Shown here: positions 1 through 64,000 of the stretch, piece after piece | How positions within the stretch are numbered: the stretch's first letter is position 1 | How the letters are laid out: each line of letters begins with the position of its first letter | Origin: Candidatus Bathyarchaeota archaeon | GTDB taxonomy: Archaea > Thermoproteota > Bathyarchaeia > Bathyarchaeales > Bathycorpusculaceae | Direction of reading: 5' to 3' | Length of the DNA stretch: 64,000 nucleotides | Assembly: GCA_026014685.1 (NCBI GenBank) | Contig: JAOZHW010000015.1 | Coordinates: forward strand, 62,001 to 126,000 | Translations under genes and position numbers: made by a program | The notes under the pieces: generated by a model | Seen by the model: the letters and a program-made list of their open reading frames with translations, nothing else | Told to the model about the DNA's origin: nothing | Database searches by the model: none

Positions 1-332
1 TTTCCGCTTCCCCCCGCGGCAGTCGCATCGTAGTTATAGAGTTGGGCAGACCCATAGTTTCCAACGTAAACATCTAAGAAGGTGAAGTCATTAATGGAAA
101 GTTTACCTACGTTTTTTGCGTATATAGCAAAAACGGGTGTCCCTGTCTGGTTTGCTGTAGCGTAAACTATCTCTACTTGAGTAGAAATCGTACTTTTAGC
201 GTCACTGACCGCCTGAGTAAATTCGTTTTGAACAACATTACCCGTGTATAAGGCGCAGGCCACGAAAGCACTTGCTAAAATTACAGATGCTATAACCACG
301 ATGATATGCGTGATTGTAAGCGAGAAGCCCAA
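1..332 (-). CDS. archaellum FlaF/FlaG-type protein (5' part only)
   Basis: The gene starts at a TTG (332-330), 11 bp after the stop of the upstream FlaD/E-like gene, and runs off the left edge, so only about 110 residues are visible. The protein begins LGFSLTITHIIVVIASVILA, the short N-terminus plus hydrophobic helix typical of the FlaF/FlaG (ArlF/ArlG) family, the pseudoperiplasmic stator proteins of the archaellum motor. A beta-rich, Ser/Thr-rich extracellular part follows. FlaF cannot be separated from FlaG on this fragment. Close coupling to the FlaD/E-like gene supports an archaellum operon continuing beyond the window. Family call seen in sequence; role from family knowledge. Confidence 0.8.
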   Translation of the reverse strand, partial: MGFSLTITHIIVVIASVILASAFVACALYTGNVVQNEFTQAVSDAKSTISTQVEIVYATANQTGTPVFAIYAKNVGKLSINDFTFLDVYVGNYGSAQLYNYDATAAGGSG

Positions 333-343
333 CCTTTGCGCCT

Positions 344-1066
344 CTACTCATCTTTTTGCTTTTTCAACTGTTGCTCAGTTAAATCTATGAGGGCTTTCAT
401 GTCTTCAGGGTCTATACTAGTTTTTGACAGCGAAGCTGCCTTGTACATAAACAGCAGCAGATGACTTTTTGAGAAACCTATCAACCTGATCCTTTCAGCT
501 GTAACAGCCAAAGAGTAGATGAATTCGTTGGCGTGTTTTGGTAGATAATTTGTCATTTCACATAGGTTAGCGAGTTGCCGTATGTTCTCTGCGGTTAATC
601 CATCATCCAAAAGCTCCCAAATCCAATCCAGATAGGCAGTTGGTCTGATTGACGGCGTCTGAGTGATCGGTGGAAGCGGCATGGTGGGTTTAGGTATAGC
701 TTCCTCAATTTGGGGGATAAGATCAGGTTTCTTTGGAGGAACCTCTTTTTCTTCATCAATGTTTTCTTCAGGTTTTCCTAAAACTAGGGATTTTACTCCT
801 GGCGGAAGTTTCTCTGAACTAACTTTTTCTTCATCCGCGGTTCGCAATACGTTGAATGGGTTTTCCATCTCGCTAACGGTTGAACGGATTTCAGCTATTG
901 ATTTCTTTAGGTCACCCACAGCTGCTTGCACACTTTGTGACAAATCTTCAACGTCTGACCGAAGCGCACTTATGTCATTTTTTTCCGTAGCGTTAATGAT
1001 GAACTGAGGTTTTTCTTTGCTTACGCTACGTGAGCGTTCGTCAGTACTGCTTCCGTTGGTTGGCAA
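344..1066 (-). CDS. archaellum accessory protein, FlaD/FlaE-like (ArlCDE)
   Basis: This 240-residue soluble protein starts at TTG (1066-1064) behind a strong AGGAGA ribosome site. Residues about 28-75 are predicted coiled coil (alternating Leu/Ile/Val heptads in the DVEDLSQSVQAAVGDLKKSI segment), about 90-140 are Pro/Glu/Lys-rich linker, and about 142-235 form a helical C-terminal domain beginning AYLDWIWELLDDGL that resembles the FlaD/FlaE domain. Those proteins form the cytosolic ring that links the archaellum motor to chemotaxis signals. It lies directly upstream of a FlaF/FlaG gene on the same strand. The FlaD/E call is moderately sure; a general adaptor role is inferred. Confidence 0.7.
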   Translation of the reverse strand: MPTNGSSTDERSRSVSKEKPQFIINATEKNDISALRSDVEDLSQSVQAAVGDLKKSIAEIRSTVSEMENPFNVLRTADEEKVSSEKLPPGVKSLVLGKPEENIDEEKEVPPKKPDLIPQIEEAIPKPTMPLPPITQTPSIRPTAYLDWIWELLDDGLTAENIRQLANLCEMTNYLPKHANEFIYSLAVTAERIRLIGFSKSHLLLFMYKAASLSKTSIDPEDMKALIDLTEQQLKKQKDE

Positions 1067-1116
1067 ACGAGTGTTCTCCTAAGGTGGGGGTTTGATGTAA
1101 CTGTCTGCTCGTATGC

Positions 1117-1159
1117 CATATCTGCTTTACGAATTCTAAATCAATATTGAGCAGATATG
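1117..1159. promoter_or_regulatory. 10-bp inverted repeat upstream of the archaellum genes
   Basis: CATATCTGCT at 1117-1126 and its exact complement AGCAGATATG at 1150-1159 are separated by 23 bp, about 50-95 bp upstream of the FlaD/E-like start on the minus strand. A perfect 10-bp dyad in a non-coding gap between divergent operons suggests a regulator site. No protein is known to bind it. Confidence 0.4.
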
Positions 1160-1414
1160 TTGCCTGACACCATTTGTAGAAGTTAAATATCTATGGGAAT
1201 CTGCGTCAGTGGCTCTTTTTTGAATCATTAATACATTGTTCAGTAACTGAATAGTATGATGTTTTCTATACTCGAAGAAAAATCCCAAACTGATGAATCA
1301 ATGTACGCTTAAAGTCATCTGAATATGTAAACAAGGACTTTGCTATGCGTGAACTTTAAATGTGTGACTCCTGAACAGTATTGTCCGTAAATATAACAGC
1401 AAAGGTAGATTTTT
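1160..1414. promoter_or_regulatory. non-coding gap with aif6 operon promoter
   Basis: No gene was seen here. A TATA-like AAATATAAC lies at about 1388-1397, roughly 20-25 bp before the TTG start of aif6, so the operon may be transcribed with a very short or absent leader. A weak GGTAG ribosome site is at about 1405. The rest is A+T-rich spacer between two divergent operons. Confidence 0.4.
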
Positions 1415-2101
1415 TTGCCTGTTTACTTATCAAGCATCGTTGGAAGCCCAAGCATCGGCGTCTACTCATTGGCAAACGAAAAAGTAGTGATTATCCCAGT
1501 CATGGTGCCGCAGCAGAAAGCCCAAGAATTCGCCGACTGGCTCAAAGCTGACCTCATCTACACATCCATAAGCGGCTCAGTTCTCATCGGCGCCCTCGCC
1601 TGCGCTAACAGCAACGGCATGCTGCTCCCAAACTCAGTTCGCCAAGAAGAGCTTGACCGCATAAAAGCCGTCTTCAAAGGCAACATAACAGTTATGGAAA
1701 CAAAAAAAACCGCCTACGGCAACCTCGTTTTAGCAAACGACAAAGGCGCATTGGTTGACCCCCGCTTCAAGGCTAAGGAAATCCAACAAATCTCTGAAAC
1801 CCTTGGCGTGGAGGCGGTCCCTGCAGAAATCGCTACATTGCCATACGTGGGCTCACTTGCATGTGCGACTAACAAAGGCGTCTTAGCCCACCCCATGCTC
1901 AAGCCCGAAGAAAAGAAAATCCTCGAAAACGTCTTCAAAGTCCCCGTGGACGTGGGCACAATAAACTGCGGTATCCCCTATGTTGGCACAGGATTAATCG
2001 CCAATTCCCATGCAGCAGTCGCTGGTTCTTTGACAACTGGACCCGAGATGTTTATAATTGGGAATGCACTGGATGTTGTGCAGGAAGAGAAAAATCCATG
2101 A
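1415..2101 (+). CDS. eif6: translation initiation factor 6 (aIF6)
   Basis: The 228-residue protein matches the full length of archaeal aIF6, the anti-association factor that binds the large ribosomal subunit at uL14 and blocks premature 70S formation. The pseudo-fivefold repeat is visible: repeated G-x-L-x-x-x-N-x-x-G-x-L/V units such as LACANSNGMLLP, LVLANDKGALVD and LACATNKGVLAH. The start is TTG at 1415, giving MPVYLSS. Its stop overlaps the rplX start (ATGA), so the two are translationally coupled. First gene of the aif6-rplX-pfdA-ftsY operon, an arrangement common in archaea. Very confident. Confidence 0.97.
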   Translation: MPVYLSSIVGSPSIGVYSLANEKVVIIPVMVPQQKAQEFADWLKADLIYTSISGSVLIGALACANSNGMLLPNSVRQEELDRIKAVFKGNITVMETKKTAYGNLVLANDKGALVDPRFKAKEIQQISETLGVEAVPAEIATLPYVGSLACATNKGVLAHPMLKPEEKKILENVFKVPVDVGTINCGIPYVGTGLIANSHAAVAGSLTTGPEMFIIGNALDVVQEEKNP

Positions 2102-2328
2102 AAGCTTTCAAAGTAACCGGTGAAATCAACAAGCCAGAACTTTCCACTCCATTCGCACGCGAAGTCTTAGCTGACAAAAGCGAACACGCTGTTGAAAAGG
2201 TCTACGCAGAAATCGGTAGCAGACACCGTGTAAGGCGTTGCCACATCAAAATCAACGGCACAAAAGAGTTGAAAGCCGACGAAATTGAGAACCCGGTAGT
2301 TAAAAAAATCATTACTGGAGAACAGTAA
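2098..2328 (+). CDS. rplX: ribosomal protein LX (eL20, L18a family)
   Basis: A 76-residue protein of the archaeal LX/L18Ae family, a component of the large ribosomal subunit. It starts MKAFKVTGEI and keeps the EKVYAEIGSRHRVRR signature followed by a conserved IKINGTKEL strand. The ATG overlaps the end of aif6 by four bases, and pfdA follows one base after its stop. Length and position are standard for the family. Very confident. Confidence 0.96.
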   Translation: MKAFKVTGEINKPELSTPFAREVLADKSEHAVEKVYAEIGSRHRVRRCHIKINGTKELKADEIENPVVKKIITGEQ

Positions 2329-2329
2329 A

Positions 2330-2770
2330 TTGACTCAAAGAGCCCCTGCTGAAGAGGAACTTCGAAGACTCAGCGTAGAAATGCGCTACCTCGAGCAGAC
2401 AGCAGAAGTGTTACAGCAACGCATAAACATGGTCAACACCGCCATAGCTGACCTCACATACGCCAACGCAACACTCGACGGCATAGAAAAAGAAAAAGAA
2501 AACACAGAGATGCTGGTTCCAATCGGCGGAAGCTCATACGTAAAAGTCAAACTAGCAGACCCCAACAAAGTCATCGTCGGCTTAGGGGCAGGCGTATCAA
2601 TCGAGAAAACCCTCGCAGAAGCAAAAGCAACCCTCAAAGAACGCCTCGATGAACTCGAAAAAACCATGACCAGCGCCCAGCAACAATTCAGCCAAGTCGC
2701 CGAACGCATAAACAGCGGTCGCGGCAGACTAGAGTCGTTGCTTTCTGACGCACGACAAGCCAAACGTTAG
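2330..2770 (+). CDS. pfdA: prefoldin alpha subunit
   Basis: The 146-residue protein has two long coiled-coil helices (about residues 5-50 and 100-143) flanking a beta-hairpin region with the conserved MLVPIGGSSYVKVKL and VGLGAGVSIEKT motifs of prefoldin alpha. Two alpha and four beta subunits form the jellyfish-shaped chaperone that passes unfolded proteins to the thermosome. The start is a TTG one base after rplX; an internal ATG at codon 18 is the alternative. The beta subunit is not in the window. Confidence 0.95.
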   Translation: MTQRAPAEEELRRLSVEMRYLEQTAEVLQQRINMVNTAIADLTYANATLDGIEKEKENTEMLVPIGGSSYVKVKLADPNKVIVGLGAGVSIEKTLAEAKATLKERLDELEKTMTSAQQQFSQVAERINSGRGRLESLLSDARQAKR

Positions 2771-2782
2771 AGCGTTTGAGCT

Positions 2783-3688
2783 ATGTTTGAGAAGCTCAAG
2801 TCTGGTTTCAAGGGTTTAGTTACCAAAGTTACCACGACTGAGCTTAAAGAAGAAAACCTGACCCCAATTTTATCCGACTTCAAAATGAGTCTAGCCGAAA
2901 ACGACGTGGCTTTCCCAGTCGCAGACAAAATCGGCGACGACCTAATCAAACGGCTTTCAGGCGTACAAGTTAAACGCCTAGAAGACCGAAAAAAAATCGT
3001 TGACGAAAACCTCCGCCAAGTCCTCCTCGAAGTCATGCTAACCAATATACGCATCGATCTACTGCAGAAAGCTGACGAAAAACGCGCCAAAAAAGAACCA
3101 CTCACCTTAATGTTTGTAGGTATAAACGGCACTGGAAAAACCACCACCATCGCTAAAGTAGCCAAATTCTTCCAAGACAAAGGCTACTCCACCGTTTTAG
3201 CGGGCGCAGACACTTACCGAGCGGGCTCAATTGAACAACTAGAAGAACACGGCAAACGTTTGGGCATTCGAGTTATCAAGAGCAACTATGGCGGCGACCC
3301 CGCGGCGGTGGCTTATGACACGGTGAACCATGCTAAAGCACACGGCATAAACGTCGTCCTAATCGACACAGCGGGCCGCATGCAGACCAACCAAAACCTG
3401 ATGAATGAACTCATCAAAGTCAAACGGGTCGTTAAACCTGACCTGACGATTTTCACAGTAGATTCACTGATCGGCAACGACGCTGTAATGCAGGCAGAAG
3501 AATTCAACAAAGCGGTCGGCATAGACGCAACCATACTCACCAAAGTCGACGCCGACGTCAAAGGCGGCTCAGCCCTCAGCGTAACATACGTAACTCAAAA
3601 GCCGATTCTATTCATCGGCGTGGGACAAACCTACAAAGATCTAGAACTGTTTAACCCTGACAAGTTTGTCAACATGATTCTCCGCTAA
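2783..3688 (+). CDS. ftsY: signal recognition particle receptor FtsY
   Basis: This 301-residue SRP-family GTPase docks SRP-ribosome complexes at the membrane. Residues 1-95 form the N-domain helical bundle with a short basic start. The G domain has the P-loop GINGTGKT (113-120), DTYRAGSIEQ (143-152, the IBD region), DTAGRMQTN and TKVDADVKGG (G4), ending in GVGQTYKDLELF. There is no long acidic A domain, as usual in archaea. It is 12 bp downstream of pfdA and closes the operon. Confidence 0.97.
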   Translation: MFEKLKSGFKGLVTKVTTTELKEENLTPILSDFKMSLAENDVAFPVADKIGDDLIKRLSGVQVKRLEDRKKIVDENLRQVLLEVMLTNIRIDLLQKADEKRAKKEPLTLMFVGINGTGKTTTIAKVAKFFQDKGYSTVLAGADTYRAGSIEQLEEHGKRLGIRVIKSNYGGDPAAVAYDTVNHAKAHGINVVLIDTAGRMQTNQNLMNELIKVKRVVKPDLTIFTVDSLIGNDAVMQAEEFNKAVGIDATILTKVDADVKGGSALSVTYVTQKPILFIGVGQTYKDLELFNPDKFVNMILR

Positions 3689-3698
3689 AAATGCGCTT

Positions 3699-4088
3699 TT
3701 AGGGTTCTTCGGCTTCTACGAGTTCAAATCGAATTTTGGCTGGGTAAATCCAATACGCCCTGATGAAGTCGTCTGTGCTTTGCTCTACGTCGATGGCTTC
3801 AAAGAAACCAATGAACTCCTTATCCACGTCAGCCACGTTTTTTGAGGTCTCTACCTTAAGGGTGAAGAGGTACTCGTTATTAACCTCTAAGGACTGCATA
3901 TCAAAACTTGCAGGTACCTCGACAGCAAACATCAGATTAGAAACTATGTCTTGGACTGCAACTTTACGGACTGCGGCACTTTTGGTTTTAACAACTACTA
4001 AACGCTTGTCCAATTTTCGGAAGTTAAAGCCACTCTCAACGTTTAAAGAAGCCGACATAGAGTCCACAATCAAAACATGGAGGTTCAC
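3699..4088 (-). CDS. hypothetical protein
   Basis: A 129-residue acidic soluble protein with no family I recognise. The sequence alternates short hydrophobic beta-like stretches (RLVVVKTKSA, NLMFAVEVPAS, YLFTLKVETS) and ends in an aromatic segment, YWIYPAKIRFELV, so it is probably an all-beta or alpha+beta fold. No signal peptide or membrane segment. The longest reading uses a GTG at 4088; an ATG nine codons later (MSASLNVES) is equally plausible. It is convergent with ftsY, leaving only 10 bp between the stops. Confidence 0.6.
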   Translation of the reverse strand: MNLHVLIVDSMSASLNVESGFNFRKLDKRLVVVKTKSAAVRKVAVQDIVSNLMFAVEVPASFDMQSLEVNNEYLFTLKVETSKNVADVDKEFIGFFEAIDVEQSTDDFIRAYWIYPAKIRFELVEAEEP

Positions 4089-4156
4089 CCATAAAAACTC
4101 TCACTAACCCGCGGTCATAAGGAATCCAGTGTTCTGCCCCCTATAACTCCACCTAA

Positions 4157-4250
4157 TTTTAAGGGACATTCGAGACCGTAACCGCCGACCTGCTGCTCTG
4201 TCCCTTCCCTCATATATAAGGGAGGGGAGGTAGCTGCAGAGAGGCTGCGC
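4157..4250. repeat. dispersed intergenic repeat, copy 1 (palindromic)
   Basis: The core TATATAAGGGAGGGGAGGTA (4213-4232) also occurs, with small changes, on the opposite strand at 22.58, 33.17 and 62.37 kb. The left half (4157-4212) matches copy 3 at 33108-33175, sharing ACCGTAACCGC and TGCTGCTCTG. Left and right halves are approximate inverted repeats around ATATAT (CCCTTCCCTC versus GGGAGGGGAGG), so a transcript could form a hairpin. It lies between a hypothetical gene and a tRNA gene. Confidence 0.6.
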
Positions 4251-4301
4251 TATCCCAACATAACCAGATAAAAACTAAATTTTGGAAATGAATTTAATTA
4301 A

Positions 4302-4817
<516 letters not shown>

Positions 4818-4833
4818 GTCAAGAAATCTTGAC
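4818..4833. promoter_or_regulatory. perfect 16-bp palindrome upstream of a small membrane-protein gene
   Basis: GTCAAGA-AA-TCTTGAC is a perfect dyad. It lies 50 bp before the ATG at 4884 and just upstream of a TATA-like CTTTTAAAC at about 4840-4848. In archaea an operator touching the BRE/TATA region could act by blocking or recruiting TBP/TFB. The binding protein is unknown. Confidence 0.4.
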
Positions 4834-4883
4834 AAGAACGCTTTTAAACAAAACCTAACCCCAAAACCATTTTGGTGACTGCG

Positions 4884-5078
4884 ATGAATAAAGCAATTCC
4901 TCTGCTGTTGATTTTGATTCTTGTCTCATCTGCTCTTCTGCTCTTGTTAGCCTTCACCATTTCCTCTTCCGCTGACCTTTCCCCCTTCCTCATAGCCGCA
5001 ACCATCGTAGCATCGGTTGCCCTTTTAGGCGCTGTATTTTCGCTCTACACCGAAAACAGAGCCAAAAGCAGAGTTTAA
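4884..5078 (+). CDS. small two-helix membrane protein
   Basis: About 64 residues with two strongly hydrophobic helices (about 5-25 and 32-54) joined by a short Ser/Pro loop, then a basic tail TENRAKSRV. The ATG at 4884 is preferred because GGTGA lies 5-9 bp upstream; TTG at 4872 would extend it by four residues. No family recognised. It is convergent with the PRC-barrel gene, whose stop is 4 bp away. A promoter-like TATA and a dyad lie just upstream, which supports expression. Confidence 0.6.
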   Translation: MNKAIPLLLILILVSSALLLLLAFTISSSADLSPFLIAATIVASVALLGAVFSLYTENRAKSRV

Positions 5079-5082
5079 CAAG

Positions 5083-5364
5083 TTACTCTTTGCATTGTCT
5101 GAGGTTGCGTAACTCTTCCAGTGTCTGGTTGAGCATGGCGACGTCAGCGATGGCTTTAACTGCTGAAACAGGTAGGCAAACGGTGACTCTGCCGAGGTAG
5201 GGTTGCTTGAACCCAAACTTCTTGGTTGCCTCATCGGTTAAGTTTACGTAGAGGCTGGTTATTTGCCAAGTGCTCATGTCCAACTCTGCACTGTGCACTT
5301 CGCCTAACTCAAAATTGTCCGCCGTATAGGCTTTCTTCCAGAATAACCTTGTAATTTCAACCAT
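5083..5364 (-). CDS. PRC-barrel domain protein
   Basis: About 93 residues, read from ATG at 5364 (GTG at 5379 gives five more). The pattern W-KKAYTADNFELGEVHSAEL followed by WQITSLYVNLTDEATKKFGF and a Gly-Arg-Val strand is the short PRC-barrel domain seen in many archaea, where single-domain copies are thought to take part in RNA or protein assemblies, including cell-division CdpB-like proteins. Specific function is not predictable. The barrel is followed by a C-terminal helix (TLEELRNLRQCKE). No membrane segment. Confidence 0.75.
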   Translation of the reverse strand: MVEITRLFWKKAYTADNFELGEVHSAELDMSTWQITSLYVNLTDEATKKFGFKQPYLGRVTVCLPVSAVKAIADVAMLNQTLEELRNLRQCKE

Positions 5365-5379
5365 AAAAGAAACCTTCAC

Positions 5380-5462
5380 CTATAAAGTGCCAAACGCATC
5401 TTATATGCCTTCATTTAGAATACTATTTTACAAACCTTAACTATAATTATTGATGGTGACGT
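5380..5462. promoter_or_regulatory. divergent promoter region, PRC-barrel gene and msrB
   Basis: Minus strand: GGCATATAAGATG around 5397-5409 would place a start about 25 bp on, just before the PRC-barrel gene. Plus strand: TATA-like TACTATTTTA at 5421-5430, then GGTGA at 5455-5459 seven bases before the msrB TTG. Confidence 0.4.
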
Positions 5463-5465
5463 CTT

Positions 5466-5840
5466 TTGTCAGTTTCTCAACATCAAAGGAAACTCACGCC
5501 TGAAGAGGAACAAGTCATAGTTCACAAAGGCACCGAGATGCCCTTCACAGGCAAATACTACACTTTCTGGGAAAAAGGCACCTACGTCTGCAAACGCTGC
5601 GGAGCCAAACTTTACCGTTCAGAAAGCAAGTTTGAAGCCCACTGCGGTTGGCCAAGCTTCGACGAAGAAATCCCCGGCGCAGTTAAACGGCTACCTGACC
5701 CTGACGGAATGCGAACCGAAATTCAGTGCGCTAACTGCGGGGCCCACCTTGGGCATGTTTTCACGGGGGAACAGTTTACGGAGAAGAATACGAGGCATTG
5801 TGTTAATTCGCTGTCTTTAGAGTTTATCCGCGACAGATAG
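5466..5840 (+). CDS. msrB: peptide-methionine (R)-S-oxide reductase MsrB
   Basis: A 124-residue, full-length MsrB that reduces the R-sulfoxide of methionine in damaged proteins. Structural zinc is bound by C42-K-R-C45 and C88-A-N-C91. The substrate pocket motif CGWPSF starts at C60, and the catalytic cysteine is C112 in RHCVNSLSL. TTG start at 5466 with GGTGA seven bases upstream. No MsrA is fused or adjacent. The family is widespread in mesophilic and oxygen-exposed archaea. Function from family knowledge; residues seen. Confidence 0.96.
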   Translation: MSVSQHQRKLTPEEEQVIVHKGTEMPFTGKYYTFWEKGTYVCKRCGAKLYRSESKFEAHCGWPSFDEEIPGAVKRLPDPDGMRTEIQCANCGAHLGHVFTGEQFTEKNTRHCVNSLSLEFIRDR

Positions 5841-5916
5841 CTCGGCAGCGCCATAGTTCGCGAAAGAGTTATAGTGCCACTCTGTGTAAGTAGAGGTAGC
5901 AAGCGGCGAAGCAGCG

Positions 5917-6723
5917 ATGTCGACGCCTACACCTGAACCCACAGTTGCACCTGAACCGTCTTTTTTGGGCGTACCAGTGGACACCATAATTGGAATCATA
6001 ATAATCTCAATAATCGCTATCTCGCTTGAGCGAATTGTAACCCGTTATCTGTTGCGGTTTGCTAAACGCACAAAACTGGAGCCCAACGTAGCCAACAACC
6101 TCGCTTTAACTTTCCGCATCTTCGTGTTGATCGGAGCCGTTGCTGCAATTAGCCATGTGGGTGGATTTAGTGCAGATTGGATTGTTTCCATCTCAGCTAT
6201 CGGTGCCGCTGCTGTCGGCTTTGCTTCGCAGAAAACCATCGGCAACTTTGTAGCAGGTCTCTTTTTAATCGCGGCGAGGCCGTTTAAGGTGGGTAACTAT
6301 GTTCGAATAGGCACCGTGGAAGGCATAGTCACCGAGATTAACATTAACTACACAAAAGTGTTCACTGCCGCCAACAATACGGTTTCAATCAGTAACTTGC
6401 AGATTTTAGATAGAGAAATAACAAATTTCCTCTATGAATCAGTGGATCATGTGGACTTGTACTGTTATACTTTTGATTTGGGTTTTGATCACCTGGTTCC
6501 AGCAGACAAAATCGCCGAGCTTTTCTCTGAGGTTTTTTCCAAAATCACGCAGCCACTGCCCCGAAATCCCTGTGTGGTTTTCGCCCGTTCAACTGCCGCG
6601 GAGAGAGTTTTCACAATCTACCTCTACGTGAACAATCCGCAGGATATTTTTGTTCTTAAGCCAATGATTGCTCAAGAAATGTTCCAACGCTGGGATGAGG
6701 AAAGAGCTAAACTAAAGAAATAA
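5917..6723 (+). CDS. mscS: MscS-family mechanosensitive channel
   Basis: The 268-residue membrane protein has a Pro/Thr-rich N-terminus, TM1 (about 22-42), TM2 (about 63-83), and the pore helix TM3 (about 88-120) with the Gly/Ala packing pattern SAIGAAAVGFASQKTIGNFV and then FLIAARPFKVGNYVRIG, the hallmark of MscS. The beta domain (FTAANNTVSISN) and C-terminal alpha/beta vestibule follow. It opens on membrane tension to release solutes. It is on the same strand as msrB (76 bp gap) and is followed after 36 bp by a cupin gene. Confidence 0.95.
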   Translation: MSTPTPEPTVAPEPSFLGVPVDTIIGIIIISIIAISLERIVTRYLLRFAKRTKLEPNVANNLALTFRIFVLIGAVAAISHVGGFSADWIVSISAIGAAAVGFASQKTIGNFVAGLFLIAARPFKVGNYVRIGTVEGIVTEININYTKVFTAANNTVSISNLQILDREITNFLYESVDHVDLYCYTFDLGFDHLVPADKIAELFSEVFSKITQPLPRNPCVVFARSTAAERVFTIYLYVNNPQDIFVLKPMIAQEMFQRWDEERAKLKK

Positions 6724-6759
6724 CCATATGTGAACATAATAATGCAGTTAGGGATGAAT

Positions 6760-7095
6760 ATGGCGAACACAAAAAAAGAATCACTCAATGCACAAGCAGC
6801 TAATCTGTCTGAGTTGATTGGTTACCAAGAAGGCTCAGTAGTTAGCCGAACAATAATTGACAAGAAAGCGGGAACGGTGACCCTTTTTGCGTTTGATGCC
6901 AATCAAGGCTTGAGTGAGCACACGGCGCCCTACGATGCCATGGTTTACGTGTTGGACGGCGAAGTCGAAGTTACAATCGCAGGTAAACCCATCAACCTCA
7001 AAGCAGGCGAAATGACCATCATGCCCGCAAACAAACCGCACGCTTTAGCTGCTAAAACGCGGTTCAAGATGTTGCTGGTTATGATAAAATCTTAA
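6760..7095 (+). CDS. cupin-domain protein
   Basis: A small single-domain cupin (111 residues from ATG 6760, chosen because AGGG sits just upstream; an earlier GTG at 6730 is possible). Cupin motif 1 is seen around GLSEHTAPYDAMVYVLDGE and motif 2 around GEMTIMPANKPHALAA. Metal ligands are plausible from H in SEHTA, E in LDGE and H in KPHAL, although motif 1 is reduced. Many such proteins are metal-dependent, acting on small molecules; no substrate can be read from the context. Confidence 0.85.
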   Translation: MANTKKESLNAQAANLSELIGYQEGSVVSRTIIDKKAGTVTLFAFDANQGLSEHTAPYDAMVYVLDGEVEVTIAGKPINLKAGEMTIMPANKPHALAAKTRFKMLLVMIKS

Positions 7096-7142
7096 GCTTG
7101 TTTCTGCATTTATGAAGAGAAACGGCTAAACTAAGAACGGCA

Positions 7143-7337
7143 TTGACTGAACAAGATTTTGAAGTAATTGACGTTACGGCTGACATCGCAAAGTCAGCTG
7201 CTGAGTTAAGGTCAAAATACAACATGTCGATGGCTGACAGCATAATCGCAGCGATAGCGCTGGCTCTGAAAGCAACTTGTCTCTCAGATGGCTCTCATTT
7301 TAAGGCGGTTAAGGAAATAGAAACTGACTGGATTTAG
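7143..7337 (+). pseudogene. C-terminal fragment of a VapC-type PIN toxin
   Basis: The 64 residues match only the C-terminal half of a PIN-domain nuclease: AAELRSKYNMSMADSIIAAIAL carries the conserved acidic residue of the ADSIIAA helix, then LSDGSHFKAVKEIETDWI is the usual final strand-helix (T/S-D-D-x-x-F). A complete VapC is about 130 residues; the N-terminal acidic motif (IDTD-like) is absent upstream, and 7096-7142 is too short to hold it. No antitoxin gene is next to it. It reads as a decayed toxin remnant. Confidence 0.75.
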
Positions 7338-7369
7338 CAAATGCCCATCCAAGACAAGGACTTGCCAAA

Positions 7370-7993
7370 TCACTTTTCATCTAAAGGTTTACCCCAAACA
7401 TCAATGAAACAGTAAGCACCAAGCGTTTTTCTCGGCGGAATCTTGGGGGCTTCCGCAGGGTAACCAAGGATTATTAGCGCGGCCGGTTCAACCTCCGTGG
7501 GAATTGCCAAAACTTTTCTGACAGCCTCTTTTGCGAAGGCGGGTGCACAGAACCAGCAAGCACCCAACCCCGCCGCATGCGCCGCTAAGAGCAGATTCTG
7601 CAACCCTGCACCTAAACTTTCCACCGCCAAGTCCCTTTCAAAGCCCTGCCTTTGTGCATCGGGGAATTTTCTGAGCCCCTCCATCGTCAGACAGGCAAGA
7701 ATGAGGGCGGGAGCTTTTGCAAATCTCAACTCTCTTTCACGGCGTAAGTTTGGGTCAACTTGCGAGCCTTCTTTTAAGAGGTCAGCGGCCCATGCATCAG
7801 CCAAATCTTTGGATAGTTTCTCTTTGACTTCGGGTTTTTCAATTATTATAAAACGCCATGGCTGGGAGTTATGCGCGGAAGGAGCCCACCCCGCCGCCTC
7901 CAAAACCTCCAAAACAAGCCTTCGCGGGACCTCTTTGGGCAGATACTTCCGTATGCTGCGCCTCTGCCTGATCAATTCATGCAGGTTTGACAT
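7370..7993 (-). CDS. nitroreductase-family flavoprotein, FbiB-like
   Basis: A 207-residue FMN-dependent nitroreductase fold. RQRRSIRKYLPKEVP binds FMN phosphate, PSAHNSQPWRF is the second FMN loop, and GLGACWFCAPAF and LGYPAEAP complete the fold. The spacing and motifs (LADAWAADL, LRRERELRFAKAPALILACL, YP-like FPDAQR, GAGLQNLLLA) resemble the C-terminal domain of FbiB, which reduces dehydro-F420-0 during F420 synthesis. That is an inference from similarity; a general nitro/quinone reductase is the alternative. No other F420 gene is near. It is 33 bp downstream of the alcohol dehydrogenase gene on the same strand. Confidence 0.85.
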   Translation of the reverse strand: MSNLHELIRQRRSIRKYLPKEVPRRLVLEVLEAAGWAPSAHNSQPWRFIIIEKPEVKEKLSKDLADAWAADLLKEGSQVDPNLRRERELRFAKAPALILACLTMEGLRKFPDAQRQGFERDLAVESLGAGLQNLLLAAHAAGLGACWFCAPAFAKEAVRKVLAIPTEVEPAALIILGYPAEAPKIPPRKTLGAYCFIDVWGKPLDEK

Positions 7994-8026
7994 AATCGGA
8001 AAGTAAGGGAAAAGGTGGTTTTATGT

Positions 8027-9052
8027 TTATATGCGATTGGGTTCCAAGATTACTTTTAGCGAGTTGCCTGCTTCGGCCATCAAACGGAAACCTTCCTGCG
8101 CTTCGGTTAGGGGTAGACGGTGGGTTATCATGCCTTTCACGTCAAGTTCCCCTGTCGCTAAAACGTGCAATGCGTCTTCGATGTCGTTGGGTGCGGCGCC
8201 GTAGCTTGTGCGCATGGTGATTTCGTTTCGCCAAAACTGGTTAATCGGCACGGGTAACTTGACGGTGGGGTCTGGTACTGCGAAGAAGAGGATTGTTCCG
8301 CCGTTTTCTACGCAGTCCATTGCTGAAATCGCTGCGGATGTGGCGCCTGTGCATACGACGACTTGGTCGGCTAAGTGCCCTGTTAATTCTTTGAGTTTTG
8401 CTGGCAAGTTATCTTTGGCGTCGAGAGCGTGGTGTGCGCCAAATTTCTTGGCAAGCTCCAAGCGGTATGGGTTGATGTCGGCGACTATGATGTTTTCTAC
8501 CCCCTTGAACTTCGCTAGTTGTACATGGAGGATGCCTGAGATGCCGCTCCCGATGACGAGCAGGGTATCGTCGGCTTTTAGTTTGGAGAGGCGCTGCCCA
8601 CGTGAAACGCAGGCCAGAGGCTCGATAAATGTGCCCTCCTCAAAGCTTAGGGCGTCGGGGAGCTTGTAGATGCCGTACTGCACGTTGATTTTTGGCACCA
8701 ACACGTACTGTGAGAAGCCGCCGGGGTAGTAGTTGGTGGTGTGGAGTGTGTGACAGGCTGTGTGGTTGCCCCGTTTGCAGTGGCGGCATTCAAAGCAGGG
8801 AACGTGATGTGAGACAAATACGCGGTCGCCCACGGCCACGTTTTTGACTTTTGCGCCGACTTGGCTGATTACGCCTGTGGCTTCGTGACCCAATACACGC
8901 GGCGCCTTAGGCACGCGGTACCATTCGATGACGTCGCTGCCACAGATGCCGCTGGCCATAACTTTGAGCAGAACTTCTTCTTCGCCTGCGCGGGGCGTAG
9001 GAATCTCTTGCACGCGAACGTCATGATTATTGTAGTAAAAGGCAGCTAACAA
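8027..9052 (-). CDS. zinc-dependent alcohol/polyol dehydrogenase (MDR family)
   Basis: The 341-residue medium-chain dehydrogenase has catalytic zinc ligands C37 (GICGSD) and H56-E57 (LGHEATG), and a structural zinc lobe C86, C89, C92, C100 (CFECRHCKRGNHTAC). The Rossmann fold carries VIGSGISGILHVQLAK for NAD(P). The sorbitol/threonine-dehydrogenase branch (GDRVFVSHH, FIEPLACVSRG) fits best. It lies 28 bp after the LsrF-family gene, so the two probably share an operon and a carbohydrate or polyol route. The precise substrate is unknown. Confidence 0.93.
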   Translation of the reverse strand: MLAAFYYNNHDVRVQEIPTPRAGEEEVLLKVMASGICGSDVIEWYRVPKAPRVLGHEATGVISQVGAKVKNVAVGDRVFVSHHVPCFECRHCKRGNHTACHTLHTTNYYPGGFSQYVLVPKINVQYGIYKLPDALSFEEGTFIEPLACVSRGQRLSKLKADDTLLVIGSGISGILHVQLAKFKGVENIIVADINPYRLELAKKFGAHHALDAKDNLPAKLKELTGHLADQVVVCTGATSAAISAMDCVENGGTILFFAVPDPTVKLPVPINQFWRNEITMRTSYGAAPNDIEDALHVLATGELDVKGMITHRLPLTEAQEGFRLMAEAGNSLKVILEPNRI

Positions 9053-9080
9053 AAAAATTCACCAAAGAAAAGAAGGCGGG

Positions 9081-9878
9081 TTAAGCTTTGCCCGCGATGA
9101 TTTGGTTGTATAGGTCGTCAGCTTCTTGTGCGGTGTAGCCTTCATGGATTATAGCTTTGATGGCTCGGATTGAGGCGACGGGGTGCTCAGTTTGCCAGAT
9201 GTTCCGTCCGAGGTTAACGCCTGCCGCGCCCTTCTGCATACCGTCGTAGACAAAGTCGAAGACTTCACGCTGAGTTTCGGTTTTTGGTCCACCTGCGATG
9301 ACGACAGGAACTGGACAGCCGTCGATGACCTTTTCGAATTTCTCTTTACAATAGTAAGTTTTGACTACACGTGCGCCGATTTCCGCGACGATACGTGCGG
9401 CTAAGGCGAGGTAGCGGGCTTCACGTTTCTCCAGTTCCTTGCCGACAGCGCAGACAGCCATGACAGGTATGCCATAGTCTTCGCATTCGTCAACAAGCTT
9501 TGCGAGGTTGGTTAAGCTTTTGTTTTCGTATTTGCTTCCCACGAAAGCAGACATTGAAACTGCAGAGGCATTCAGTCGGATGATTTCTTGGATGGATGTA
9601 ACTAAGGATTCGTTGGCTAAGTCTTCTCCAACTACTGAAACCGCGCCTGAAACCCGCATGATAACTGGCTTTTCAAGAGCAGGATCTACGCAGTTGCGCA
9701 GTATGCCCCGTGTGAGCATTAAGCCGTCGGCGTATTGTATGATTGGTTTTATGGTTTCGCCGGGTTTTTCAAGGCAGTGTGTTGGTCCTTGGAAGTAGCC
9801 GTGGTCGATTGGTAAGAAGAGGGCTTTTTTGTCTTTTTGGAATAATCGGTTTAAGCGGTTTTGCATTCCCCACTCCAT
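9081..9878 (-). CDS. LsrF/DhnA-type class I aldolase family protein
   Basis: The 265 residues form a full TIM barrel of the DeoC/FbaB superfamily. The sequence is close to E. coli LsrF throughout: WGMQNRLNRLF, LPIDHGYFQGPTHCLE, YADGLMLTRGILR, VPVVIAGGPK and GAAGVNLGRNIWQTEHPVA. The Schiff-base lysine is K173 in VVKTYYCKEKF. LsrF is the thiolase that cleaves 3-hydroxy-5-phosphonooxypentane-2,4-dione in AI-2 breakdown. The archaeal ADH synthase of the alternative shikimate route and class I fructose-bisphosphate aldolase are related alternatives. No other lsr gene is visible. First gene of an operon with the zinc dehydrogenase. Confidence 0.85.
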   Translation of the reverse strand: MEWGMQNRLNRLFQKDKKALFLPIDHGYFQGPTHCLEKPGETIKPIIQYADGLMLTRGILRNCVDPALEKPVIMRVSGAVSVVGEDLANESLVTSIQEIIRLNASAVSMSAFVGSKYENKSLTNLAKLVDECEDYGIPVMAVCAVGKELEKREARYLALAARIVAEIGARVVKTYYCKEKFEKVIDGCPVPVVIAGGPKTETQREVFDFVYDGMQKGAAGVNLGRNIWQTEHPVASIRAIKAIIHEGYTAQEADDLYNQIIAGKA

Positions 9879-9950
9879 ATCTCATTGCTCCGAGACAGCA
9901 GTTGGCTTAAGAAATAAATAACCTTATCCTTTCAAGACAGAAAAAAGAAG

Positions 9951-11879
9951 TTAGGCTAAAAATAGCCAAAGCAAATAAACCGACAGAGCCGCCGAGAAAA
10001 GAATCAGCCATTGCTTTTTGCTGGCCTTAAAAATGTAGCGTCCATACATCGGGGGAATCGGAAAAGTATCAAACAATGCGTCTATAACACACATTGCCAA
10101 CCCTGCACTGCCAATCAACACAAAGCCGCTTTCGAGCAAGACAAAAAAGAAGCCAGCAAAAGATAGAGATAAGAGGGCAGAGGCAACGGCCAAGGATTTG
10201 CCCAGTTGAGGGGTAAACTTGGGGGAATAGGAAACGTTGCGTGCAGGTTTAGAGAAAGGCGTCTTTAGCAAAAGAGTAGTTAAGACAAAGAGCGCCAAGC
10301 CAAGGTACCATATTTTATATTCAGTCCAGACCCCTTTACGCCTCGACATGGCGATTAATATGAATGTTTTCGCGAAACCCACAAGGATGCTGGTTGCAAA
10401 AAAAGTGGGCAAAATAATCAAAATCTCCGCTAACTGGTCTACTTTGACGTAGGCAAAAGACAACGTTAAAAGCCCAATCGCAACAGCGTAAACCACAAGC
10501 TCAATTTTGGTCGGTTTAAACACGGAGCCCGTTTTTTCTTCAACTTTGAGTTTGTGCTTGGAAATTATGAAGCTAGAAAGCCAACTCTTAACGCCTGAGG
10601 GCAGAACCTTTTGGAATTCTTTTGCCAACTTATCAGTGGGCACTCCCTGTGTGCTTACGGCGGCTATGGCTGCCGAGGCAACAGCGGTCCCCACTGCCGC
10701 TACCACAGGTGCGGCGATGGCATTGGCTGGTTGTGGGGTCCATACTGTGGTTGTCAGGTTTGTGTTTGTGGCTGGTGAACTGGTGGGGTTGGATGTCGTA
10801 TTTGGAGCCGAGGGCGCAGGAGTTGGTGTTTCAGAGGTGACCGTTGGATTGTATTCACCGAAAGCATAGATGTTTTTGTCATATGCACCGACAAATATGG
10901 CGCCGTTAACAGCAACCATAGGCGCAAAAACACTTCCTTGAACATCATAACTCCACACAACATTGCCTGATTGGGCATTTAAAACATACAACACGCCACC
11001 TGAACCATAAGTGCCGATGAGCACTTTTCCATCAGCCAACGTGGGAGGCGCAAAAATCTTGGAGCCTAAAGGGTTACTCCACACAAGGCTGCCCGACTGA
11101 GCATTAAGGCAATATAGTGTGCCGCCCTCTGAACCAATATACAACAGCCCGTTGTCTATTGCTGGAGAGGACGAAACCTTGTCATCGGTCTGGTAACTCC
11201 AAGCCTGTGCTCCTGTACCAGCATCAAAAGCGTAGACGTTTTTGTCAGTTGAACCGACATAGATGACTCCGTCGGCGTATGCCGGGGAAGAGTTGGTGTA
11301 GGTGTCGCCGTCGTTTGTGTGGGACCTCCAAATCAAGCTGCCTGTTCCAGCATTCAAAGCGTAGAGGTAGCCGTCTTGAGAGCCAAAATAAACCACGTTG
11401 CCCACCACAACTGGTGAGGAGCGAATATCGCCTTGGGTGGCGTAACTCCAAAGTTCCGCGCCCGTCTGAGCGTTAAACGCATAAAATTTGTCGTCGGTCG
11501 AACCTACATAAACAACGTTTCCGACAACAGCTGGGGATGACCAAACGGCGCCGCCAGTGGGTACACTCCATACAGAGCTTCCTGTTTCAGCGTCTAAAGC
11601 GTAGAAGTTAAAATCGTTAGAGCCGATATACACCAAACCATTCGCGACTGCAGGGGAAGACCAAACGTTATCTCCTGTTTTGATGGACCACAAGGTAGCG
11701 CCTGTAGCTGCATCAAGCGCATAAACGTATCCTCCGAAAGTACCCGTATAGAGTACATTATCCACTACCGCAACTGAGGAACGGACCTGAGCGTCGGTTG
11801 CTTTAACCCAAAGCGTCTGGCTGGTTGCGGGAACGGATGAGGATGAACGCGCTGAATGCGCAAGGTCTCCGCTAAACAT
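9951..11879 (-). CDS. PQQ-type beta-propeller surface protein with C-terminal membrane domain (5' end frameshifted)
   Basis: The visible 642-residue reading has about eight propeller blades (residues 20-345), each with a core like VVYVGSTDDKFYAFNAQTG followed by xxxWS, then a Thr/Pro/Ser-rich stalk (about 348-385) and a C-terminal region with five or six hydrophobic helices (about 385-640). The propeller faces outward in such proteins. The first ATG (11879) follows an in-frame SSWP, part of the WPMF-x-x-D-x-A-H opening of PQQ-repeat proteins. A signal peptide (TTG at 11971, then IKLTLFF and IVCSLSVTLVKSQA) is joined only if one T is added to an eight-T run (11946-11953). The real gene therefore probably spans 9951-11971. 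The C-terminal helices, with NPxDG-like FPIPPMYG, loosely recall site-2 proteases without the active site. Confidence 0.85.
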   Translation of the reverse strand: MFSGDLAHSARSSSSVPATSQTLWVKATDAQVRSSVAVVDNVLYTGTFGGYVYALDAATGATLWSIKTGDNVWSSPAVANGLVYIGSNDFNFYALDAETGSSVWSVPTGGAVWSSPAVVGNVVYVGSTDDKFYAFNAQTGAELWSYATQGDIRSSPVVVGNVVYFGSQDGYLYALNAGTGSLIWRSHTNDGDTYTNSSPAYADGVIYVGSTDKNVYAFDAGTGAQAWSYQTDDKVSSSPAIDNGLLYIGSEGGTLYCLNAQSGSLVWSNPLGSKIFAPPTLADGKVLIGTYGSGGVLYVLNAQSGNVVWSYDVQGSVFAPMVAVNGAIFVGAYDKNIYAFGEYNPTVTSETPTPAPSAPNTTSNPTSSPATNTNLTTTVWTPQPANAIAAPVVAAVGTAVASAAIAAVSTQGVPTDKLAKEFQKVLPSGVKSWLSSFIISKHKLKVEEKTGSVFKPTKIELVVYAVAIGLLTLSFAYVKVDQLAEILIILPTFFATSILVGFAKTFILIAMSRRKGVWTEYKIWYLGLALFVLTTLLLKTPFSKPARNVSYSPKFTPQLGKSLAVASALLSLSFAGFFFVLLESGFVLIGSAGLAMCVIDALFDTFPIPPMYGRYIFKASKKQWLILFSAALSVYLLWLFLA

Positions 11880-11945
11880 CGGCCAAGAACTCGTAGCTTG
11901 GCTTTTAACTAAGGTAACCGATAAAGAGCAGACTATAATTGAAAT

Positions 11946-11971
11946 AAAAAAAATAAGGTTAGTTTAATCAA
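11946..11971 (-). other. displaced signal-peptide start of the PQQ protein
   Basis: TTG at 11971-11969 opens a frame reading LIKLTLFFL that runs into an eight-T homopolymer. The rest of the hydrophobic signal (ISIIVCSLSVTLVKSQA) lies in the next frame and continues into the propeller. One base of slippage restores a classical signal peptide. Sequencing error and true phase variation both fit. Confidence 0.6.
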
Positions 11972-12010
11972 TGTTTTCTGCAAGCTTTCTTCCTTCAAAC
12001 ATAATTTTAT

Positions 12011-12772
12011 TTAATTTTGCACTGTTGGTTCGGGGGGTGGCGGTGGAGGCGGTAGCGAGTCTCCTATGCCCATTATGTTCATCTTCATCAGGAAATGCAG
12101 CACAAGCCCTGTAACCACGAAAGCTAAGAACTCCACATAGTATGGAACGAAGTCTAGGTAGACGAAGTCTGAGATCCAGTAGATGATCATGAAGCCTAAG
12201 CCGATTTCGCCATAGAGGAGCAATGGGGGGAACGGGAAGCTGATGTAGTTTTTAACTGCATAGAAAAGCCCAGCCATCGAGACAGCTATTACTGCGTCAG
12301 TGAAAGCCCATGTTAATCCTGCGCCTAAACCATAGACTGCCAATGAGAAAACGATGTAGAAGACCAACAGAATAATGTAGCTAAGCAGTACAAAGTTGAG
12401 TTTTGGTCGATAAACCCAGAACAAATAAAAGCCACCTGCCGAGAGCAGTCCCCAGAAGAATGTTGCTGGCAAGTAGAGTATGTCGCCGACTACTGATTGA
12501 ATTACGTTGCTGCTTGAGATGTTGCTGAGCCAGAAAATTAAGGTGATCAAAGATACCGGCGCGCTGTAAGCAACTCCCCATTTCAGGGCGGCGCTTGGCT
12601 TCTTGTCTGAATTAATGAAGTAGAGGTATGTCAACATGAAAGCGGCAAACAGTTCAATTGCGTTTATTGCAAAGTCTTTTAGTTCCATAAGGATTGGGTC
12701 AACGGTTGGCGCCATTGGATTGAGGAGGTCGGTTGTGGTTCCCATGGGCGCGTAATCGTATAGTTCAGCCAT
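12011..12772 (-). CDS. multi-helix membrane protein with poly-proline tail (5' end frameshifted)
   Basis: A 253-residue integral membrane protein of about seven hydrophobic helices, starting MAELYDYAPMG and ending in SLPPPPPPPEPTVQN. No family recognised. Just upstream, the same frame stays open through LIYISVFLAVFI, an additional membrane helix without a start codon. The start with MLNIQNSNNQ lies in the other frame at 12921, and the two join if one base is added to the six-A run (12812-12817). The intact gene would therefore be 12011-12921, about 303 residues. It is transcribed in the same direction as the PQQ-propeller gene, 40-130 bp upstream of it. Confidence 0.7.
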   Translation of the reverse strand: MAELYDYAPMGTTTDLLNPMAPTVDPILMELKDFAINAIELFAAFMLTYLYFINSDKKPSAALKWGVAYSAPVSLITLIFWLSNISSSNVIQSVVGDILYLPATFFWGLLSAGGFYLFWVYRPKLNFVLLSYIILLVFYIVFSLAVYGLGAGLTWAFTDAVIAVSMAGLFYAVKNYISFPFPPLLLYGEIGLGFMIIYWISDFVYLDFVPYYVEFLAFVVTGLVLHFLMKMNIMGIGDSLPPPPPPPEPTVQN

Positions 12773-12817
12773 GATGAAGACGGCGAGGAATACGCTGATG
12801 TAGATAAGTTCTTTTTT

Positions 12818-12921
12818 CCGGGTTTCCAGTTGTTTTTGATGTAGTCGGTTACTTGTTGTTGGGTGAAGTTAAAGCCTAAGAGAGCCATGGCTTGGTTGTT
12901 CGAGTTTTGAATATTTAACAT
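12818..12921 (-). pseudogene. 5' fragment of the poly-proline membrane protein
   Basis: ATG at 12921 opens MLNIQNSNNQAMALLGFNFT followed by QQQVTDYIKNNWKPGKK, a plausible soluble helix. It then runs out of frame at the six-A tract and would end in unrelated sequence. The continuing frame gives KELIYISVFLAVF, a natural membrane helix leading into the protein above. Confidence 0.6.
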
Positions 12922-13070
12922 TTTGCGTATCAGGTGTATGAAGGTTCAATTTAGTCGTTAAAAGCCAGCTTATTTAGCATATTATACAAAATGTACACGC
13001 AGAGTTATCAAAAAATTGTAAACCCGCCTCAGATTAAAAAGACACACACCACACACAAAAACTCCAATCT

Positions 13071-13246
13071 TCAGCAAACCTTTAGAGTTGATTTTCCATG
13101 TTTGCTTAAACCATAAATGACCTCATGCAGAGTTATAACTGTGATAGCGAAATCTTCTTGCTTTCCACGATACGCTTGAACGCTTGACTTCCTTTTGAGA
13201 TTTTTTCTAGAATCTCAATCAAAACGTCTGAATCAATCACTATCAT
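13071..13246 (-). pseudogene. decayed VapC PIN-toxin, N-terminal part
   Basis: ATG at 13246 gives MIVIDSDVLIEILEK, the classical PIN N-terminus with catalytic Asp, and reads to a stop after 37 residues (13133). A one-base shift near IVESKK restores the expected continuation AITVITLHEVIYGLSKHG, which stops at 13071. The C-terminal half of the domain is missing. It sits directly after a short antitoxin-like frame, so this is a dead vapBC module. Confidence 0.7.
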
Positions 13247-13343
13247 CAAAGCTTCGCCGATTTGCTCTTTTAACCCTGATTTCTGCGCGTATCTCGTCCT
13301 TTTCGATTTCAGAAAGCTCCACAGAGACTCTAAGCTTTGTCAA
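13233..13343 (-). pseudogene. short VapB-type antitoxin remnant
   Basis: A 36-residue frame from TTG 13343: TKLRVSVELSEIEKDEIRAE is the beta-strand plus helix of VapB-like DNA-binding antitoxins, and it overlaps the start of the VapC fragment by 14 bases, the usual vapBC order. Antitoxins of this kind are normally 60-80 residues, so the C-terminal toxin-binding part is missing or altered. GGGGAG lies upstream as a possible ribosome site. Confidence 0.55.
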
Positions 13344-13493
13344 TGATTCGCTACTCCCCTGTTTTCGGTAAGTCGGTCACATACATGCGAACATACTAAA
13401 TTTTCTTCTTTAGACTTATCCCCACGTTTTGATGCTGGTTTTTGAGAAACGCTTAATGCATCCCTCGTTCTGTGAGATAGCAGCGGCAAACCC
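13344..13493. other. spacer before uvrC
   Basis: This stretch holds no gene I can support and should contain the uvrC promoter. The A+T-rich gap between the membrane-protein gene (12921) and the VapC fragment (13071) likewise shows nothing recognisable. Confidence 0.4.
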
Positions 13494-15143
13494 ATGATTA
13501 AACTGTCCAGCCCATCCGAATTCAAAGCTAGCGACATCCCAACCGAGCCAGGCGTATACCTTTACCGTGACGAGGCAGGCGAGATACTCTACGTGGGCAA
13601 AGCCAAAAACCTGCGCAGCCGAGTAAAAAGCTACTTTTCAGGCATCGACCAACCCGCCAAAACCCGCCAGCTCCTATTGCACATTCGAAGCATCGACTGG
13701 ATTGTGGTCAACAACGAGGTTGAGGCATTGCTTTTGGAGAACAAGCTGATAAAGCAGCATTCGCCCAAATACAACATCGACCTCAAGGACGCGAAAAGCT
13801 ACGCTTACATCTCGCTTACTCGCGAGCCGTTTCCGCGTGTTTTGACGAGCCGCAAAGTTAGTCGAAAACTCGAATCCTTTGGCCCTTACACTGAAGGTTT
13901 TACGCGCCAAGACCTTCAACGCGCTGTCGTCCGCGTCTTCAAACTGCGCACCTGCAAAAACATGCATAAACGCGCCTGCCTAAACTACCACATCCACCTT
14001 TGCACCGCTCCCTGCGTCGGCAACGTGTCCGCCGAACAGTATGCTCAGCAAGTCAAGCAAGCCAGGTCTTTTCTTAGCGGCAACTACACGCAAACTATAG
14101 AGCAACTCACTCGCCAAATGCAGCAGGCCTCCGCAGAGCAACGGTTTGAGGAAGCCCTCGAACTGCGTAAACAAATCGCCTCAATTCGCCTTCTAACAGA
14201 GAGGCAAATAGTGGACAACGAGCGGCGCTTCGATCAAGATGTGATGGCTTTCAAGCGGGTGGGCGAGAAGTTGCATGTTGTACAGATGGGCGTCCGCAAA
14301 GGTGTTTTGTTGGGCAAAAAAGAGTTCACGGTGGATTTGCAGCCGCAGATCGAACAGGAATTTTTGAAAGCCTACTACACCAGCAATCAGATTCCACGCG
14401 AAATCCTCCTCAACCAAGCTGTCTGGCAGGAACCAGAGGAAAAGCATGCGCTCGAAGAGTTTTTGGCTGCTAAGCGGCTGGCGCCTGTTTCTTTGACTAT
14501 CCCCAGAAAAGCTGACAAGTTGGCGTTGCTCAAGTTGGCGGAGAAGAATTTGGAGTCCACGCTCGAAGTGGACAGCGCAATCGTGGACCTGCAAAACAAC
14601 CTTAACCTGCCCGCGTTACCCCGCATAATAGAGTGCTTTGACATATCTAACCTCGGCACCGAACACGTCGTCTCAGGCATGGTCGCATTCAAGGACGCTA
14701 AACCCGACAAAAAGAACTACCGCAAATTCAAAATCAAAACTTTCCAGGGGCAAGACGACTTCGCCGCAGTCAACGAGGTCGTCACCCGACGCTACACGCG
14801 CCAACTGGAAGAGAAAAACCCCTTGCCCGACCTCGTGGTAATCGATGGCGGACCTGGACAGGTCAGAGCCGCACAGGCTGCGTTGCAGAAGCTGGGTTTG
14901 CAGGTGCCGTTGATTGGGTTGGCTAAGGAACGCGAAGAAATTTATTTCCCAGATGACCCTGAGCCGCATGTTTTTGGTAAGAACAGCCGCATGATGCTTC
15001 TGCTAAGAAAAATCCGCGACGCCACCCACGAATTCTCGTTGGGCTACAACCGCAAACGACGACAAATGCAGGTCCGAGAAGAATTCAAACCCAAAAAGCG
15101 CTCTAAGCAAGTAGGTGCTCCAAAAGAATCCGCAGCCCAATAA
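13494..15143 (+). CDS. uvrC: excinuclease ABC subunit C (UvrC), without C-terminal HhH domain
   Basis: The 549-residue protein makes the two incisions in nucleotide excision repair. The N-terminal GIY-YIG nuclease (GVYLYRDEAGEILYVGKAKN, about 20-40), a Cys-containing region (CKNMHKRACLNYH, CTAPC), the UVR helix pair (about 200-235), and the RNase H-like C-terminal nuclease (IECFDISNLG, VVIDGGPGQ, IGLAKEREEI, RDATHEF) are all present. The tandem helix-hairpin-helix found at the end of bacterial UvrC is missing: the chain stops after a basic tail (KPKKRSKQ). The 3' end overlaps mntP by 41 bp, convergently. UvrA and UvrB are not in the window. Archaeal uvrABC is usually considered bacterial in origin. 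Confidence 0.96.
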   Translation: MIKLSSPSEFKASDIPTEPGVYLYRDEAGEILYVGKAKNLRSRVKSYFSGIDQPAKTRQLLLHIRSIDWIVVNNEVEALLLENKLIKQHSPKYNIDLKDAKSYAYISLTREPFPRVLTSRKVSRKLESFGPYTEGFTRQDLQRAVVRVFKLRTCKNMHKRACLNYHIHLCTAPCVGNVSAEQYAQQVKQARSFLSGNYTQTIEQLTRQMQQASAEQRFEEALELRKQIASIRLLTERQIVDNERRFDQDVMAFKRVGEKLHVVQMGVRKGVLLGKKEFTVDLQPQIEQEFLKAYYTSNQIPREILLNQAVWQEPEEKHALEEFLAAKRLAPVSLTIPRKADKLALLKLAEKNLESTLEVDSAIVDLQNNLNLPALPRIIECFDISNLGTEHVVSGMVAFKDAKPDKKNYRKFKIKTFQGQDDFAAVNEVVTRRYTRQLEEKNPLPDLVVIDGGPGQVRAAQAALQKLGLQVPLIGLAKEREEIYFPDDPEPHVFGKNSRMMLLLRKIRDATHEFSLGYNRKRRQMQVREEFKPKKRSKQVGAPKESAAQ

Positions 15144-15663
15144 GAATCAAAACCGCGCCGCCCACGATTTTTATTCGGTGACCAAACTGTTTGCCCAGTC
15201 CACAGCCAAAATAGAAGCCGACAAACGACAATCCAAACGTCACAGCGCCAATCACCGCAATAGGCACCGCAATCGCGGTTTGGAGAAACGCTAAACTCAA
15301 CCCAACCATCAACGCATCGATACTGGTGGCAACCGCCAAAACCAACATCGTCCGCAACTTTAGGTCGACTGGTCCATCTTGTGGCTTCTCTTTTTTTAAG
15401 CCGTCGAAGAGCATTTTTGCGCCGATAAACGCCAGCAACCCAAACGCCACCCAGTGATCCACGCTGGATATGACGCTTTCAAGGCTCAAGCCCGCGAGGT
15501 ACCCGATTGCGGGCATAAGCATCTGGAAACCGCCAAACGCCGTCGCCGTCAACAGCGCTGAGCGACGTCTGTTACCGGTGATGGTCATGCCGTTCGCAAT
15601 TGAAACTGCAAAAGCATCCATAGCCAACCCGACAGCGATCAAGACGACGGTTAAGGCATCCAC
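15103..15663 (-). CDS. mntP: MntP-family manganese efflux pump
   Basis: A 186-residue, six-helix membrane protein of the MntP/YebN family, which exports Mn2+. Two similar halves each contain an Asp-containing helix: GLAMDAFAVSIANG in the first and AVATSIDALMVGLSLAF in the second; these aspartates are needed in the E. coli protein. GCGLGKQFGHRIKIVGG is the typical sixth-helix lead-in. ATG at 15663. Length and topology are complete. No Mn riboswitch was recognised upstream. Confidence 0.94.
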   Translation of the reverse strand: MDALTVVLIAVGLAMDAFAVSIANGMTITGNRRRSALLTATAFGGFQMLMPAIGYLAGLSLESVISSVDHWVAFGLLAFIGAKMLFDGLKKEKPQDGPVDLKLRTMLVLAVATSIDALMVGLSLAFLQTAIAVPIAVIGAVTFGLSFVGFYFGCGLGKQFGHRIKIVGGAVLILIGLRILLEHLLA

Positions 15664-15720
15664 TAGTTACACCGTAATGCCTCTCTGCTAGCTTTACGCC
15701 GATATAGGCTTTTCTAAGAC

Positions 15721-16131
15721 TCAGACAAATTCTTTTAGTGCCCCTTCTAATTCGTCAAAACTCTTGATTATTTTGTCTGAGTGGAAAACGATCCATGGAC
15801 TGAGGCACTTTATGGGGGAGACCACGATGATTTTTTTGCCTTTGCGTTTGGCGTAGAACATTTCCATGCAAGCCCCAGCCGAAAGAATCGGCAAGTAGAC
15901 GACCATGATGTCGCAACGGTCGGCGTCATCGAGGTCTCGCTGCACAAAATCAAAAGTAGGCACCTTATCCCACCAGCACTCCTCCGTGCCGTTGTAGAGA
16001 ACACGCTCACGTTTCCATGGGTCGATAATTTGGAGCCCCAGTTTCTCGACGACTTCGGTTATGGTTTTTCGGTAGTCTTGCTGTTTTTCCATGCCGATGA
16101 TGGGACCTGAAATGAACACCTGCTTCTTCAT
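15721..16131 (-). CDS. nucleoside 2-deoxyribosyltransferase-like protein
   Basis: The 136-residue Rossmann-like protein begins VFISGPIIGME and carries FVQRDLDDADRCDIMVVYLP followed by SAGACMEMFYAKRKGKKIIVV, the pattern of the nucleoside 2-deoxyribosyltransferase/DUF4406 group with the catalytic Glu in the GxxxE element. Such proteins transfer or hydrolyse deoxyribose from nucleosides or (deoxy)nucleotides. The exact substrate is not predictable. Alone between mntP (57 bp) and the CrtI-like gene (54 bp), all on the minus strand. Confidence 0.8.
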   Translation of the reverse strand: MKKQVFISGPIIGMEKQQDYRKTITEVVEKLGLQIIDPWKRERVLYNGTEECWWDKVPTFDFVQRDLDDADRCDIMVVYLPILSAGACMEMFYAKRKGKKIIVVSPIKCLSPWIVFHSDKIIKSFDELEGALKEFV

Positions 16132-16185
16132 CGTGTGACCTTAACCAATTGACTGTTTTAAGATTAATATTGTTTCTCGATCACA

Positions 16186-17682
16186 TCATGCGGTCTTGAA
16201 TTGTTTGCCATCTAACTTGCAGAAGTCTTTGATGAGGTTGCGCCCCATAAGTGAAACAGTGCTTAACCCGATGGTTCCGCCCGCCCATTGACCCACACCG
16301 TAAAAGTTAGCTAAACCAGGCAGAGTTTTGAATAAACCGTTTTTGTTGATTTCTTTTTGGTGCTCTGCTGGTGCAGGCCAAGCTTGACAACCCCTATACA
16401 GCGCCGTCCAACGCTCCACAGAAATGGGGGTTGCTACGTCGATGACTTCGATTTTGCTTTGAAAGAGGGGGAACCGTTTTTCCAGCGCTGCTGCGATTTG
16501 GTCTGCGACTTTTTGTTTTTCTTTTTTGTAACCCTCTGGGTCCGCGGAGAGGTTTTTCCAGTAATCGTAGTTGGATTCCAGTACAACTTTGACGACTGTT
16601 TTGCCTTTAGGCGCCATCGTGGGATCAAAGTTGAAGATTTCGATATCCAAGCGGTCACGCGGGATACCCTCGATGGTTATGGGTTGCTCAAGGAAACAAA
16701 CGATTGCATGGGGCTCTTTGGGGAATTCCATGTTGACTCCGTACCAGACTTCCAGCCCAAACGACTGCAGCTTAGGATACGCCCTATAGTATGCTTCTAT
16801 GGTTTTGGTAACGTATTTACCTCCTAGCATGCCATAGATTGTTGAGTAGCCGTCAGCATTCGAAACGATGCGGTCAGCAAAATGTTCTGAGCCGTCCTCC
16901 AACTGCACACCCACCGCAACGTCGTTTTTGACTATGATTTTTTCGACCTTCTTGTTGTACTCTATTTCGCCGCCGAGTTCAAGGTAGCGTTTGGCGATGT
17001 TGCCTGAGAGCGCGTTTGAACCGCCGATGGGCCAGCCTGCATCACCTTTCTCTTGAACCGAGAGGAACAGCAACGGAACCAAAGTGGGCACTTCAGCGAT
17101 GTCATACTGGATTGTGGGGATGGCTTTTCGTAGAAAAGGGTCGCTGAATTTTTCGCCGTAAGCTTTGATGTTGATTTTGCCGAACTTTACGAGTGTGCTC
17201 ATTAGTGGTAGCATCTTGATTTTCGCAAATGTACCTCCCACCATGGCATCGAATAAGTCGTGTCCCCCGATTTTTCTAGCCGCATCCACAAACTCTTCTA
17301 TGATTTTGCTATCTGCAGGAGCGAGTTGCTTTAGGTGGGCTTCAAGCTTGTTTAGGTCTGTGTAGAGGGTGAGGACTTTACCGTCTACATCCTCAACTTG
17401 TACAAACTCCTCAAAATGATAAGTCGCTGTGTCTTTGAGGGCGCCAAGTTCCTGCCAAAGCTGCGTGTAGACGTTTTTCACTTTTGGGTTTGTGGTGACT
17501 CCGAAAACGTTGTGAACGGCGTAGTCGAAGCTGTAACCTTTGCGTTGCCACGCGACGCAGACTCCGCCTGGTTTGTTCTGCATCTCAAAAATCTTGGTTT
17601 TGTAACCGTTCATTTGTCCATAGCAGCCTGTGGCTAAACCGCCGAGGCCTGCCCCGATTATAATGATTGATTTGCCCGCCAA
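16186..17682 (-). CDS. phytoene desaturase-like FAD oxidoreductase (CrtI/COG1233)
   Basis: A 498-residue flavoprotein. The N-terminal dinucleotide motif is IIIIGAGLGGLATGCYGQMN with the downstream FEMQNKPGGVCVAWQRKGYSFD of the CrtI/carotenoid isomerase group. Central WPIGGSNALSGNIAKRYLELGG and the C-terminal FAD segment GQWAGGTIGLSTVSLMGRNLI are also conserved. Family members desaturate or saturate polyisoprenoids, so carotenoid, quinone or archaeal-lipid side-chain chemistry are all possible. No carotenoid genes are nearby. Function at the substrate level is not determined. Confidence 0.9.
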   Translation of the reverse strand: MAGKSIIIIGAGLGGLATGCYGQMNGYKTKIFEMQNKPGGVCVAWQRKGYSFDYAVHNVFGVTTNPKVKNVYTQLWQELGALKDTATYHFEEFVQVEDVDGKVLTLYTDLNKLEAHLKQLAPADSKIIEEFVDAARKIGGHDLFDAMVGGTFAKIKMLPLMSTLVKFGKINIKAYGEKFSDPFLRKAIPTIQYDIAEVPTLVPLLFLSVQEKGDAGWPIGGSNALSGNIAKRYLELGGEIEYNKKVEKIIVKNDVAVGVQLEDGSEHFADRIVSNADGYSTIYGMLGGKYVTKTIEAYYRAYPKLQSFGLEVWYGVNMEFPKEPHAIVCFLEQPITIEGIPRDRLDIEIFNFDPTMAPKGKTVVKVVLESNYDYWKNLSADPEGYKKEKQKVADQIAAALEKRFPLFQSKIEVIDVATPISVERWTALYRGCQAWPAPAEHQKEINKNGLFKTLPGLANFYGVGQWAGGTIGLSTVSLMGRNLIKDFCKLDGKQFKTA

Positions 17683-17794
17683 CTAAATACCCAAACACTG
17701 ATGCCTGTTCCCAGTATTATACTCTTTTACTTAACAGCCAATCTGCTTGGTTGCAACTCTTATTAGACAAAGCAACCATACCACTACGGTCAAA

Positions 17795-18667
17795 ATGTAC
17801 AAAAACACCCTACTGCAAGAAAAAGCCGCAGCATACGACAAAAACAACGCCATAAAACACGAAGTCAACATCACACTCGGCAGACTAAAAGAGTTCAGAC
17901 AAAAATTCACCTTCGCCGAAAACCTCGCCTCCATAGAGTGGCTTGACGCCGATAAACTTTACAAGGTTAACCCCGACGAAGTAGGCGAATTCTTCCAATT
18001 CATAGAAAAAAACCTCAACATCCAAGGAACACCAATCCAGAACAACTCCAACCTTTACCGCAACACCCGCCTCCAAATCAAAGAATTCCGAAACCTCCTC
18101 CGCACCACAGTAGATGACCGCAAATCGCTGGCTCAAAAAGTGGATGCTCCATGGGAAAGACTCGGCGGAATGTCACAGGACAAATTCTTGGCTAAAAAAA
18201 TCATCTACTGCTTCAACTACGAGAAAGGGCACGTGCTACCCGTTTTTGCCAATCAACACATGCGGCACTTTGTTAACCGAGTGGTAGGTGTAGCTGCTGT
18301 ACAGACAAAGTACCTTTCGCTTGGACAAGAATACGAGCACTACACCACAGAACTCCTCAACGCTAAAAACAGCTTGCCCCTCACAAAAGACTGGGATAAC
18401 CTGTACTTTGCGCGGTTCCTTTACGCTACGTATCCGCCGCCAGATACTGAACCCATCGGCGTCAACGTCCAAAGCGAGCGAAAAATTGGCAACGCGGTAT
18501 CGAATGAGCAGTTAGAGTTGCAGGGATTCATGAGGTTGTTGGGTGACTTGCAGAAGCAAAGCAAAATCAGCGGTGAACAGTTTAGGGAAAACCGCCAGTT
18601 ATGGATGCAGCAACCCTCGGAGCGGGAAGCATTGATCCAGCGTCTAAAACGTTTACTAACTAATTAA
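17795..18667 (+). CDS. hypothetical protein, about 290 residues
   Basis: I do not recognise this soluble protein. It is basic and rich in Asn/Gln/Lys, mainly helical, with WLDADKLYKVNPDEVGEFF early, then WERLGGMSQDKFLAKKIIYCFN and VLPVFANQHMRHFVNRVVG in the middle; this looks like a compact helical domain and may relate to HhH-like DNA-handling folds, but that is a guess. The chosen start is ATG 17795 (MYKNTLLQ); an upstream in-frame start at 17747 would add 16 residues. It stands alone between divergent neighbours. Confidence 0.65.
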   Translation: MYKNTLLQEKAAAYDKNNAIKHEVNITLGRLKEFRQKFTFAENLASIEWLDADKLYKVNPDEVGEFFQFIEKNLNIQGTPIQNNSNLYRNTRLQIKEFRNLLRTTVDDRKSLAQKVDAPWERLGGMSQDKFLAKKIIYCFNYEKGHVLPVFANQHMRHFVNRVVGVAAVQTKYLSLGQEYEHYTTELLNAKNSLPLTKDWDNLYFARFLYATYPPPDTEPIGVNVQSERKIGNAVSNEQLELQGFMRLLGDLQKQSKISGEQFRENRQLWMQQPSEREALIQRLKRLLTN

Positions 18668-18719
18668 ACAGAAAAGGGTTCAATCAGCGAGTTAAAAACA
18701 AGAAAAAATGTGGCACCCG

Positions 18720-19430
18720 CTATTTCTTTTTTAGCAGGTCGCGTATTTCCCGCAAAGTAGCCAAAACCTCATCGTGGTTGCTACCTGTTGGTTCGGGTGT
18801 TGGCTGGTTTACCTCGGTCATTGTAGTGTAAGGTTCTCGGTATTTTCTTAGTTCTCTTAAGATAAAGTCGCGTACTTCCTCGTAGAATACGATGCCGTTG
18901 AGGACGGTTTCGGGGCCTTTCTGGTTGGGGCCTGAGTAGCCAGCGGTTTCTACGTGCACGGAGCCGATTTTGAACAGTCTGTCAAACGGGCCTGCTTTGC
19001 TTGATATGTTGGTTATGCATCTGAAGGGTACGTGTCGGCGGGTGATTGTTATGATGCCTTCTTTGGAGTAGATTTCAGGCATGGTGTCGCCGCTTTGGGC
19101 TTTCACTGAGTATTCTATGCTGTTGAAGTACATCGGCGTCAGAACCAAGGCGGGAATGAACCATAGTAGATTTGCTATTAGCGACCAGAAATTCACTGGC
19201 AGGATATAATCTTGGATTATTTGCGCTGCACTTGGACTCGCGGGGTCAGCGGCAGCCATGTATGCAACGGCTATAAACAAAAGGAACACCAACAGCAAGA
19301 TGAATACGAAGATGATGATGTTTTGGACCTGCATCTTTTTCAGGTAAGCCCGGGATGGTTTGAAGATTGTTCCGCTGGTGATCTGCTCAACGGGCGGTCG
19401 GATGACTTTTTCTGCGTCGTTTTTTCCCAT
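18720..19430 (-). CDS. membrane protein with bacterial-type PH domain (bPH2/DUF304)
   Basis: The 236-residue protein has two membrane helices (about 36-60 and 82-104) and then a bPH2 domain, recognised by MYFNSIEYSVKAQ, IITITRRHVPFRCITNI and GPFDRLFKIGSVHVETAG. A Pro-rich stretch and a C-terminal helix (ATLREIRDLLKKK) follow. bPH2 proteins such as YdbS/YdbT are poorly understood membrane proteins. It begins 2 bp after the HTH gene on the same strand, so the two are almost certainly co-transcribed. Confidence 0.85.
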   Translation of the reverse strand: MGKNDAEKVIRPPVEQITSGTIFKPSRAYLKKMQVQNIIIFVFILLLVFLLFIAVAYMAAADPASPSAAQIIQDYILPVNFWSLIANLLWFIPALVLTPMYFNSIEYSVKAQSGDTMPEIYSKEGIITITRRHVPFRCITNISSKAGPFDRLFKIGSVHVETAGYSGPNQKGPETVLNGIVFYEEVRDFILRELRKYREPYTTMTEVNQPTPEPTGSNHDEVLATLREIRDLLKKK

Positions 19431-19432
19431 AT

Positions 19433-19930
19433 CTATTCGCTTCCTTTTCGTTTATATCGCGGCGTTTCTTTGGCTGCTAGTTTGTTGAATACTGTGATGG
19501 CTTGTTGGGTTAGGCATAGCTGTTTTTCGTCTTCTCTTAATGTGATGTTGTACTCGCTGATGATTGTGCTCAGGGTTTCTTTGCATTCTTTTTCTTTGGG
19601 GCACTCAGGGCAGAGTTTTCCACCGTACGAGTCATGTTTGTACCAGACGATGACGCCGAGTTTTTGGGTGTAGACTATGTAGACTTGGCTGCTTGTTTGA
19701 TAGTCGAAGCCGATGAGGAGGCCTTTGTAGTCTAGGAGGGTTTCTATGTCGAGGCGGTGGCTGTTGGCGTGGGCTTTGAGGGTTTTGGCGATTTTTTCTC
19801 TGGCGCGGTTTAGGACTCGGGAAACGTATGCGGGGTTCCATTGTGGGTGTTGTTCGGCGATGGTGCTGGTGGTTTTGTCTTGTTGGAATTCTTGCCATAC
19901 TGTTGCTTCGTCTTTTGAGAGTGTTTCCAT
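19433..19930 (-). CDS. HTH transcriptional regulator with Cys cluster
   Basis: The first 60 residues form a sigma-70 region 4/LuxR-like helix-turn-helix: LSKDEATVWQEFQQDKTTST then the recognition part NPAYVSRVLNRAREKIAK. Residues about 60-110 are a beta-rich region (LLIGFDYQTSSQVYIVYT) ending in CPECPKEKEC, a likely metal site (Cys spacing 2 and 5), and a helical tail. ATG 19930 is chosen; TTG 19942 would start inside a 9-bp inverted repeat. It is coupled to the bPH2 membrane gene and probably controls it. Confidence 0.75.
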   Translation of the reverse strand: METLSKDEATVWQEFQQDKTTSTIAEQHPQWNPAYVSRVLNRAREKIAKTLKAHANSHRLDIETLLDYKGLLIGFDYQTSSQVYIVYTQKLGVIVWYKHDSYGGKLCPECPKEKECKETLSTIISEYNITLREDEKQLCLTQQAITVFNKLAAKETPRYKRKGSE

Positions 19931-19940
19931 CACAATTTCC

Positions 19941-19967
19941 AATCTTTACCAAAATACAGTAAAGATT
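19941..19967. promoter_or_regulatory. operator-like inverted repeat at the HTH/bPH2 operon promoter
   Basis: AATCTTTAC (19941-19949) and GTAAAGATT (19959-19967) form a perfect 9-bp dyad with a 9-bp spacer. A TATA-like CATATAAG lies just upstream on the minus strand (about 19970-19977), so the dyad covers the predicted transcription start. This fits autoregulation by the HTH protein. Seen in sequence; binding is inferred. Confidence 0.5.
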
Positions 19968-20119
19968 TACTTATATGGATTTCGGACAAACACAACCCAA
20001 TAAAACACAGAACTCAAAAACCAGAGGTCGCTCACTAATGCCACTGAGCAATGAGTCCACAGGCACTATTTACCAGCAAACCACTAAATAAAAAACAGTT
20101 TATGCAGAGGCGTTTACGG

Positions 20120-20590
20120 TTAATTTGGCGTTAGGCGTTTTTTTGTTCGCCAAGTTAAACCGCTAAAAATTGTAAATGCTAAAAGAACTACAAAAACCGA
20201 CACTTTGATGACCGTGAAGTCTTGAATGGCAGAGTAAAGTGCGAATGATGCTGGAAACGCCCCGACAAACAGACTGAAGAATATTGCTGGGGGCAGTTTG
20301 TAGCTGTATTTGTAGTCTTTTAGTATGCGTTTGCCAAAGTATAATGCTGCTAGGCGTCCCATGCCGTGGGTGCATTTTATGCAGTTGTAGCAGGGGCGCA
20401 GACACCCGATGAAGTGCAATACTCCATAGATTGCTATTAGTGCAACTATGAAAAATGCGATGCCTGTGTTTGTGTCATATAGCAGGAAAGCGACTGTGTC
20501 AAGAACGATCCATATGAAGAGGGCGAGGTTGCCTAATATTACTAGTTTTTCTGGGAAGAATATTGGTCGACCGTTTTTTGGTTCTGTCAT
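20120..20590 (-). CDS. four-helix membrane protein with Cys motif
   Basis: 156 residues with hydrophobic helices at about 14-36, 42-62, 100-120 and 125-145. Between helices 2 and 3 is CLRPCYNCIKCTHGMGRL, a CX3CX2CX2C arrangement that could bind zinc or an Fe-S cluster or form disulfides. No family recognised. It is not close enough to any neighbour to infer an operon (upstream is a tRNA gene; downstream is 177 bp of spacer and then the HTH gene promoter). Confidence 0.7.
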   Translation of the reverse strand: MTEPKNGRPIFFPEKLVILGNLALFIWIVLDTVAFLLYDTNTGIAFFIVALIAIYGVLHFIGCLRPCYNCIKCTHGMGRLAALYFGKRILKDYKYSYKLPPAIFFSLFVGAFPASFALYSAIQDFTVIKVSVFVVLLAFTIFSGLTWRTKKRLTPN

Positions 20591-20681
20591 GAACGCCTAA
20601 TGCCTCGGATAAGATATAAGGTTTACAATGTTTTTGTCGCTAGTCAGTGTACCCGGGTTTCCCAAAACGAGAAGTGAACGG

Positions 20682-20759
20682 TGGCGGGCCCGACGGGAAT
20701 TGAACCCGCGACCTAAGGATTAAGAGTCCTCCGCTCTAGCCTGACTGAGCCACGGGCCC
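20682..20759 (-). tRNA. tRNA-Lys (CUU)
   Basis: Complete cloverleaf on the minus strand: acceptor GGGCCCG/CGGGCCC, D arm GCTC...GAGC, anticodon loop CTCTTAA with CUU, T arm GCGGG-TTCAATT-CCCGT, discriminator G and encoded CCA (20684-20682). No intron. The acceptor and discriminator match archaeal lysine tRNAs. Confidence 0.95.
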
Positions 20760-20883
20760 ACACGCGCTTTTTAAAAAGGTTCCATTGCGAAATATAGAGA
20801 TTGCGGTTTCCCAACAAAGCTTGAAGCGGTCAACGACGTAAATAATTATTAGCCGCGTCCCCGTTGGACTTCTAGTCCTCAAC

Positions 20884-21456
20884 ATGCCTGTTACGCCATT
20901 CCATTACCCAATCGCAAAGATACTCCACCAACTTGGCGGAAAAATCAACCTCAGCTTACCCGCTTTAATCGTGGGTTCTATGGTTCCCGACTTGGAAGTC
21001 CCCTTCATATCTCTGGTGTCCCAAACGCAGGACAGACTGGTTCTCCACAGCTTAATCGGAGGTTTAACTCTGGGAACCACCATCGCAGTGTTTTTGACGG
21101 TGCTTGTTTATACCCCATTAGTCGGCGCGTTTTTTCCCGTAAACAAAGAAAACCTCAAGCAGAAATGCGCCTTTTCAGGGGTGGTTGTTGTTTCGTGTTT
21201 AATCGGAGTGTTGTCTCACGTTTTGCTGGATGTTGCCAATCATACATATAATCCGCTGTTTTGGCCCCTGCTCTCCGCAGCGCAAACTCCAAACCCACTT
21301 ATCCAGCTTCTGGGCGGTCCAGACCTTGCGTCGCTGCTCGTTCATGGTTCTATGGGTGTGCTCTTTATTGGAATCTGTATAGTTAACCGCAATAATTTTT
21401 GGGAGCAATTACTCGTTGGAGACAAGCCCGCCAAAATTGAAAAATCGCTTCTTTGA
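20884..21456 (+). CDS. DUF4184-like membrane protein
   Basis: A 190-residue protein opening MPVTPFHYPIAKIL and continuing SLPALIVGSMVPDLEVPF, HSLIGGLTLGT and SHVLLDVANH: the Asp/His-bearing helices of DUF4184, related to the YdjM/LexA-regulated membrane hydrolase group. Four or five membrane helices. The conserved His and Asp residues suggest a metal site in the membrane, possibly phosphohydrolase-like activity; unproven. Alone, convergent with the GDPD gene 18 bp downstream. Confidence 0.75.
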   Translation: MPVTPFHYPIAKILHQLGGKINLSLPALIVGSMVPDLEVPFISLVSQTQDRLVLHSLIGGLTLGTTIAVFLTVLVYTPLVGAFFPVNKENLKQKCAFSGVVVVSCLIGVLSHVLLDVANHTYNPLFWPLLSAAQTPNPLIQLLGGPDLASLLVHGSMGVLFIGICIVNRNNFWEQLLVGDKPAKIEKSLL

Positions 21457-21474
21457 GCAAAAACTGCAGTCGCA

Positions 21475-22140
21475 TCATTGGCTGTTGAGTATGTCTGGTT
21501 TGTCGCTGGCGATGCCATCCACACCCTTCTTGAGGTAATCTTGCACCTCTTCAGGGGTATTTATGGTCCAGACGACGACTTTCAAGCCGTTTTGGTGCGC
21601 CTTCTGCACGTTTGCAGTGTGGGTAAACCTGTAGAGAGGCAACAGGTAATTGGCTTTCAGGGTCAATGCAGCTTTGAGGGGGTTGCTGTGTTTAGCATAG
21701 ATTAAACCTGTGGGGATGGCAGCGTCGAGTTCTCTAACTTTTTTAAGGGCCTCCTCAAGAAAAGAAGTGATCACAACATCTTTTTCCATACCGCGCTTCC
21801 GCACTTCAACAAGAACCTGCTCTTCGCTGCCTTGCTCTTTGAGTTCGATGAAGACTTTGACTTTGCCCCTCAAAAAATCCAGCGCCTCACCCAAAGTGGG
21901 AACCTTCTCCCCATCTGAAGATAACTCCTTAATCTGGGCAAGAGTCAAATCGCTAACCAAGCCCTTGCCATTGGTGGTCCGCTTCACATCAGCGTCATGG
22001 ATAACGACCAGTTCGCCGTCACGGGTTTTTCTGACGTCTAACTCGACAGCGTCTACGCCGATTTCTACGGCTTTCTTAAAACTCGCCAACGTGTTTTCGG
22101 GGGCGTAAGCTTTTGCCCCTCGGTGACCCACACGCAGCAT
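21475..22140 (-). CDS. glycerophosphodiester phosphodiesterase
   Basis: The 221-residue TIM-barrel GDPD hydrolyses glycerophosphodiesters to glycerol phosphate and an alcohol. All motifs are present: GHRGAKAYAPENTLASF (His and Glu), VDAVELDVRKTRDGELVVIHD (metal Glu-Asp and catalytic His), VKVFIELKEQG and VVVWTINTPEEV. Short, soluble UgpQ-type. The start is ATG at 22140. It sits 14 bp downstream of the monooxygenase-type gene on the same strand. Confidence 0.95.
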   Translation of the reverse strand: MLRVGHRGAKAYAPENTLASFKKAVEIGVDAVELDVRKTRDGELVVIHDADVKRTTNGKGLVSDLTLAQIKELSSDGEKVPTLGEALDFLRGKVKVFIELKEQGSEEQVLVEVRKRGMEKDVVITSFLEEALKKVRELDAAIPTGLIYAKHSNPLKAALTLKANYLLPLYRFTHTANVQKAHQNGLKVVVWTINTPEEVQDYLKKGVDGIASDKPDILNSQ

Positions 22141-22154
22141 CTATCCACCAACCG

Positions 22155-22505
22155 TTATGTGGTTTGGCGTATGGCTTCTTTTTCTATACGCTGGAACAAC
22201 TCTGTGGAGAATATGCGGTAGTTCTTGCTGACAGGTGGTTTTTCTAGGTACTTTTGGATTTTTTGTGTAGTTTGGGCGAAGACGCCTTTTTCGGATGCTT
22301 TGCGGGATTCTTCGTCTTGCCAAAGAGTCAAAACCACTGCATTGTTAGGGTCCTCTTGTGGAAGCAGGGACATGTATCCGCGGAACCCCTCCGCATGTCT
22401 AGTTAGCGAGTTGAGCAGGTTGTCTAATTCTAAAAAACCCTCTTCTCGTTTGCCCGCCTTAAAAGTCCAAGTGGACATTCTTGCAAAAACCAAATCGTTC
22501 ACCAC
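22155..22505 (-). CDS. antibiotic biosynthesis monooxygenase-like (ABM) protein
   Basis: The 116-residue protein of the dimeric alpha+beta-barrel type shows FARMSTWTFKAGKREEGFLE, then GFRGYMSLLPQEDPNNAVVLTLWQDEESRKAS, characteristic of the ABM superfamily (small heme- or cofactor-free oxygenases and related proteins). Biochemical role unknown. The likely TATA (GCTATATACC) lies about 45-50 bp upstream on the minus strand. It is in front of the GDPD gene, with a dispersed repeat copy 60-100 bp before its start. Confidence 0.8.
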   Translation of the reverse strand: MVNDLVFARMSTWTFKAGKREEGFLELDNLLNSLTRHAEGFRGYMSLLPQEDPNNAVVLTLWQDEESRKASEKGVFAQTTQKIQKYLEKPPVSKNYRIFSTELFQRIEKEAIRQTT

Positions 22506-22561
22506 TTACCACTTTGGAGTTTGGATATTTAGCGTTTTGGGCACAGGTATATAGCCAAATT

Positions 22562-22603
22562 CACGCGACGTCTCACAGTGTACCTCCCCTCCCTTATTTA
22601 AAG
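22562..22603. repeat. dispersed intergenic repeat, copy 2
   Basis: CACGCGACGTCTCA, five variable bases, then TACCTCCCCTCCCTTATTTAAAG: 36 of 42 positions are identical to copy 4 at 62340-62381 in the same orientation. The core is the complement of the copy 1 core. Upstream of the ABM gene, read in its direction it gives a TTTAAATAAGGGAGGGG element. Confidence 0.6.
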
Positions 22604-22714
22604 GACAAATCGAGTTTTTTTGCTTCGGTGGGCTTTAGTCTAAAAAAACACTTTTTGGGTCAACACGTCATTTGTTATTATCTGCAAAACTGTAGAAAAA
22701 CTGGAAATATACGG

Positions 22715-23902
22715 TTAGGTGGTATGAATAGGGGGATTGTTATCTGCACTTTGTTCATGTTCGTGATTTAATAAGCCTGCTCTTTTAATCCATACCCACA
22801 TTAGGATGCTACCAACCGCAGTGGCTCCAAACATTAACGCCAGATATGCAGGTAGAAAATCTGGCCCCAAAACCCAAACCGAGTTACCGAGCATGGTGGC
22901 GATGGTGTTAGGTATCAATATCGCCGTTCCAATTATCGTTAGGTAAGCGACTATTTTTGATAGACGGTTGTTAAGCAAAGTCAATCTGTTGTTGGATATC
23001 GTTAACTGATTGTTCGCGATCGTTAATTGATTGTTGTATATGGCTTGTGTGGCTTCTATTCCTGACGCTAACACTTCGGACATGTGCTCAGAAAGAGCAA
23101 TTTGACTTTTAACTTGATCCACCATCGCAGCAAACATGTTTACAAGTTTCGGATCATCAGTGAGAAGTTCTGCGTCGCCGTAGCGAATCGTCTGCAGTAC
23201 ATCCACGCTTTCCCATAGTGCATTCAAATAAATGATGAGCGCGTGTTTCATCTCGTAGATTTTTGGCCCCAGAGTGGATTTATCTACGTCCTTATCCATT
23301 AAGTCGCGGTTTAGTTCGTCGCCGAATTCTTCGATTACTCGTAGGTGTCTAAAGTTGCTGTCATTGTTTGCTTCAAGTATACGGGATAGTACGATTGTTA
23401 GTCTATCTTCTGGTTTGCTTTCAGGAGGGATTTTGCGAAGAATTGTTTCTGAATACCTTCTTAGCCGCAAGAATCGTTTGTCAACGAGTCGGACATGGAA
23501 GGTTACAACTAGATTTTTTCGAATCAAAAAGACTAGCGGGTAAGGTTTAACGTCGTTTCCCCTAATCTGGATGGCGGGGAAAGTCAACCACATTTCAGTA
23601 TCAAAATCAGAATAATTCAGTTGATCCCGAGAGGATAGACTTGCGATAAAGTTTTCACTGAAACCCATCTGGGAAGCTACCATAGGTAAATCATTCACGG
23701 GGTCATCGGTGATGTAGTCAACCCAGGTAATCACGGAGCGTTTCAACAAATCCATAAAACTTGCGGGTGATTCAGCTTCTTGTCTGATTGTTTTTCCTGA
23801 GGCTTCTAAACCCGTACAGAACCATCTTTTAGGGAGCAGTTCTAGTGTGGATGGTGTGGTTGAGAATCTCGTTTGTGTAGAGGTGTCTACCTGTGGATCC
23901 AT
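22715..23902 (-). CDS. CorA-like divalent-cation transporter, variant GMN motif
   Basis: A 395-residue protein with a large soluble domain, a long helix ending in four seven-residue repeats (NNQLTIA, NNQLTIS, NNRLTLL, NNRLSKI, about residues 290-317), and two C-terminal membrane helices (about 319-345 and 350-375). This is the CorA topology: funnel, stalk helix and TM1/TM2 near the C-terminus. The usual GMN filter between the helices is replaced by LGNSVW. It may therefore carry another ion or be regulatory. N-terminal part has no other recognisable domain. Confidence 0.7.
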   Translation of the reverse strand: MDPQVDTSTQTRFSTTPSTLELLPKRWFCTGLEASGKTIRQEAESPASFMDLLKRSVITWVDYITDDPVNDLPMVASQMGFSENFIASLSSRDQLNYSDFDTEMWLTFPAIQIRGNDVKPYPLVFLIRKNLVVTFHVRLVDKRFLRLRRYSETILRKIPPESKPEDRLTIVLSRILEANNDSNFRHLRVIEEFGDELNRDLMDKDVDKSTLGPKIYEMKHALIIYLNALWESVDVLQTIRYGDAELLTDDPKLVNMFAAMVDQVKSQIALSEHMSEVLASGIEATQAIYNNQLTIANNQLTISNNRLTLLNNRLSKIVAYLTIIGTAILIPNTIATMLGNSVWVLGPDFLPAYLALMFGATAVGSILMWVWIKRAGLLNHEHEQSADNNPPIHTT

Positions 23903-24097
23903 ATGGGTTGCGCTCCCGACGTTTATGTATTATATTAGTCCATGCATTGGTTGGCATAGTTAAATATTCTTTACTGTTAATTCAGGTTTTTTTTGATATG
24001 CTTGTACATTGATAAAGGTGTTTGGTGAGTTTTGCAAGCGGATCCTTGCTTTAAGTTTCAACAGCACTCACAGTCTATAAGCAATTATCTTAGGATA

Positions 24098-24142
24098 AAG
24101 CGATATAAAGGCAAAACAGAATATTCACAGCAACTGAGGAGA
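24098..24142 (+). promoter_or_regulatory. promoter and ribosome site of the purC-purP operon
   Basis: TATA-like CGATATAAAG at 24101-24110 lies about 40 bp before the purC ATG. TGAGGAGA at 24135-24142 is a strong Shine-Dalgarno site six bases upstream of ATG 24148. Confidence 0.5.
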
Positions 24143-24147
24143 CAAAG

Positions 24148-25209
24148 ATGGGAAGCGTTAAAGATTTACAAATCATCACTAAACCAACCCAAACCGCCAT
24201 GGGCACAGGCAGATTCCTGTTTTCTGACCGCTACAGCGTTTTTGACTGGGGCGAAATGCCCGATCACATCGATGGCAAAGGCGCTGCTTTGTGCCTTATG
24301 GGGGCTTACTGTTTTGAACAGCTAGAAAAGCTTGGTGTAAAAACCCATTACCGAGGCTTAGTTAACTCGGCGGGCAAAGCAGTCAGGCTTGATGAACTCA
24401 AAGAGCCCTCAAACATCATGGAAGTCGCTTTAGTTAACGTTTACAAACCCAAAACCAGCGTTGTAAACGGCAAAATAGTGCATGACTACAGCCAGTACAA
24501 CTCTGCCCTCAAAAACTGCCTCATCCCCCTCGAAATCATCTACCGCAACGGCTTACCAGAAGGCTCATCCGTATTCAAACGACTAGCACAAGGCAAAGTC
24601 ACCTTAGCAGACCTCGGCTTAGACCACCAACCCAAACCAGGCGAAAACCTCACCAAACCCATCTTTGACGTAAGCACAAAACTGGAAGAAACCGACCGCT
24701 ACGTCACATGGACTGAAGCGCAAAAAATCGCAGGCTTAACAAACTCCGAATTAGCCGACATCAAAGCTGTCCTCCTAAAAGCTGACGAAACCATAACCAA
24801 AGCCGCCTCCAACGCAGGTCTCAAAAATGAGGACGGCAAAATCGAGTTAGCTTTCGACGACCAACGCAAACTCATGCTCGTTGACGTGCTAGGCACGTTG
24901 GATGAATGCCGCTTCACATTCGACGGTGTTCATGTTAGCAAGGAAGTGGCAAGGCAATTCTACAAAAAAACCCAGTGGTACAACGATTTAGAGCAAGCCA
25001 AAAAAGACGCGGAAGCCAAAGGCGTACAGGACTGGAAGTCACTTTGCAAGTCTCAGCCACCTAAACTTGACCCCAAACTTAAAACCATCATAAGCCAAAT
25101 GTACACTTCAGTAGCTAACGAGATGAGCGGCAAAAAACACTTCAACACACCCCCGTTGCCCAAAGTTATTGACGATTACAAAGCGTTTATGGGTGAAACA
25201 ACACCATGA
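24148..25209 (+). CDS. purC: phosphoribosylaminoimidazole-succinocarboxamide synthase (PurC)
   Basis: SAICAR synthase joins CAIR and aspartate, an ATP-dependent step of purine synthesis. The start GRFLFSDRYSVFDWGEMPDH and CRFTFDGVHVSKEVARQFYK are conserved catalytic regions; the Asp-rich LEETDRYVTWTEA segment also fits. At 353 residues it is longer than the usual archaeal enzyme (about 240), similar to longer versions found in some archaea and eukaryotes. It overlaps purP by four bases (ATGA). First gene of the purC-purP-purP operon. Confidence 0.92.
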   Translation: MGSVKDLQIITKPTQTAMGTGRFLFSDRYSVFDWGEMPDHIDGKGAALCLMGAYCFEQLEKLGVKTHYRGLVNSAGKAVRLDELKEPSNIMEVALVNVYKPKTSVVNGKIVHDYSQYNSALKNCLIPLEIIYRNGLPEGSSVFKRLAQGKVTLADLGLDHQPKPGENLTKPIFDVSTKLEETDRYVTWTEAQKIAGLTNSELADIKAVLLKADETITKAASNAGLKNEDGKIELAFDDQRKLMLVDVLGTLDECRFTFDGVHVSKEVARQFYKKTQWYNDLEQAKKDAEAKGVQDWKSLCKSQPPKLDPKLKTIISQMYTSVANEMSGKKHFNTPPLPKVIDDYKAFMGETTP

Positions 25210-26306
25210 ATATGCAAGACAAAATAAAACAAGTCCTGATGGATTACGATCCCAAAAAAATCCGCATAGGCGTTTTGGGCTCGCACTCTGCGCTTGAGAT
25301 TGCGTCAGGTGCTAAACAAGAAGGCTTCGAAACTGTGGTGGTCTGCCAGAACGGCAGAGAAAAAACCTACGCGCGCTACTACCGCAACGTTTTTGATAAA
25401 TTCATTTTTCTTGATCAATTCGCTGACATAACTAAACCTGAAACGGTTAAGGAACTCCAAGATTTAAACACGATTTTTGTGCCCAACCGCAGCTTCAGCG
25501 TCTACGCAGGCTACGACGCCATCGAACAGAAATTCACCGTCCCCCTGATGGGCAACCGCTGGCTGCTAAAAACCGAAGAACGCACCGCACCCAAAAACCA
25601 GCTTTGGCTCCTAAAAGAAGCAGGCATTCAAATTCCAAAAGCCTTCAAGTCACCCAAAGACATCGACCGCCCAGTCATAGTCAAAGTCGCCGAGAAAGGC
25701 AGAACCATTGAACGCGCCTTCTTTTACGCCTCAACTCCTGAGGAATATGAGCGGGAAGCCGAGAAACGCATCAAAGCAGGCATAATCACCCGCGAAGCCC
25801 TCGAAGAATCAGTTATCGAGGAATACGTGTTGGGTGCGAAATTCAACGCTAACTACTTCTATTCACCCTTAAACGATGACATCGACCTCTTAGGCTTTGA
25901 CCGACGCATCCAAACCGACCTCGACGGCGTACTTGACCTCCCTGCAAGAGAACAACTCGAACTAAATGTCGCTACACAGAACATCGAAATCGGCCACATG
26001 GGCGTAACCATGAGGGAAAGCCAAATAGAAAAAATCTTCGAAGCAGGCGAAAAATGGGTGTCAATCTGCCGCAAAGAGTTTCCCCCGGGAATGATTGGCC
26101 TGTTTGCCTTGCAGGGTGCAGTCACCAAGGATTTGCAGTTCCGTATCTTCGATGTCAGCCCACGTGTTCCAGGTTGCCCCTGTGTTGAACCAACATCGCC
26201 CTACATGAAGTACAAGTATGGGGTAGAGGTGGGTCCAGGCAAACGGGTCGCCATGGAAATTAAACGGGCCATCAGAAAACGGCGGTTAATGGAAGTTGTA
26301 ACATGA
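25206..26306 (+). CDS. purP: PurP-family FAICAR synthetase, divergent copy
   Basis: The 366 residues belong to PurP (formate + AICAR + ATP to FAICAR), an archaeal ATP-grasp enzyme: GVLGSHSALEIASGAKQEGF, VPLMGNRWLL and FDVSPRVPGCPCVEPTSPY. The ATP-grasp glycine loop, GAKGGRGYF in the next gene, is replaced here by VAEKGRTIERAFF. It may therefore be an altered-specificity or partner subunit. Length and order are otherwise complete. It overlaps both neighbours by four bases, so translation is coupled. Confidence 0.9.
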   Translation: MNMQDKIKQVLMDYDPKKIRIGVLGSHSALEIASGAKQEGFETVVVCQNGREKTYARYYRNVFDKFIFLDQFADITKPETVKELQDLNTIFVPNRSFSVYAGYDAIEQKFTVPLMGNRWLLKTEERTAPKNQLWLLKEAGIQIPKAFKSPKDIDRPVIVKVAEKGRTIERAFFYASTPEEYEREAEKRIKAGIITREALEESVIEEYVLGAKFNANYFYSPLNDDIDLLGFDRRIQTDLDGVLDLPAREQLELNVATQNIEIGHMGVTMRESQIEKIFEAGEKWVSICRKEFPPGMIGLFALQGAVTKDLQFRIFDVSPRVPGCPCVEPTSPYMKYKYGVEVGPGKRVAMEIKRAIRKRRLMEVVT

Positions 26307-27388
26307 TCGACAGCGAAGCGATAGGCAAAATAATCGAAAAATACGATCAAACCAAACTCGCAGTCGGCACCTTGGGTTCCCATAGTTCACTTAACATTTT
26401 CAAAGGCGCCAAAGAAGAAGGTTTGCGAACGGTTTGTATCTGCAAAGAAAAAGACGCCATAATGTACCAAAAGTATCCACTAGTTGACGAGTTAATTATC
26501 GTTAAAGACTTCACCGAGTTGCTCAGCGAAAAACTTCAGGAGCATCTCCGCAAGCTCAACGTGGTTTTGATTCCGCACGGCTCCTTCACCGCATACCTTA
26601 GCACGGAACAATTAACCGACAACCTAAACGTACCCATGATGGGTAACCGACAGTTGCTCCACTGGGAAGCCAACCGCAAATCACAGGAGGAATGGCTGCG
26701 GCAGGCTGGACTGAGATTACCCGCCACTTTCAAGTCACCCGACGACATCGACCGCCTAATCATCGCCAAGCTCCAAGGCGCCAAAGGTGGCAGAGGCTAC
26801 TTCCTCGCCAACTCGCCGAAGGGTTTCTACAAGAAAGCAGAAGAAATGATCAAACGCGGCTTAATCACCAAAGAAGACATAGAAAAAATCCACCTCCAAG
26901 AATACGCCTTAGGCGTCAACGTCTACCCCAGCTACTTTAGCAGCATCCTAAACAACGACGTCGAACTCCTCGCGATGGATCGCCGCTACGAATCCGCAGT
27001 AGACAGCATCGGCAAAATCCCCGCTCAGGAACAACTCGAAATCGACGTCATCCCAACATACACAGTAGTCGGCAACTTCCCCATCGTGCTTCGCGAATCG
27101 CTACTACCAGAAGTCATGCGTATGGGCGAGAACGTTCACAAAAAAGCCGCGGAATTAGCCCCGCCTGGAATCATTGGACCCTTCTGTCTCGAAACCGTAA
27201 TCACCGACGACCTTACAATCTACACTTTTGAAATTTCGGCGCGCATTGTTGCAGGCACAAACGTGGGTATAGGTACTTCGCCTTATGCTTACTTGCGGTA
27301 TGGGGAAAACATGTACATGGGCAGACGCATCGCAATGGAACTCAAAGAAGCAGTCAAACAGAAACGGCTACACGAAGTTGTAGCCTAA
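26303..27388 (+). CDS. purP: 5-formaminoimidazole-4-carboxamide ribonucleotide synthetase (PurP)
   Basis: 361 residues with all PurP motifs: GTLGSHSSLNIFKGAKEEGL, VPMMGNRQLLHWEAN, the ATP loop KLQGAKGGRGYF, and TFEISARIVAGTNVGIGTSPYAYL. PurP replaces PurH's formyltransferase step in archaea that lack folate-dependent PurH. This is the canonical copy of the tandem pair; two PurP paralogues are also known in some other archaea. Its stop overlaps the convergent DUF5615 gene by four bases. Confidence 0.95.
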   Translation: MIDSEAIGKIIEKYDQTKLAVGTLGSHSSLNIFKGAKEEGLRTVCICKEKDAIMYQKYPLVDELIIVKDFTELLSEKLQEHLRKLNVVLIPHGSFTAYLSTEQLTDNLNVPMMGNRQLLHWEANRKSQEEWLRQAGLRLPATFKSPDDIDRLIIAKLQGAKGGRGYFLANSPKGFYKKAEEMIKRGLITKEDIEKIHLQEYALGVNVYPSYFSSILNNDVELLAMDRRYESAVDSIGKIPAQEQLEIDVIPTYTVVGNFPIVLRESLLPEVMRMGENVHKKAAELAPPGIIGPFCLETVITDDLTIYTFEISARIVAGTNVGIGTSPYAYLRYGENMYMGRRIAMELKEAVKQKRLHEVVA

Positions 27389-27744
27389 ACTTTCTTTCTT
27401 AATCGATGTATTCGAATCCGATTTTCAGTAACTATTACGAAATTGCCTTCAAGTTCATTTTGGGCGTCTAAAACGTTAGAGAGAATTTCATAAATCTGCT
27501 GTGTTGACTTCGGCAAGAACCTTAACAAGACTATTCCATACGCCTTTAGTTTTCTTCGATAAATCAGTTCACCGAAGTCATCGTCGAAAGTTAAAAGAAT
27601 TCTATTCTGGGCATTGGCAATTTCTAAGACTGCTTCATCTCCCAGACCAGCATTTATCTCCTTAACTGAGACGATGTCTATTCCCTTGTTTTTGAGGTTG
27701 TTAACAACTTTGGTTGAGATGTTTTCATCAGCAAGAAATTTCAT
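27385..27744 (-). CDS. DUF5615 PIN-like toxin
   Basis: The 119-residue protein has the PIN-like fold of DUF5615/Mut7-C-type nucleases: MKFLADENISTKVVNNLKNK (acidic residue and Asn), ILLTFDDDFGELIYRRK (Asp cluster) and AYGIVLLRFLP. These proteins are found next to DUF433 proteins and are predicted ribonuclease toxins. It overlaps the antitoxin-like gene by four bases (ATGA), which supports a toxin-antitoxin pair. Function inferred from family and pairing. Confidence 0.85.
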   Translation of the reverse strand: MKFLADENISTKVVNNLKNKGIDIVSVKEINAGLGDEAVLEIANAQNRILLTFDDDFGELIYRRKLKAYGIVLLRFLPKSTQQIYEILSNVLDAQNELEGNFVIVTENRIRIHRLRKKV

Positions 27745-27986
27745 GCTAAGGGGTAAACCTTCTCTTGCTTAACCATTTCAACTGCATACTTCAAAGCAGC
27801 AATTATGTCTTCACGCTTCAACTCAGAATACGCATCCAGAATCTGCTCAACCGACCAGCCATTAGCGAGAAGACCCAAAACAAACTCGACTGACAATCGA
27901 GTACCCTTAATGACTGGTTTGCCCACCAAAATTTTGGGGTCCACTGTGATTCTATCTTCCCAATCACTGAGCATAATCTTCGCCAA
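27741..27986 (-). CDS. DUF433 antitoxin-like protein
   Basis: An 81-residue DUF433 protein: ITVDPKILVGKPVIKGTRLS followed by VEFVLGLLANGWSVEQILDAY and REDIIAALKYA, the two helix-turn-helix halves of the family. DUF433 proteins usually sit upstream of DUF5615 genes, acting as DNA-binding antitoxins. It is first in the pair and overlaps the toxin gene. ATG at 27986; MLSDWEDR, four codons later, is an alternative. Confidence 0.88.
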   Translation of the reverse strand: MAKIMLSDWEDRITVDPKILVGKPVIKGTRLSVEFVLGLLANGWSVEQILDAYSELKREDIIAALKYAVEMVKQEKVYPLA

Positions 27987-28048
27987 TGGTTCTTAGGGCA
28001 TTGAAAATATAAATGGTTTCGTATTTAGAACAGAAGAAGCAATGCAGG

Positions 28049-28813
28049 TTAATATTCGAGGCATAACCTCACTAAGTCTTCAAAGTTGGTGCGATTCCGG
28101 TTTTTTCTGTAATTCCTCAATCCTGAGATGAGTTTTTCTCTGTTTCTTTCGCCCAAAATCGTCGATATAGTTTTACAGGTTTCGCTATTGCCCTGAAACA
28201 GATACTGGCACACCGAGGTGACGTTGGATGCGTTGCGTTGGGTGCTGGCGGTTTCGAAATCCACGATGAACGGCTTATCTGTTCCATCTACGAGGAGGTG
28301 TTTGGGTGCTTTACTGAGTTCCCCGTGGTCGAGGCTGATTTCGTCGAGCCGCCAGCATTGCTCCAGAATGTCAGCTAAAACCTTTCGGACAACGGCTTTG
28401 TCTTTGTGTGTTTGAAGCCACGCCTCAAGCAGGTCTCCTTCAACAAGTTGCATCAGCAGAAAATGTTTGGTCACCGCCACAAACTTCGGACCGACACCAA
28501 CAGAGTTGGCTTTGCACAGCAGTTCAGCTTCACGCTCCAAGCTTGCCCTGTCTGAGTCCACTCGCTGCATTTTAAGCGCCAACCGCTCGCCGCAGACACA
28601 TGCCGTCACAACAATACCCACATAACCCTTGCCCAACACAGACAAAGTGAACGCTGAAGATTTACCACAGAACTCCAATGCTTCAACACCCAACTTGCGG
28701 AGTTCATCTATGCGGGGTTGCATTTCGCTGGGGGTTGCCTTAGGATAGCAAACTACGGATGCGTAGGGTTCCTCTTCGAGTTGGTTTAGGGTGATGACTG
28801 CTGATTTTGGCAT
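28049..28813 (-). CDS. predicted Ser/Thr protein kinase (COG2112-like)
   Basis: A 254-residue kinase-like protein. VLGKGYVGIVV is the Gly-rich loop, LALKMQR contains the ATP-binding Lys, LEREAELL the helix C Glu, DHGELSKAPKHLLVD corresponds to the catalytic loop (HGE with Asp replaced by Glu), and FIVDFETAS to DFG. This is the compact archaeal RIO-like/COG2112 group. The first 60 residues are a separate N-terminal domain. Targets are unknown. No neighbour on its strand within 60 bp. Confidence 0.82.
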   Translation of the reverse strand: MPKSAVITLNQLEEEPYASVVCYPKATPSEMQPRIDELRKLGVEALEFCGKSSAFTLSVLGKGYVGIVVTACVCGERLALKMQRVDSDRASLEREAELLCKANSVGVGPKFVAVTKHFLLMQLVEGDLLEAWLQTHKDKAVVRKVLADILEQCWRLDEISLDHGELSKAPKHLLVDGTDKPFIVDFETASTQRNASNVTSVCQYLFQGNSETCKTISTILGERNREKLISGLRNYRKNRNRTNFEDLVRLCLEY

Positions 28814-28947
28814 GGCGTTCCGCTTAAATCAATGGTGCGAGGGAAAAAGCCTTTTCGTCTCAGCTGAGGGCCGGTGTGCGTCCAAAAAATACGTCTCCAC
28901 CCAAAAATAGCCTCCAAACCGTCTTATTAACCCGATAAGTGGAGACT

Positions 28948-29622
28948 ATGCCCGTTAGCTCAGACGCCAAAATATACATCAAAAGCGTCACCGTCGCCCT
29001 CTTAGGTGCAGTAGCGGCAGCTTTAGGCATAGTTGCTGTGGGACTTTTTGGAGATTACTTCAAAGCCAACCCATACCATGCGCCAATGATAGTTAGTTGG
29101 TCTTTAGGTATCGACGTTTTTGGCGCAATTGTACCCGTCTTTGTTGGGTTAGTTTGTGCGGGGCTTTTGTTTTGGTTCCGTTTTCCTATAAAAAAATTCG
29201 GAGTTGCCTTAGCAGCCTCGATCGTTTTAGCTTTTTTCCTCACCCGTTTAACCACTGAAGGCTTAATTGGATATCCACTGTTTTTTGCTGCAACCATTGC
29301 AGTAGTAACAGTCGCACTAAATTATGGCGCAAAAACTTTTACGAATCCGAAAAACGCCTTCACTTCTTTGCTGCTTGCCTTATCTTGTGTTCCCACCTCG
29401 CTAATTTTGGTTGATTTAGCCTATTCAGCCGTCCTTTCTGGCTCAGTCATAGGCGGCAACGGATTAGCCGACGGCATCATGCTTTCTACACTTTATGCAC
29501 CCTTCGCGTTGACGGCAGCCTTGTCTGTTGTTTTGTATGTGTCTGAAACGGTTTTGTTGATTAGAAAACAGCAAACCACAACCAAACATCAATCGCCTCC
29601 AGCAACCGAACCAGTCATGTAG
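28948..29622 (+). CDS. six-helix membrane protein, possibly DUF1614-like
   Basis: About 224 residues from ATG 28948 (behind GTGGAG). Six hydrophobic helices cover most of the protein; a Gln/Thr-rich tail follows. The late segment LVDLAYSAVLSGSVIGGNGL followed by ADGIMLS recalls the Asp and GGxGxxDGI motifs of the DUF1614 membrane family, which has no known function; match is weak. It is transcribed just ahead of the EF-2 paralogue (59 bp gap). Confidence 0.7.
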   Translation: MPVSSDAKIYIKSVTVALLGAVAAALGIVAVGLFGDYFKANPYHAPMIVSWSLGIDVFGAIVPVFVGLVCAGLLFWFRFPIKKFGVALAASIVLAFFLTRLTTEGLIGYPLFFAATIAVVTVALNYGAKTFTNPKNAFTSLLLALSCVPTSLILVDLAYSAVLSGSVIGGNGLADGIMLSTLYAPFALTAALSVVLYVSETVLLIRKQQTTTKHQSPPATEPVM

Positions 29623-29680
29623 AATAAAAAAGATAATATGCACCTCGGCTCCAAACTATGGCTATCTTACGGGTTGTTAG

Positions 29681-31804
29681 ATGCCGCGGTTCAAGCAAAT
29701 CCCCCAAATCCAAGCCCTAATGGGCAACAAAGCACAAATTCGCAACATAGGCATAATCGCCCATATCGACCACGGCAAAACCACCCTGGCGGATTCTCTT
29801 CTGGCTGGCGCGGGATTACTTTCGCCACAGATGGCTGGCGTCGCGCGGGTGCTTGATTACCTTGAAGAGGAACAGAAACGCAAAATCACCATAAAAACCG
29901 CCAACATAACGTTGCTCTACAAGAAAGACGAGCAAGCTTACCTTATCCACTTAGTTGACACGCCTGGTCATGTGGATTTCACGGGTAAAGTCACACGGGC
30001 ACTTCGCGTCACCGACGGGGCAGTCGTGGTGGTGGATGCAGTTGAGGAGATTATGGCGCAAACCGAAATCCTCACCCGCCAAGCCCTCGAAGAACGCGTC
30101 CGCCCTGTTCTTTTCATAAACAAAGTCGACCGCCTCATCACTGAGCTGCAGTTAAGTGAGGAGCAAATCCAAACTAAACTCACCCAAATAATCAACCGCT
30201 TCAACGACCTAATCGAACTCTACACCGAAAACCCCTACAGAGCCCAATGGAAAATCAACCCCGCCGCGGGTAGCGTGGCGTTTGGTTCGGCGCTGCACGG
30301 TTGGGGTTTCACTTATGGCATAGCAAAACAGCAGGGCGTCAAATTCACAGACATAATCAAAGCCGTCAAAGCAGGCGAGCATAATAAACTCAAAAAAACC
30401 CTGCCAGTGTATGAGGCGATTTTTGAAATGGCTACCACTGTGCTCCCAAGTCCGAGGGAGGCGCAAGCTTACCGAATTACCAAGATTTGGGATGGGCAGG
30501 TTGGCTCAAAAGTTGGCAAATCACTCACAAAATGCAGCGATGATGGACCTGCAGTGGTGTATGTAACGAACATTCATGCAGAACCTGGCGGCGACACTAC
30601 GGTTTCGGGCAGATTGTTCTCAGGAAAAGTGCAAAAAGGTGACAGGCTGCATCTTGTGGATGCCCTCATTGACGCTGAAGTGAAACAGGTTGCCCTTGAC
30701 ATGGGCTCGTTCCGTGAAGAAGTCTCCGAGATTTCAGCAGGCAACTTGGCTTCACTGACATTGACTGGACGGGTTCAAGCAGGGGAAACCCTTGTTGACT
30801 TAGCAGATAAAGAGGGCATGGTTCCCTTTGAGGGCGTCAGCTATGTTTCTGAAGCCGTTGTCACGGTAGCTGTTGAACCCAAAAATCCCTCCGAAATCGA
30901 GGTGATGCAGCAGGGTTTAGCGAGACTGGCACTCGAAGACCCCAACCTCAAAACCGCAACAGACAAAGAAACAGGCGAGTACCTACTCAGTGGCATGGGA
31001 GAATTGCACCTTGAAGTAGCACTAAACCAGCTTAGAAACGAATGCGGCATCGAAGTCACCGTTTCGTCACCAAGAGTCGTATACATGGAGTGCGCCCAAA
31101 AAAAGGGCGTTGTTGCTTTGGCTAAAAGTCCAAATAAGCAGAGCAGTTTTTGGGTGCAGGTTGAACCAGAACAGGATGCATCATCACCGGAAGATGACAA
31201 GGGCATTATTCTGTCAATCGACGAGCACCGCAACGTATTTTTTGATTGTGAAAGCAAAACCGATTACGTCTGCGAAGAGGTTCTGGAGGCTATCATCGCG
31301 GGGTTCGAGTACGCTTGCGGTGCGGGGCCGCTGTGTGGTGAACCGATTCGGCATCTAAAAGTTAACCTCACTGATTTCCAGCTTGGCGAGGGTGCAGAGG
31401 CAAACTCTGAGGTTATGCGTGGCGTCGGTAAAGGGATTTTTGCAAGCTTCCTAACTGCCGACCCAACGCTCCAAGAACCAGTCTACAAAATAATAATTAC
31501 TGTCGCCTCTGAACTTGCCAGTGAATCCTCCCGCATCCTCTCAACCAGACGAGGCAAAGTCACCTCGTTTGAACAAAAAGGACTCTTAACCCAAATCAGC
31601 GGCTACATACCAGTTGCCGAAACCTTCGGTTTCTCAAAAGAACTCCGCTCAGCAACCTCAGGCAGGGCTGTTTGGCAATCCTTCTTTGACCATTGGGAAA
31701 AAATGCCAAAAAAACTCGCCGCCGAAGTCATTGCTGAACTACGTAAACGCAAAGGTTTAGCGCCTGAAGTGCCTAAACCCGAAAAGTTCATGGAGCAGCA
31801 GTAA
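29681..31804 (+). CDS. EF-2 paralogue lacking the diphthamide histidine
   Basis: A 707-residue translational GTPase with all five EF-2 domains. GTPase motifs: AHIDHGKT (27-34), DTPGHVDF, NKVD and SAL. Switch I has QKRKITIKTANI where EF-2 has RGITI (Gly to Lys at 68). Domain III-IV has SPNKQSSFW in place of SPNKHNRxY. In domain IV the diphthamide loop (normally HRG) is V578-M579-R580-G581, so the modified His is Met (codon 31415-31417). Paralogues of EF-2 without this site are known in several archaeal lineages. It may not be the main elongation factor; another EF-2 may lie elsewhere. Two bases before the OGG1-type gene. Confidence 0.93.
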   Translation: MPRFKQIPQIQALMGNKAQIRNIGIIAHIDHGKTTLADSLLAGAGLLSPQMAGVARVLDYLEEEQKRKITIKTANITLLYKKDEQAYLIHLVDTPGHVDFTGKVTRALRVTDGAVVVVDAVEEIMAQTEILTRQALEERVRPVLFINKVDRLITELQLSEEQIQTKLTQIINRFNDLIELYTENPYRAQWKINPAAGSVAFGSALHGWGFTYGIAKQQGVKFTDIIKAVKAGEHNKLKKTLPVYEAIFEMATTVLPSPREAQAYRITKIWDGQVGSKVGKSLTKCSDDGPAVVYVTNIHAEPGGDTTVSGRLFSGKVQKGDRLHLVDALIDAEVKQVALDMGSFREEVSEISAGNLASLTLTGRVQAGETLVDLADKEGMVPFEGVSYVSEAVVTVAVEPKNPSEIEVMQQGLARLALEDPNLKTATDKETGEYLLSGMGELHLEVALNQLRNECGIEVTVSSPRVVYMECAQKKGVVALAKSPNKQSSFWVQVEPEQDASSPEDDKGIILSIDEHRNVFFDCESKTDYVCEEVLEAIIAGFEYACGAGPLCGEPIRHLKVNLTDFQLGEGAEANSEVMRGVGKGIFASFLTADPTLQEPVYKIIITVASELASESSRILSTRRGKVTSFEQKGLLTQISGYIPVAETFGFSKELRSATSGRAVWQSFFDHWEKMPKKLAAEVIAELRKRKGLAPEVPKPEKFMEQQ

Positions 31805-31806
31805 CT

Positions 31807-32667
31807 ATGCGGCTTGATGTGGCGTTTGATTTGGATTTTTCGCTCGGTTGCGGGCAGGTGTTTCGTTGGCGAAAAATCGGTGGTTGGTGGTATGGGGTTG
31901 TCGGCGACAAAGTCATCAAGATTCGTCAGTGCGGTTCGGATTTGGAGTTTGAGGGCGCCAACGAGGGGTTTGTGCGGCAGTATTTTGGGTTAAACGATAA
32001 CTTAAAAGAAATCAGCCGCTGCATCTCTAAAGACAGCTACATCCAAGCCGCACTAAAGCGGTTCGAAGGGTTACGCATTGTGCGACAAGTGCCCTGGGAA
32101 TGCTTATCCAGCTTTATTTGCGCTACCTACAAGAGTATAGCTGCCATAGAGTTGATGCTGCGTAAAATTTCAGAGAAATATGGAGAAAAAAGAGTTTTTG
32201 ACGGCTGCGTGTTTCACACTTTTCCATCCGCGCGAAAGCTTGCAGGTGTAAGTGAAGAGGGGTTGCTTGGGTGCGGTTTAGGTTACCGCGCAAAATACCT
32301 ACAGGCCACCGCCAAAAAAGTCGTTGAAGAAGAAATTGACCTTGAAGCCTTCCGGGCTCTGCCGTATTTGGATGCTCGGCGGAGGCTTTTGGAGTTTTCG
32401 GGTGTTGGTTTGAAGGTGGCTGATTGTGTGTTGCTATTTTCGCTGGAGAAGCCCGAGGCGTTTCCGGTGGATGTCTGGGTTAAACGGGTAATCCTAAACC
32501 ACTACGCCGACAAGTTCCCCCAAGAGTTGGTAGCGAAGATGAAAAGTCACAACTCCTTAACAAACGGTGAATACATTAAAATTGGCGATTTTGCCCGCAG
32601 CTACTTCGGCTGCTATGCTGGCTACGCACAGGAATACCTCTTCCATTACGAGCGGACGCAACATTAA
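31807..32667 (+). CDS. ogg: OGG1-type 8-oxoguanine DNA glycosylase/AP lyase
   Basis: A 286-residue HhH-GPD glycosylase. The N-terminal domain begins FDLDFSLGCGQVFRWRKI, as in OGG1/AlkA. The HhH is FSGVGLKVADCVLLFSLEK, with catalytic Lys in GLKVAD, and the catalytic Asp is in FPVDVWVKRVIL. It removes oxidised guanine and nicks the abasic site. It starts two bases after the EF-2 paralogue, so both probably share a transcript. The chain ends soon after the last helix; no fused domain. Confidence 0.9.
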   Translation: MRLDVAFDLDFSLGCGQVFRWRKIGGWWYGVVGDKVIKIRQCGSDLEFEGANEGFVRQYFGLNDNLKEISRCISKDSYIQAALKRFEGLRIVRQVPWECLSSFICATYKSIAAIELMLRKISEKYGEKRVFDGCVFHTFPSARKLAGVSEEGLLGCGLGYRAKYLQATAKKVVEEEIDLEAFRALPYLDARRRLLEFSGVGLKVADCVLLFSLEKPEAFPVDVWVKRVILNHYADKFPQELVAKMKSHNSLTNGEYIKIGDFARSYFGCYAGYAQEYLFHYERTQH

Positions 32668-32703
32668 AATTGGCTTTACTGGCATTGCTTATTGGTGCTA
32701 TTT

Positions 32704-32958
32704 ATGAATGAAGGACGAATCGAAGAATTAATCAAACACAAACGCGAGTTTCTGCGCCAAACCAACCCTGACTACGCTGCAGGCGGAAACGACATGCTTG
32801 ACGACGTCGAAGCGGCGCTTAAAGAGGCAAAAACGGAAATTGCCCATAACTTAGAACTTGTCAATTGCCTGCGCAAAGAACAGGGCGAACAAGCATGGCA
32901 AAAAGACTGCCTAAACATGTTTAACGCATGGTACGATAAGTGGTTTGGTAACCCATAA
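32704..32958 (+). CDS. small hypothetical protein
   Basis: About 84 residues, read from ATG 32704 (an upstream start at 32692 adds four). Almost entirely helical and charged: RIEELIKHKREFLRQTNPDY, then EAALKEAKTEIAHNLELVNC, ending FNAWYDKWFGNP. No family recognised; no membrane segment. It follows the glycosylase gene after 36 bp and may be the last gene of that transcript. Confidence 0.55.
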   Translation: MNEGRIEELIKHKREFLRQTNPDYAAGGNDMLDDVEAALKEAKTEIAHNLELVNCLRKEQGEQAWQKDCLNMFNAWYDKWFGNP

Positions 32959-33107
32959 GTTCTGTTTTCCTTTTTTAGAAGTTGATGTGGATTCCTCTTA
33001 TTTCATCTTCTTCCAGCGGAGGGCTTGGCTGCGATGTCTGTTTTAGGTTTAGCTGGTTTATGCTTCGGCAGACTAAGTATCAACTGTAGTTTTTCTACTA
33101 TCCCTCG

Positions 33108-33183
33108 TCATTTAAAGCTGCATACGAAACCGTAACCGCAGAGGCTGCTGCTCTGCCACTGACCCCCCTCCCTTATATAAAGA
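33108..33183. repeat. dispersed intergenic repeat, copy 3
   Basis: Shares TTTAA, CAT-CGA-ACCGTAACCGC and TGCTGCTCTG with copy 1 (4157-4212), then has CCCCCCTCCCTTATATAAAG (33164-33183) matching the core of copies 2 and 4. The reading is intergenic, between two convergent transcription units, so it is not an obvious promoter for either. Confidence 0.6.
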
Positions 33184-33218
33184 ACAAACGATTTTGGCAA
33201 GGAACATAGCTGCTTTGA

Positions 33219-33803
33219 TTAATTTTTGGGATTGACTGTAACTGTGGCAGGCGGCTTAGCGGCTTTTCCGTGGTAAATTCTTGCAGCAAAGCAGAGTACC
33301 ACAACGGCTATTGAGAGGTAGAAGGTCCAGTTGAAGAATGCTGAAACCGCAACTTTTACGGTTATGCCGCCTGAAAATATCTCTGGAAGTTGGAGAGCCG
33401 TTGACCCGACAAGCGGTAGGTTAACGCCTGTTAGCAGCCTTACGGATAAGTAAAGAACGAATAATTCCACTAAGAACAGTATGACGGCGTAGAGGGGTTT
33501 TTTGTATCCGAACCCCAGCAAGGGTTTAGCGTAAGATTTCGCGGGTATAACCGAGTAGACAAGCAGGGCTATGCCGCCTGCAAGCAGAGTCAACAGGCAA
33601 GCAAGGTTTAGAGCCCAAATGATCGGCACAGTGAGGACGGTGTTGAATATTGCGAAGTTGAAGTTGACTGGTGAAAAGTTGACGCTGGCTAAGGCTGGGT
33701 TGCCGACGTTGAATTGCCACCATGGAACAAACACTGAGGCAGCTATCAAAACCAGAGTCACGACGCCTGCAACTAAAGCTACGTAGTTTATTTGTCTGGG
33801 CAT
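33219..33803 (-). CDS. multi-helix membrane protein
   Basis: 194 residues with hydrophobic helices at about 8-30, 50-85, 100-124 and 155-176; extracellular-type loops are rich in Asn/Phe/Val (FSPVNFNFAIFN). C-terminal tail is basic and Pro-rich. No family recognised. Its start is 4 bp after the stop of the secreted-protein gene upstream, so the two probably form an operon and could act together at the cell surface. Confidence 0.7.
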   Translation of the reverse strand: MPRQINYVALVAGVVTLVLIAASVFVPWWQFNVGNPALASVNFSPVNFNFAIFNTVLTVPIIWALNLACLLTLLAGGIALLVYSVIPAKSYAKPLLGFGYKKPLYAVILFLVELFVLYLSVRLLTGVNLPLVGSTALQLPEIFSGGITVKVAVSAFFNWTFYLSIAVVVLCFAARIYHGKAAKPPATVTVNPKN

Positions 33804-33807
33804 AAGT

Positions 33808-34395
33808 TTACCCCGTTATGGTTAATCCTGAGGTGGACATGGGAACGGTGATTTGGATGGGTTCACTTAATTCAACGGTTACCCCGTTGATGTCAATGAC
33901 CGTGTTTACCAGCACTACTTGAGCTGGTTCTCCTGTAGCGTAGTGATCTAAGAAGTATGCTTCCCCAGCCTGCGTCCATGAACCAACCACGGTTACCAGA
34001 GCGCTTTCGCCAGGAGGAATCGTGTAAGCGTTGCTTAAGGCTACATTTGTGATTCTCTGGTGGTCGGGTGTTTCTACGTCTGTGCTGAGGTTGTTTAGGG
34101 TTAAATCTATCGTGAATGAGTTGGTTACGTTCACTGTGACTGAGAAGGTTCGTGCGGCATTGTCGATGTTTGCGCTTACGAATTCAGGCTGCACGAAGCT
34201 GCCAAAAGGTGAATCGTCTCCACCACCTGCGTTGTCTGTGATAAATAGGCTTGAGTCGCCGTTAACTAATCCTTTAACTTCGGGCGGGATGATTAAGCCG
34301 CTTAAATCGTCTTTGTAAATGTATATTACTGCGCCAACTGGCCCAACTACTAATCCTATGCTTATTAAGAGTAGAACTACCCCTATTAGCTGCAT
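33808..34395 (-). CDS. membrane-anchored secreted protein, LEA/WHy-like
   Basis: About 195 residues from ATG 34395, behind a strong GAGGAAG site. N-terminal hydrophobic helix (MQLIGVVLLLISIGLVVG) acts as signal/anchor. The rest is Thr/Val-rich beta sandwich: FSVTVNVTNSFTIDLTLNNL and YTIPPGESALVTVVGSWTQ look like LEA14/water-stress-type strand pairs (conserved N-P-x-x pattern only in part). Likely outside the cell. First gene of a two-gene unit with the membrane protein 4 bp downstream. Confidence 0.7.
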   Translation of the reverse strand: MQLIGVVLLLISIGLVVGPVGAVIYIYKDDLSGLIIPPEVKGLVNGDSSLFITDNAGGGDDSPFGSFVQPEFVSANIDNAARTFSVTVNVTNSFTIDLTLNNLSTDVETPDHQRITNVALSNAYTIPPGESALVTVVGSWTQAGEAYFLDHYATGEPAQVVLVNTVIDINGVTVELSEPIQITVPMSTSGLTITG

Positions 34396-34623
34396 TGAAG
34401 CTTCCTCAATATACAAGATACCCCTGCCCCGCCTTTAAGGTTTATTCATCCTCAATCAGCAAGAGCATAATGCATCAGGATTTAGCCAAAAAAAACATTG
34501 ATTTAAAATCAACCAATTAATTTTAATGCATAAAACACTAACATTAACTCCTAATTTTTACGCCCGAAGAAGCCCATGGATTGGAGACACCTGTATCTAA
34601 AACAAAAACTATACAAATTATGG

Positions 34624-34932
34624 TTATGACTGAGTTGGCGGGGCTTCAGGCGACCTGCGCTTCCTAAACAGGATAAAAACGTGCCCCCGCACTTCTACCA
34701 AAGCGGCTTCTGTTTCTTTTGCAGCTTTTTTTGCTATTTCCTCAGCCGTCGTCAACTCTTTGAGCGCAGCCGGGAGTATTCTGACTTTCACCATCTTATT
34801 CTTTTGGAGTTGCTTTTCCATCTCGGCGATTGACTGCGGTGTTAAGCCGTCTTTGCCCACCCAAATCGTCGGGTTCTCATCTTTTAGCACGTGCCTAACG
34901 TGGCGCTTCATCCTTGTAGTTATCTTGCTCAA
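34624..34932 (-). CDS. CRM-domain RNA-binding protein (YhbY family)
   Basis: The 102-residue single CRM domain matches YhbY: HVLKDENPTIWVGKDGLTPQ contains the GKDGLT form of the GxxG loop, followed by LQKNKMVKVRIL and a final strand VEVRGHVFILFRKRR. YhbY associates with pre-ribosomal large subunits. It overlaps rnp4 by up to 38 bp, as in many archaea; starting at the internal Met (34911) leaves a smaller overlap. Cytosolic. Confidence 0.92.
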   Translation of the reverse strand: MSKITTRMKRHVRHVLKDENPTIWVGKDGLTPQSIAEMEKQLQKNKMVKVRILPAALKELTTAEEIAKKAAKETEAALVEVRGHVFILFRKRRSPEAPPTQS

Positions 34933-35254
34933 CTGTCTTTTGCACCTTTTTCTTAATCATATAACGGGTTTGTTTCCCGCAGTTTAAACATGTTACTACG
35001 ACGTGAGGCTCCCTTTTCTGCTTTACCCTAACCCGACAGTTAACCCCATGCACAAACAGCGCGTTGCAATCTTTGCAGGTTTGTCTTCGGAATTCTGTTG
35101 GTAAACGGATTTTGGCCGCCATGGCAATGCGCCGCACAGAGCCGATGTATTGGGCTGCCAGTTTAGGGTCGGCTTTAACTACTTTTTTGGCCTGCTCAAA
35201 GAGTATCTCGATGCGTTGATTAGCAATCTGCTTAATGCTACTCTGCTTCATCAT
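34895..35254 (-). CDS. rnp4: RNase P protein component 4 (Rpp21)
   Basis: A 119-residue protein from ATG 35254 (an upstream start at 35308 would add 18 unlike residues). Two N-terminal helices (IANQRIEILFEQAKKVV, LAAQYIGSVRRIAMAAKIRL) are followed by a zinc ribbon CKDC...CLNCGKQTRY. Rpp21 pairs with Rpp29 on the RNase P RNA specificity domain for 5' tRNA processing. Co-transcribed with the YhbY gene, which it overlaps. Confidence 0.94.
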   Translation of the reverse strand: MMKQSSIKQIANQRIEILFEQAKKVVKADPKLAAQYIGSVRRIAMAAKIRLPTEFRRQTCKDCNALFVHGVNCRVRVKQKREPHVVVTCLNCGKQTRYMIKKKVQKTVEQDNYKDEAPR

Positions 35255-35307
35255 AACTGTAACAATGCAGAAAGGCACGGTTCGCTTACATAATACTTGC
35301 GATGTCA

Positions 35308-36198
35308 CTAAGCCTTTTTCTCTGAGAGTTCCACTTTAAGACGTTCAAGCGCCTCATCTAACGGTAACGGTTTACATTGAAGGGTTCGCTGAGCCAGCGA
35401 AGTGTCAAGCGAGGAGTCAACTGGACGTTTAGCTGGCCAAGTGAACTGCGATGAAGCAACCTTGTCGATTAAGGTTTTATCTAATTTGAAGGTTTCAGCG
35501 ATTTTGAGGGCGAACTCGTAGCGGCTAACCCGCGTAGCACCAGACAAGTGATAGATTCCAGTTAAGTGCCGTTCAATGGCTTCAAGCGTCATCTCGGCGA
35601 GGTTAGTGTTAAGTGTGGGGGTGTTCCATTGGTCCTTGACAATTTTGACCCGTTCACCTTTTTGCAGGGTTTCGATAAGCCAGAGCGCAAAGTTTACTTT
35701 TCCAGCCGCAGGAGTGGCGCCATAAATTACGCTGGGACGGGCGATGAAGAATTCGGGTAGAGTTTGGACGATTTCTTCGGCTACGAGTTTGGTTAACCCA
35801 TAATAGTTTATGGGGTCAGCTGCATCTGACTCTACATAGGGCGCTTTCTCGCCGCTGAACACGTAATCTGTTGAAATGTAAACCAGAAATGCTTCCTCAC
35901 GCTCGGATGCTTCCCTGATGTGTTTTGTGCCGTCCACGTTAACCGCCCAAGCCAGATGCTTGTTTAATTCACATTTATCTACATCAGTTAAAGTTGCAGC
36001 ATGAACAACCACATCAGGCTTAACTGTTCTAAAAACATCGTCAACTTCCGCTTTAACTGAAACGTCCAGCTTAACCGATTTACCATAAACCGACTGAACC
36101 GAAAGGTCAGAAGAATAAACCTCAAAACCCCTCTCAAGCGCCAACTGCGCAAGTTTTGAACCGTAAAGACCGCCAGCACCAGTAATCAGCAGCTTCAA
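35308..36198 (-). CDS. rfbD: dTDP-4-dehydrorhamnose reductase
   Basis: About 296 residues from TTG 36198, which overlaps the rfbB stop by two bases (TTGA); the longer reading from 36219 is less likely. SDR fold: LLITGAGGLYGSKLAQLA for NAD(P)H, YISTDYVFSGEKAPY, and the catalytic NYYGLTKLVAEE (YxxxK). It reduces dTDP-4-keto-L-rhamnose to dTDP-L-rhamnose, the last step of the pathway encoded by the next three genes upstream. Last gene of the rfbC-B-D unit. Confidence 0.94.
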   Translation of the reverse strand: MKLLITGAGGLYGSKLAQLALERGFEVYSSDLSVQSVYGKSVKLDVSVKAEVDDVFRTVKPDVVVHAATLTDVDKCELNKHLAWAVNVDGTKHIREASEREEAFLVYISTDYVFSGEKAPYVESDAADPINYYGLTKLVAEEIVQTLPEFFIARPSVIYGATPAAGKVNFALWLIETLQKGERVKIVKDQWNTPTLNTNLAEMTLEAIERHLTGIYHLSGATRVSRYEFALKIAETFKLDKTLIDKVASSQFTWPAKRPVDSSLDTSLAQRTLQCKPLPLDEALERLKVELSEKKA

Positions 36199-37202
36199 CG
36201 GGAACCACCCAGCTTCCAAGGTGTCGGATGTAAAATCACATCAGTCGCAAACGGGGTCCACCAATGCTCATTTTTAAGGTACCACTCCACTGTTGACTCT
36301 AAAGCCTCCTGGAAGGTGGCTTTAGGTTTCCAACCTAACTCCTTGCGTGTCTTGGAGGAGTCAAGGCTGTAGCGGGTGTCATGCCCAGGTCGGTCTTCGA
36401 CGAAGGTTATGAGGTCTTCGGGTTTTTTGAGTAGGCTGATGATTTTTTTGACTATTTCTATGTTGGTGACTTCGTTGCCCGCGGATACATTGTAGATTTC
36501 ACCCGGCTCACCTTTCTCCAGCACGGTGCTTATGGCTTCACAGTGATCGGTAACGTAGATCCAGTCGCGGATGTTGGTGCCTTTGCCGTAAATTGGAATA
36601 GGCAAGTCCCTTAGGGCGCGGATGACTGTTTTGGGAATTAGTTTCTCAGGCATTTGGTAGGGTCCAAAGTTGTTTGTGCATCGAGTAATTGAGACATTTA
36701 AGCCGAAGGTTTTGTGGTAGGACAAGACGAACATGTCGGCGGCGGCTTTGGATGCCGAGTAGGGGTTGGATGGTTTAGGAGGAGAATTCTCCGTGAAAGA
36801 ACCCTCTAAGGCTTCGCCGTAAACTTCGTCCGTAGACACTTGTAGTAGGCGGGCTTTGTGGTTGTGACGACGGATGCCCTCCAGAATCGTGAAAGTTCCT
36901 AAGGTGTTATTTTGGAGAAAAACGTTTGGGTCTACGATGCTTCGGTCAACATGCGTTTCCGCGGCGATGTTAACTACTGCGTCCACTTGGTGGATTAGGC
37001 GGTTCATGAGTTGGGGGTTGCAGATATCGCCTTTTATGAAGGTGTAGCGTTTATCGTTCTCTATATCATGCAAGTTTGCAGGATTCGCTCCGATGCCTAC
37101 TTTGTCGACGTTTATAATTTCGTAGTCAGGGTACTTTGCAAGCATGTGCCTGCAGAAGTTGCTGCCGATAAAACCTAAGCCGCCTGTCACTAACACTTTC
37201 AT
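36195..37202 (-). CDS. rfbB: dTDP-glucose 4,6-dehydratase
   Basis: A 335-residue SDR dehydratase: VTGGLGFIGSNFCRHML for NAD, STDEVYGEALEGSF with the catalytic Thr-Asp-Glu triad, and NPYSASKAAADM (YxxxK). It makes dTDP-4-keto-6-deoxyglucose. Its start follows rfbC by 6 bp. Family and order are those of an rfb operon. Confidence 0.96.
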   Translation of the reverse strand: MKVLVTGGLGFIGSNFCRHMLAKYPDYEIINVDKVGIGANPANLHDIENDKRYTFIKGDICNPQLMNRLIHQVDAVVNIAAETHVDRSIVDPNVFLQNNTLGTFTILEGIRRHNHKARLLQVSTDEVYGEALEGSFTENSPPKPSNPYSASKAAADMFVLSYHKTFGLNVSITRCTNNFGPYQMPEKLIPKTVIRALRDLPIPIYGKGTNIRDWIYVTDHCEAISTVLEKGEPGEIYNVSAGNEVTNIEIVKKIISLLKKPEDLITFVEDRPGHDTRYSLDSSKTRKELGWKPKATFQEALESTVEWYLKNEHWWTPFATDVILHPTPWKLGGSR

Positions 37203-37208
37203 GGTTCA

Positions 37209-37712
37209 TCACTTATGTGGTGGATAATTCCAATCCCAACTTTTACCAACACGCTCATCGGTGGTTTTCCCGTTGATTTTCTTGGGAATGAGTGTTGGGT
37301 CATTCCAAGCCCGCCGTTCCTCGTCAGGGCTCTTTGAATCATACAGTTTAGTTGTAAAATAAACGAGCATAACAGGTTCTGTGCCTACTGCTTTGAAGCC
37401 GTGCCAGTAGTGACCCGGCATCCTGACTACCTGCAAATCCAATCCGCTTGAAACGATTTCATTCAATTCGGCAGATTTGTCGTCGAAGGCACAGATTTTT
37501 GCAGCCCCCCCAAGCACCAAGAAGTAATCCACCTGTCCTCTTAGGTGGCGGTGCCAAGCGCGAACAACACCGGGATAAGTAAACGAATGATTAACTTGGA
37601 CTATTGTGTCGTCTCCGAAGAGGTCTTTCCAGTCCGATCGCATAGCTTCGCAGAAGAAGCCTCTCTCGTCAGAGAACCGCTTTACTGGCTTAATTCTTAT
37701 CCCGTCTAACAT
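37209..37712 (-). CDS. rfbC: dTDP-4-dehydrorhamnose 3,5-epimerase-family cupin, variant
   Basis: 167 residues, cupin fold of the RmlC family. ERGFFCEAMRSDW, GVVRAWHRHLRGQVDYFLVL and RMPGHYWHGFKAV align with RmlC motifs. The catalytic His of RGLH is kept (AWHRH), but the Lys expected in Q-x-K-L-V is Asp (QVDYF). It probably performs the epimerisation between RfbB and RfbD given the operon, but could be a related isomerase. TATA-like ATTATAAATATT precedes it (about 37748-37760), so rfbC-B-D seems to have its own promoter. Confidence 0.8.
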   Translation of the reverse strand: MLDGIRIKPVKRFSDERGFFCEAMRSDWKDLFGDDTIVQVNHSFTYPGVVRAWHRHLRGQVDYFLVLGGAAKICAFDDKSAELNEIVSSGLDLQVVRMPGHYWHGFKAVGTEPVMLVYFTTKLYDSKSPDEERRAWNDPTLIPKKINGKTTDERVGKSWDWNYPPHK

Positions 37713-37776
37713 AGCTGTCTTGCCTGTCTGTCAAGTTATCGAATGAAAATATTTATAATATTCCCCAATTCAACCC

Positions 37777-38835
37777 CTAGACTTCGACTTCCGAGAAATC
37801 GCCTACATGTAACTTTATTGTTCGGTTGCGTTGGTTGCGTGCTACTTTTGCGTTTTTGCCGATTAAGCTGTCCTCTAAGCGCTCAACATCTTTTATAGTG
37901 ACGTTTTCTTGCACGACACAGTATTCGAGGTTAGAGTTGCATATTTTTGAGCCGCCACCGATGCTCGTGTATGGGCCAATGAAAGAGTTCTCAACCAAAA
38001 CGTTCTTGCCGATAACACAGGGCCCTCGGATGGTGCTGTTCACGATTTGGGAACCTTCCGCGACCGTTACTCGTCCATCTACGGTGCTGTTAGTTACGGC
38101 ACCTTTAACGTCGCGTTCTATGTATTCGTCTAAGATTTTGGCGTTAGCCGAGAGTATATCGTCTTTTTTGCCTGTGTCAAGCCACCATGAATTGAGGATT
38201 TCAGCCTTCACAGAGAAACCCATGTTAATCATTTCTTGAATAGCGTCAGTGATTTCAAGTTCGCCCCGCCAAGACGGCTTGATGCGTTCTATGGCTTGGT
38301 GGACTTTGTTGGAGAACAAGTAAGTACCTATAATTGCGAGGTTGCCCATGGGTGTTTTTGGCTTCTCCACAAGGCGTACAATGTTGCCTTTTGCATCCAG
38401 TTGGGCTATGCCGAAGGCAGAGGGGTTATCGACTTCTTTTAGGATTATAAGCGCATCCAAACGCTCAGCCTTGAACTTCTTAACATACGCCTCTAAACCT
38501 TGACCAGTAACGTTATCGCCAAGACACATAACAAAGGAATCTTGCCCCAAAAACTTCTTAGCAGTCTTCACGGCATGCGCTAAACCTAAAGGCTCCTGAG
38601 GAATATAGTTCACGCTAAAGCCCCAAGTGGAACCGTCGCGAACGTAGTCTTCGACGAATTGACCCGTTTCATGTGCCGTGATGATGCCGACTTTTTTTAC
38701 CCCAGTTGCCGCAACTTGATCTAGAACGTAACCTAAGATGGGTTTGTTAGCTACTGGAATGAGCTGTTTGGCGCAGGTAAAGGTTAAGGGACGTAGCCGT
38801 GTTCCTTTGCCGCCGCTTAGAACGAGCGCTTTCAT
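37777..38835 (-). CDS. rfbA: glucose-1-phosphate thymidylyltransferase (long, archaeal type)
   Basis: About 352 residues from ATG 38835 (the longer reading adds an unlike N-terminus). LSGGKGTRLRPLTFTCAKQL is the nucleotide-binding motif, MCLGDNVTG the Mg2+ motif and EKPKTPMGNLAIIGTY the sugar site. The C-terminal third is a left-handed beta-helix of hexapeptide repeats (VTVAEGSQIVNSTI, IGKNVLVENSFIGPY), the archaeal long form. It makes dTDP-glucose, the first step to dTDP-rhamnose. Confidence 0.94.
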   Translation of the reverse strand: MKALVLSGGKGTRLRPLTFTCAKQLIPVANKPILGYVLDQVAATGVKKVGIITAHETGQFVEDYVRDGSTWGFSVNYIPQEPLGLAHAVKTAKKFLGQDSFVMCLGDNVTGQGLEAYVKKFKAERLDALIILKEVDNPSAFGIAQLDAKGNIVRLVEKPKTPMGNLAIIGTYLFSNKVHQAIERIKPSWRGELEITDAIQEMINMGFSVKAEILNSWWLDTGKKDDILSANAKILDEYIERDVKGAVTNSTVDGRVTVAEGSQIVNSTIRGPCVIGKNVLVENSFIGPYTSIGGGSKICNSNLEYCVVQENVTIKDVERLEDSLIGKNAKVARNQRNRTIKLHVGDFSEVEV

Positions 38836-38969
38836 GTCAATCGTAACCTGTAGTTGAATTTGATATATTGAGTTGGATTTCTCAGCGTTATATGGCTTCC
38901 TATAAAGAGCCAAATTACACACAAAACACAGGGCAGAAATAAACCGAAGCATTATTGCGATTAAATGAA

Positions 38970-40547
38970 CTATTTGGGCATCAGTTTCTCCATCAAATTA
39001 AGAACAAGGTTTATGGGTTTACGCAGAGGCCCAAGTCCATCCACGATCTGCCTAATGTTCACAAGGTCACTGCTACTTAACGTCCTTGTCAATACAACAA
39101 TCAGTAGAAAAACAGCCACAAACAAAACTACACCCAACAACAAACGGATGGGACTGCTAAACGGCAACCAAGAAACCACTAAATAAGTCGCAACACCAGT
39201 CACACCTGAAGAGAAAAGAATCTTTGCCGAAGAAACCCAATCTATAGAAACACCATACCGCCGTTTAATGTACACCAAACTCCATAGCAACGGAGGAACA
39301 GCAACCAAAATGGTTGTAACTATCAAACCTATTATGCCAAATTGAGAAACCAAAATAAAACTCAAAGGAAAACCAACAATCACAGTTAAAATGCTCATTT
39401 TCAAGTTAAACTTCGTATCCCCTTGACTATTAATCAAATTACCGATACTTAACGTGCCCAAAGCAGACATCAGGTAAGTAATAGACAATAACACCAGAAA
39501 CAGAGGCGCATGCAAGTAGCGGTCCCCAAAAATCGTGCCTATCGCAGGCTGCGCAAGCGACATCACAATAGCAGTAACTGGCACCACTATGAGTGCAGCG
39601 TATTTTACTGAATACTGAAAAACATTCTGAAGAACCTCAGGCTCTTTCTGATAGTTAAGTTTTGAAAACGCAGGCAACAACATCGTAATCACCGGAGTAG
39701 CAAAGAAAGTAATCAAAACAACAAAGTTAGTCGCAACCGAGTAATTACCTATCGCAGCATTATCCGAAACAAAAATCGGCAAAATAATACCATAAAACTG
39801 AGTTAACAAGCCGGTCAAAATAGCACCTATAGACAGCGGCAACCCATACTTGAGCATCATCTTGGTAGTTTTAATTATCTCCAAACCGCCGTCAGCAGAT
39901 TTGGGCAGGGAACGGTACAGCGTATACATTAATAAAACTCCAGACATACCCGCAATCATAACCGCTACCGAATAACCAACCACAGCACCAAGAGTACCCA
40001 AACCGACCAAAACAAGCCCAATAATTAGAAAAGTCTTAACCACAGACTGAACAATCAACATAATACTGTTAAGATGCATCTTCTCAAGTCCCGTAAAAGC
40101 GGCCGTCGCAGTATTGATAAGTGCACCTGACAAAATGAACAAAGAAGTAATTTGAATCAATTGAGCAATCGCAGGACGCTGAAAGACATCAGCTAGAAAA
40201 CCCGAAATAGCAATTGAAAGCAAAGTCAGAGCTAAACCAAAAACAATCTCAAAAGCCAACCCAGATACAAATATACTCCTAATTTTAGCCACATTATTTT
40301 CGCTGTTATACTGCGCAGAATATTTAATCATGGCAGTGTTGATACCCCAATCCCTAAAAATCGTCATAATGTTGGGAGCAGCAACAGCAATGGCATAAAG
40401 ACCCATGTTGTCTTCGCCTAAAAATATAGCAATAAGAATCGTACCGATCGAAGAGATAAGGGTGGATGCAACAAGCCCCCAAAGTAAGTGAAAGCCGCCT
40501 TTAGCTGAAACTTTTGCCATATCAGTAGCTTTACTCAACGCACTCAC
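38970..40547 (-). CDS. Wzx-type oligosaccharide flippase
   Basis: A 525-residue integral membrane protein with about 14 helices, MOP superfamily/polysaccharide transport family. Early motif KVSAKGGFHLLWGLVASTLI and GLYAIAVAAPNIMTIFRDWG are typical of archaeal flippases. It would flip lipid-linked glycans (dolichol-linked in archaea) across the membrane. Neighbours are rfbA (downstream) and ugd (upstream), all on the minus strand. Confidence 0.9.
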   Translation of the reverse strand: MSALSKATDMAKVSAKGGFHLLWGLVASTLISSIGTILIAIFLGEDNMGLYAIAVAAPNIMTIFRDWGINTAMIKYSAQYNSENNVAKIRSIFVSGLAFEIVFGLALTLLSIAISGFLADVFQRPAIAQLIQITSLFILSGALINTATAAFTGLEKMHLNSIMLIVQSVVKTFLIIGLVLVGLGTLGAVVGYSVAVMIAGMSGVLLMYTLYRSLPKSADGGLEIIKTTKMMLKYGLPLSIGAILTGLLTQFYGIILPIFVSDNAAIGNYSVATNFVVLITFFATPVITMLLPAFSKLNYQKEPEVLQNVFQYSVKYAALIVVPVTAIVMSLAQPAIGTIFGDRYLHAPLFLVLLSITYLMSALGTLSIGNLINSQGDTKFNLKMSILTVIVGFPLSFILVSQFGIIGLIVTTILVAVPPLLWSLVYIKRRYGVSIDWVSSAKILFSSGVTGVATYLVVSWLPFSSPIRLLLGVVLFVAVFLLIVVLTRTLSSSDLVNIRQIVDGLGPLRKPINLVLNLMEKLMPK

Positions 40548-40698
40548 CGGTCAGGGGTCATTTTAGTTTACTGTTGGTGTTGAGGTGATGTTTATCGCTT
40601 TTGGTATGAATGAACAAAAAATTAGAAGAAAAAACAAAAAGTAAACAGTTTGCAAGCCAGTTTGTGGGCTATTTTGTGTTAACAAGATAAAAAAAGAG

Positions 40699-42051
40699 TT
40701 AACGCCCCAACCCGATGGCACTAAACCGCAATCTTTTCCCGTATTCTTCAGGGTCGTAGATTCGTCTACCATCAATTAGAATAGGCTGCTTCATAAGCGC
40801 CACAAACTGGTCAGGAGCAAGTTTTTTGAATTCAGGCCACTCCGTCACCAGAATGCAACAATCAGCACCCCTCAAACACTCAACAGCAGACGACGCATAA
40901 TGGATCGAGTCCTTGAAGATGGCTTTGGCAACCTGCATAGCAACAGGATCATAAGCAACTACACAAGCACCACAATTTAACAGTTCATTGATTATAGGAA
41001 TAGCCCTTGCTTCACGCATGTCATCCGTGTCAGGTTTAAACGCCAACCCGAGAATCGCAATTTTTTTACCTTCCAATGAACCAAGCTGCTGTTTGCAGAA
41101 TTCAACTGCCTTAAGAGGCTGCTTCTTGTTAACACTTTCAGTAGAATCCAACAACTCAGGCGAATAACCAAACCCTTTAGCGCAAGCAATAAGAGCTTTA
41201 ACATCTTTAGGAAAACAAGAACCCCCGTAACCTAAACCTGCATCCAAAAACAATGGCCCAATTCGCTTATCCAAACCCATCGCCTCAGCCACAACTTTAA
41301 CATCTGCACCAGGAATTTTTTCACAAATGTTGGCGATTGTGTTGATGAAGCTGATTTTTGTGGCAAGCATAGCGTTACTGGCGTATTTGATCAGTTCAGC
41401 CGTAGACAACGTTGTTCGAATTATCGGCGGAACATGTGAACAGTAAAAATCTCGATAGAGAACTTCAAGCATGTCGCCTGCTCGTTTATCTTGTGAACCA
41501 ACCACCACGCGGTCAGCGTTTATTGTGTCCTGAAACGCGGAGCCTTGACGCAGAAATTCAGGATTCATGCATAAACCAAAGTCTTCTCCGCATTTCTTGC
41601 CAGATTCCCTTTCCAAAATGGGCAATACAACGTTCTGAGTGGTTCCCGGAACAACAGTACTCTTTATGATTGTTATATGATAACTTTTTTTGTGTCTTAA
41701 CGCCTTACCGATACTGACCGCTGCTGATTCTATGTATTTAAGGTCAATACTGCCATCGAATTTGCTAGGAGTCCCAACAGCCACGTAAGTAAAGTCAGTT
41801 TCCAATATTGCCTTTTTCGCCTCGTTAACTAAACCCTTCAGTTTTCCTGTGTGGATGCTTTCGGAAAGTTTTTCTTGAAGACCAGGCTCAAAAAACGGCG
41901 GAATACCCTGATTTATCTTTCCAATTTTTTCCGCATCAATGTCACATGCAATAACAGTGTAACCCTTACTTGCCAAACCCACAGCAGTACATAAACCGAC
42001 GTATCCAACGCCTATAACTGAAATTTTAGGTTGATTTCTCAAATTGGACAT
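40699..42051 (-). CDS. UDP-glucose/UDP-sugar 6-dehydrogenase
   Basis: 450 residues, three domains: N-terminal Rossmann (ISVIGVGYVGLCTAVGLASK), central GLGYGGSCFPKDVKAL with the catalytic Cys, and the C-terminal UDP-binding domain (ILGLAFKPDTDDMREA, CCILVTEWPEF). It oxidises UDP-glucose to UDP-glucuronate, and lies divergently from the galU-like and uxs-like genes (shared 66-bp gap), so UDP-Glc to UDP-GlcA to UDP-Xyl is the most probable route. UDP-GlcNAc/ManNAc oxidation is an alternative. Confidence 0.93.
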   Translation of the reverse strand: MSNLRNQPKISVIGVGYVGLCTAVGLASKGYTVIACDIDAEKIGKINQGIPPFFEPGLQEKLSESIHTGKLKGLVNEAKKAILETDFTYVAVGTPSKFDGSIDLKYIESAAVSIGKALRHKKSYHITIIKSTVVPGTTQNVVLPILERESGKKCGEDFGLCMNPEFLRQGSAFQDTINADRVVVGSQDKRAGDMLEVLYRDFYCSHVPPIIRTTLSTAELIKYASNAMLATKISFINTIANICEKIPGADVKVVAEAMGLDKRIGPLFLDAGLGYGGSCFPKDVKALIACAKGFGYSPELLDSTESVNKKQPLKAVEFCKQQLGSLEGKKIAILGLAFKPDTDDMREARAIPIINELLNCGACVVAYDPVAMQVAKAIFKDSIHYASSAVECLRGADCCILVTEWPEFKKLAPDQFVALMKQPILIDGRRIYDPEEYGKRLRFSAIGLGR

Positions 42052-42060
42052 CCTTCATTA

Positions 42061-42137
42061 TAGATTGTTAATTTGGTTTAGTAATCATCTAAATATATAT
42101 GGGTTAACATATCAGAATGAAACAAAGGGAAAGATTC
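42061..42137. promoter_or_regulatory. divergent promoter between ugd and galU
   Basis: A+T-rich gap with AAATATATATGG at 42091-42102 (TATA-like, usable on either strand). Plus-strand leader contains AAAGGGAAAG directly before ATG 42138. The two divergent genes encode successive steps, so shared control is plausible. Confidence 0.4.
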
Positions 42138-43007
42138 ATGGTGCGCAAAGTAATTATTCCCGCCGCAGGACTAGGCACTCGCCTTTTCCCAGCCACCAAA
42201 GAGCAGCCTAAAGAAATGCTCCCAATATTTTCAAAAACAAACAATGGCGACATGATTGTCAAACCGGTTGTGCAACTAGTTTTTGAACAACTCCATGAAG
42301 CAGACTTGAGAGAGTTCTGTTTTATTGTTGGAAGAGGCAAAAGAGGCATCGAAGACCACTTCACACCCGACATTGGATGCGTAAGAAACCTTGAAGGAAT
42401 GGGAAAAAATGGCCAAGCATCTGACCTCGGAGGATTTTACAATAAACTGGAAACTTCTACTATAATGTGGGTTAACCAGCCAGAACCGAAAGGATTTGGC
42501 AACGCAGTTTTAATGGCTCAACCCTTTGTACAAAACGAAAGCTGCCTAGTTCACGCAGGAGACAGCTGTATCATATCAAAAAATATGGATTACCTAAAAA
42601 GGCTCCTTGAAGGGTTTGAGCGGTTTAACGCGGACGCCGCCTTCCTCGTATTAGAAATCGACAACCCCAAACAGTACGGCATAGTGGAAGGAGAAGAGGT
42701 GGAGCCAGGCTTTATTCGGGTAAAATCGGTTGTTGAGAAACCCGAAAAGCCAAAGACTAACTTGGCAATAATGGCGATGTATATTTTTCGCCCAGTAATC
42801 TTCAAAGCCTTAGAAGCAACTAAACCAGGCAAAAACGGCGAAATCCAGCTAACCGATGCAATCCAGAAACTCGTAGATTGGGGACTAAAAGTCTATGCAG
42901 TAAAATTAGACAAAGACTATATGCACTTAGATATCGGTAGCCCCGAACGATACTGGGAAGCATTAGAATTATCATACCAGCAATTTTGTGAGAGAAAAAC
43001 AAAATGA
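42138..43007 (+). CDS. galU: UTP-glucose-1-phosphate uridylyltransferase
   Basis: About 289 residues from ATG 42138. GalU motifs: KVIIPAAGLGTRLFPATKEQ followed by PKEMLPI, SCLVHAGDSC (Mg2+), VEKPEKPKTNLAIMAMYIF and GEIQLTDAIQKL. It makes UDP-glucose. The following gene overlaps it by four bases. It is the head of the divergent galU-uxs pair. Confidence 0.93.
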   Translation: MVRKVIIPAAGLGTRLFPATKEQPKEMLPIFSKTNNGDMIVKPVVQLVFEQLHEADLREFCFIVGRGKRGIEDHFTPDIGCVRNLEGMGKNGQASDLGGFYNKLETSTIMWVNQPEPKGFGNAVLMAQPFVQNESCLVHAGDSCIISKNMDYLKRLLEGFERFNADAAFLVLEIDNPKQYGIVEGEEVEPGFIRVKSVVEKPEKPKTNLAIMAMYIFRPVIFKALEATKPGKNGEIQLTDAIQKLVDWGLKVYAVKLDKDYMHLDIGSPERYWEALELSYQQFCERKTK

Positions 43008-44011
43008 TTGACAACATTATCAGAGAAGACATAGAAAAAATAAAGACCAACGTAAAAGGTGACGACGCATTTGCTGAGAAGAAGGTGCTGGTGACTGGCG
43101 GAGCAGGGTTCATCGGCAGCTGGATATGCGACGTTCTGTTAGACTTTGGCGCGAACGTCACCGTCGTTGACGACCTTTCAACCGGAAGGATAAAAAACAT
43201 AGATCACTTGATGGACAACAAGAACTTCAAATTTATACAAACCGATGTATGCCATTTTCAAAGTCAAGAAAAGTTTGATTACGTCCTTCATATGGCTGGA
43301 CACGCATCACCCGACGAATACCAAAAACACCCAATCGAAACCCTACAAACCAGCGCTTTAGGAACCTTCGCCATGGCAGAGCTATCCAGAAAAAATGATG
43401 CTGTGTTATTGTTCTCTTCCACATCTGAAACTTATGGCGACACAGAAGTAATTCCAACACCAGAAACTTATTGGGGAAAAGTGAATCCGATTGGCCCGCG
43501 TTCCTGCTATGACGAGGGCAAACGATTCGCTGAAGCACTACTTATGGCTTACAACAATCAGTATGGATTGGATGTCAGGGTTCCTAGAATCTTCAATTCT
43601 TACGGCCCACGCTTAAGAGAAGACGGACTATACGGAAGAGCCCTATCACGGTTTGTTTTACAGGCGTTAACTAATCAACCAATAACTGTATATGGTGACG
43701 GTAAACAGACGCGGTCGTTCTGTTACATAAGCGATACGGTGACAGGACTTTTACTGCTAACAACCAATCCTAAAGCTAACGGCGAAGTAGTCAACGTTGG
43801 CAACACTAAAGAAATTACCATTTTAGAGCTTGCACAGAAGATAAAAGAAGTTACTAATACGAAGTCAGAAATAGAATTCTATCCTTTACCAAAAGATGAC
43901 CCAAAAAGACGCTGCCCAGATACACAAAAACTCCAAACTATAGTAAACTGGAAACCTAATGTAAGCTTAGAAGAAGGGTTAATACGAACAGTCCGATGGT
44001 TCAAACGATAA
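43004..44011 (+). CDS. UDP-glucuronate decarboxylase-like SDR (UDP-xylose synthase)
   Basis: 335 residues, SDR fold. VTGGAGFIGSWICDVLLDFG for NAD, SSTSETYGDTEV with catalytic Thr/Glu-type residues, and GPRSCYDEGKRFAEALLMAY with YxxxK are the hallmarks of UDP-xylose synthase. A 30-residue N-terminal extension precedes the fold. UXS turns UDP-GlcA to UDP-xylose; with GalU and Ugd the full route is encoded within 3.3 kb. A UDP-glucuronate epimerase is a less likely alternative. Confidence 0.85.
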   Translation: MIDNIIREDIEKIKTNVKGDDAFAEKKVLVTGGAGFIGSWICDVLLDFGANVTVVDDLSTGRIKNIDHLMDNKNFKFIQTDVCHFQSQEKFDYVLHMAGHASPDEYQKHPIETLQTSALGTFAMAELSRKNDAVLLFSSTSETYGDTEVIPTPETYWGKVNPIGPRSCYDEGKRFAEALLMAYNNQYGLDVRVPRIFNSYGPRLREDGLYGRALSRFVLQALTNQPITVYGDGKQTRSFCYISDTVTGLLLLTTNPKANGEVVNVGNTKEITILELAQKIKEVTNTKSEIEFYPLPKDDPKRRCPDTQKLQTIVNWKPNVSLEEGLIRTVRWFKR

Positions 44012-44493
44012 AGTCTAAAGTATTTATTGATATGGATGGCGACCATTACATTTGGGCTTTTTGTAATGTTTTTTAGTGTCAGGTCTTTAGATTGGGCTCT
44101 GTATGGTTGTGACTTGTAGTGTGATTTCTTCGAAAAATAAATTTGTGGTTTTAGTTGGGCTTTGTTAGAAAATATTTAAAGCAATATAAGAGCTGCTCAA
44201 TCTACTTTAGCAGAAAAATTGCCCGAAAACCAATAGAGAAACATATTTAGCAACCAACCCCTACCCTCTACTGTTCAGAACCATCTTAAGATTAACCCTA
44301 TAAAAATAACACGACTATCACAAAGATAAGAGGTTACCATAATGAAAACACCGCCTACCCAACAGCTACTAATTGACTAAAATTACTAATCCCACCATTA
44401 AAACTTTCTGTCACCGATCTGCACAAGTTACATGATTAAAAGGAAGGCGGATATTTAGCGTACCTAAAGGCAGTTTATTACAGCAGTTTAAAC
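44012..44493. other. non-coding gap, A+T-rich
   Basis: Roughly 480 bp between convergent genes. I see no ORF, RNA gene or repeat that I can support. Base composition changes here: from this point to about 59 kb the sequence is clearly richer in A+T. Confidence 0.5.
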
Positions 44494-47400
44494 TTAAAGA
44501 GATGAGGCAGAATGGCGGTAATAAAAACATTTACTTATATTGATTTTATTTCTTAGTGCATATATTGCACAGAGGAAAAAAGTGCAAACTATAGACGCTA
44601 CTATACCCACATAAAAAATGTTTTGTGTTTGAAACTCCAAAGTTATTGTGTATGTTCCTGTTTTATTAATATACCAACTATTAGCGTACCCGTTAGCAAC
44701 GAAATGATATTCATTACATATTTTTTGTCCATCTATACTAGCAATCCAATTGTCATCGTATGATTCGCTGAAAACAAGGAAGAAGGGTTCAGAAGAATTA
44801 ATTTGCACAGAGTATTTTGTTGGATTTTGTTCTTGGAAAGAAATATTAGGTTTATAGAAATCCTTCATGGGCAGTTTTTGTAATTCTGACATATCATTTT
44901 GGTCACTTAGAAAGACAATTGTGTTATCAGGTTTGAAAAAGTCGGTATCTATGATTTTATAAAGTTCTCCCAAATTGTCAGCTAATAGGTAGTTATTTGT
45001 TGCATAAATATGCTCAGGACCAGCTGAGTATTTATTGTTAAGATAAAAATGCAAATCTCCGAATGTTTCTGTTAAATTAAGATAATAAAGGTCAACTTCT
45101 TTACCCTCAACAATGGAAAGATTACTAATTTTGAGTTCAGTTTGTTTATTCGAGTGTAAATTTACTAAAGCAACATTAAGCTGAGTTACACCTGAAAGAT
45201 TAAATTGTTTATTAGGAATTTCCGATGGGTAACGAAGGGGAATAAGAATTCGGGTCCAATTATTAATTTGAGAAGAAAAAATTGCGTATTGCTGGTCAAT
45301 TGACCCTACCCATCTGACCAAGTTACCCGAATTATCGTAAAGTTCTACAAAAAGCTGTCCAGCGACATTGCTTTTAATCCAAAAATGTAAGAAGGATAAA
45401 CCTGTCCAGTTTCCATATCTGGCAGGAATTTTATACGATAATCCAAAAGAGTTACCTATTGTTAGATAATCTGAACTGTTACCCTCCATTGCGATACTGC
45501 CATGCCTACCTACGCCGTCTTGCATATCAGCCTCTATATTGGTGTTAATTCCCCATAAAGATGCCCAACCATTTTTTGAATTGGTACCAAAAAAGTAACC
45601 ATTATCCATTATTTGTGTTTCATTTGAGGTAACTTTACTGGTATCTGTTGGTTCTAAATTAGTGTTCAAGCCAGATTTGAGTTCTTCAGAGGAAAGACCT
45701 ATGTTCATAAGGCTATAGTTATAATCGTCGTGTACAACAACATATTTGACATTTAACATGTTCATTATTTTCCAGCCATTCTGATTACAAAGCCAAGAAC
45801 CCAATAAGTTTGTACACAAAGGCTGAACTATTGGATCACTCATGCTACCATACCAGCCTCTGCTTATGGTAGTGGTGTTGAACAACATATAGTTGGGATC
45901 ACCACCTGCATACGGTTGTTCCCAGGTAGTAATTATACCACCTTCTGTAGCGATCATCGGTAAAGTAATCATACGGAAATCACCGTCTTGGTTTGAAAGC
46001 CAGTTATTAGCATCATAGTAGTAGCTCGGAATTTTTGCATGTGAATAATACCATGGGTTAATCCAAGCTACATCAGTAAATACGTCGCCAGTCCACATAG
46101 GCCAAGGGTAGATAACAAAAACACAAACGCAAACAATACCTACCATACTAGCGGCTACAATTTTACGGTTTAGTTTATGTAATCTATGAGAGGATCTTAT
46201 AAAAGTTGAGGGTTTGCCACGAACAATGCGATAAAGTTTACTTAGGCCAACTCCAAAAAGGAAAGCATATGCCAAAGGTATAATAACACCAAGTTTTTCA
46301 AAAGGATTTCGATAAACCTGCAGAAAAGAAAAGTTATTGAAAAACCATGTAAAAATTTCGCCTAAAGGTGGAGCTGAGCCTTTCGCTAGAAACAAAGAGG
46401 TTACTGCCAATAAAACAAAATAAGTAACGTATCTATTTCTTTTTGTTGTTAACAGAGAACTAAAAACAATCAAAGGGATTAGGAGACTAATAATCAAAAA
46501 AGGTATTGAGTGATAAATAGAACCCCAAAGATATTGTGGGGAATAGGTACTTGATGCGTTCCAAACCAAACGCGATACAGATAACACGTCAATTTTGCTG
46601 CTAAGCACCTGAAGAGTATATAGGTTAACGGATTGAGAAAGTGCAGAAGAAATAGCACTATTAAAACTAAGGTAGGGAGCTATCCACCATAAGTTAACAA
46701 GAACCCATGTTATGAATATTATTATTGTAAATTTTAAAGAGAATAGAATATCAGGTCGTTTTCTTATATTTAGCAAAACAAAGAAGCCTAAATATGAGAA
46801 AATAACCAACCAAAAGTTGATTATCATAGCAGGGTGTATAAACGAACCAGAAAACAAAAGCGATAGTATACACATAACTAAAGCATTAGGCAAACTTTTT
46901 TTTGTCTCAAGACCTCTAATATAAAAGAGCAAAACAAATGGAAGCAGAACAGCCATAAACATTAAACTTACTTGAAAACGTTTCCAAATTTCGACCATCG
47001 CAAAAGGGGATAGCATATAGAAGAAACCAGCCATAAGCGAGGCAGGCAATTGAATGTTTTTTTCATTGATAAGCTTAAAAGTCAGACAGTACATGGATAA
47101 ACCGCTCATTGAGACTAAAATGAAAAACAATATTTGTTCTACAGCTATAGGTGAGAAGCCAATATAGTTTAGAAACGCCATAAAAGAGGTGTAAGATGTT
47201 GAAGAAATTATTGCAACTGCTCCTAAACCAGTACCAAAGCTTTGAAGCCACAAATATCTGAATACATCGAATTGACGACCCGGGAAGTAAAAGTTAAGAC
47301 CGTTTTCAGCATACCCAATCATTCCCCATCTGAACCAAATAGATATGAGGATTAAGCCAACTATTGGAAAGAAAGAAGCACCTAAGATGAAGCATTTATG

Positions 47401-47541
47401 TTCCTTGATATAATTGGAAAAGCGCTGAAATTTTGGACTATTATTTAAGGTATTCAGTTTAGTTTCACTCAGCCAGCCGAGTACCATGGAATTGCATAGA
47501 TTGCTATTATCTTTTCTGTTATTAAAATTTCCCGAATACAT
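44494..47541 (-). CDS. large GT-C-like membrane protein with extracellular domain
   Basis: 1015 residues. After a 45-residue polar start, about 12 hydrophobic helices span residues 47-480, then a 500-residue, Asn/Tyr-rich extracellular region with beta-strand character and a final membrane helix (about 980-1000). The architecture resembles GT-C-type glycosyltransferases and the AftD/YfhO group. No WWDxG motif, so it is not the oligosaccharyltransferase. It probably adds sugars outside the cell from a lipid-linked donor. The call is a family-level inference. Confidence 0.7.
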   Translation of the reverse strand: MYSGNFNNRKDNSNLCNSMVLGWLSETKLNTLNNSPKFQRFSNYIKEHKCFILGASFFPIVGLILISIWFRWGMIGYAENGLNFYFPGRQFDVFRYLWLQSFGTGLGAVAIISSTSYTSFMAFLNYIGFSPIAVEQILFFILVSMSGLSMYCLTFKLINEKNIQLPASLMAGFFYMLSPFAMVEIWKRFQVSLMFMAVLLPFVLLFYIRGLETKKSLPNALVMCILSLLFSGSFIHPAMIINFWLVIFSYLGFFVLLNIRKRPDILFSLKFTIIIFITWVLVNLWWIAPYLSFNSAISSALSQSVNLYTLQVLSSKIDVLSVSRLVWNASSTYSPQYLWGSIYHSIPFLIISLLIPLIVFSSLLTTKRNRYVTYFVLLAVTSLFLAKGSAPPLGEIFTWFFNNFSFLQVYRNPFEKLGVIIPLAYAFLFGVGLSKLYRIVRGKPSTFIRSSHRLHKLNRKIVAASMVGIVCVCVFVIYPWPMWTGDVFTDVAWINPWYYSHAKIPSYYYDANNWLSNQDGDFRMITLPMIATEGGIITTWEQPYAGGDPNYMLFNTTTISRGWYGSMSDPIVQPLCTNLLGSWLCNQNGWKIMNMLNVKYVVVHDDYNYSLMNIGLSSEELKSGLNTNLEPTDTSKVTSNETQIMDNGYFFGTNSKNGWASLWGINTNIEADMQDGVGRHGSIAMEGNSSDYLTIGNSFGLSYKIPARYGNWTGLSFLHFWIKSNVAGQLFVELYDNSGNLVRWVGSIDQQYAIFSSQINNWTRILIPLRYPSEIPNKQFNLSGVTQLNVALVNLHSNKQTELKISNLSIVEGKEVDLYYLNLTETFGDLHFYLNNKYSAGPEHIYATNNYLLADNLGELYKIIDTDFFKPDNTIVFLSDQNDMSELQKLPMKDFYKPNISFQEQNPTKYSVQINSSEPFFLVFSESYDDNWIASIDGQKICNEYHFVANGYANSWYINKTGTYTITLEFQTQNIFYVGIVASIVCTFFLCAIYALRNKINISKCFYYRHSASSL

Positions 47542-47633
47542 TCCGAAATAGAAAAAAGCTCACGAATGAAATGAAAAATGTAGTTAATCGTGATAGGGAA
47601 TCGAGAATACTACATCAAAAGAAAGAGGCAAGA

Positions 47634-48359
47634 CTATTTAGTGATATTGAATGCTGTTATCCTCTCTGACTCCAAACTCATATCGCGCGTTAGGGGAGGG
47701 CCAATATATTCGTCTAATGTCATTGGTTTAATATCATGTGTGGTTACTTTTGCCAAATCGAACATTGATAATTTCTCTTTGCCACAAACATGAAGTATGC
47801 CTGTGAATTGTTTATCGACAACAGATTTTATAGCTATTGCCAAATCGTCAGCAAAAAGGTAGGTTCCATAACGATCCACAAATGCTTTAGGATACGGCCA
47901 TTTTTCTCTAGCAACAAAGTTTGTTCTAATAATGAGCCATTTTGATAGTTCCGCGCGCTTTACAATGAATTCACTTAAAAGTTTTGTTAAAGAGTAAAAA
48001 TTTTTAGGTTGCGGTAAGTCACTTTCTTTATAAGCACCTTTATCGCCATTAAAGACGCAAGCTGTGGATACATATATGAAATAGCAGAATTTATTATATT
48101 TGATACATGCATCCACAATATTTTCTGTACCTCTAACATTTACTTGCCATGCAAGTTCTTTATTTTCCTCGCACTCCCTAATTCCAGTAATGGCTGCACA
48201 ATGTATTATTGCTTCAGGCAAATTTTCTTTTACGAAATCAAACACACGAGGTCTATCTGTTATTTCGAGTTGTTCATGAACAGGATGGTAGGAATCTGGG
48301 AAAACTTTGATGAGTTCGCGTCCCAATTTTCCACTAGCACCTGTAACTAATAGTTTCAT
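47634..48359 (-). CDS. RmlD-like NAD-dependent sugar-nucleotide reductase
   Basis: The 241-residue short-chain protein shows LLVTGASGKLGRELIKVF, YVSTACVFNGDKGAYKES and KNFYSLTKLLSEFIV (YxxxK). It is close to RmlD. A second RmlD-like protein next to a PseB/CapD-like dehydratase suggests a route to a UDP-6-deoxy-HexNAc (for example UDP-RhaNAc or UDP-FucNAc), in which the reductase follows the dehydratase. Substrate inferred only. Confidence 0.85.
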   Translation of the reverse strand: MKLLVTGASGKLGRELIKVFPDSYHPVHEQLEITDRPRVFDFVKENLPEAIIHCAAITGIRECEENKELAWQVNVRGTENIVDACIKYNKFCYFIYVSTACVFNGDKGAYKESDLPQPKNFYSLTKLLSEFIVKRAELSKWLIIRTNFVAREKWPYPKAFVDRYGTYLFADDLAIAIKSVVDKQFTGILHVCGKEKLSMFDLAKVTTHDIKPMTLDEYIGPPLTRDMSLESERITAFNITK

Positions 48360-48427
48360 TTTACCTCACTCTCTTAAATTAAGTAACTTAAAAGCTATCT
48401 GATTTTGCACATCATTTCTAAAAGGAC

Positions 48428-49420
48428 TCATTGAATCCAGCCTTGATTTTTTAGCAATTCAATAATTTGTTCCGAACTAAGCATATCTGTATTGTTTGAA
48501 GAGTACTCATTTATATTCCTAAATAATTTCGGCTCATCAATTTGCCCGTGCTGATAAACAATATAATTATTCTTAGTTTCGACAGCCCGCCTTAATTCTT
48601 CCTCCGAAACCAACACTTCATGAATTTTCTCGCCGGGTCTAATACCGACCTCTTTTATTGGGTAATCCTTCCTTTTAGTCATTGCGTAACTCATCGCCTT
48701 AGCTAAGTCTATTATTTTACAGGCAGGCATCTTTTTGACGAAAAGTTGGCCTGTTTTGCCCTCAACAGTAGCTTGGAATACTAATTCGATAGCTTCGTCT
48801 AGGGTTAACAAGAACCGTGTCATTTGATAATTTGAGACGGGTAAAAATTCGTTATTTTTTATTCTCTGCTTAAAGAGAGGAATAACACTTCCACGACTAC
48901 CTACAACGTTTCCATAGCGTACACACACAAATTTGGTATTCGGATTTTTGTTCCCAGGGTTTAACATTATTTTTTCTTGTATTGCCTTGGTCATGCCCAT
49001 GACGTTTACTGGTTTAACCGCTTTATCTGTACTTACTGAGACCACAACGGAAACGTCATTAGCAATAGCAGCCTTTCTTATGTTTTCTGCACCGATTATA
49101 TTTGTCTGTACAGCCTCAAATGGTTGAAATTCACAATTGGGCACTTGTTTAAGTGCTGCCGCATGATAGATTACGTCTACGCCTCTGGTTGCCTCAAAGA
49201 CTCGCGGATAATCTCTAACATCCCCAATTAAGAATTCTAAACAGTTGCCCTGAAAGCTATTCTGCATTTCGTACTGTTTAGCCTCATCACGACTGTATAC
49301 TATAATACGAGATGGTTTAAATTTCAATAAATATCGAATAATTGTATTTCCAAAGCTGCCTGTTCCACCGGTAATTAAAATATTTTTGTCTTCAAGATAT
49401 TTGGCGATTATTTCATTCAT
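48428..49420 (-). CDS. UDP-GlcNAc 4,6-dehydratase (PseB/CapD family)
   Basis: About 330 residues from ATG 49420 (longer reading from 49453 possible). LITGGTGSFGNTIIRYLLKF binds NAD; VSTDKAVKPVNVMGMTKAIQ carries the catalytic Thr-Asp-Lys and the MxxxK variant typical of soluble FlaA1/PseB proteins. It removes water from UDP-GlcNAc to give a 4-keto-6-deoxy sugar. It lies 68 bp upstream of the RmlD-like reductase in the same direction, forming a probable two-step pathway. Confidence 0.9.
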   Translation of the reverse strand: MNEIIAKYLEDKNILITGGTGSFGNTIIRYLLKFKPSRIIVYSRDEAKQYEMQNSFQGNCLEFLIGDVRDYPRVFEATRGVDVIYHAAALKQVPNCEFQPFEAVQTNIIGAENIRKAAIANDVSVVVSVSTDKAVKPVNVMGMTKAIQEKIMLNPGNKNPNTKFVCVRYGNVVGSRGSVIPLFKQRIKNNEFLPVSNYQMTRFLLTLDEAIELVFQATVEGKTGQLFVKKMPACKIIDLAKAMSYAMTKRKDYPIKEVGIRPGEKIHEVLVSEEELRRAVETKNNYIVYQHGQIDEPKLFRNINEYSSNNTDMLSSEQIIELLKNQGWIQ

Positions 49421-49582
49421 TACATTTTCACTACTATTGCATTGACTCATCATAATATCAATAGAGGCTTTTTATAGATATTCCTTTAAATCGCGAATCA
49501 ACCGAGCATACTTAGTGACACCACCGCTTATTTGAACACTTAAATAAGAATGGGTTAGTCCGAGATATATAGCGTTCAGCTT

Positions 49583-50815
49583 TCAAGTTGAAATTGCACC
49601 CAAAAGCTCTGCACAACGCTTATCCCAATCCCAATCCATTGCACAATGCACAGCATCATTGGATACTTTTTTATAAAAATCGCTGTCATTTAAAAGCTTT
49701 AGAATATTGTTAGCGAATTTATCCAAACTGTAGCATGGAGTCTTAATCATGCCTTTTGGATAATAGCTTCTTAATGCAGGTATATCAAAACTAACACCGG
49801 GTAATCCACAAATCATGGCCTCGCAGGCAGCCATACCCCCACTATCGATTATTGAAGGATGAAGAACTATTTTGCTTTGCTTTATGTACTCAAATTTTTT
49901 AATTCCATCAATAAAACCAAACAGTTTGATGTTGTGGCTAAGCCCTTTTTTATTAATTTTCTCTATAACTTCATCTTTTAGAGGTCCATCTCCAAGAACA
50001 GCTAATTTTGCAGCGGGTTTTTCTTGACAAACTTTTTCCCAGATATCAACAAGTTCTCTAACACCTTTCTCCAAACATAAGCGGCCGATAAATATTGCAT
50101 CAAAAAGCTTCTGATAATTAGGAAGTTTTAGCGGAGTTTTGGTATCTATACCACCTTTTACTGCTACTACACTTTCAGGAGACAAACGCTTGTTAACAAA
50201 TTTTTGTCGATCGAGGTCATTTGTAACAAAAATCATGTCTGCATGGGATAATACTATGGGGTAACTAATTTTTTGTGATAAAAAGTACATTATCGCTTTT
50301 AAACGCCTTGAACCAGAATAAAAAGAGTCCCTTCTAAAGGGATTGGGTAATAGTAAATAAAATCCTGCAACCCACTTAACCCTCTTTCGAAATCTCAGTT
50401 TTAGAATCAACGCAGGAAGGAAGTCTGGCCAAAAATCAGATGCAGAGTAAACAATATTTTTTTTATCATTAAAAGTAAGTCTTAAAGCTGCTTTACAGCC
50501 TTTGAAAACACGATAAGAATAAGATGAAAAGAATCCAAATTTTTTAAATTTAGACGCAGACCAACAAATGTATTTAACGTCCGAAAGTTTGTTACGTTTG
50601 CACATTTCTAAACCATCTTCTGAACTATAAATGCAAACGTTGAAACCTGTTGCACCCCAACGTCTAGCGCACTCAATAAAAATTCGGTCGCCACCACTTA
50701 TGCCTGTACCAAAAGCTGCGTTAGCTATTATATGAATAGAACAGTTAGAAGGTGTAGCCGAAGAAGCAAGCTCTGAGTTATTTTTTTGGAAAGTATTTAC
50801 CCCCTTAATACACAC
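49583..50815 (-). CDS. GT4-family glycosyltransferase
   Basis: A 410-residue GT-B protein. GTGISGGDRIFIECARRWGA at the N-terminal acceptor side, KGGIDTKTPLKL, IFIGRLCLEKGVRELVDIWE (nucleotide-sugar domain) and HPSIIDSGGMAACEAMICGLPG with the EX7E-like element define GT4. Retaining transfer of a hexose to a growing glycan is expected; donor and acceptor unknown. Cytosolic, peripheral. Confidence 0.9.
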   Translation of the reverse strand: MCIKGVNTFQKNNSELASSATPSNCSIHIIANAAFGTGISGGDRIFIECARRWGATGFNVCIYSSEDGLEMCKRNKLSDVKYICWSASKFKKFGFFSSYSYRVFKGCKAALRLTFNDKKNIVYSASDFWPDFLPALILKLRFRKRVKWVAGFYLLLPNPFRRDSFYSGSRRLKAIMYFLSQKISYPIVLSHADMIFVTNDLDRQKFVNKRLSPESVVAVKGGIDTKTPLKLPNYQKLFDAIFIGRLCLEKGVRELVDIWEKVCQEKPAAKLAVLGDGPLKDEVIEKINKKGLSHNIKLFGFIDGIKKFEYIKQSKIVLHPSIIDSGGMAACEAMICGLPGVSFDIPALRSYYPKGMIKTPCYSLDKFANNILKLLNDSDFYKKVSNDAVHCAMDWDWDKRCAELLGAIST

Positions 50816-51314
50816 AATTGCAGCATAAGATATTAATCAACACTTCTATTTTCTAGATGCAATCACAAATAATGAAATGTGCTGATTTGCTGATTAGTAA
50901 ATTGCCGGCTACTGTCAGGTAGAGCCAGAAAATGTTCGCTTCGAATTAAACCACACACCCCAATCAGCTAAATTAAGATATTTATTTAACAACAAAATAT
51001 TTTGGTTTCTAATTTCTCCACTACAAGCACCTGCATTTTAGAATCATTCTAAAGTAACCAGAATTCGAACTATTATATATTACTTTGAAACCTAACTTTA
51101 TGCAAGAGATCTGTCAAAGTCTTTTGGAATAGAACCTAATAAGTGGATTTGTTGGAAAAAAAAATGTCTACAAAAAATAGTAAGCACCCTTTGTTTTTTT
51201 CAGTCGTTTGAAAATAGAATTTGTTCTTGGTGACCGGTTGAGAAGGAGATCTGCAAAACGTTCCAGTGCTTTTTTTGGACCCTATAAGGTCATAATATTC
51301 AGCGGTCAAAGTAA
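50816..51314. other. non-coding gap
   Basis: About 500 bp, A+T-rich. A 60-codon open frame at 51136-51318 has no ribosome site, family or gene-like composition, so I do not call it. No repeat or RNA gene recognised. Confidence 0.5.
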
Positions 51315-52463
51315 TCAACTCACGTAAGACTGTTCTATTAAATATGCATTTTCAATGCCAAATCTAGCTTCTGCATAAAGCCTACAACATTTTCTCAGGG
51401 CTTCAAGGTTTTTGCGCTCATACAAGCTTATTAAAGCATGATATAAATCGTCAACGTTTGGTTCTACAAGAATTCCGATACTAGGATCCAATGCTTCAGG
51501 AATACCGCCTTTGTTTGAAGCAATAACCGGAGTCCCACAAGATAGCGCTTCTAATATAACACGCCCAAATCCTTCTTCGTAGATCGATGGAATAATTAAA
51601 ACATCAGCCGCATTGTAGTACAAACCTAATTGAGCATTATCGATTTTTCCAAGATAAATGACGTTTCCCATATTAACCGACGCTGACTTTACTGCCGTGG
51701 ATAACGGGCCATCACCAATGAAAACAAAAGATATATCTTTTTTATTGACTATTCTTGAAGCTACTCTCAGAAGGTTTTTAACACCTTTTATTTCCAATAA
51801 TCTACCTACAAAAAGAACGACGAATTTATACTCTAAACCCAACTGTTGTTTACAACCCAATCTATTAAGTGGCTTAAATATTGACTGATTTACCCAATAG
51901 GTATAAACGGCAATTTTTTGCTTATCCAAACCAATTTTTATTAGTTCCTCTTTTGATTTTCTTGCAAGAGTTAATACCGTAGATGAAGATAAAGTTAGTT
52001 TCAGTAATTTGGCAAGCAACGGTTTTTTAGGCAAATCGTAAATAGCGTGTATACTAACAATGACTTTTTTTCTATAGATCTTTCCTAAAACTTTCCCAAT
52101 AAAAGCAGCATTTATACCATGAGCGTGAATAACATCAATTTTTTTATGGACAGCAGCCATAAAAAAAAAGGAATAAACAAATAAAAGTGGTGTTAAATAG
52201 ATAAATTCAAAAATAGGATAAGGTTCCAACTTATGGAAAAGGTTATTCCCAACCCAGTTAATGCGACGGATTTCTATTGAAGTATGTTTTTCAAAAGAAA
52301 GGGTCTCGGCATCAGTAGTAAGTGGTTTATAGGTTAGTACAAAGACTTCATGACCGTTGTTCCTGAGGAAATTACACAAATCATCTAAATGAGTCTCTAC
52401 TCCACCAATATTAGGGCTAAAGAAGGGGGTTAACATCAAGATTCTCAATTTTTTTTTAATCAT
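51315..52463 (-). CDS. GT4-family glycosyltransferase
   Basis: About 382 residues from ATG 52463. LMLTPFFSPNIGGVETHLDD is the classic GT4 start with the Gly loop; VVLFVGRLLEIKGVKNLLRV and IPSIYEEGFGRVILEALSCG (EX7E) form the donor site. It is in the same direction as the GT2-radical SAM-GT2 cluster, 38 bp downstream of the GT2 stop. Adds a sugar to the lipid-linked glycan; specific sugar unknown. Confidence 0.93.
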   Translation of the reverse strand: MIKKKLRILMLTPFFSPNIGGVETHLDDLCNFLRNNGHEVFVLTYKPLTTDAETLSFEKHTSIEIRRINWVGNNLFHKLEPYPIFEFIYLTPLLFVYSFFFMAAVHKKIDVIHAHGINAAFIGKVLGKIYRKKVIVSIHAIYDLPKKPLLAKLLKLTLSSSTVLTLARKSKEELIKIGLDKQKIAVYTYWVNQSIFKPLNRLGCKQQLGLEYKFVVLFVGRLLEIKGVKNLLRVASRIVNKKDISFVFIGDGPLSTAVKSASVNMGNVIYLGKIDNAQLGLYYNAADVLIIPSIYEEGFGRVILEALSCGTPVIASNKGGIPEALDPSIGILVEPNVDDLYHALISLYERKNLEALRKCCRLYAEARFGIENAYLIEQSYVS

Positions 52464-52501
52464 AATCAAAACCAATCTTTTAATTGCAGCAAATCACACT
52501 T

Positions 52502-53338
52502 TCACCTATTCAGCAAATAAGCAATTGCAACACCCAACCTTAAGAAATAGAGACCGAAGGTAAATAAAGGATACCTTAATAACCGTTTCCATTTTCCGTT
52601 CTCGATAAAAATACCAAAAAATCTATAACCAAACCCTATTTGTTTTGCAATTTCCAAGTCAGCGTCACCCCATTTTTGAGCATACTTTCGAATTCCATCT
52701 GCATAATAAACTTTCTTTTTAAGATACCGAGTTAAGTTAAACCGACCTTCATTGTGATAAATGGGAGCAACGATTACATCAGGACGACTTATTGAGCGTA
52801 CTTTTCTGTCAAAGTCCCAATCTTCTGGACCAACAAGATTTTCATCGAAGCCACCTACCTGAAAGAACAACTCCTTTCGAACGAACCTCACAGCATCTAC
52901 AACAGTACCTGTATAAAAACTCCGCTCAAAATCTCTAATTTTGATCCATAAACCTTGGCCGATTATTCGCTCAGGTATATAAATAGCATCAATAAGTCCA
53001 AATTCACTTTTCGTAACACATTGCTGGATAACATTGGGACTTAAAATCATATCTGCATCGAGATAAATCAAGTATTTACCGCGAGCAACCTTGGCACCAT
53101 GATTTCTTTGCACAGATCGTTCATTTCCTTTAGAAAAAATATTCTCAGTATACTTTTTGGCAATTTCAACTGTCCTATCAGTTGAAAAGTTATCAACTAT
53201 AATCAATTCTATATTCGGGTAGGTTTGATTTTTAATTGATAGGATACAGTTTTCGATATTTTTCTCTTCATTTTTGGTTGTAACAATTACGGAAACTAAT
53301 GGTTCATTTTCTGTCTTGATAAGATGAAGATTTTGCAT
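52502..53338 (-). CDS. GT2-family glycosyltransferase
   Basis: About 278 residues from ATG 53338, behind AGGAT at the end of the radical SAM gene (4 bp gap). VSVIVTTKNEEKNIENCILS, IELIIVDNFSTDRTVEIAKK, YLIYLDADMILS (DXD), and VGPEDWDFDRKVRS with the catalytic-type ED. An ordinary inverting GT2; one possible C-terminal membrane-associated helix (FGLYFLRLGVAIAYLL). Confidence 0.92.
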   Translation of the reverse strand: MQNLHLIKTENEPLVSVIVTTKNEEKNIENCILSIKNQTYPNIELIIVDNFSTDRTVEIAKKYTENIFSKGNERSVQRNHGAKVARGKYLIYLDADMILSPNVIQQCVTKSEFGLIDAIYIPERIIGQGLWIKIRDFERSFYTGTVVDAVRFVRKELFFQVGGFDENLVGPEDWDFDRKVRSISRPDVIVAPIYHNEGRFNLTRYLKKKVYYADGIRKYAQKWGDADLEIAKQIGFGYRFFGIFIENGKWKRLLRYPLFTFGLYFLRLGVAIAYLLNR

Positions 53339-53342
53339 ATGC

Positions 53343-54815
53343 TTATCCTGATTCGCCAAAGTCTTTTACGTGTCCCAATACTTTTGCGGCCCCTTTAATT
53401 GAGTATCTAATATCACGTAAAGAACGTATTCGAACAATCTGTTTAAGCATGTATTGAGGTGACAAAAATACTTTGTATATTTCGTCGCAGAGTTTCATAA
53501 CTTCTTCAGGAGTCATATCAGGAGTAATCATCACGGGTTCTTTCATATCGAATCGATCATAATCAGTAGCGTTAATTCGGAACCAGTGGTTGTTTACGGC
53601 TTCGGCATACAATTTGCTTCCCGGGTATGGAATTACAACGGTTGATTGTAAAGTGACAGCCCAACCTTTTTGCATGAGAATTTTTGCTAAGTTTAGGGTA
53701 CTTTGGGCATCTTTGCGGGTTTCCCATGGATAACCAACCATGATTGTTATATGCGGTTCCAAACCTTCCTCACGCGGTACTCTGCATTCATTCAAGATTC
53801 CGTCGACGGTGGTTCCCTTATTGAGCCTGTCTAATGTCGCTTGACTTCCTGATTCTATCCCGAATAATAGCATCCGGAAACCGGCTTTTTTCAAAAGACG
53901 GTAATTTTCTCGATTTAATGCGCCAAATCTCATGTTGCAACTAAACTGGATTTTCTTGTTGTAGCCTCTTTCAATCATCAGGTTGGCAAACTGTTTAAGC
54001 CATTCTCCCACCGGAAAACAGCCTGTATCATCGAACACCGATTTAACCTTGTATTTTTCGATTAAAAATCCAACCTCATCGGCTAATCGTTCAGGCTTCA
54101 TAACTCTAAAAGTTGGGTAGAGAGTAGGCCATGAACAGAATGTGCATCCACCGTCTTTTCTCCACCAGCAATCGCGTCCTGCCATTGTGTAAGCGCCGGG
54201 AGTGACTTTGAAGTTACCGTTTCGTTCGCTGTAAAGCTGCCAATGTGTCAAATCACGATTAATAAAAGGTAACTCGTTTAGGTCATGGTTAAGTTTGAAC
54301 TGCCCGGTATTTTTTATAGTTTCATTTTCGCGGTACCATATTCCAGGTTCCAGCAGCTTAGTCTTTCCGCTTAAGAAATCGACCAAGTTAACTATCAAAA
54401 AGTCGTAGTCGCCGCCGGTTAGGATGAAATCAACTTTGCTCTGTTCCATGGATTCCTGAGGTAGCGCTGTTACGTGGTCTCCGACCAACACAATTTTTGT
54501 ATCCGGAAGAACTTTTTTTACTTCGTTAATTATGGACCAATGCTTCTTGACCACGGGGGTCTTGGTTTCAATCATCATTACATCAGGGCGCACATTTTCG
54601 AGATCGCTTAGCCATCGATTGTAAAGTTTTTCCTCGGCGATACCATCGTCCCAAACAACTTCATAGCCAGCATTAGAGAGCATTGTTGCAGCGTAAGCGG
54701 GGACAACGGGGTAGATGTAGGTTGGGGAGTTGAAGTATTGGAATTGTCTGTTCTGGCTGAGTAGAGGTACGCCTTTTTCTGAGTGCAGTGGTGGATATGA
54801 AATTGTTATTTTCAT
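53343..54815 (-). CDS. B12-binding radical SAM protein
   Basis: About 490 residues from ATG 54815 (ATGA overlap with the upstream GT2). Residues 1-150 form a cobalamin-type domain (WDDGIAEEKLYNRWL, VGDHVTALPQE at 112-121, BchE-like rather than DxHxxG). The Fe-S site is C216-x7-C224-x2-C227 in GRDCWWRKDGGCTFCSW, unlike the usual CX3CX2C. KSVFDDTGCFPVGEWL, LLFGIESGSQATLDRLNKG and MVGYPWETR complete the radical SAM barrel. It lies in an overlapping chain of glycosyltransferase genes, so it probably methylates or otherwise modifies a sugar or its lipid carrier. Confidence 0.88.
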   Translation of the reverse strand: MKITISYPPLHSEKGVPLLSQNRQFQYFNSPTYIYPVVPAYAATMLSNAGYEVVWDDGIAEEKLYNRWLSDLENVRPDVMMIETKTPVVKKHWSIINEVKKVLPDTKIVLVGDHVTALPQESMEQSKVDFILTGGDYDFLIVNLVDFLSGKTKLLEPGIWYRENETIKNTGQFKLNHDLNELPFINRDLTHWQLYSERNGNFKVTPGAYTMAGRDCWWRKDGGCTFCSWPTLYPTFRVMKPERLADEVGFLIEKYKVKSVFDDTGCFPVGEWLKQFANLMIERGYNKKIQFSCNMRFGALNRENYRLLKKAGFRMLLFGIESGSQATLDRLNKGTTVDGILNECRVPREEGLEPHITIMVGYPWETRKDAQSTLNLAKILMQKGWAVTLQSTVVIPYPGSKLYAEAVNNHWFRINATDYDRFDMKEPVMITPDMTPEEVMKLCDEIYKVFLSPQYMLKQIVRIRSLRDIRYSIKGAAKVLGHVKDFGESG

Positions 54816-55768
54816 CTTTTCAAGTCTCGCTTGAGTAAGCCAGATAGGAAGTAAATGCCGTAGGTGATATGTGTTACTATTATCCCAATCCAAACTATAA
54901 AAAACAGTTTAAGACTTCTAACCTGTTGTGCAGCGGCAATTGAGCAAGAAATAAGATACACCAGTAAACCTAACACCATTATGTAAATAAAGTATGGTAT
55001 CAATAAAGAAAGTATCAATCCAACTGTTAACGATAATATTAGCACAGATGGGAAAAAGTATGTTATTTTTGCAGAATTTTGCGGATATTTCCTTGCAAAA
55101 AGTCCCCTGTGTTCTCCAAATCGTGAAACTTGTTTGAGGTGCGGTTTGAAGAGGGAACGACGATGGTGATAGACAACTACCTCTGATGACTCAATTAGTT
55201 TTTTCCCAAGTTTTCTTATCCCTAAGCACATAAGGGTGTCTTCGCCTGGCCAGTATTTTTCATTCCAACCGCCTGCAGCCAAAATTACCGATTTTGGGGC
55301 AATGAAATTGCAAGAGTGAATGTCATCTGATTCAAAATTGTTCTGTGTTTTATACCTTTTTGACAATGTGCCAACCATAAAAGAAGACATAACTAAGCCA
55401 CTGGCTTTTTGCAGTAAACTATCTTTTGGTGGTGTTATTCCGGGTCCGCCTACACCGCCAACCGAGGGATCTTCAAGTATCTTCGTTGCGTTAGTTAGCC
55501 AGTCATTTCTTGGATAGGCATCGTTGTCTATAAAAGCACAAATTTCTCCTCTTGATTTTGCGACACCTATATTGCGTTTGGTTCCAGGAGCTACAGGTCC
55601 GGTAGCAATAATTTTAATTCCATCAATCGTTGGAACATAGGTGTCGGGTAGCAGTATTATTTCAACATTTGGATAATCTAAGCGTTTACAACCTTCGATA
55701 CATTCTGTTGTATATTCGTCAACTATTTTGCAAGGGATAATGATTGATACCAGCGGTTTTGTAAACAT
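54812..55768 (-). CDS. GT2-family glycosyltransferase with C-terminal membrane helices
   Basis: A 318-residue GT2: VSIIIPCKIVDEYTTECIEG, ICAFIDNDAYPR (DXD-like), GGVGGPGITPP and WNEKYWPGEDTLMCLGIRKLG with ED. Two or three hydrophobic helices lie at about 233-300. Overlaps the radical SAM gene by four bases and follows the dolichyl-phosphate transferase-like gene by 2 bp. Donor and acceptor unknown. Confidence 0.9.
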   Translation of the reverse strand: MFTKPLVSIIIPCKIVDEYTTECIEGCKRLDYPNVEIILLPDTYVPTIDGIKIIATGPVAPGTKRNIGVAKSRGEICAFIDNDAYPRNDWLTNATKILEDPSVGGVGGPGITPPKDSLLQKASGLVMSSFMVGTLSKRYKTQNNFESDDIHSCNFIAPKSVILAAGGWNEKYWPGEDTLMCLGIRKLGKKLIESSEVVVYHHRRSLFKPHLKQVSRFGEHRGLFARKYPQNSAKITYFFPSVLILSLTVGLILSLLIPYFIYIMVLGLLVYLISCSIAAAQQVRSLKLFFIVWIGIIVTHITYGIYFLSGLLKRDLKR

Positions 55769-55770
55769 CT

Positions 55771-56541
55771 TTATTCACGAAAAACAAAAGAGACCATGTT
55801 TTGCAGACCGTTCTTTTTTACTACGGAACGCTGATACCAATGTATAATTCTGAGCCTGTAGGCTATTCCAAGTAAATCAAGGAACATGTGGCATATTTCG
55901 GTTGGTTTGAATTTAGCGTCTAAATTGATGTTTACAGGCATTTCTACAACTTTTAGACCCTTCAGATGTGCTACGGCTAATAATTCAACGTCGAAGGCGT
56001 AACGTTTGACGGCTAGTCTTGGAAAAATGTCTATAAAAGCACTTTTTTTCATGGCTTTAAGTCCTGATTGGGTGTCTTTAAGTGGAATCCCTGTCAATAA
56101 ACGAACTAACCCGTTAAAGCCTTCGCTTAATATTCTTCTGGAAAGGGGAACATTTACTTTGGAGTTATTGTGTCTCTTTGAGGCTATGACGATATCGCCA
56201 TCTTTTAATGCTTCAAGGTATTTGGAAATTGTTGTTAAGTCTATTTCTAAGTCACTATCTGCGAAGACAACGATGCTTCCGTTGGCATTTAAGAAACCTG
56301 TTTTTACAGCGTAACCTTTTCCCACATTTTTTCTATAAGTTACTATTCGAACGTGTCCGTTTTTTCCTGCATATCTTTTTGCTTTTGTTAGGGTTTTGTC
56401 TTTGCTGCCATCGTCGACTACTACTATTTCGTAGGGCAGTTGTTTATCTGCTATAACTGCATCTATTGTTCCAAGCATGTCTTCGATGTAGCTTTCTTCG
56501 TTGTATGCGGGAACGACAAATGATAATTCTACTTGACTCAT
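55771..56541 (-). CDS. dolichyl-phosphate glucosyl/mannosyltransferase-like GT2
   Basis: 256 residues. LSFVVPAYNEESYIEDMLGT, YEIVVVDDGSKDKTLTKAKR, VVFADSDLEI (DXD), KDTQSGLKAMKK and RYAFDVELLAVAHLKGLKVVEMPV are the Alg5/Dpm1 motifs. It would charge dolichyl phosphate with a sugar used by outward-facing GT-C enzymes such as those in this locus. No C-terminal membrane helices. It overlaps the small membrane-protein gene by four bases. Confidence 0.92.
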   Translation of the reverse strand: MSQVELSFVVPAYNEESYIEDMLGTIDAVIADKQLPYEIVVVDDGSKDKTLTKAKRYAGKNGHVRIVTYRKNVGKGYAVKTGFLNANGSIVVFADSDLEIDLTTISKYLEALKDGDIVIASKRHNNSKVNVPLSRRILSEGFNGLVRLLTGIPLKDTQSGLKAMKKSAFIDIFPRLAVKRYAFDVELLAVAHLKGLKVVEMPVNINLDAKFKPTEICHMFLDLLGIAYRLRIIHWYQRSVVKKNGLQNMVSFVFRE

Positions 56542-56801
56542 GATAAGGCTGCCTCGTGTTCAGAAAGATTTTTTCGATATCTTAAAAAACAAGCCAACTG
56601 CAGTACAACACCGATAACTAAAGCGTAAAAGGCATAAATGGCTATTGTGTCAGCTAATTGCGCTGAACCAGCTGATAAGGAAACGGCAGAACTTAGCAAA
56701 AGGGTCATAAATGCAATTATGAATGGTGCGCCCCAGTTTTCTTTAACGTAGCTTCTAATTTTTGTCATAATTTGATTAGGACCGTTGTTTGTCATAGTCA
56801 T
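56538..56801 (-). CDS. small two-helix membrane protein
   Basis: 87 residues with hydrophobic helices at about 30-48 and 52-72, then charged tail. No family recognised. It overlaps the dolichyl-phosphate transferase-like gene (ATGA), so it may anchor or regulate that soluble enzyme, as separate membrane partners do in some DPM systems. That role is inferred from position only. Confidence 0.65.
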   Translation of the reverse strand: MTMTNNGPNQIMTKIRSYVKENWGAPFIIAFMTLLLSSAVSLSAGSAQLADTIAIYAFYALVIGVVLQLACFLRYRKNLSEHEAALS

Positions 56802-56916
56802 TGGACACTATTATGTCTGGTTACTTTGATAAGGCTAAGAATTTAACGTTTGTGATAGTTTTAGAGGTCGGGCAAACGAAGTATATTGATTCATTAAAGG
56901 TCAAATGGTTTTACAC

Positions 56917-57309
56917 TTAACCTTTGAATATTTTGAGGTTATTGATATGGATCGCGGTCAGAAACGCGGCAAATGAGAAATCAAATGCCCAGGCAGCAGC
57001 GTAAAGATTTCCAAGCTTCTGAGCAATGTTGCTAATCTTTTTGGCTAAATGTAACCCAATTTCCCTCAAACGAACGGAAAAACTGTTGTTTTTCAGGGTT
57101 TCTTCAAGCTTTCTGGTAAGAGAGAGAATGCTTTTTGCCAATGTTTCGCTTTTTATGAGTTCAACGACTTTTATTGTTAAATCTATTAGGGCTCTGTCTA
57201 TTCTTTTTAGTGTTTTAAACCATGCACCGGAACGGATTGCTTTTGTTTTTAAAGCTATCAATTTTCTCTTATCAAGAAAGTTTGAATGAACATTTGAGGT
57301 TGAGTCCAT
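56917..57309 (-). CDS. hypothetical helical protein
   Basis: 130 residues, basic, predicted mainly helical: IDLTIKVVELIKSETLAKSI followed by LSLTRKLEETLKN and LREIGLHLAKKISNIAQKLG. The C-terminus has a mildly hydrophobic stretch, AAAWAFDFSFAAFLTAIHI, that could touch the membrane. No family recognised. It sits alone between the DPM-like gene group and the GT-C-like protein. Confidence 0.5.
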   Translation of the reverse strand: MDSTSNVHSNFLDKRKLIALKTKAIRSGAWFKTLKRIDRALIDLTIKVVELIKSETLAKSILSLTRKLEETLKNNSFSVRLREIGLHLAKKISNIAQKLGNLYAAAWAFDFSFAAFLTAIHINNLKIFKG

Positions 57310-57428
57310 ATCTAGTAGTTGACCCTTTTGTTGTTTTTAGTTAACATCTACTCCTTTGTATTTATGATTTACGTAATATGGCTATGTTTATTTCGACTGT
57401 CAGAGAAAGTAGGAATTGATCGATCGCA

Positions 57429-58943
57429 TTAGGAAATGGGGAGATAGTGATATATAGCAATTTCTCCTGTACGGTAGACTTCTACAAAGGATGATGACAA
57501 ACTTGGTTGCGCGTACCAGCCTTTGCCATTTATCCACCAAATAACGTAAATTTCTTTGTAACCGTCTTGGATGGCCAAAGTTGCAGTTTGGTCTGGTTCT
57601 TCAAAGCCATAGGATATAACAGGATTTTCTTTTAGGTTTAGCAGTGCCCAGCCATAAAAAACTGTATGTGTAAGCATTACTGCGGTGCTGTTGGTGTTTT
57701 CTTTGAACCATTGAAAGGCTTTCTCTGTATCTTGGCAGTCGATTTTTGATAGGGTATTTTGTTGCATTGATGTTGGTATCTGGTAGACGTAACCGTTAGC
57801 ATGTTCGGGGTTGAAGTACACAAATGGGTGTTGCGGATTCATAAATATGAAGCCACCGCTTAGAACACATGTTGATAATACGAGGTATAGCACAGCTATT
57901 CTGTGAACTGGAAATTTTACTTTCTTCCAAGTGTGGGACTTCAAGATGCTTATGGATTCAACCGCGTAGAATGAAAGGGGATAAGATAAAATCAATAGCC
58001 ATCGATAAGGACTAACAAATGCTGTCGGAATCAACAACAGGATCAAACTCAAAAAGAGCCAGCCTCTTAATTGCGGATTCCCAAAGTGCTTGAGACTTAT
58101 CAGTACTATGGGCAACAGTGGTATGTAACAGTATAACAAGAAGCCCCCTTCAGCCATTAACATTGATGAATATGAAGTGAAGCCTGTCCAGCTGGCTAAT
58201 GACGAAACAATGTTTGTGGAGTAGTTTTGAAATCCTGCTTGAGTTATATCATTCAAGTATACGATAACTAAAAAAAGAATCGATGCAGGTATTGAAGCAA
58301 CTATCAGTTTCAATGATTTGTCGTCTTTTCTGATGTACTGATTTAGAATAGTAAATACGATCATGCCAAGCAGAATTACAGACACCAACTGGTGCGATAA
58401 AACTACCATCACCAAAATCAATGAAAGAAGGGTATATCGTTTCCATGAACCAGTACGACTGTTGGAAAGAACTATTAAGGCAAAGAAGAGGAAAATTAAG
58501 CCCAGTTCTTCTCGAAGTTGATCCCATGAAGCCCTTAACGCGACAAAGTAAAGAGTACCTAAAAAGGCAGTGAATAAACTTTTAGCAGTTGACCAGCGTA
58601 AGCCGTTCTTTGCATACAAATAAATTGAAAAACCTAGTGCACCGAGTAATAATGGAGAAAGTATTTTTAATACCATAATTGGTGAAGCCCCGACGGCTAC
58701 AATGGGAAGAAAAATTGTGTAGAACAATGGAGCAGTTGCTATGTAGGTTGATGGATTTACGCCGTTTTGTAGCCAATGCAGGGTGTTTGGTACGTAGAAA
58801 CCAATCGTGTCAAACCCCGTAACGTATGGTCCCATTAGAATTTCAGGAATCATCCGAACCATAAGGGGTATGATAAAGGATAACAGAGGAAAGAAAAGGG
58901 TTTTTCTTTCAAGCTGACGAATTAAATGTTGAAGGTGAGTCAC
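57429..58943 (-). CDS. multi-membrane GT-C-like glycosyltransferase
   Basis: 504 residues with about 11 hydrophobic helices. The first loop after helix 1 has GPYVTGFDTIGFYVPNTLHW, a GT-C-like Asp-containing motif, and a C-terminal extracellular domain of about 120 residues (from NPQHPFVYFNPEH). No WWDxG, so not AglB. It probably transfers a sugar from dolichyl phosphate outside the cell. Same direction as the DUF3131 gene upstream (108 bp). Confidence 0.75.
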   Translation of the reverse strand: MTHLQHLIRQLERKTLFFPLLSFIIPLMVRMIPEILMGPYVTGFDTIGFYVPNTLHWLQNGVNPSTYIATAPLFYTIFLPIVAVGASPIMVLKILSPLLLGALGFSIYLYAKNGLRWSTAKSLFTAFLGTLYFVALRASWDQLREELGLIFLFFALIVLSNSRTGSWKRYTLLSLILVMVVLSHQLVSVILLGMIVFTILNQYIRKDDKSLKLIVASIPASILFLVIVYLNDITQAGFQNYSTNIVSSLASWTGFTSYSSMLMAEGGFLLYCYIPLLPIVLISLKHFGNPQLRGWLFLSLILLLIPTAFVSPYRWLLILSYPLSFYAVESISILKSHTWKKVKFPVHRIAVLYLVLSTCVLSGGFIFMNPQHPFVYFNPEHANGYVYQIPTSMQQNTLSKIDCQDTEKAFQWFKENTNSTAVMLTHTVFYGWALLNLKENPVISYGFEEPDQTATLAIQDGYKEIYVIWWINGKGWYAQPSLSSSFVEVYRTGEIAIYHYLPIS

Positions 58944-59051
58944 TTTTGTTCTCCAGTTTTATGCTAGACATGTTGAATTGATTTTGCTGTTTATTTGTAT
59001 GCCTATTATTCATATTAACTCCGATTATGTTAGTGGCACTGCATTTGTGAA

Positions 59052-60497
59052 TCAAACACGGAGAGCGTATTTTGCTGCCGCCAATATGAGCGCATTAGTA
59101 TTTCCGCCCATTTTATCAAGCACTGTTGCTAGTGAGGGGTCGGTGTTGAAGTCTGCTCCGTGGTAGTATCCATTTTTCGGGTCTGGGGAGACTTTCTCTA
59201 GGTATATACTCATTTCTTTTGCAAAAGTGGAGTTGTAAATAGCTAGAAAGCTTAGAGATACTTTGCTGTAGATTATGGGGTTAATATCAATAAGTTTCTC
59301 ACTATTTGATATTTGCCACGTGTCTCCACTGGCACGTACAACCCACTCCCAGATAAATCCGTATTGACTGTCGCCTTCACTAAAAGCTACATATTGACCC
59401 GTTGAGTTGTATCTCGCTTCATGAGCCAAATACGTATCGTTCATAAGTTTTCGTATCCTATCATTTGAGGGCAATTGGAAAAAAGAGTATAGCAACGGTT
59501 CACATGAAATTTCTGCCTTTGGTAAAGTAACGCCGTATGTTGTAACATTTCCGGAATACATTTTATCGAGTATTTTACCAGGCACTGTTTCAAGCTCATT
59601 AGGCCAAAAGAAAGCAAAACCACTTGCACAGTAGTAAGAATACACACTTGGAGAGTTAACAAAATCCTTAAGCAGTGGAACTAGAGCTGCATAGTCTGTT
59701 CGATTGCCGTAACTATTATAAACAAAACTATCTATACGTGAAGCAAGAGAGGGCATGTAAGTTTTGAGGTTATATAGAGCAACAAACAACGTGCCAGTAT
59801 CGATTACGTCTACGCCGTTTTGGGTTAAGTATCCTTTTCCGTCCGATGCATAGAACCAATATGGAACCTTGGTTGTACTGTTAAGTTCTCGAGTTTCAAG
59901 AAAGCGGATAACTTTTTCTAAACGCGCAGTGGCTCCCCATTCACCTGTTTTAGTTATCAAACCTATTTTTTCAGCATCTATCACTGCTTGAATGTACACA
60001 CCTAAGTCCCAATCAGTAAAGTAATTCCAGCCGTATCCTGAAGCTGGAAGCCCAGTGGTGGAGTCGACTCCTCTGCCAACTTGGTAGTATGCCCAAGCGT
60101 TCGCAGCCACTGCCTTCCAAACGGTGCTGTTAAGGTAGGGTGAAGACTCGATTAATCCAGCTGGTTTGTTTATTTGGGGGTCAATTGTGGGCACTCCCCC
60201 TGCAGAAGATGGGACATGTGTGGGTTTCCGCGTGGTTGTTGGACTTGGACTGATAGTCTGAGTTGCGCTGGGCGTAGCGGTTGGGTCGTTCACAACGGGA
60301 ACAAACTCGGTTGGGGCAGGTTTTTTGGTGTTCATTATGAATCCGAATGCAGAAACTAAAAGTATCGCGGAGATTGTGATGCCGATTATGATTTTTTCTA
60401 TTTTACTGAAGTGCCAAAAGCCACCATTTTTTTTATTTGTCCATACGGTTCTAAAGTGTATTTGATTTCTGTTTTTTTCCGCGTTACCGAGCTTCAT
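59052..60497 (-). CDS. DUF3131 family protein, membrane-anchored
   Basis: 481 residues. A membrane helix (about 35-55), a Thr/Pro/Ser-rich stalk (about 60-105), then a DUF3131 domain: WKAVAANAWAYYQVGRGVDS, GWNYFTDWDLGVYIQAVIDA with EKIGLI, and RLEKVIRFLETREL. This domain resembles alpha/alpha-barrel glycan-acting enzymes and is often next to membrane GT2 genes. It lies 90 bp after the processive GT2 gene. Probably a surface glycan hydrolase/processing factor; unproven. Confidence 0.85.
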   Translation of the reverse strand: MKLGNAEKNRNQIHFRTVWTNKKNGGFWHFSKIEKIIIGITISAILLVSAFGFIMNTKKPAPTEFVPVVNDPTATPSATQTISPSPTTTRKPTHVPSSAGGVPTIDPQINKPAGLIESSPYLNSTVWKAVAANAWAYYQVGRGVDSTTGLPASGYGWNYFTDWDLGVYIQAVIDAEKIGLITKTGEWGATARLEKVIRFLETRELNSTTKVPYWFYASDGKGYLTQNGVDVIDTGTLFVALYNLKTYMPSLASRIDSFVYNSYGNRTDYAALVPLLKDFVNSPSVYSYYCASGFAFFWPNELETVPGKILDKMYSGNVTTYGVTLPKAEISCEPLLYSFFQLPSNDRIRKLMNDTYLAHEARYNSTGQYVAFSEGDSQYGFIWEWVVRASGDTWQISNSEKLIDINPIIYSKVSLSFLAIYNSTFAKEMSIYLEKVSPDPKNGYYHGADFNTDPSLATVLDKMGGNTNALILAAAKYALRV

Positions 60498-60587
60498 GGA
60501 GACACTTCTTTTTTATTGGCACCTAACTCTATATTGGGAAGATAATTTTGTTTGTCTTTGATTTAAGATTATGCCCAAAAGCACGAC

Positions 60588-61844
60588 TCAAGAAAAGAGT
60601 CCACCTTGAACTGTGCCTCTGTGGATTGAGCCTGTTTTTGTGGTTTTCGTCCAGTCTCTTCGGCGCCTAAACACCAGTTTAAGGAACGCCCAGCCTGCAA
60701 TCACCATTTGAATTAACCAGTAAATGTAGATTGAAGGAATCCAAAGGATATTCTTCAACCTGACGGGTCTTTCTGTGGAAATTAATGCTATGCCGATGGT
60801 TGCTAAGGAAACTGCGGTCAAGGCTATTATTAGCCCCGTAAAGTTCAGCACGGGGGTGCTTTGAGAGAGGAAAATCGCCACAAAAAACCAGTTAATGTAG
60901 CTTAACAGTGAAACAACCATCATGAAAGGCCCGCCCAGAGAGATTTCCGCGTCTATGGTGCGTTTGTTTATGTTGTTGAGCAGTCGTCCGTATTTTATGG
61001 CTGTTTCCATGTATCCTCTGTACCATCTGACTCGCTGTTTGAATAGGCTTTTTAGGCTTGCAGGTGTTTCTTGGCCTGAGCAGATGTCGGGGACGTATTT
61101 TATCAGGTGGTTTTTTTCGACGAGTCGTAGGGCTAATTCTACGTCTTCTGTTAGGGAGTTGTCGTCCCAGCCGCCTAACTCTTGGAGGACTGTTCTTCTG
61201 ACGAATTGGCAGCTTCCCGTTAGTGGGACGAATAGTTGGAGTTTTTCTCGTCCACCCATGAGCATTCTGAACCAGGCTTTTTCTTCCATCGAGATGACGC
61301 GGGTTAGTATGTTGCTTTTTTCGTTTATAGATGTGGTCATGCCTTGTATTGCCATGATTTTTTGGTCGTTGAAGTAGGCGCTGGCTTTTGTTAGTACGTC
61401 TGGTTCGGGGACGCTGTCGGCGTCAAAAACTGCCACTATGTCGCCTGTTGCATGTGTTAATGCGAGGTTTAGTGCTGCGGGTTTGCCGCGGGTGTTTTGT
61501 TCTGTGATGATTTGGAAGGTTTGGGGATTTTTTTGTTTGAATTCGTTGCATATTTCTATGGTGGAATCTGTCGAGTTTCCATCGACGACTATAACTTGGA
61601 GTTTTTCTTTTGGGTAATCTATGTTTAGTATGCCGTCTAAGCAGCGGCGGATGACTGATTCTTCGTTTTTTGTGGGAATTATAAGTGAGTAACTGGGGAG
61701 TGCTTGTGGGGTGTGTAGGGGTTGTGTTTGTGATTGGTTTCTTCGTTTGTTTCTGATCCCCACGTAGATGATGGAGCCGTTGTAGATTGACCAAAATAGC
61801 AGGAGCGCTAATAGAATGATTGATGTTATTTCGAAGATGACCAT
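60588..61844 (-). CDS. processive membrane GT2 (cellulose/chitin/hyaluronan synthase-like)
   Basis: 418 residues. One N-terminal and four C-terminal membrane helices flank the catalytic domain: YSLIIPTKNEESVIRRCLDG, VIVVDGNSTDSTIEI, VAVFDADSVPEPD (DXD), LTEDVELALRLVE (TED) and KQRVRWYRGYMETA (QxxRW), the complete signature of processive beta-glycosyltransferases. It would make and export a beta-linked polymer. Next to a DUF3131 gene, which fits a polymer-processing partner. First gene of this strand's cluster. Confidence 0.93.
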   Translation of the reverse strand: MVIFEITSIILLALLLFWSIYNGSIIYVGIRNKRRNQSQTQPLHTPQALPSYSLIIPTKNEESVIRRCLDGILNIDYPKEKLQVIVVDGNSTDSTIEICNEFKQKNPQTFQIITEQNTRGKPAALNLALTHATGDIVAVFDADSVPEPDVLTKASAYFNDQKIMAIQGMTTSINEKSNILTRVISMEEKAWFRMLMGGREKLQLFVPLTGSCQFVRRTVLQELGGWDDNSLTEDVELALRLVEKNHLIKYVPDICSGQETPASLKSLFKQRVRWYRGYMETAIKYGRLLNNINKRTIDAEISLGGPFMMVVSLLSYINWFFVAIFLSQSTPVLNFTGLIIALTAVSLATIGIALISTERPVRLKNILWIPSIYIYWLIQMVIAGWAFLKLVFRRRRDWTKTTKTGSIHRGTVQGGLFS

Positions 61845-62339
61845 GCGTTTCCTGCCCTCAGAGGTCGATTTGCCCCTTCCAAACTGTTTTTATGTTTAGT
61901 TTTTTGGCTAGCAATTCCCATTTTTGGGGGGGATACAAACCGATATTTCATTCCATTGTTCACTATACCGTTTTGTGCATTTTAAGTTTTGTTTTATTAC
62001 TCCTTATTAAATAAACTAATTAAACCCATTCTTTAGTACAGGATAGATAAATAGGTATCCCAATAGACAAGACACCGATAACTATGGAAATCCGCTTAAT
62101 CTGGTCTTTTCTAGGCGGTCTTGAAAGCTCTATTCACAACAACCAACGGTTTGTGTGGGCGACTGCGTTTTGGCTTCGGTGGGCTTAAGCGGTTGAGGGG
62201 GTTGTGGATGATTTCGCCTGCAGTTTGGCTTAGTGAGAAGCGGTTTGAAGTTGAGGTCCATTGCGTTTTTTTCTAATGCCCCACTTATGGAACTAAAAGT
62301 TCAACTTAAAGTTCAAAAACAAAAGTCAACATTGAAAAC
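61845..62339. other. non-coding gap before repeat copy 4
   Basis: No gene with support. A 34-codon frame (ATG 62084) has no family or ribosome site. The gap to the metalloprotease gene (62526) runs through repeat copy 4 and a short A+T-rich leader. Confidence 0.5.
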
Positions 62340-62381
62340 CACGCGACGTCTCAGCATCTACCTCCCCTCCCTTATATAAAG
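62340..62381. repeat. dispersed intergenic repeat, copy 4
   Basis: CACGCGACGTCTCA, five variable bases, then TACCTCCCCTCCCTTATATAAAG; 36 of 42 positions match copy 2 (22562-22603). It lies 145 bp upstream of the metalloprotease start on the same strand. TTATATAAAG could be a TATA box with the C-rich stretch as BRE. Confidence 0.6.
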
Positions 62382-62525
62382 CAAAACCCTTAGACGTTGA
62401 TCTTCTGTCACTAACCTATGCTTTTTCGATCTGTTGATTCAGTTTGGTTTTGATTAGAAAGTTTTCGGGGTGGAATTTAGGAAACCTTAAAACGAGTCAA
62501 ACCCGTTCTATTAAAGTAGGATTTT

Positions 62526-63434
62526 ATGAAGTTTTCAGCGATTATGTTAGCGTTTATTCTTTGTTTGGCTGCTTGCTTTAGCGGTGATGTTGCGGTTGGG
62601 CAGGATGGGGATACATATTCTCTGCAGCTTCAAGGCTACGTTTGGAACCACTCGACGCTGTCAGCGCTGGTTGTAACTACAGAGAATGAATCGTGGTGGA
62701 ACCCATCCTACGTCAACGACACACTTCGAGCGGTCGGGCAATGGAACAACGCCCTCGAAGCGTACGCGGGCAACTACACCGATTACGCTTACCTTGCGAA
62801 CCTAAAAATCAACCCGCGTGTCTCCAGTGAAATTCGACCCGGCTACGACCTCTACATTTCATGGGTTGAATCCTCGATAAGCAATATGTCTGATGAGGTG
62901 GGGTTGGCTCAGACTTTTATCCGCGGCGACAACACCATAATAAACTGCACCATAACTCTTGCCGCTAAAACCAATCACGGTGTCGCCCTCAGCGCTACAG
63001 ATATGCAGAATATCGCGTTACATGAGGTGGGACATGGATTAGGGCTGGGTCACAGCAACTATACAGGCGATTTGATGTATTCACTGTACCGTTTGGGTGA
63101 TTCGCCAGTTGCAGTTTCAACTTTGAACGTCTATGGCGTGGCGGCTGTTTTCGGGTGGATGCCTAACCCGTCGGGGTTTTTGCCCATCAGCGGCTGGTTC
63201 AAGCAGAACTCGGTTTCTTTGTCGGCTCAAAATTATGGTTACTTGTGGGTGGCGCCAGAGAATTCTCCGCCGCAGTCATTAGCTGATAATGTTGTGGTTC
63301 AGTTTTTGGTTTTGATGTGGGGGCTTTTGTTGCATCCTGAAATCGGGTTACCCGTGGTTGGTTTAATTTTGCTTTTTGTTGTTTTAGTCCTTATTCCAAG
63401 AAAAAGGAAGCCGACCGTTAAGGTTGACTCATGA
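62526..63434 (+). CDS. secreted matrixin-type zinc metalloprotease with C-terminal anchor
   Basis: 302 residues. Signal peptide (MKFSAIMLAFILCLAACFSG), zinc motif H166-E-x-x-H170-x5-H176 (ALHEVGHGLGLGHS) with the Met-turn at M184 (DLMYS), a spacer, and a C-terminal membrane helix (VVGLILLFVVLVLI) with basic stop RKRK. This is the metzincin/matrixin M10-like arrangement. No obvious propeptide Cys switch is visible. It is probably a surface-bound protease that acts outside the cell. The last 17 bases overlap the convergent MBL gene. Confidence 0.88.
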   Translation: MKFSAIMLAFILCLAACFSGDVAVGQDGDTYSLQLQGYVWNHSTLSALVVTTENESWWNPSYVNDTLRAVGQWNNALEAYAGNYTDYAYLANLKINPRVSSEIRPGYDLYISWVESSISNMSDEVGLAQTFIRGDNTIINCTITLAAKTNHGVALSATDMQNIALHEVGHGLGLGHSNYTGDLMYSLYRLGDSPVAVSTLNVYGVAAVFGWMPNPSGFLPISGWFKQNSVSLSAQNYGYLWVAPENSPPQSLADNVVVQFLVLMWGLLLHPEIGLPVVGLILLFVVLVLIPRKRKPTVKVDS

Positions 63435-64000
63435 ATTCGATGAATTCGCTTTGGGTTCGTGGTTTTAGGACGTAGTTGGTTTTTCTTTCTTTGCCGATGG
63501 TCGAGAAAGGCATTCGACCGTAGTCGTGTCCAGGGTATACCTCGATTGAATCGTCGAGTTTTAAAAGTTTGTTAAAAAGGCTGTCGTAAAGATTTTTTGC
63601 ATTTCCGCCTGGCAAGTCGGTTCTGCCGCATTCGCCAACGAAAAGTGTGTCACCAGTTAAGAGTTTCTCGTTGGCTATTAGCAGGCAGATGCTGTCTGGG
63701 GTGTGGCCGGGGGTATGGATGATTTTTATTGGGATTTTGCCGACGGTTAAGGTGTCGCCGTCTTCGACTTTTAGGTCGCTGTCCAGTTTTGTTTGTTTAT
63801 GGGCAACTGTTTGGGCGGCAAAGAGGGCTTTTAATTCGGTGTTGCCTGCGGTGTGGTCTGAGTGCCCATGGGTGTTGATTATGTATTTTAGTTTCAGGTT
63901 TTGGGTTTTTATGGTTTTGATTATTTCAGAGGCGTTATAGCTGGGGTCAACGACTGCGGTTTCTTTGGTTTCTGTATCAGCTATGAGGTATGAGAAGTTG
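63418..64000 (-). CDS. MBL-fold hydrolase, glyoxalase II/persulfide dioxygenase-like (partial)
   Basis: Runs off the right edge, so its start is not seen; about 193 residues are visible with an open frame to the end. Metal-site motifs: THGHSDHTAG (HxHxDH), HTPGHTPDS, TGDTLFVGECGRTDLPGG and YPGHDYGRMPF. GRTDLPGG and the C-terminal TNYVLKPRTQSEFIEFM fit the glyoxalase II/ETHE1-like group. Thioester or persulfide hydrolysis/oxidation is likely; exact substrate open. Confidence 0.93.
   Translation of the reverse strand, partial: NFSYLIADTETKETAVVDPSYNASEIIKTIKTQNLKLKYIINTHGHSDHTAGNTELKALFAAQTVAHKQTKLDSDLKVEDGDTLTVGKIPIKIIHTPGHTPDSICLLIANEKLLTGDTLFVGECGRTDLPGGNAKNLYDSLFNKLLKLDDSIEVYPGHDYGRMPFSTIGKERKTNYVLKPRTQSEFIEFMSQP

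Follow-up and report, generated by a model that had tools for sequence, protein, structure and literature searches.

Most characterised class B radical SAM (rSAM) enzymes, which bind cobalamin, methylate their substrates; the few exceptions include HpnJ, BchE and OxsB (PMC13142503). HpnJ works with the glycosyltransferase HpnI on a lipid-carried sugar and, together with HpnI and HpnK, is required for a lipid-carried cyclitol ether (PMC5462960). BchE acts on a porphyrin, and OxsB, a 744-aa protein with extra domains, on a nucleotide. By published description, GenD1 and GenK are cobalamin rSAM enzymes that act on sugars, the GenD1 motif being reported as Cx4Cx2C (PMC4340712), while PoyC and the bottromycin methylases share Cx7Cx2C (PMC5682303) and act on peptides. 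The literature that we searched reports B12 rSAM enzymes with antibiotic, peptide, porphyrin and lipid substrates but none as a regular step in building surface glycans, and we found no description of a B12-rSAM/GT2/flippase module or of the rSAM family reported here.

The window, a stretch of 64,000 nucleotides from a Candidatus Bathyarchaeota archaeon, carries a gene that belongs to an unnamed but widespread family of B12-type rSAM enzymes. What is new is this family and its dedicated GT2 partner. If the function proposed below is correct, a radical, cobalamin-dependent step lies inside surface-glycan assembly, performed by an enzyme whose Fe-S loop has changed length several times.

Fold, relatives and distribution of the rSAM protein

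The gene occupies positions 53343-54815, as the sequence-only reading of the window had placed it. It is read from the minus strand, beginning with ATG at 54815 and closing with a stop codon whose last base is 53343, and its translation is 490 aa long. The Radical_SAM core domain by which the superfamily is recognised (PF04055) covers residues 222-376 with 55.3 bits against a cut-off of 29.5, and the B12-binding domain PF02310 covers residues 34-132 with 31.9 bits, slightly below its cut-off of 32.1. When searched alone against the sequences of the PDB, the N-terminal domain returned response regulators and chance matches and no B12 protein. Structure prediction, which had been proposed as a check of the Fe-S site, yielded an AlphaFold2 model (mean pLDDT 91, built from 57 family sequences) in which the Rossmann-like N-terminal strands are present. 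The solved structures that the predicted model matches best in Foldseek belong to class B enzymes, apart from AprD4, which is related to them: MgmA ranks first and AprD4 second, followed by TsrM, OxsB, CysS and TokK, and the full-length matches include TsrM, OxsB (at 14% identity) and TokK.

Among named profiles, HpnJ is the best for all 57 members scanned and BchE also matches 56 of them, in every case far below the cut-offs. For the window protein, HpnJ (TIGR03471) gives 151.5 bits against an NCBIfam cut-off of 577.6, a true HpnJ scoring 699, and BchE (TIGR02026), the second-best named profile, gives 110.9 bits against 481.35; with scores so far below the equivalog cut-offs, identity as HpnJ or BchE was rejected. 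The profiles of the ladderane B12 protein and of HpnR match family members as well. A class B-like architecture is shared with BchE and, over residues 33-462, with HpnJ. In a tree that included class B sequences from the window's genome and from ten further genomes, all family members fell into a single clade on a long stem (support 100), which clustered with HpnJ and a small number of HpnJ-like proteins (support 87-97). The grouping with HpnJ itself is moderate (87), and the outgroups were paralogues fetched from the ten genomes with the HpnJ profile, so that HpnJ-like sequences are over-sampled; that the family lies nearest to HpnJ among the sequences compared is thus moderately supported.

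A contig search returned 230 relatives, of which the best 80 loci were used; three further loci from whole-genome searches brought the sample to 83. Family members occur in archaea, Omnitrophota, Thermodesulfobacteriota, candidate-phyla bacteria and others. The family is not specifically archaeal, since 63 of the 83 sampled loci are bacterial and 20 archaeal. Within the window's genus the gene was present in one of eight sampled congeners, a patchiness that fits horizontal transfer or loss. Two cultured Desulfovibrionaceae, Fundidesulfovibrio agrisoli and Desulfovibrio sp. DV, have a family member, which makes their glycans examinable.

A second, distinct B12-type rSAM protein (cluster c29), which scores 63-196 bits against the family profile, is a recurrent member of these glycan loci, three to seven genes from the rSAM gene in L033, L045, L049, L051, L060, L068 and L075. 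In one genome (G000:C3:20112-22857; L002, L005) two class B rSAM genes stand in tandem, both with CX3CX2C.

Cysteine triad and cobalamin domain

Three clustered cysteines, as in the radical SAM superfamily, are present as C216-x7-C224-x2-C227, the spacing being CX7CX2C rather than the canonical CX3CX2C. The claim that this is the only candidate triad was borne out. The remaining cysteines (266, 293, 344 and 443) form no CX3CX2C, residue 220, where such a motif would require a cysteine, is a lysine, and no other conserved CX3CX2C was found. C216, C224 and C227 are invariant in all 83 family sequences (82 distinct; the best 80 of 230 relatives plus 3), which rules out a chance pattern; since exact peptide patterns (QNRQFQYF, MAGRDCWW and others) served to choose the loci, the search itself favoured invariance in the stretches concerned, and in part that of C216, and C224, C227 and Lys85 lie outside all of the patterns.

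The length of the Fe-S loop varies within the family. Of the 83 sampled sequences, 58 have CX4CX2C (CWWGKCTFC), 24 have CX7CX2C (CWWRKDGGCTFC) and one has CX12CX2C. On a family tree built with the motif columns removed, at least eight changes of loop length are needed, about three of them forced by well-supported branches, and loop length is therefore evolutionarily flexible. Other class B proteins from the same genome as the window protein have CX3CX2C, as does HpnJ, in contrast to the CX4 and CX7 forms of this family. In profile alignment to solved structures, both OxsB (C-DYSR-C-TF-C) and queuine lyase (C-IWGK-C-SF-C) have CX4CX2C. The spacing in the window protein is thus non-canonical, yet it has precedents in accepted radical SAM members and cannot be called unusual in itself, given the commoner CX4CX2C within the family and the motifs of OxsB, queuine lyase, GenD1 and PoyC. 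With loops of 4, 7 and 12 residues, the family supplies natural variants whose scaffold is constant in other respects.

The N-terminal domain had been described as B12-like without DxHxxG, and the motif is indeed absent from the 490-aa sequence. This absence is expected, because in characterised class B enzymes cobalamin is bound base-off and no histidine serves as its ligand. A structural review reports this for OxsB, TsrM and TokK, in which a residue of the loop after strand 3 lies under the cobalt (Asn186 in OxsB, Arg69 in TsrM, Trp76 in TokK; PMC13331322). Neither CX7CX2C nor the missing DxHxxG can accordingly be taken as the mark of a new enzyme class, precedents existing for both. In the window protein, the corresponding loop of the Rossmann-like domain holds Lys85, which is invariant in all 83 sampled sequences. 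In a family-profile alignment (OxsB E 1e-7), OxsB Asn186 aligns with it free of gaps; in HpnJ and other relatives the position is mostly Ser or Thr. From this one alignment, Lys85 is predicted to lie near the lower face of cobalamin. A G-x-H motif common to class B relatives follows strand 4.

The partner glycosyltransferase and the probable substrate

Immediately upstream, and overlapping the rSAM start by 4 nt, lies a membrane GT2 that we call GT2m1 (54812-55768, minus strand, 318 aa; Pfam Glycos_transf_2). It comprises a GT-A domain with conserved D81xD83 and E176-D177 and three C-terminal hydrophobic helices (71 orthologues). Its AlphaFold2 model (pLDDT 95.6) is nearest to PcManGT, an archaeal membrane mannosyltransferase, and then to cellulose and hyaluronan synthases. 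Synteny in related genomes, another of the proposed checks, showed GT2m1 within three genes of the rSAM gene in 80 of the 83 loci (the best 80 of 230 relatives plus 3), in archaea and bacteria alike; the relatives do not lie consistently outside glycan loci. Of 67 scored loci, 37 have the two genes side by side and slightly overlapping. GT2m1 proteins score 217-500 bits and other GT2s in the same loci at most 160, the absolute values being inflated because the profile was built from these loci, and most partner GT2s form a single clade (74 rows, support 100). As an independent test of co-occurrence, the window's own rSAM and GT2 proteins were used as queries against 250 Thermoproteota genomes and the window's sample row. 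The three genomes with an rSAM match were also those with a GT2 match, apart from one further GT2 match (33% identity) with an internal stop; the hypergeometric p of about 1.5e-6 assumes independent genomes and ignores shared ancestry, two of the three being congeners. A one-locus coincidence as the explanation of the glycan linkage was rejected on these grounds.

Next upstream is a DPM-like GT2 of the polyprenyl-phosphate sugar synthase type (55771-56541, minus strand, 256 aa, with no predicted membrane helix), which matches dolichyl-phosphate hexose transferase and polyprenyl-phospho-sugar synthase models below cut-off (Pfam, NCBIfam). Such a gene is near the rSAM gene in 60 of the 83 sampled loci and is fused to GT2m1 in three bacteria (L019, L074 and L077). 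Of the 63 bacterial loci, 45 have a Wzx/MATE-type flippase nearby, as against 1 of the 20 archaeal ones. The module thus consists of four genes, for the rSAM enzyme, GT2m1, the DPM-like GT2 and, in bacteria, the flippase, and with so few archaeal flippases it is not uniform. The remaining neighbours, including GT4s, epimerases, dehydratases and aminotransferases, vary from locus to locus; that the rSAM protein is highly conserved between phyla against this changing background suggests that its substrate is the same throughout.

The earlier proposal that the substrate is a sugar or the polyprenyl carrier holds in its link to glycans, given the 80 of 83 loci and the shared three genomes. The tight tie to glycan assembly makes a sugar or lipid-carried sugar the likely substrate. 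The near-constant adjacency of GT2m1 further indicates that the rSAM enzyme probably remodels a lipid-carried sugar before glycan export, and we consider it reasonably probable that it acts on such a sugar made by its partner GT2. In this reading, the DPM-like enzyme and GT2m1 would assemble a sugar on a carrier of the polyprenyl type. The rSAM protein would bind a [4Fe-4S] cluster on C216, C224 and C227, and cobalamin with Lys85 near its lower face, and a 5'-deoxyadenosyl radical would then initiate a change in the carbon skeleton of the membrane-carried sugar. The product would subsequently be exported, in bacteria by the flippase.

As to the reaction, the choice between a C-methylated and a rearranged sugar had been left open. 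We slightly favour an HpnJ-like rearrangement, in which a ring is contracted or a carbocycle formed, over C-methylation, although we would still put it somewhat short of an even chance. The neighbour clusters examined contain no hopanoid genes, in contrast to what HpnJ itself would lead one to expect, but rather GT2, flippase and sugar-nucleotide genes. C-methylation is possible and comes close behind: a cobalamin-dependent C-methyltransferase would produce a C-methyl branched surface sugar, much as GenD1 or GenK do on aminoglycosides, although their substrate is a soluble antibiotic. Methylation is after all the activity of most characterised class B enzymes (PMC13142503), GenD1 with its Cx4Cx2C motif C-methylates a sugar (PMC4340712), and MgmA, the top Foldseek match, is a C-methyltransferase; on the other hand, HpnJ and BchE, the profiles best matching nearly every member, do not methylate, and the neighbourhoods examined hold no constant keto-sugar or other methyl-sugar signature. 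Some different radical reaction seems rather unlikely. We put forward only speculatively that GT2 and B12 rSAM enzyme form an obligate pair, in archaea and bacteria, and equip a polyprenyl carrier with a sugar that is ring-contracted, carbocyclic or C-branched.

That the protein is an AprD4-like radical SAM dehydratase or epimerase with no use for cobalamin appears improbable. AprD4 is the second-best Foldseek match and has a sugar-type substrate, and the B12 Pfam score falls just under its cut-off, but the N-terminal Rossmann-like domain is intact, G-x-H follows strand 4 as in class B relatives, and the invariant Lys85 takes the position of OxsB Asn186, which sits beneath the cobalt. Modification of the polyprenyl or other lipid carrier itself is, if anything, a shade less probable still: several relatives act on lipids (family members match the profiles of HpnJ, the ladderane B12 protein and HpnR) and conservation across phyla while nearby sugar genes vary would fit a common substrate, but the constant partner is a glycosyltransferase and not a prenyl-chain enzyme, and no prenyltransferase or reductase recurs among the neighbours examined. 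Action on the lipid-carried sugar remains our preferred reading, and the pair of genes, conserved in many uncultured phyla, constitutes a concrete and testable candidate.

Surroundings in the window

Downstream of the rSAM gene lie a further GT2 (52502-53359, minus strand, 285 aa; Pfam Glycos_transf_2), whose cluster, c4, is frequent but not constant (20 loci), and a GT4 glycosyltransferase (51315-52475, minus strand, 386 aa; Pfam Glycos_transf_1 and Glyco_transf_4) in the variable part of the locus. The genes had been read as an overlapping chain GT4-GT2-rSAM-GT2-DPM-like; the order is correct, and overlap applies to two of the four junctions, by 4 nt between the rSAM gene and the upstream GT2 and by 17 nt between it and the downstream GT2 if the latter begins at its TTG start, the other two being gaps of 2 and 26 nt.

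Close by are UDP-GlcNAc dehydratase-like, RmlA/RmlB-like, GalU-like and UDP-glucose dehydrogenase-like genes. AftD-like GT-C enzymes use polyprenyl-phosphate sugars as donors, and the window encodes a membrane protein weakly similar to their GT-C domain (44494-47541, minus strand, 1015 aa), with a PF11847 match of 4.3e-05 and 22.1 bits, below the cut-off of 26. Similarly weak AftD-like matches occur near other family members (1.7e-06 to PF11847 for the c18 representative; 2.2e-04 for gene -1 of L038). A hydrophobic 504-aa protein (57429-58943, minus strand; cluster c32), encoded upstream in six Bathyarchaeota loci, has no Pfam or NCBIfam match, and we suspect a GT-C-type function.

Six Bathyarchaeota loci likewise encode, upstream of their DPM-like gene, a 130-aa protein without a family match (56917-57309 in the window; cluster c33). 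Further along, a DUF3131 protein with an N-terminal hydrophobic segment (59052-60497) adjoins a PgaC-like GT2 (60588-61844), and a small protein with a matrixin (Peptidase_M10) match lies at the locus edge (62526-63434). In some Omnitrophota, a 338-aa protein (cluster c28), whose sole Pfam match is dubious, is a constant neighbour.
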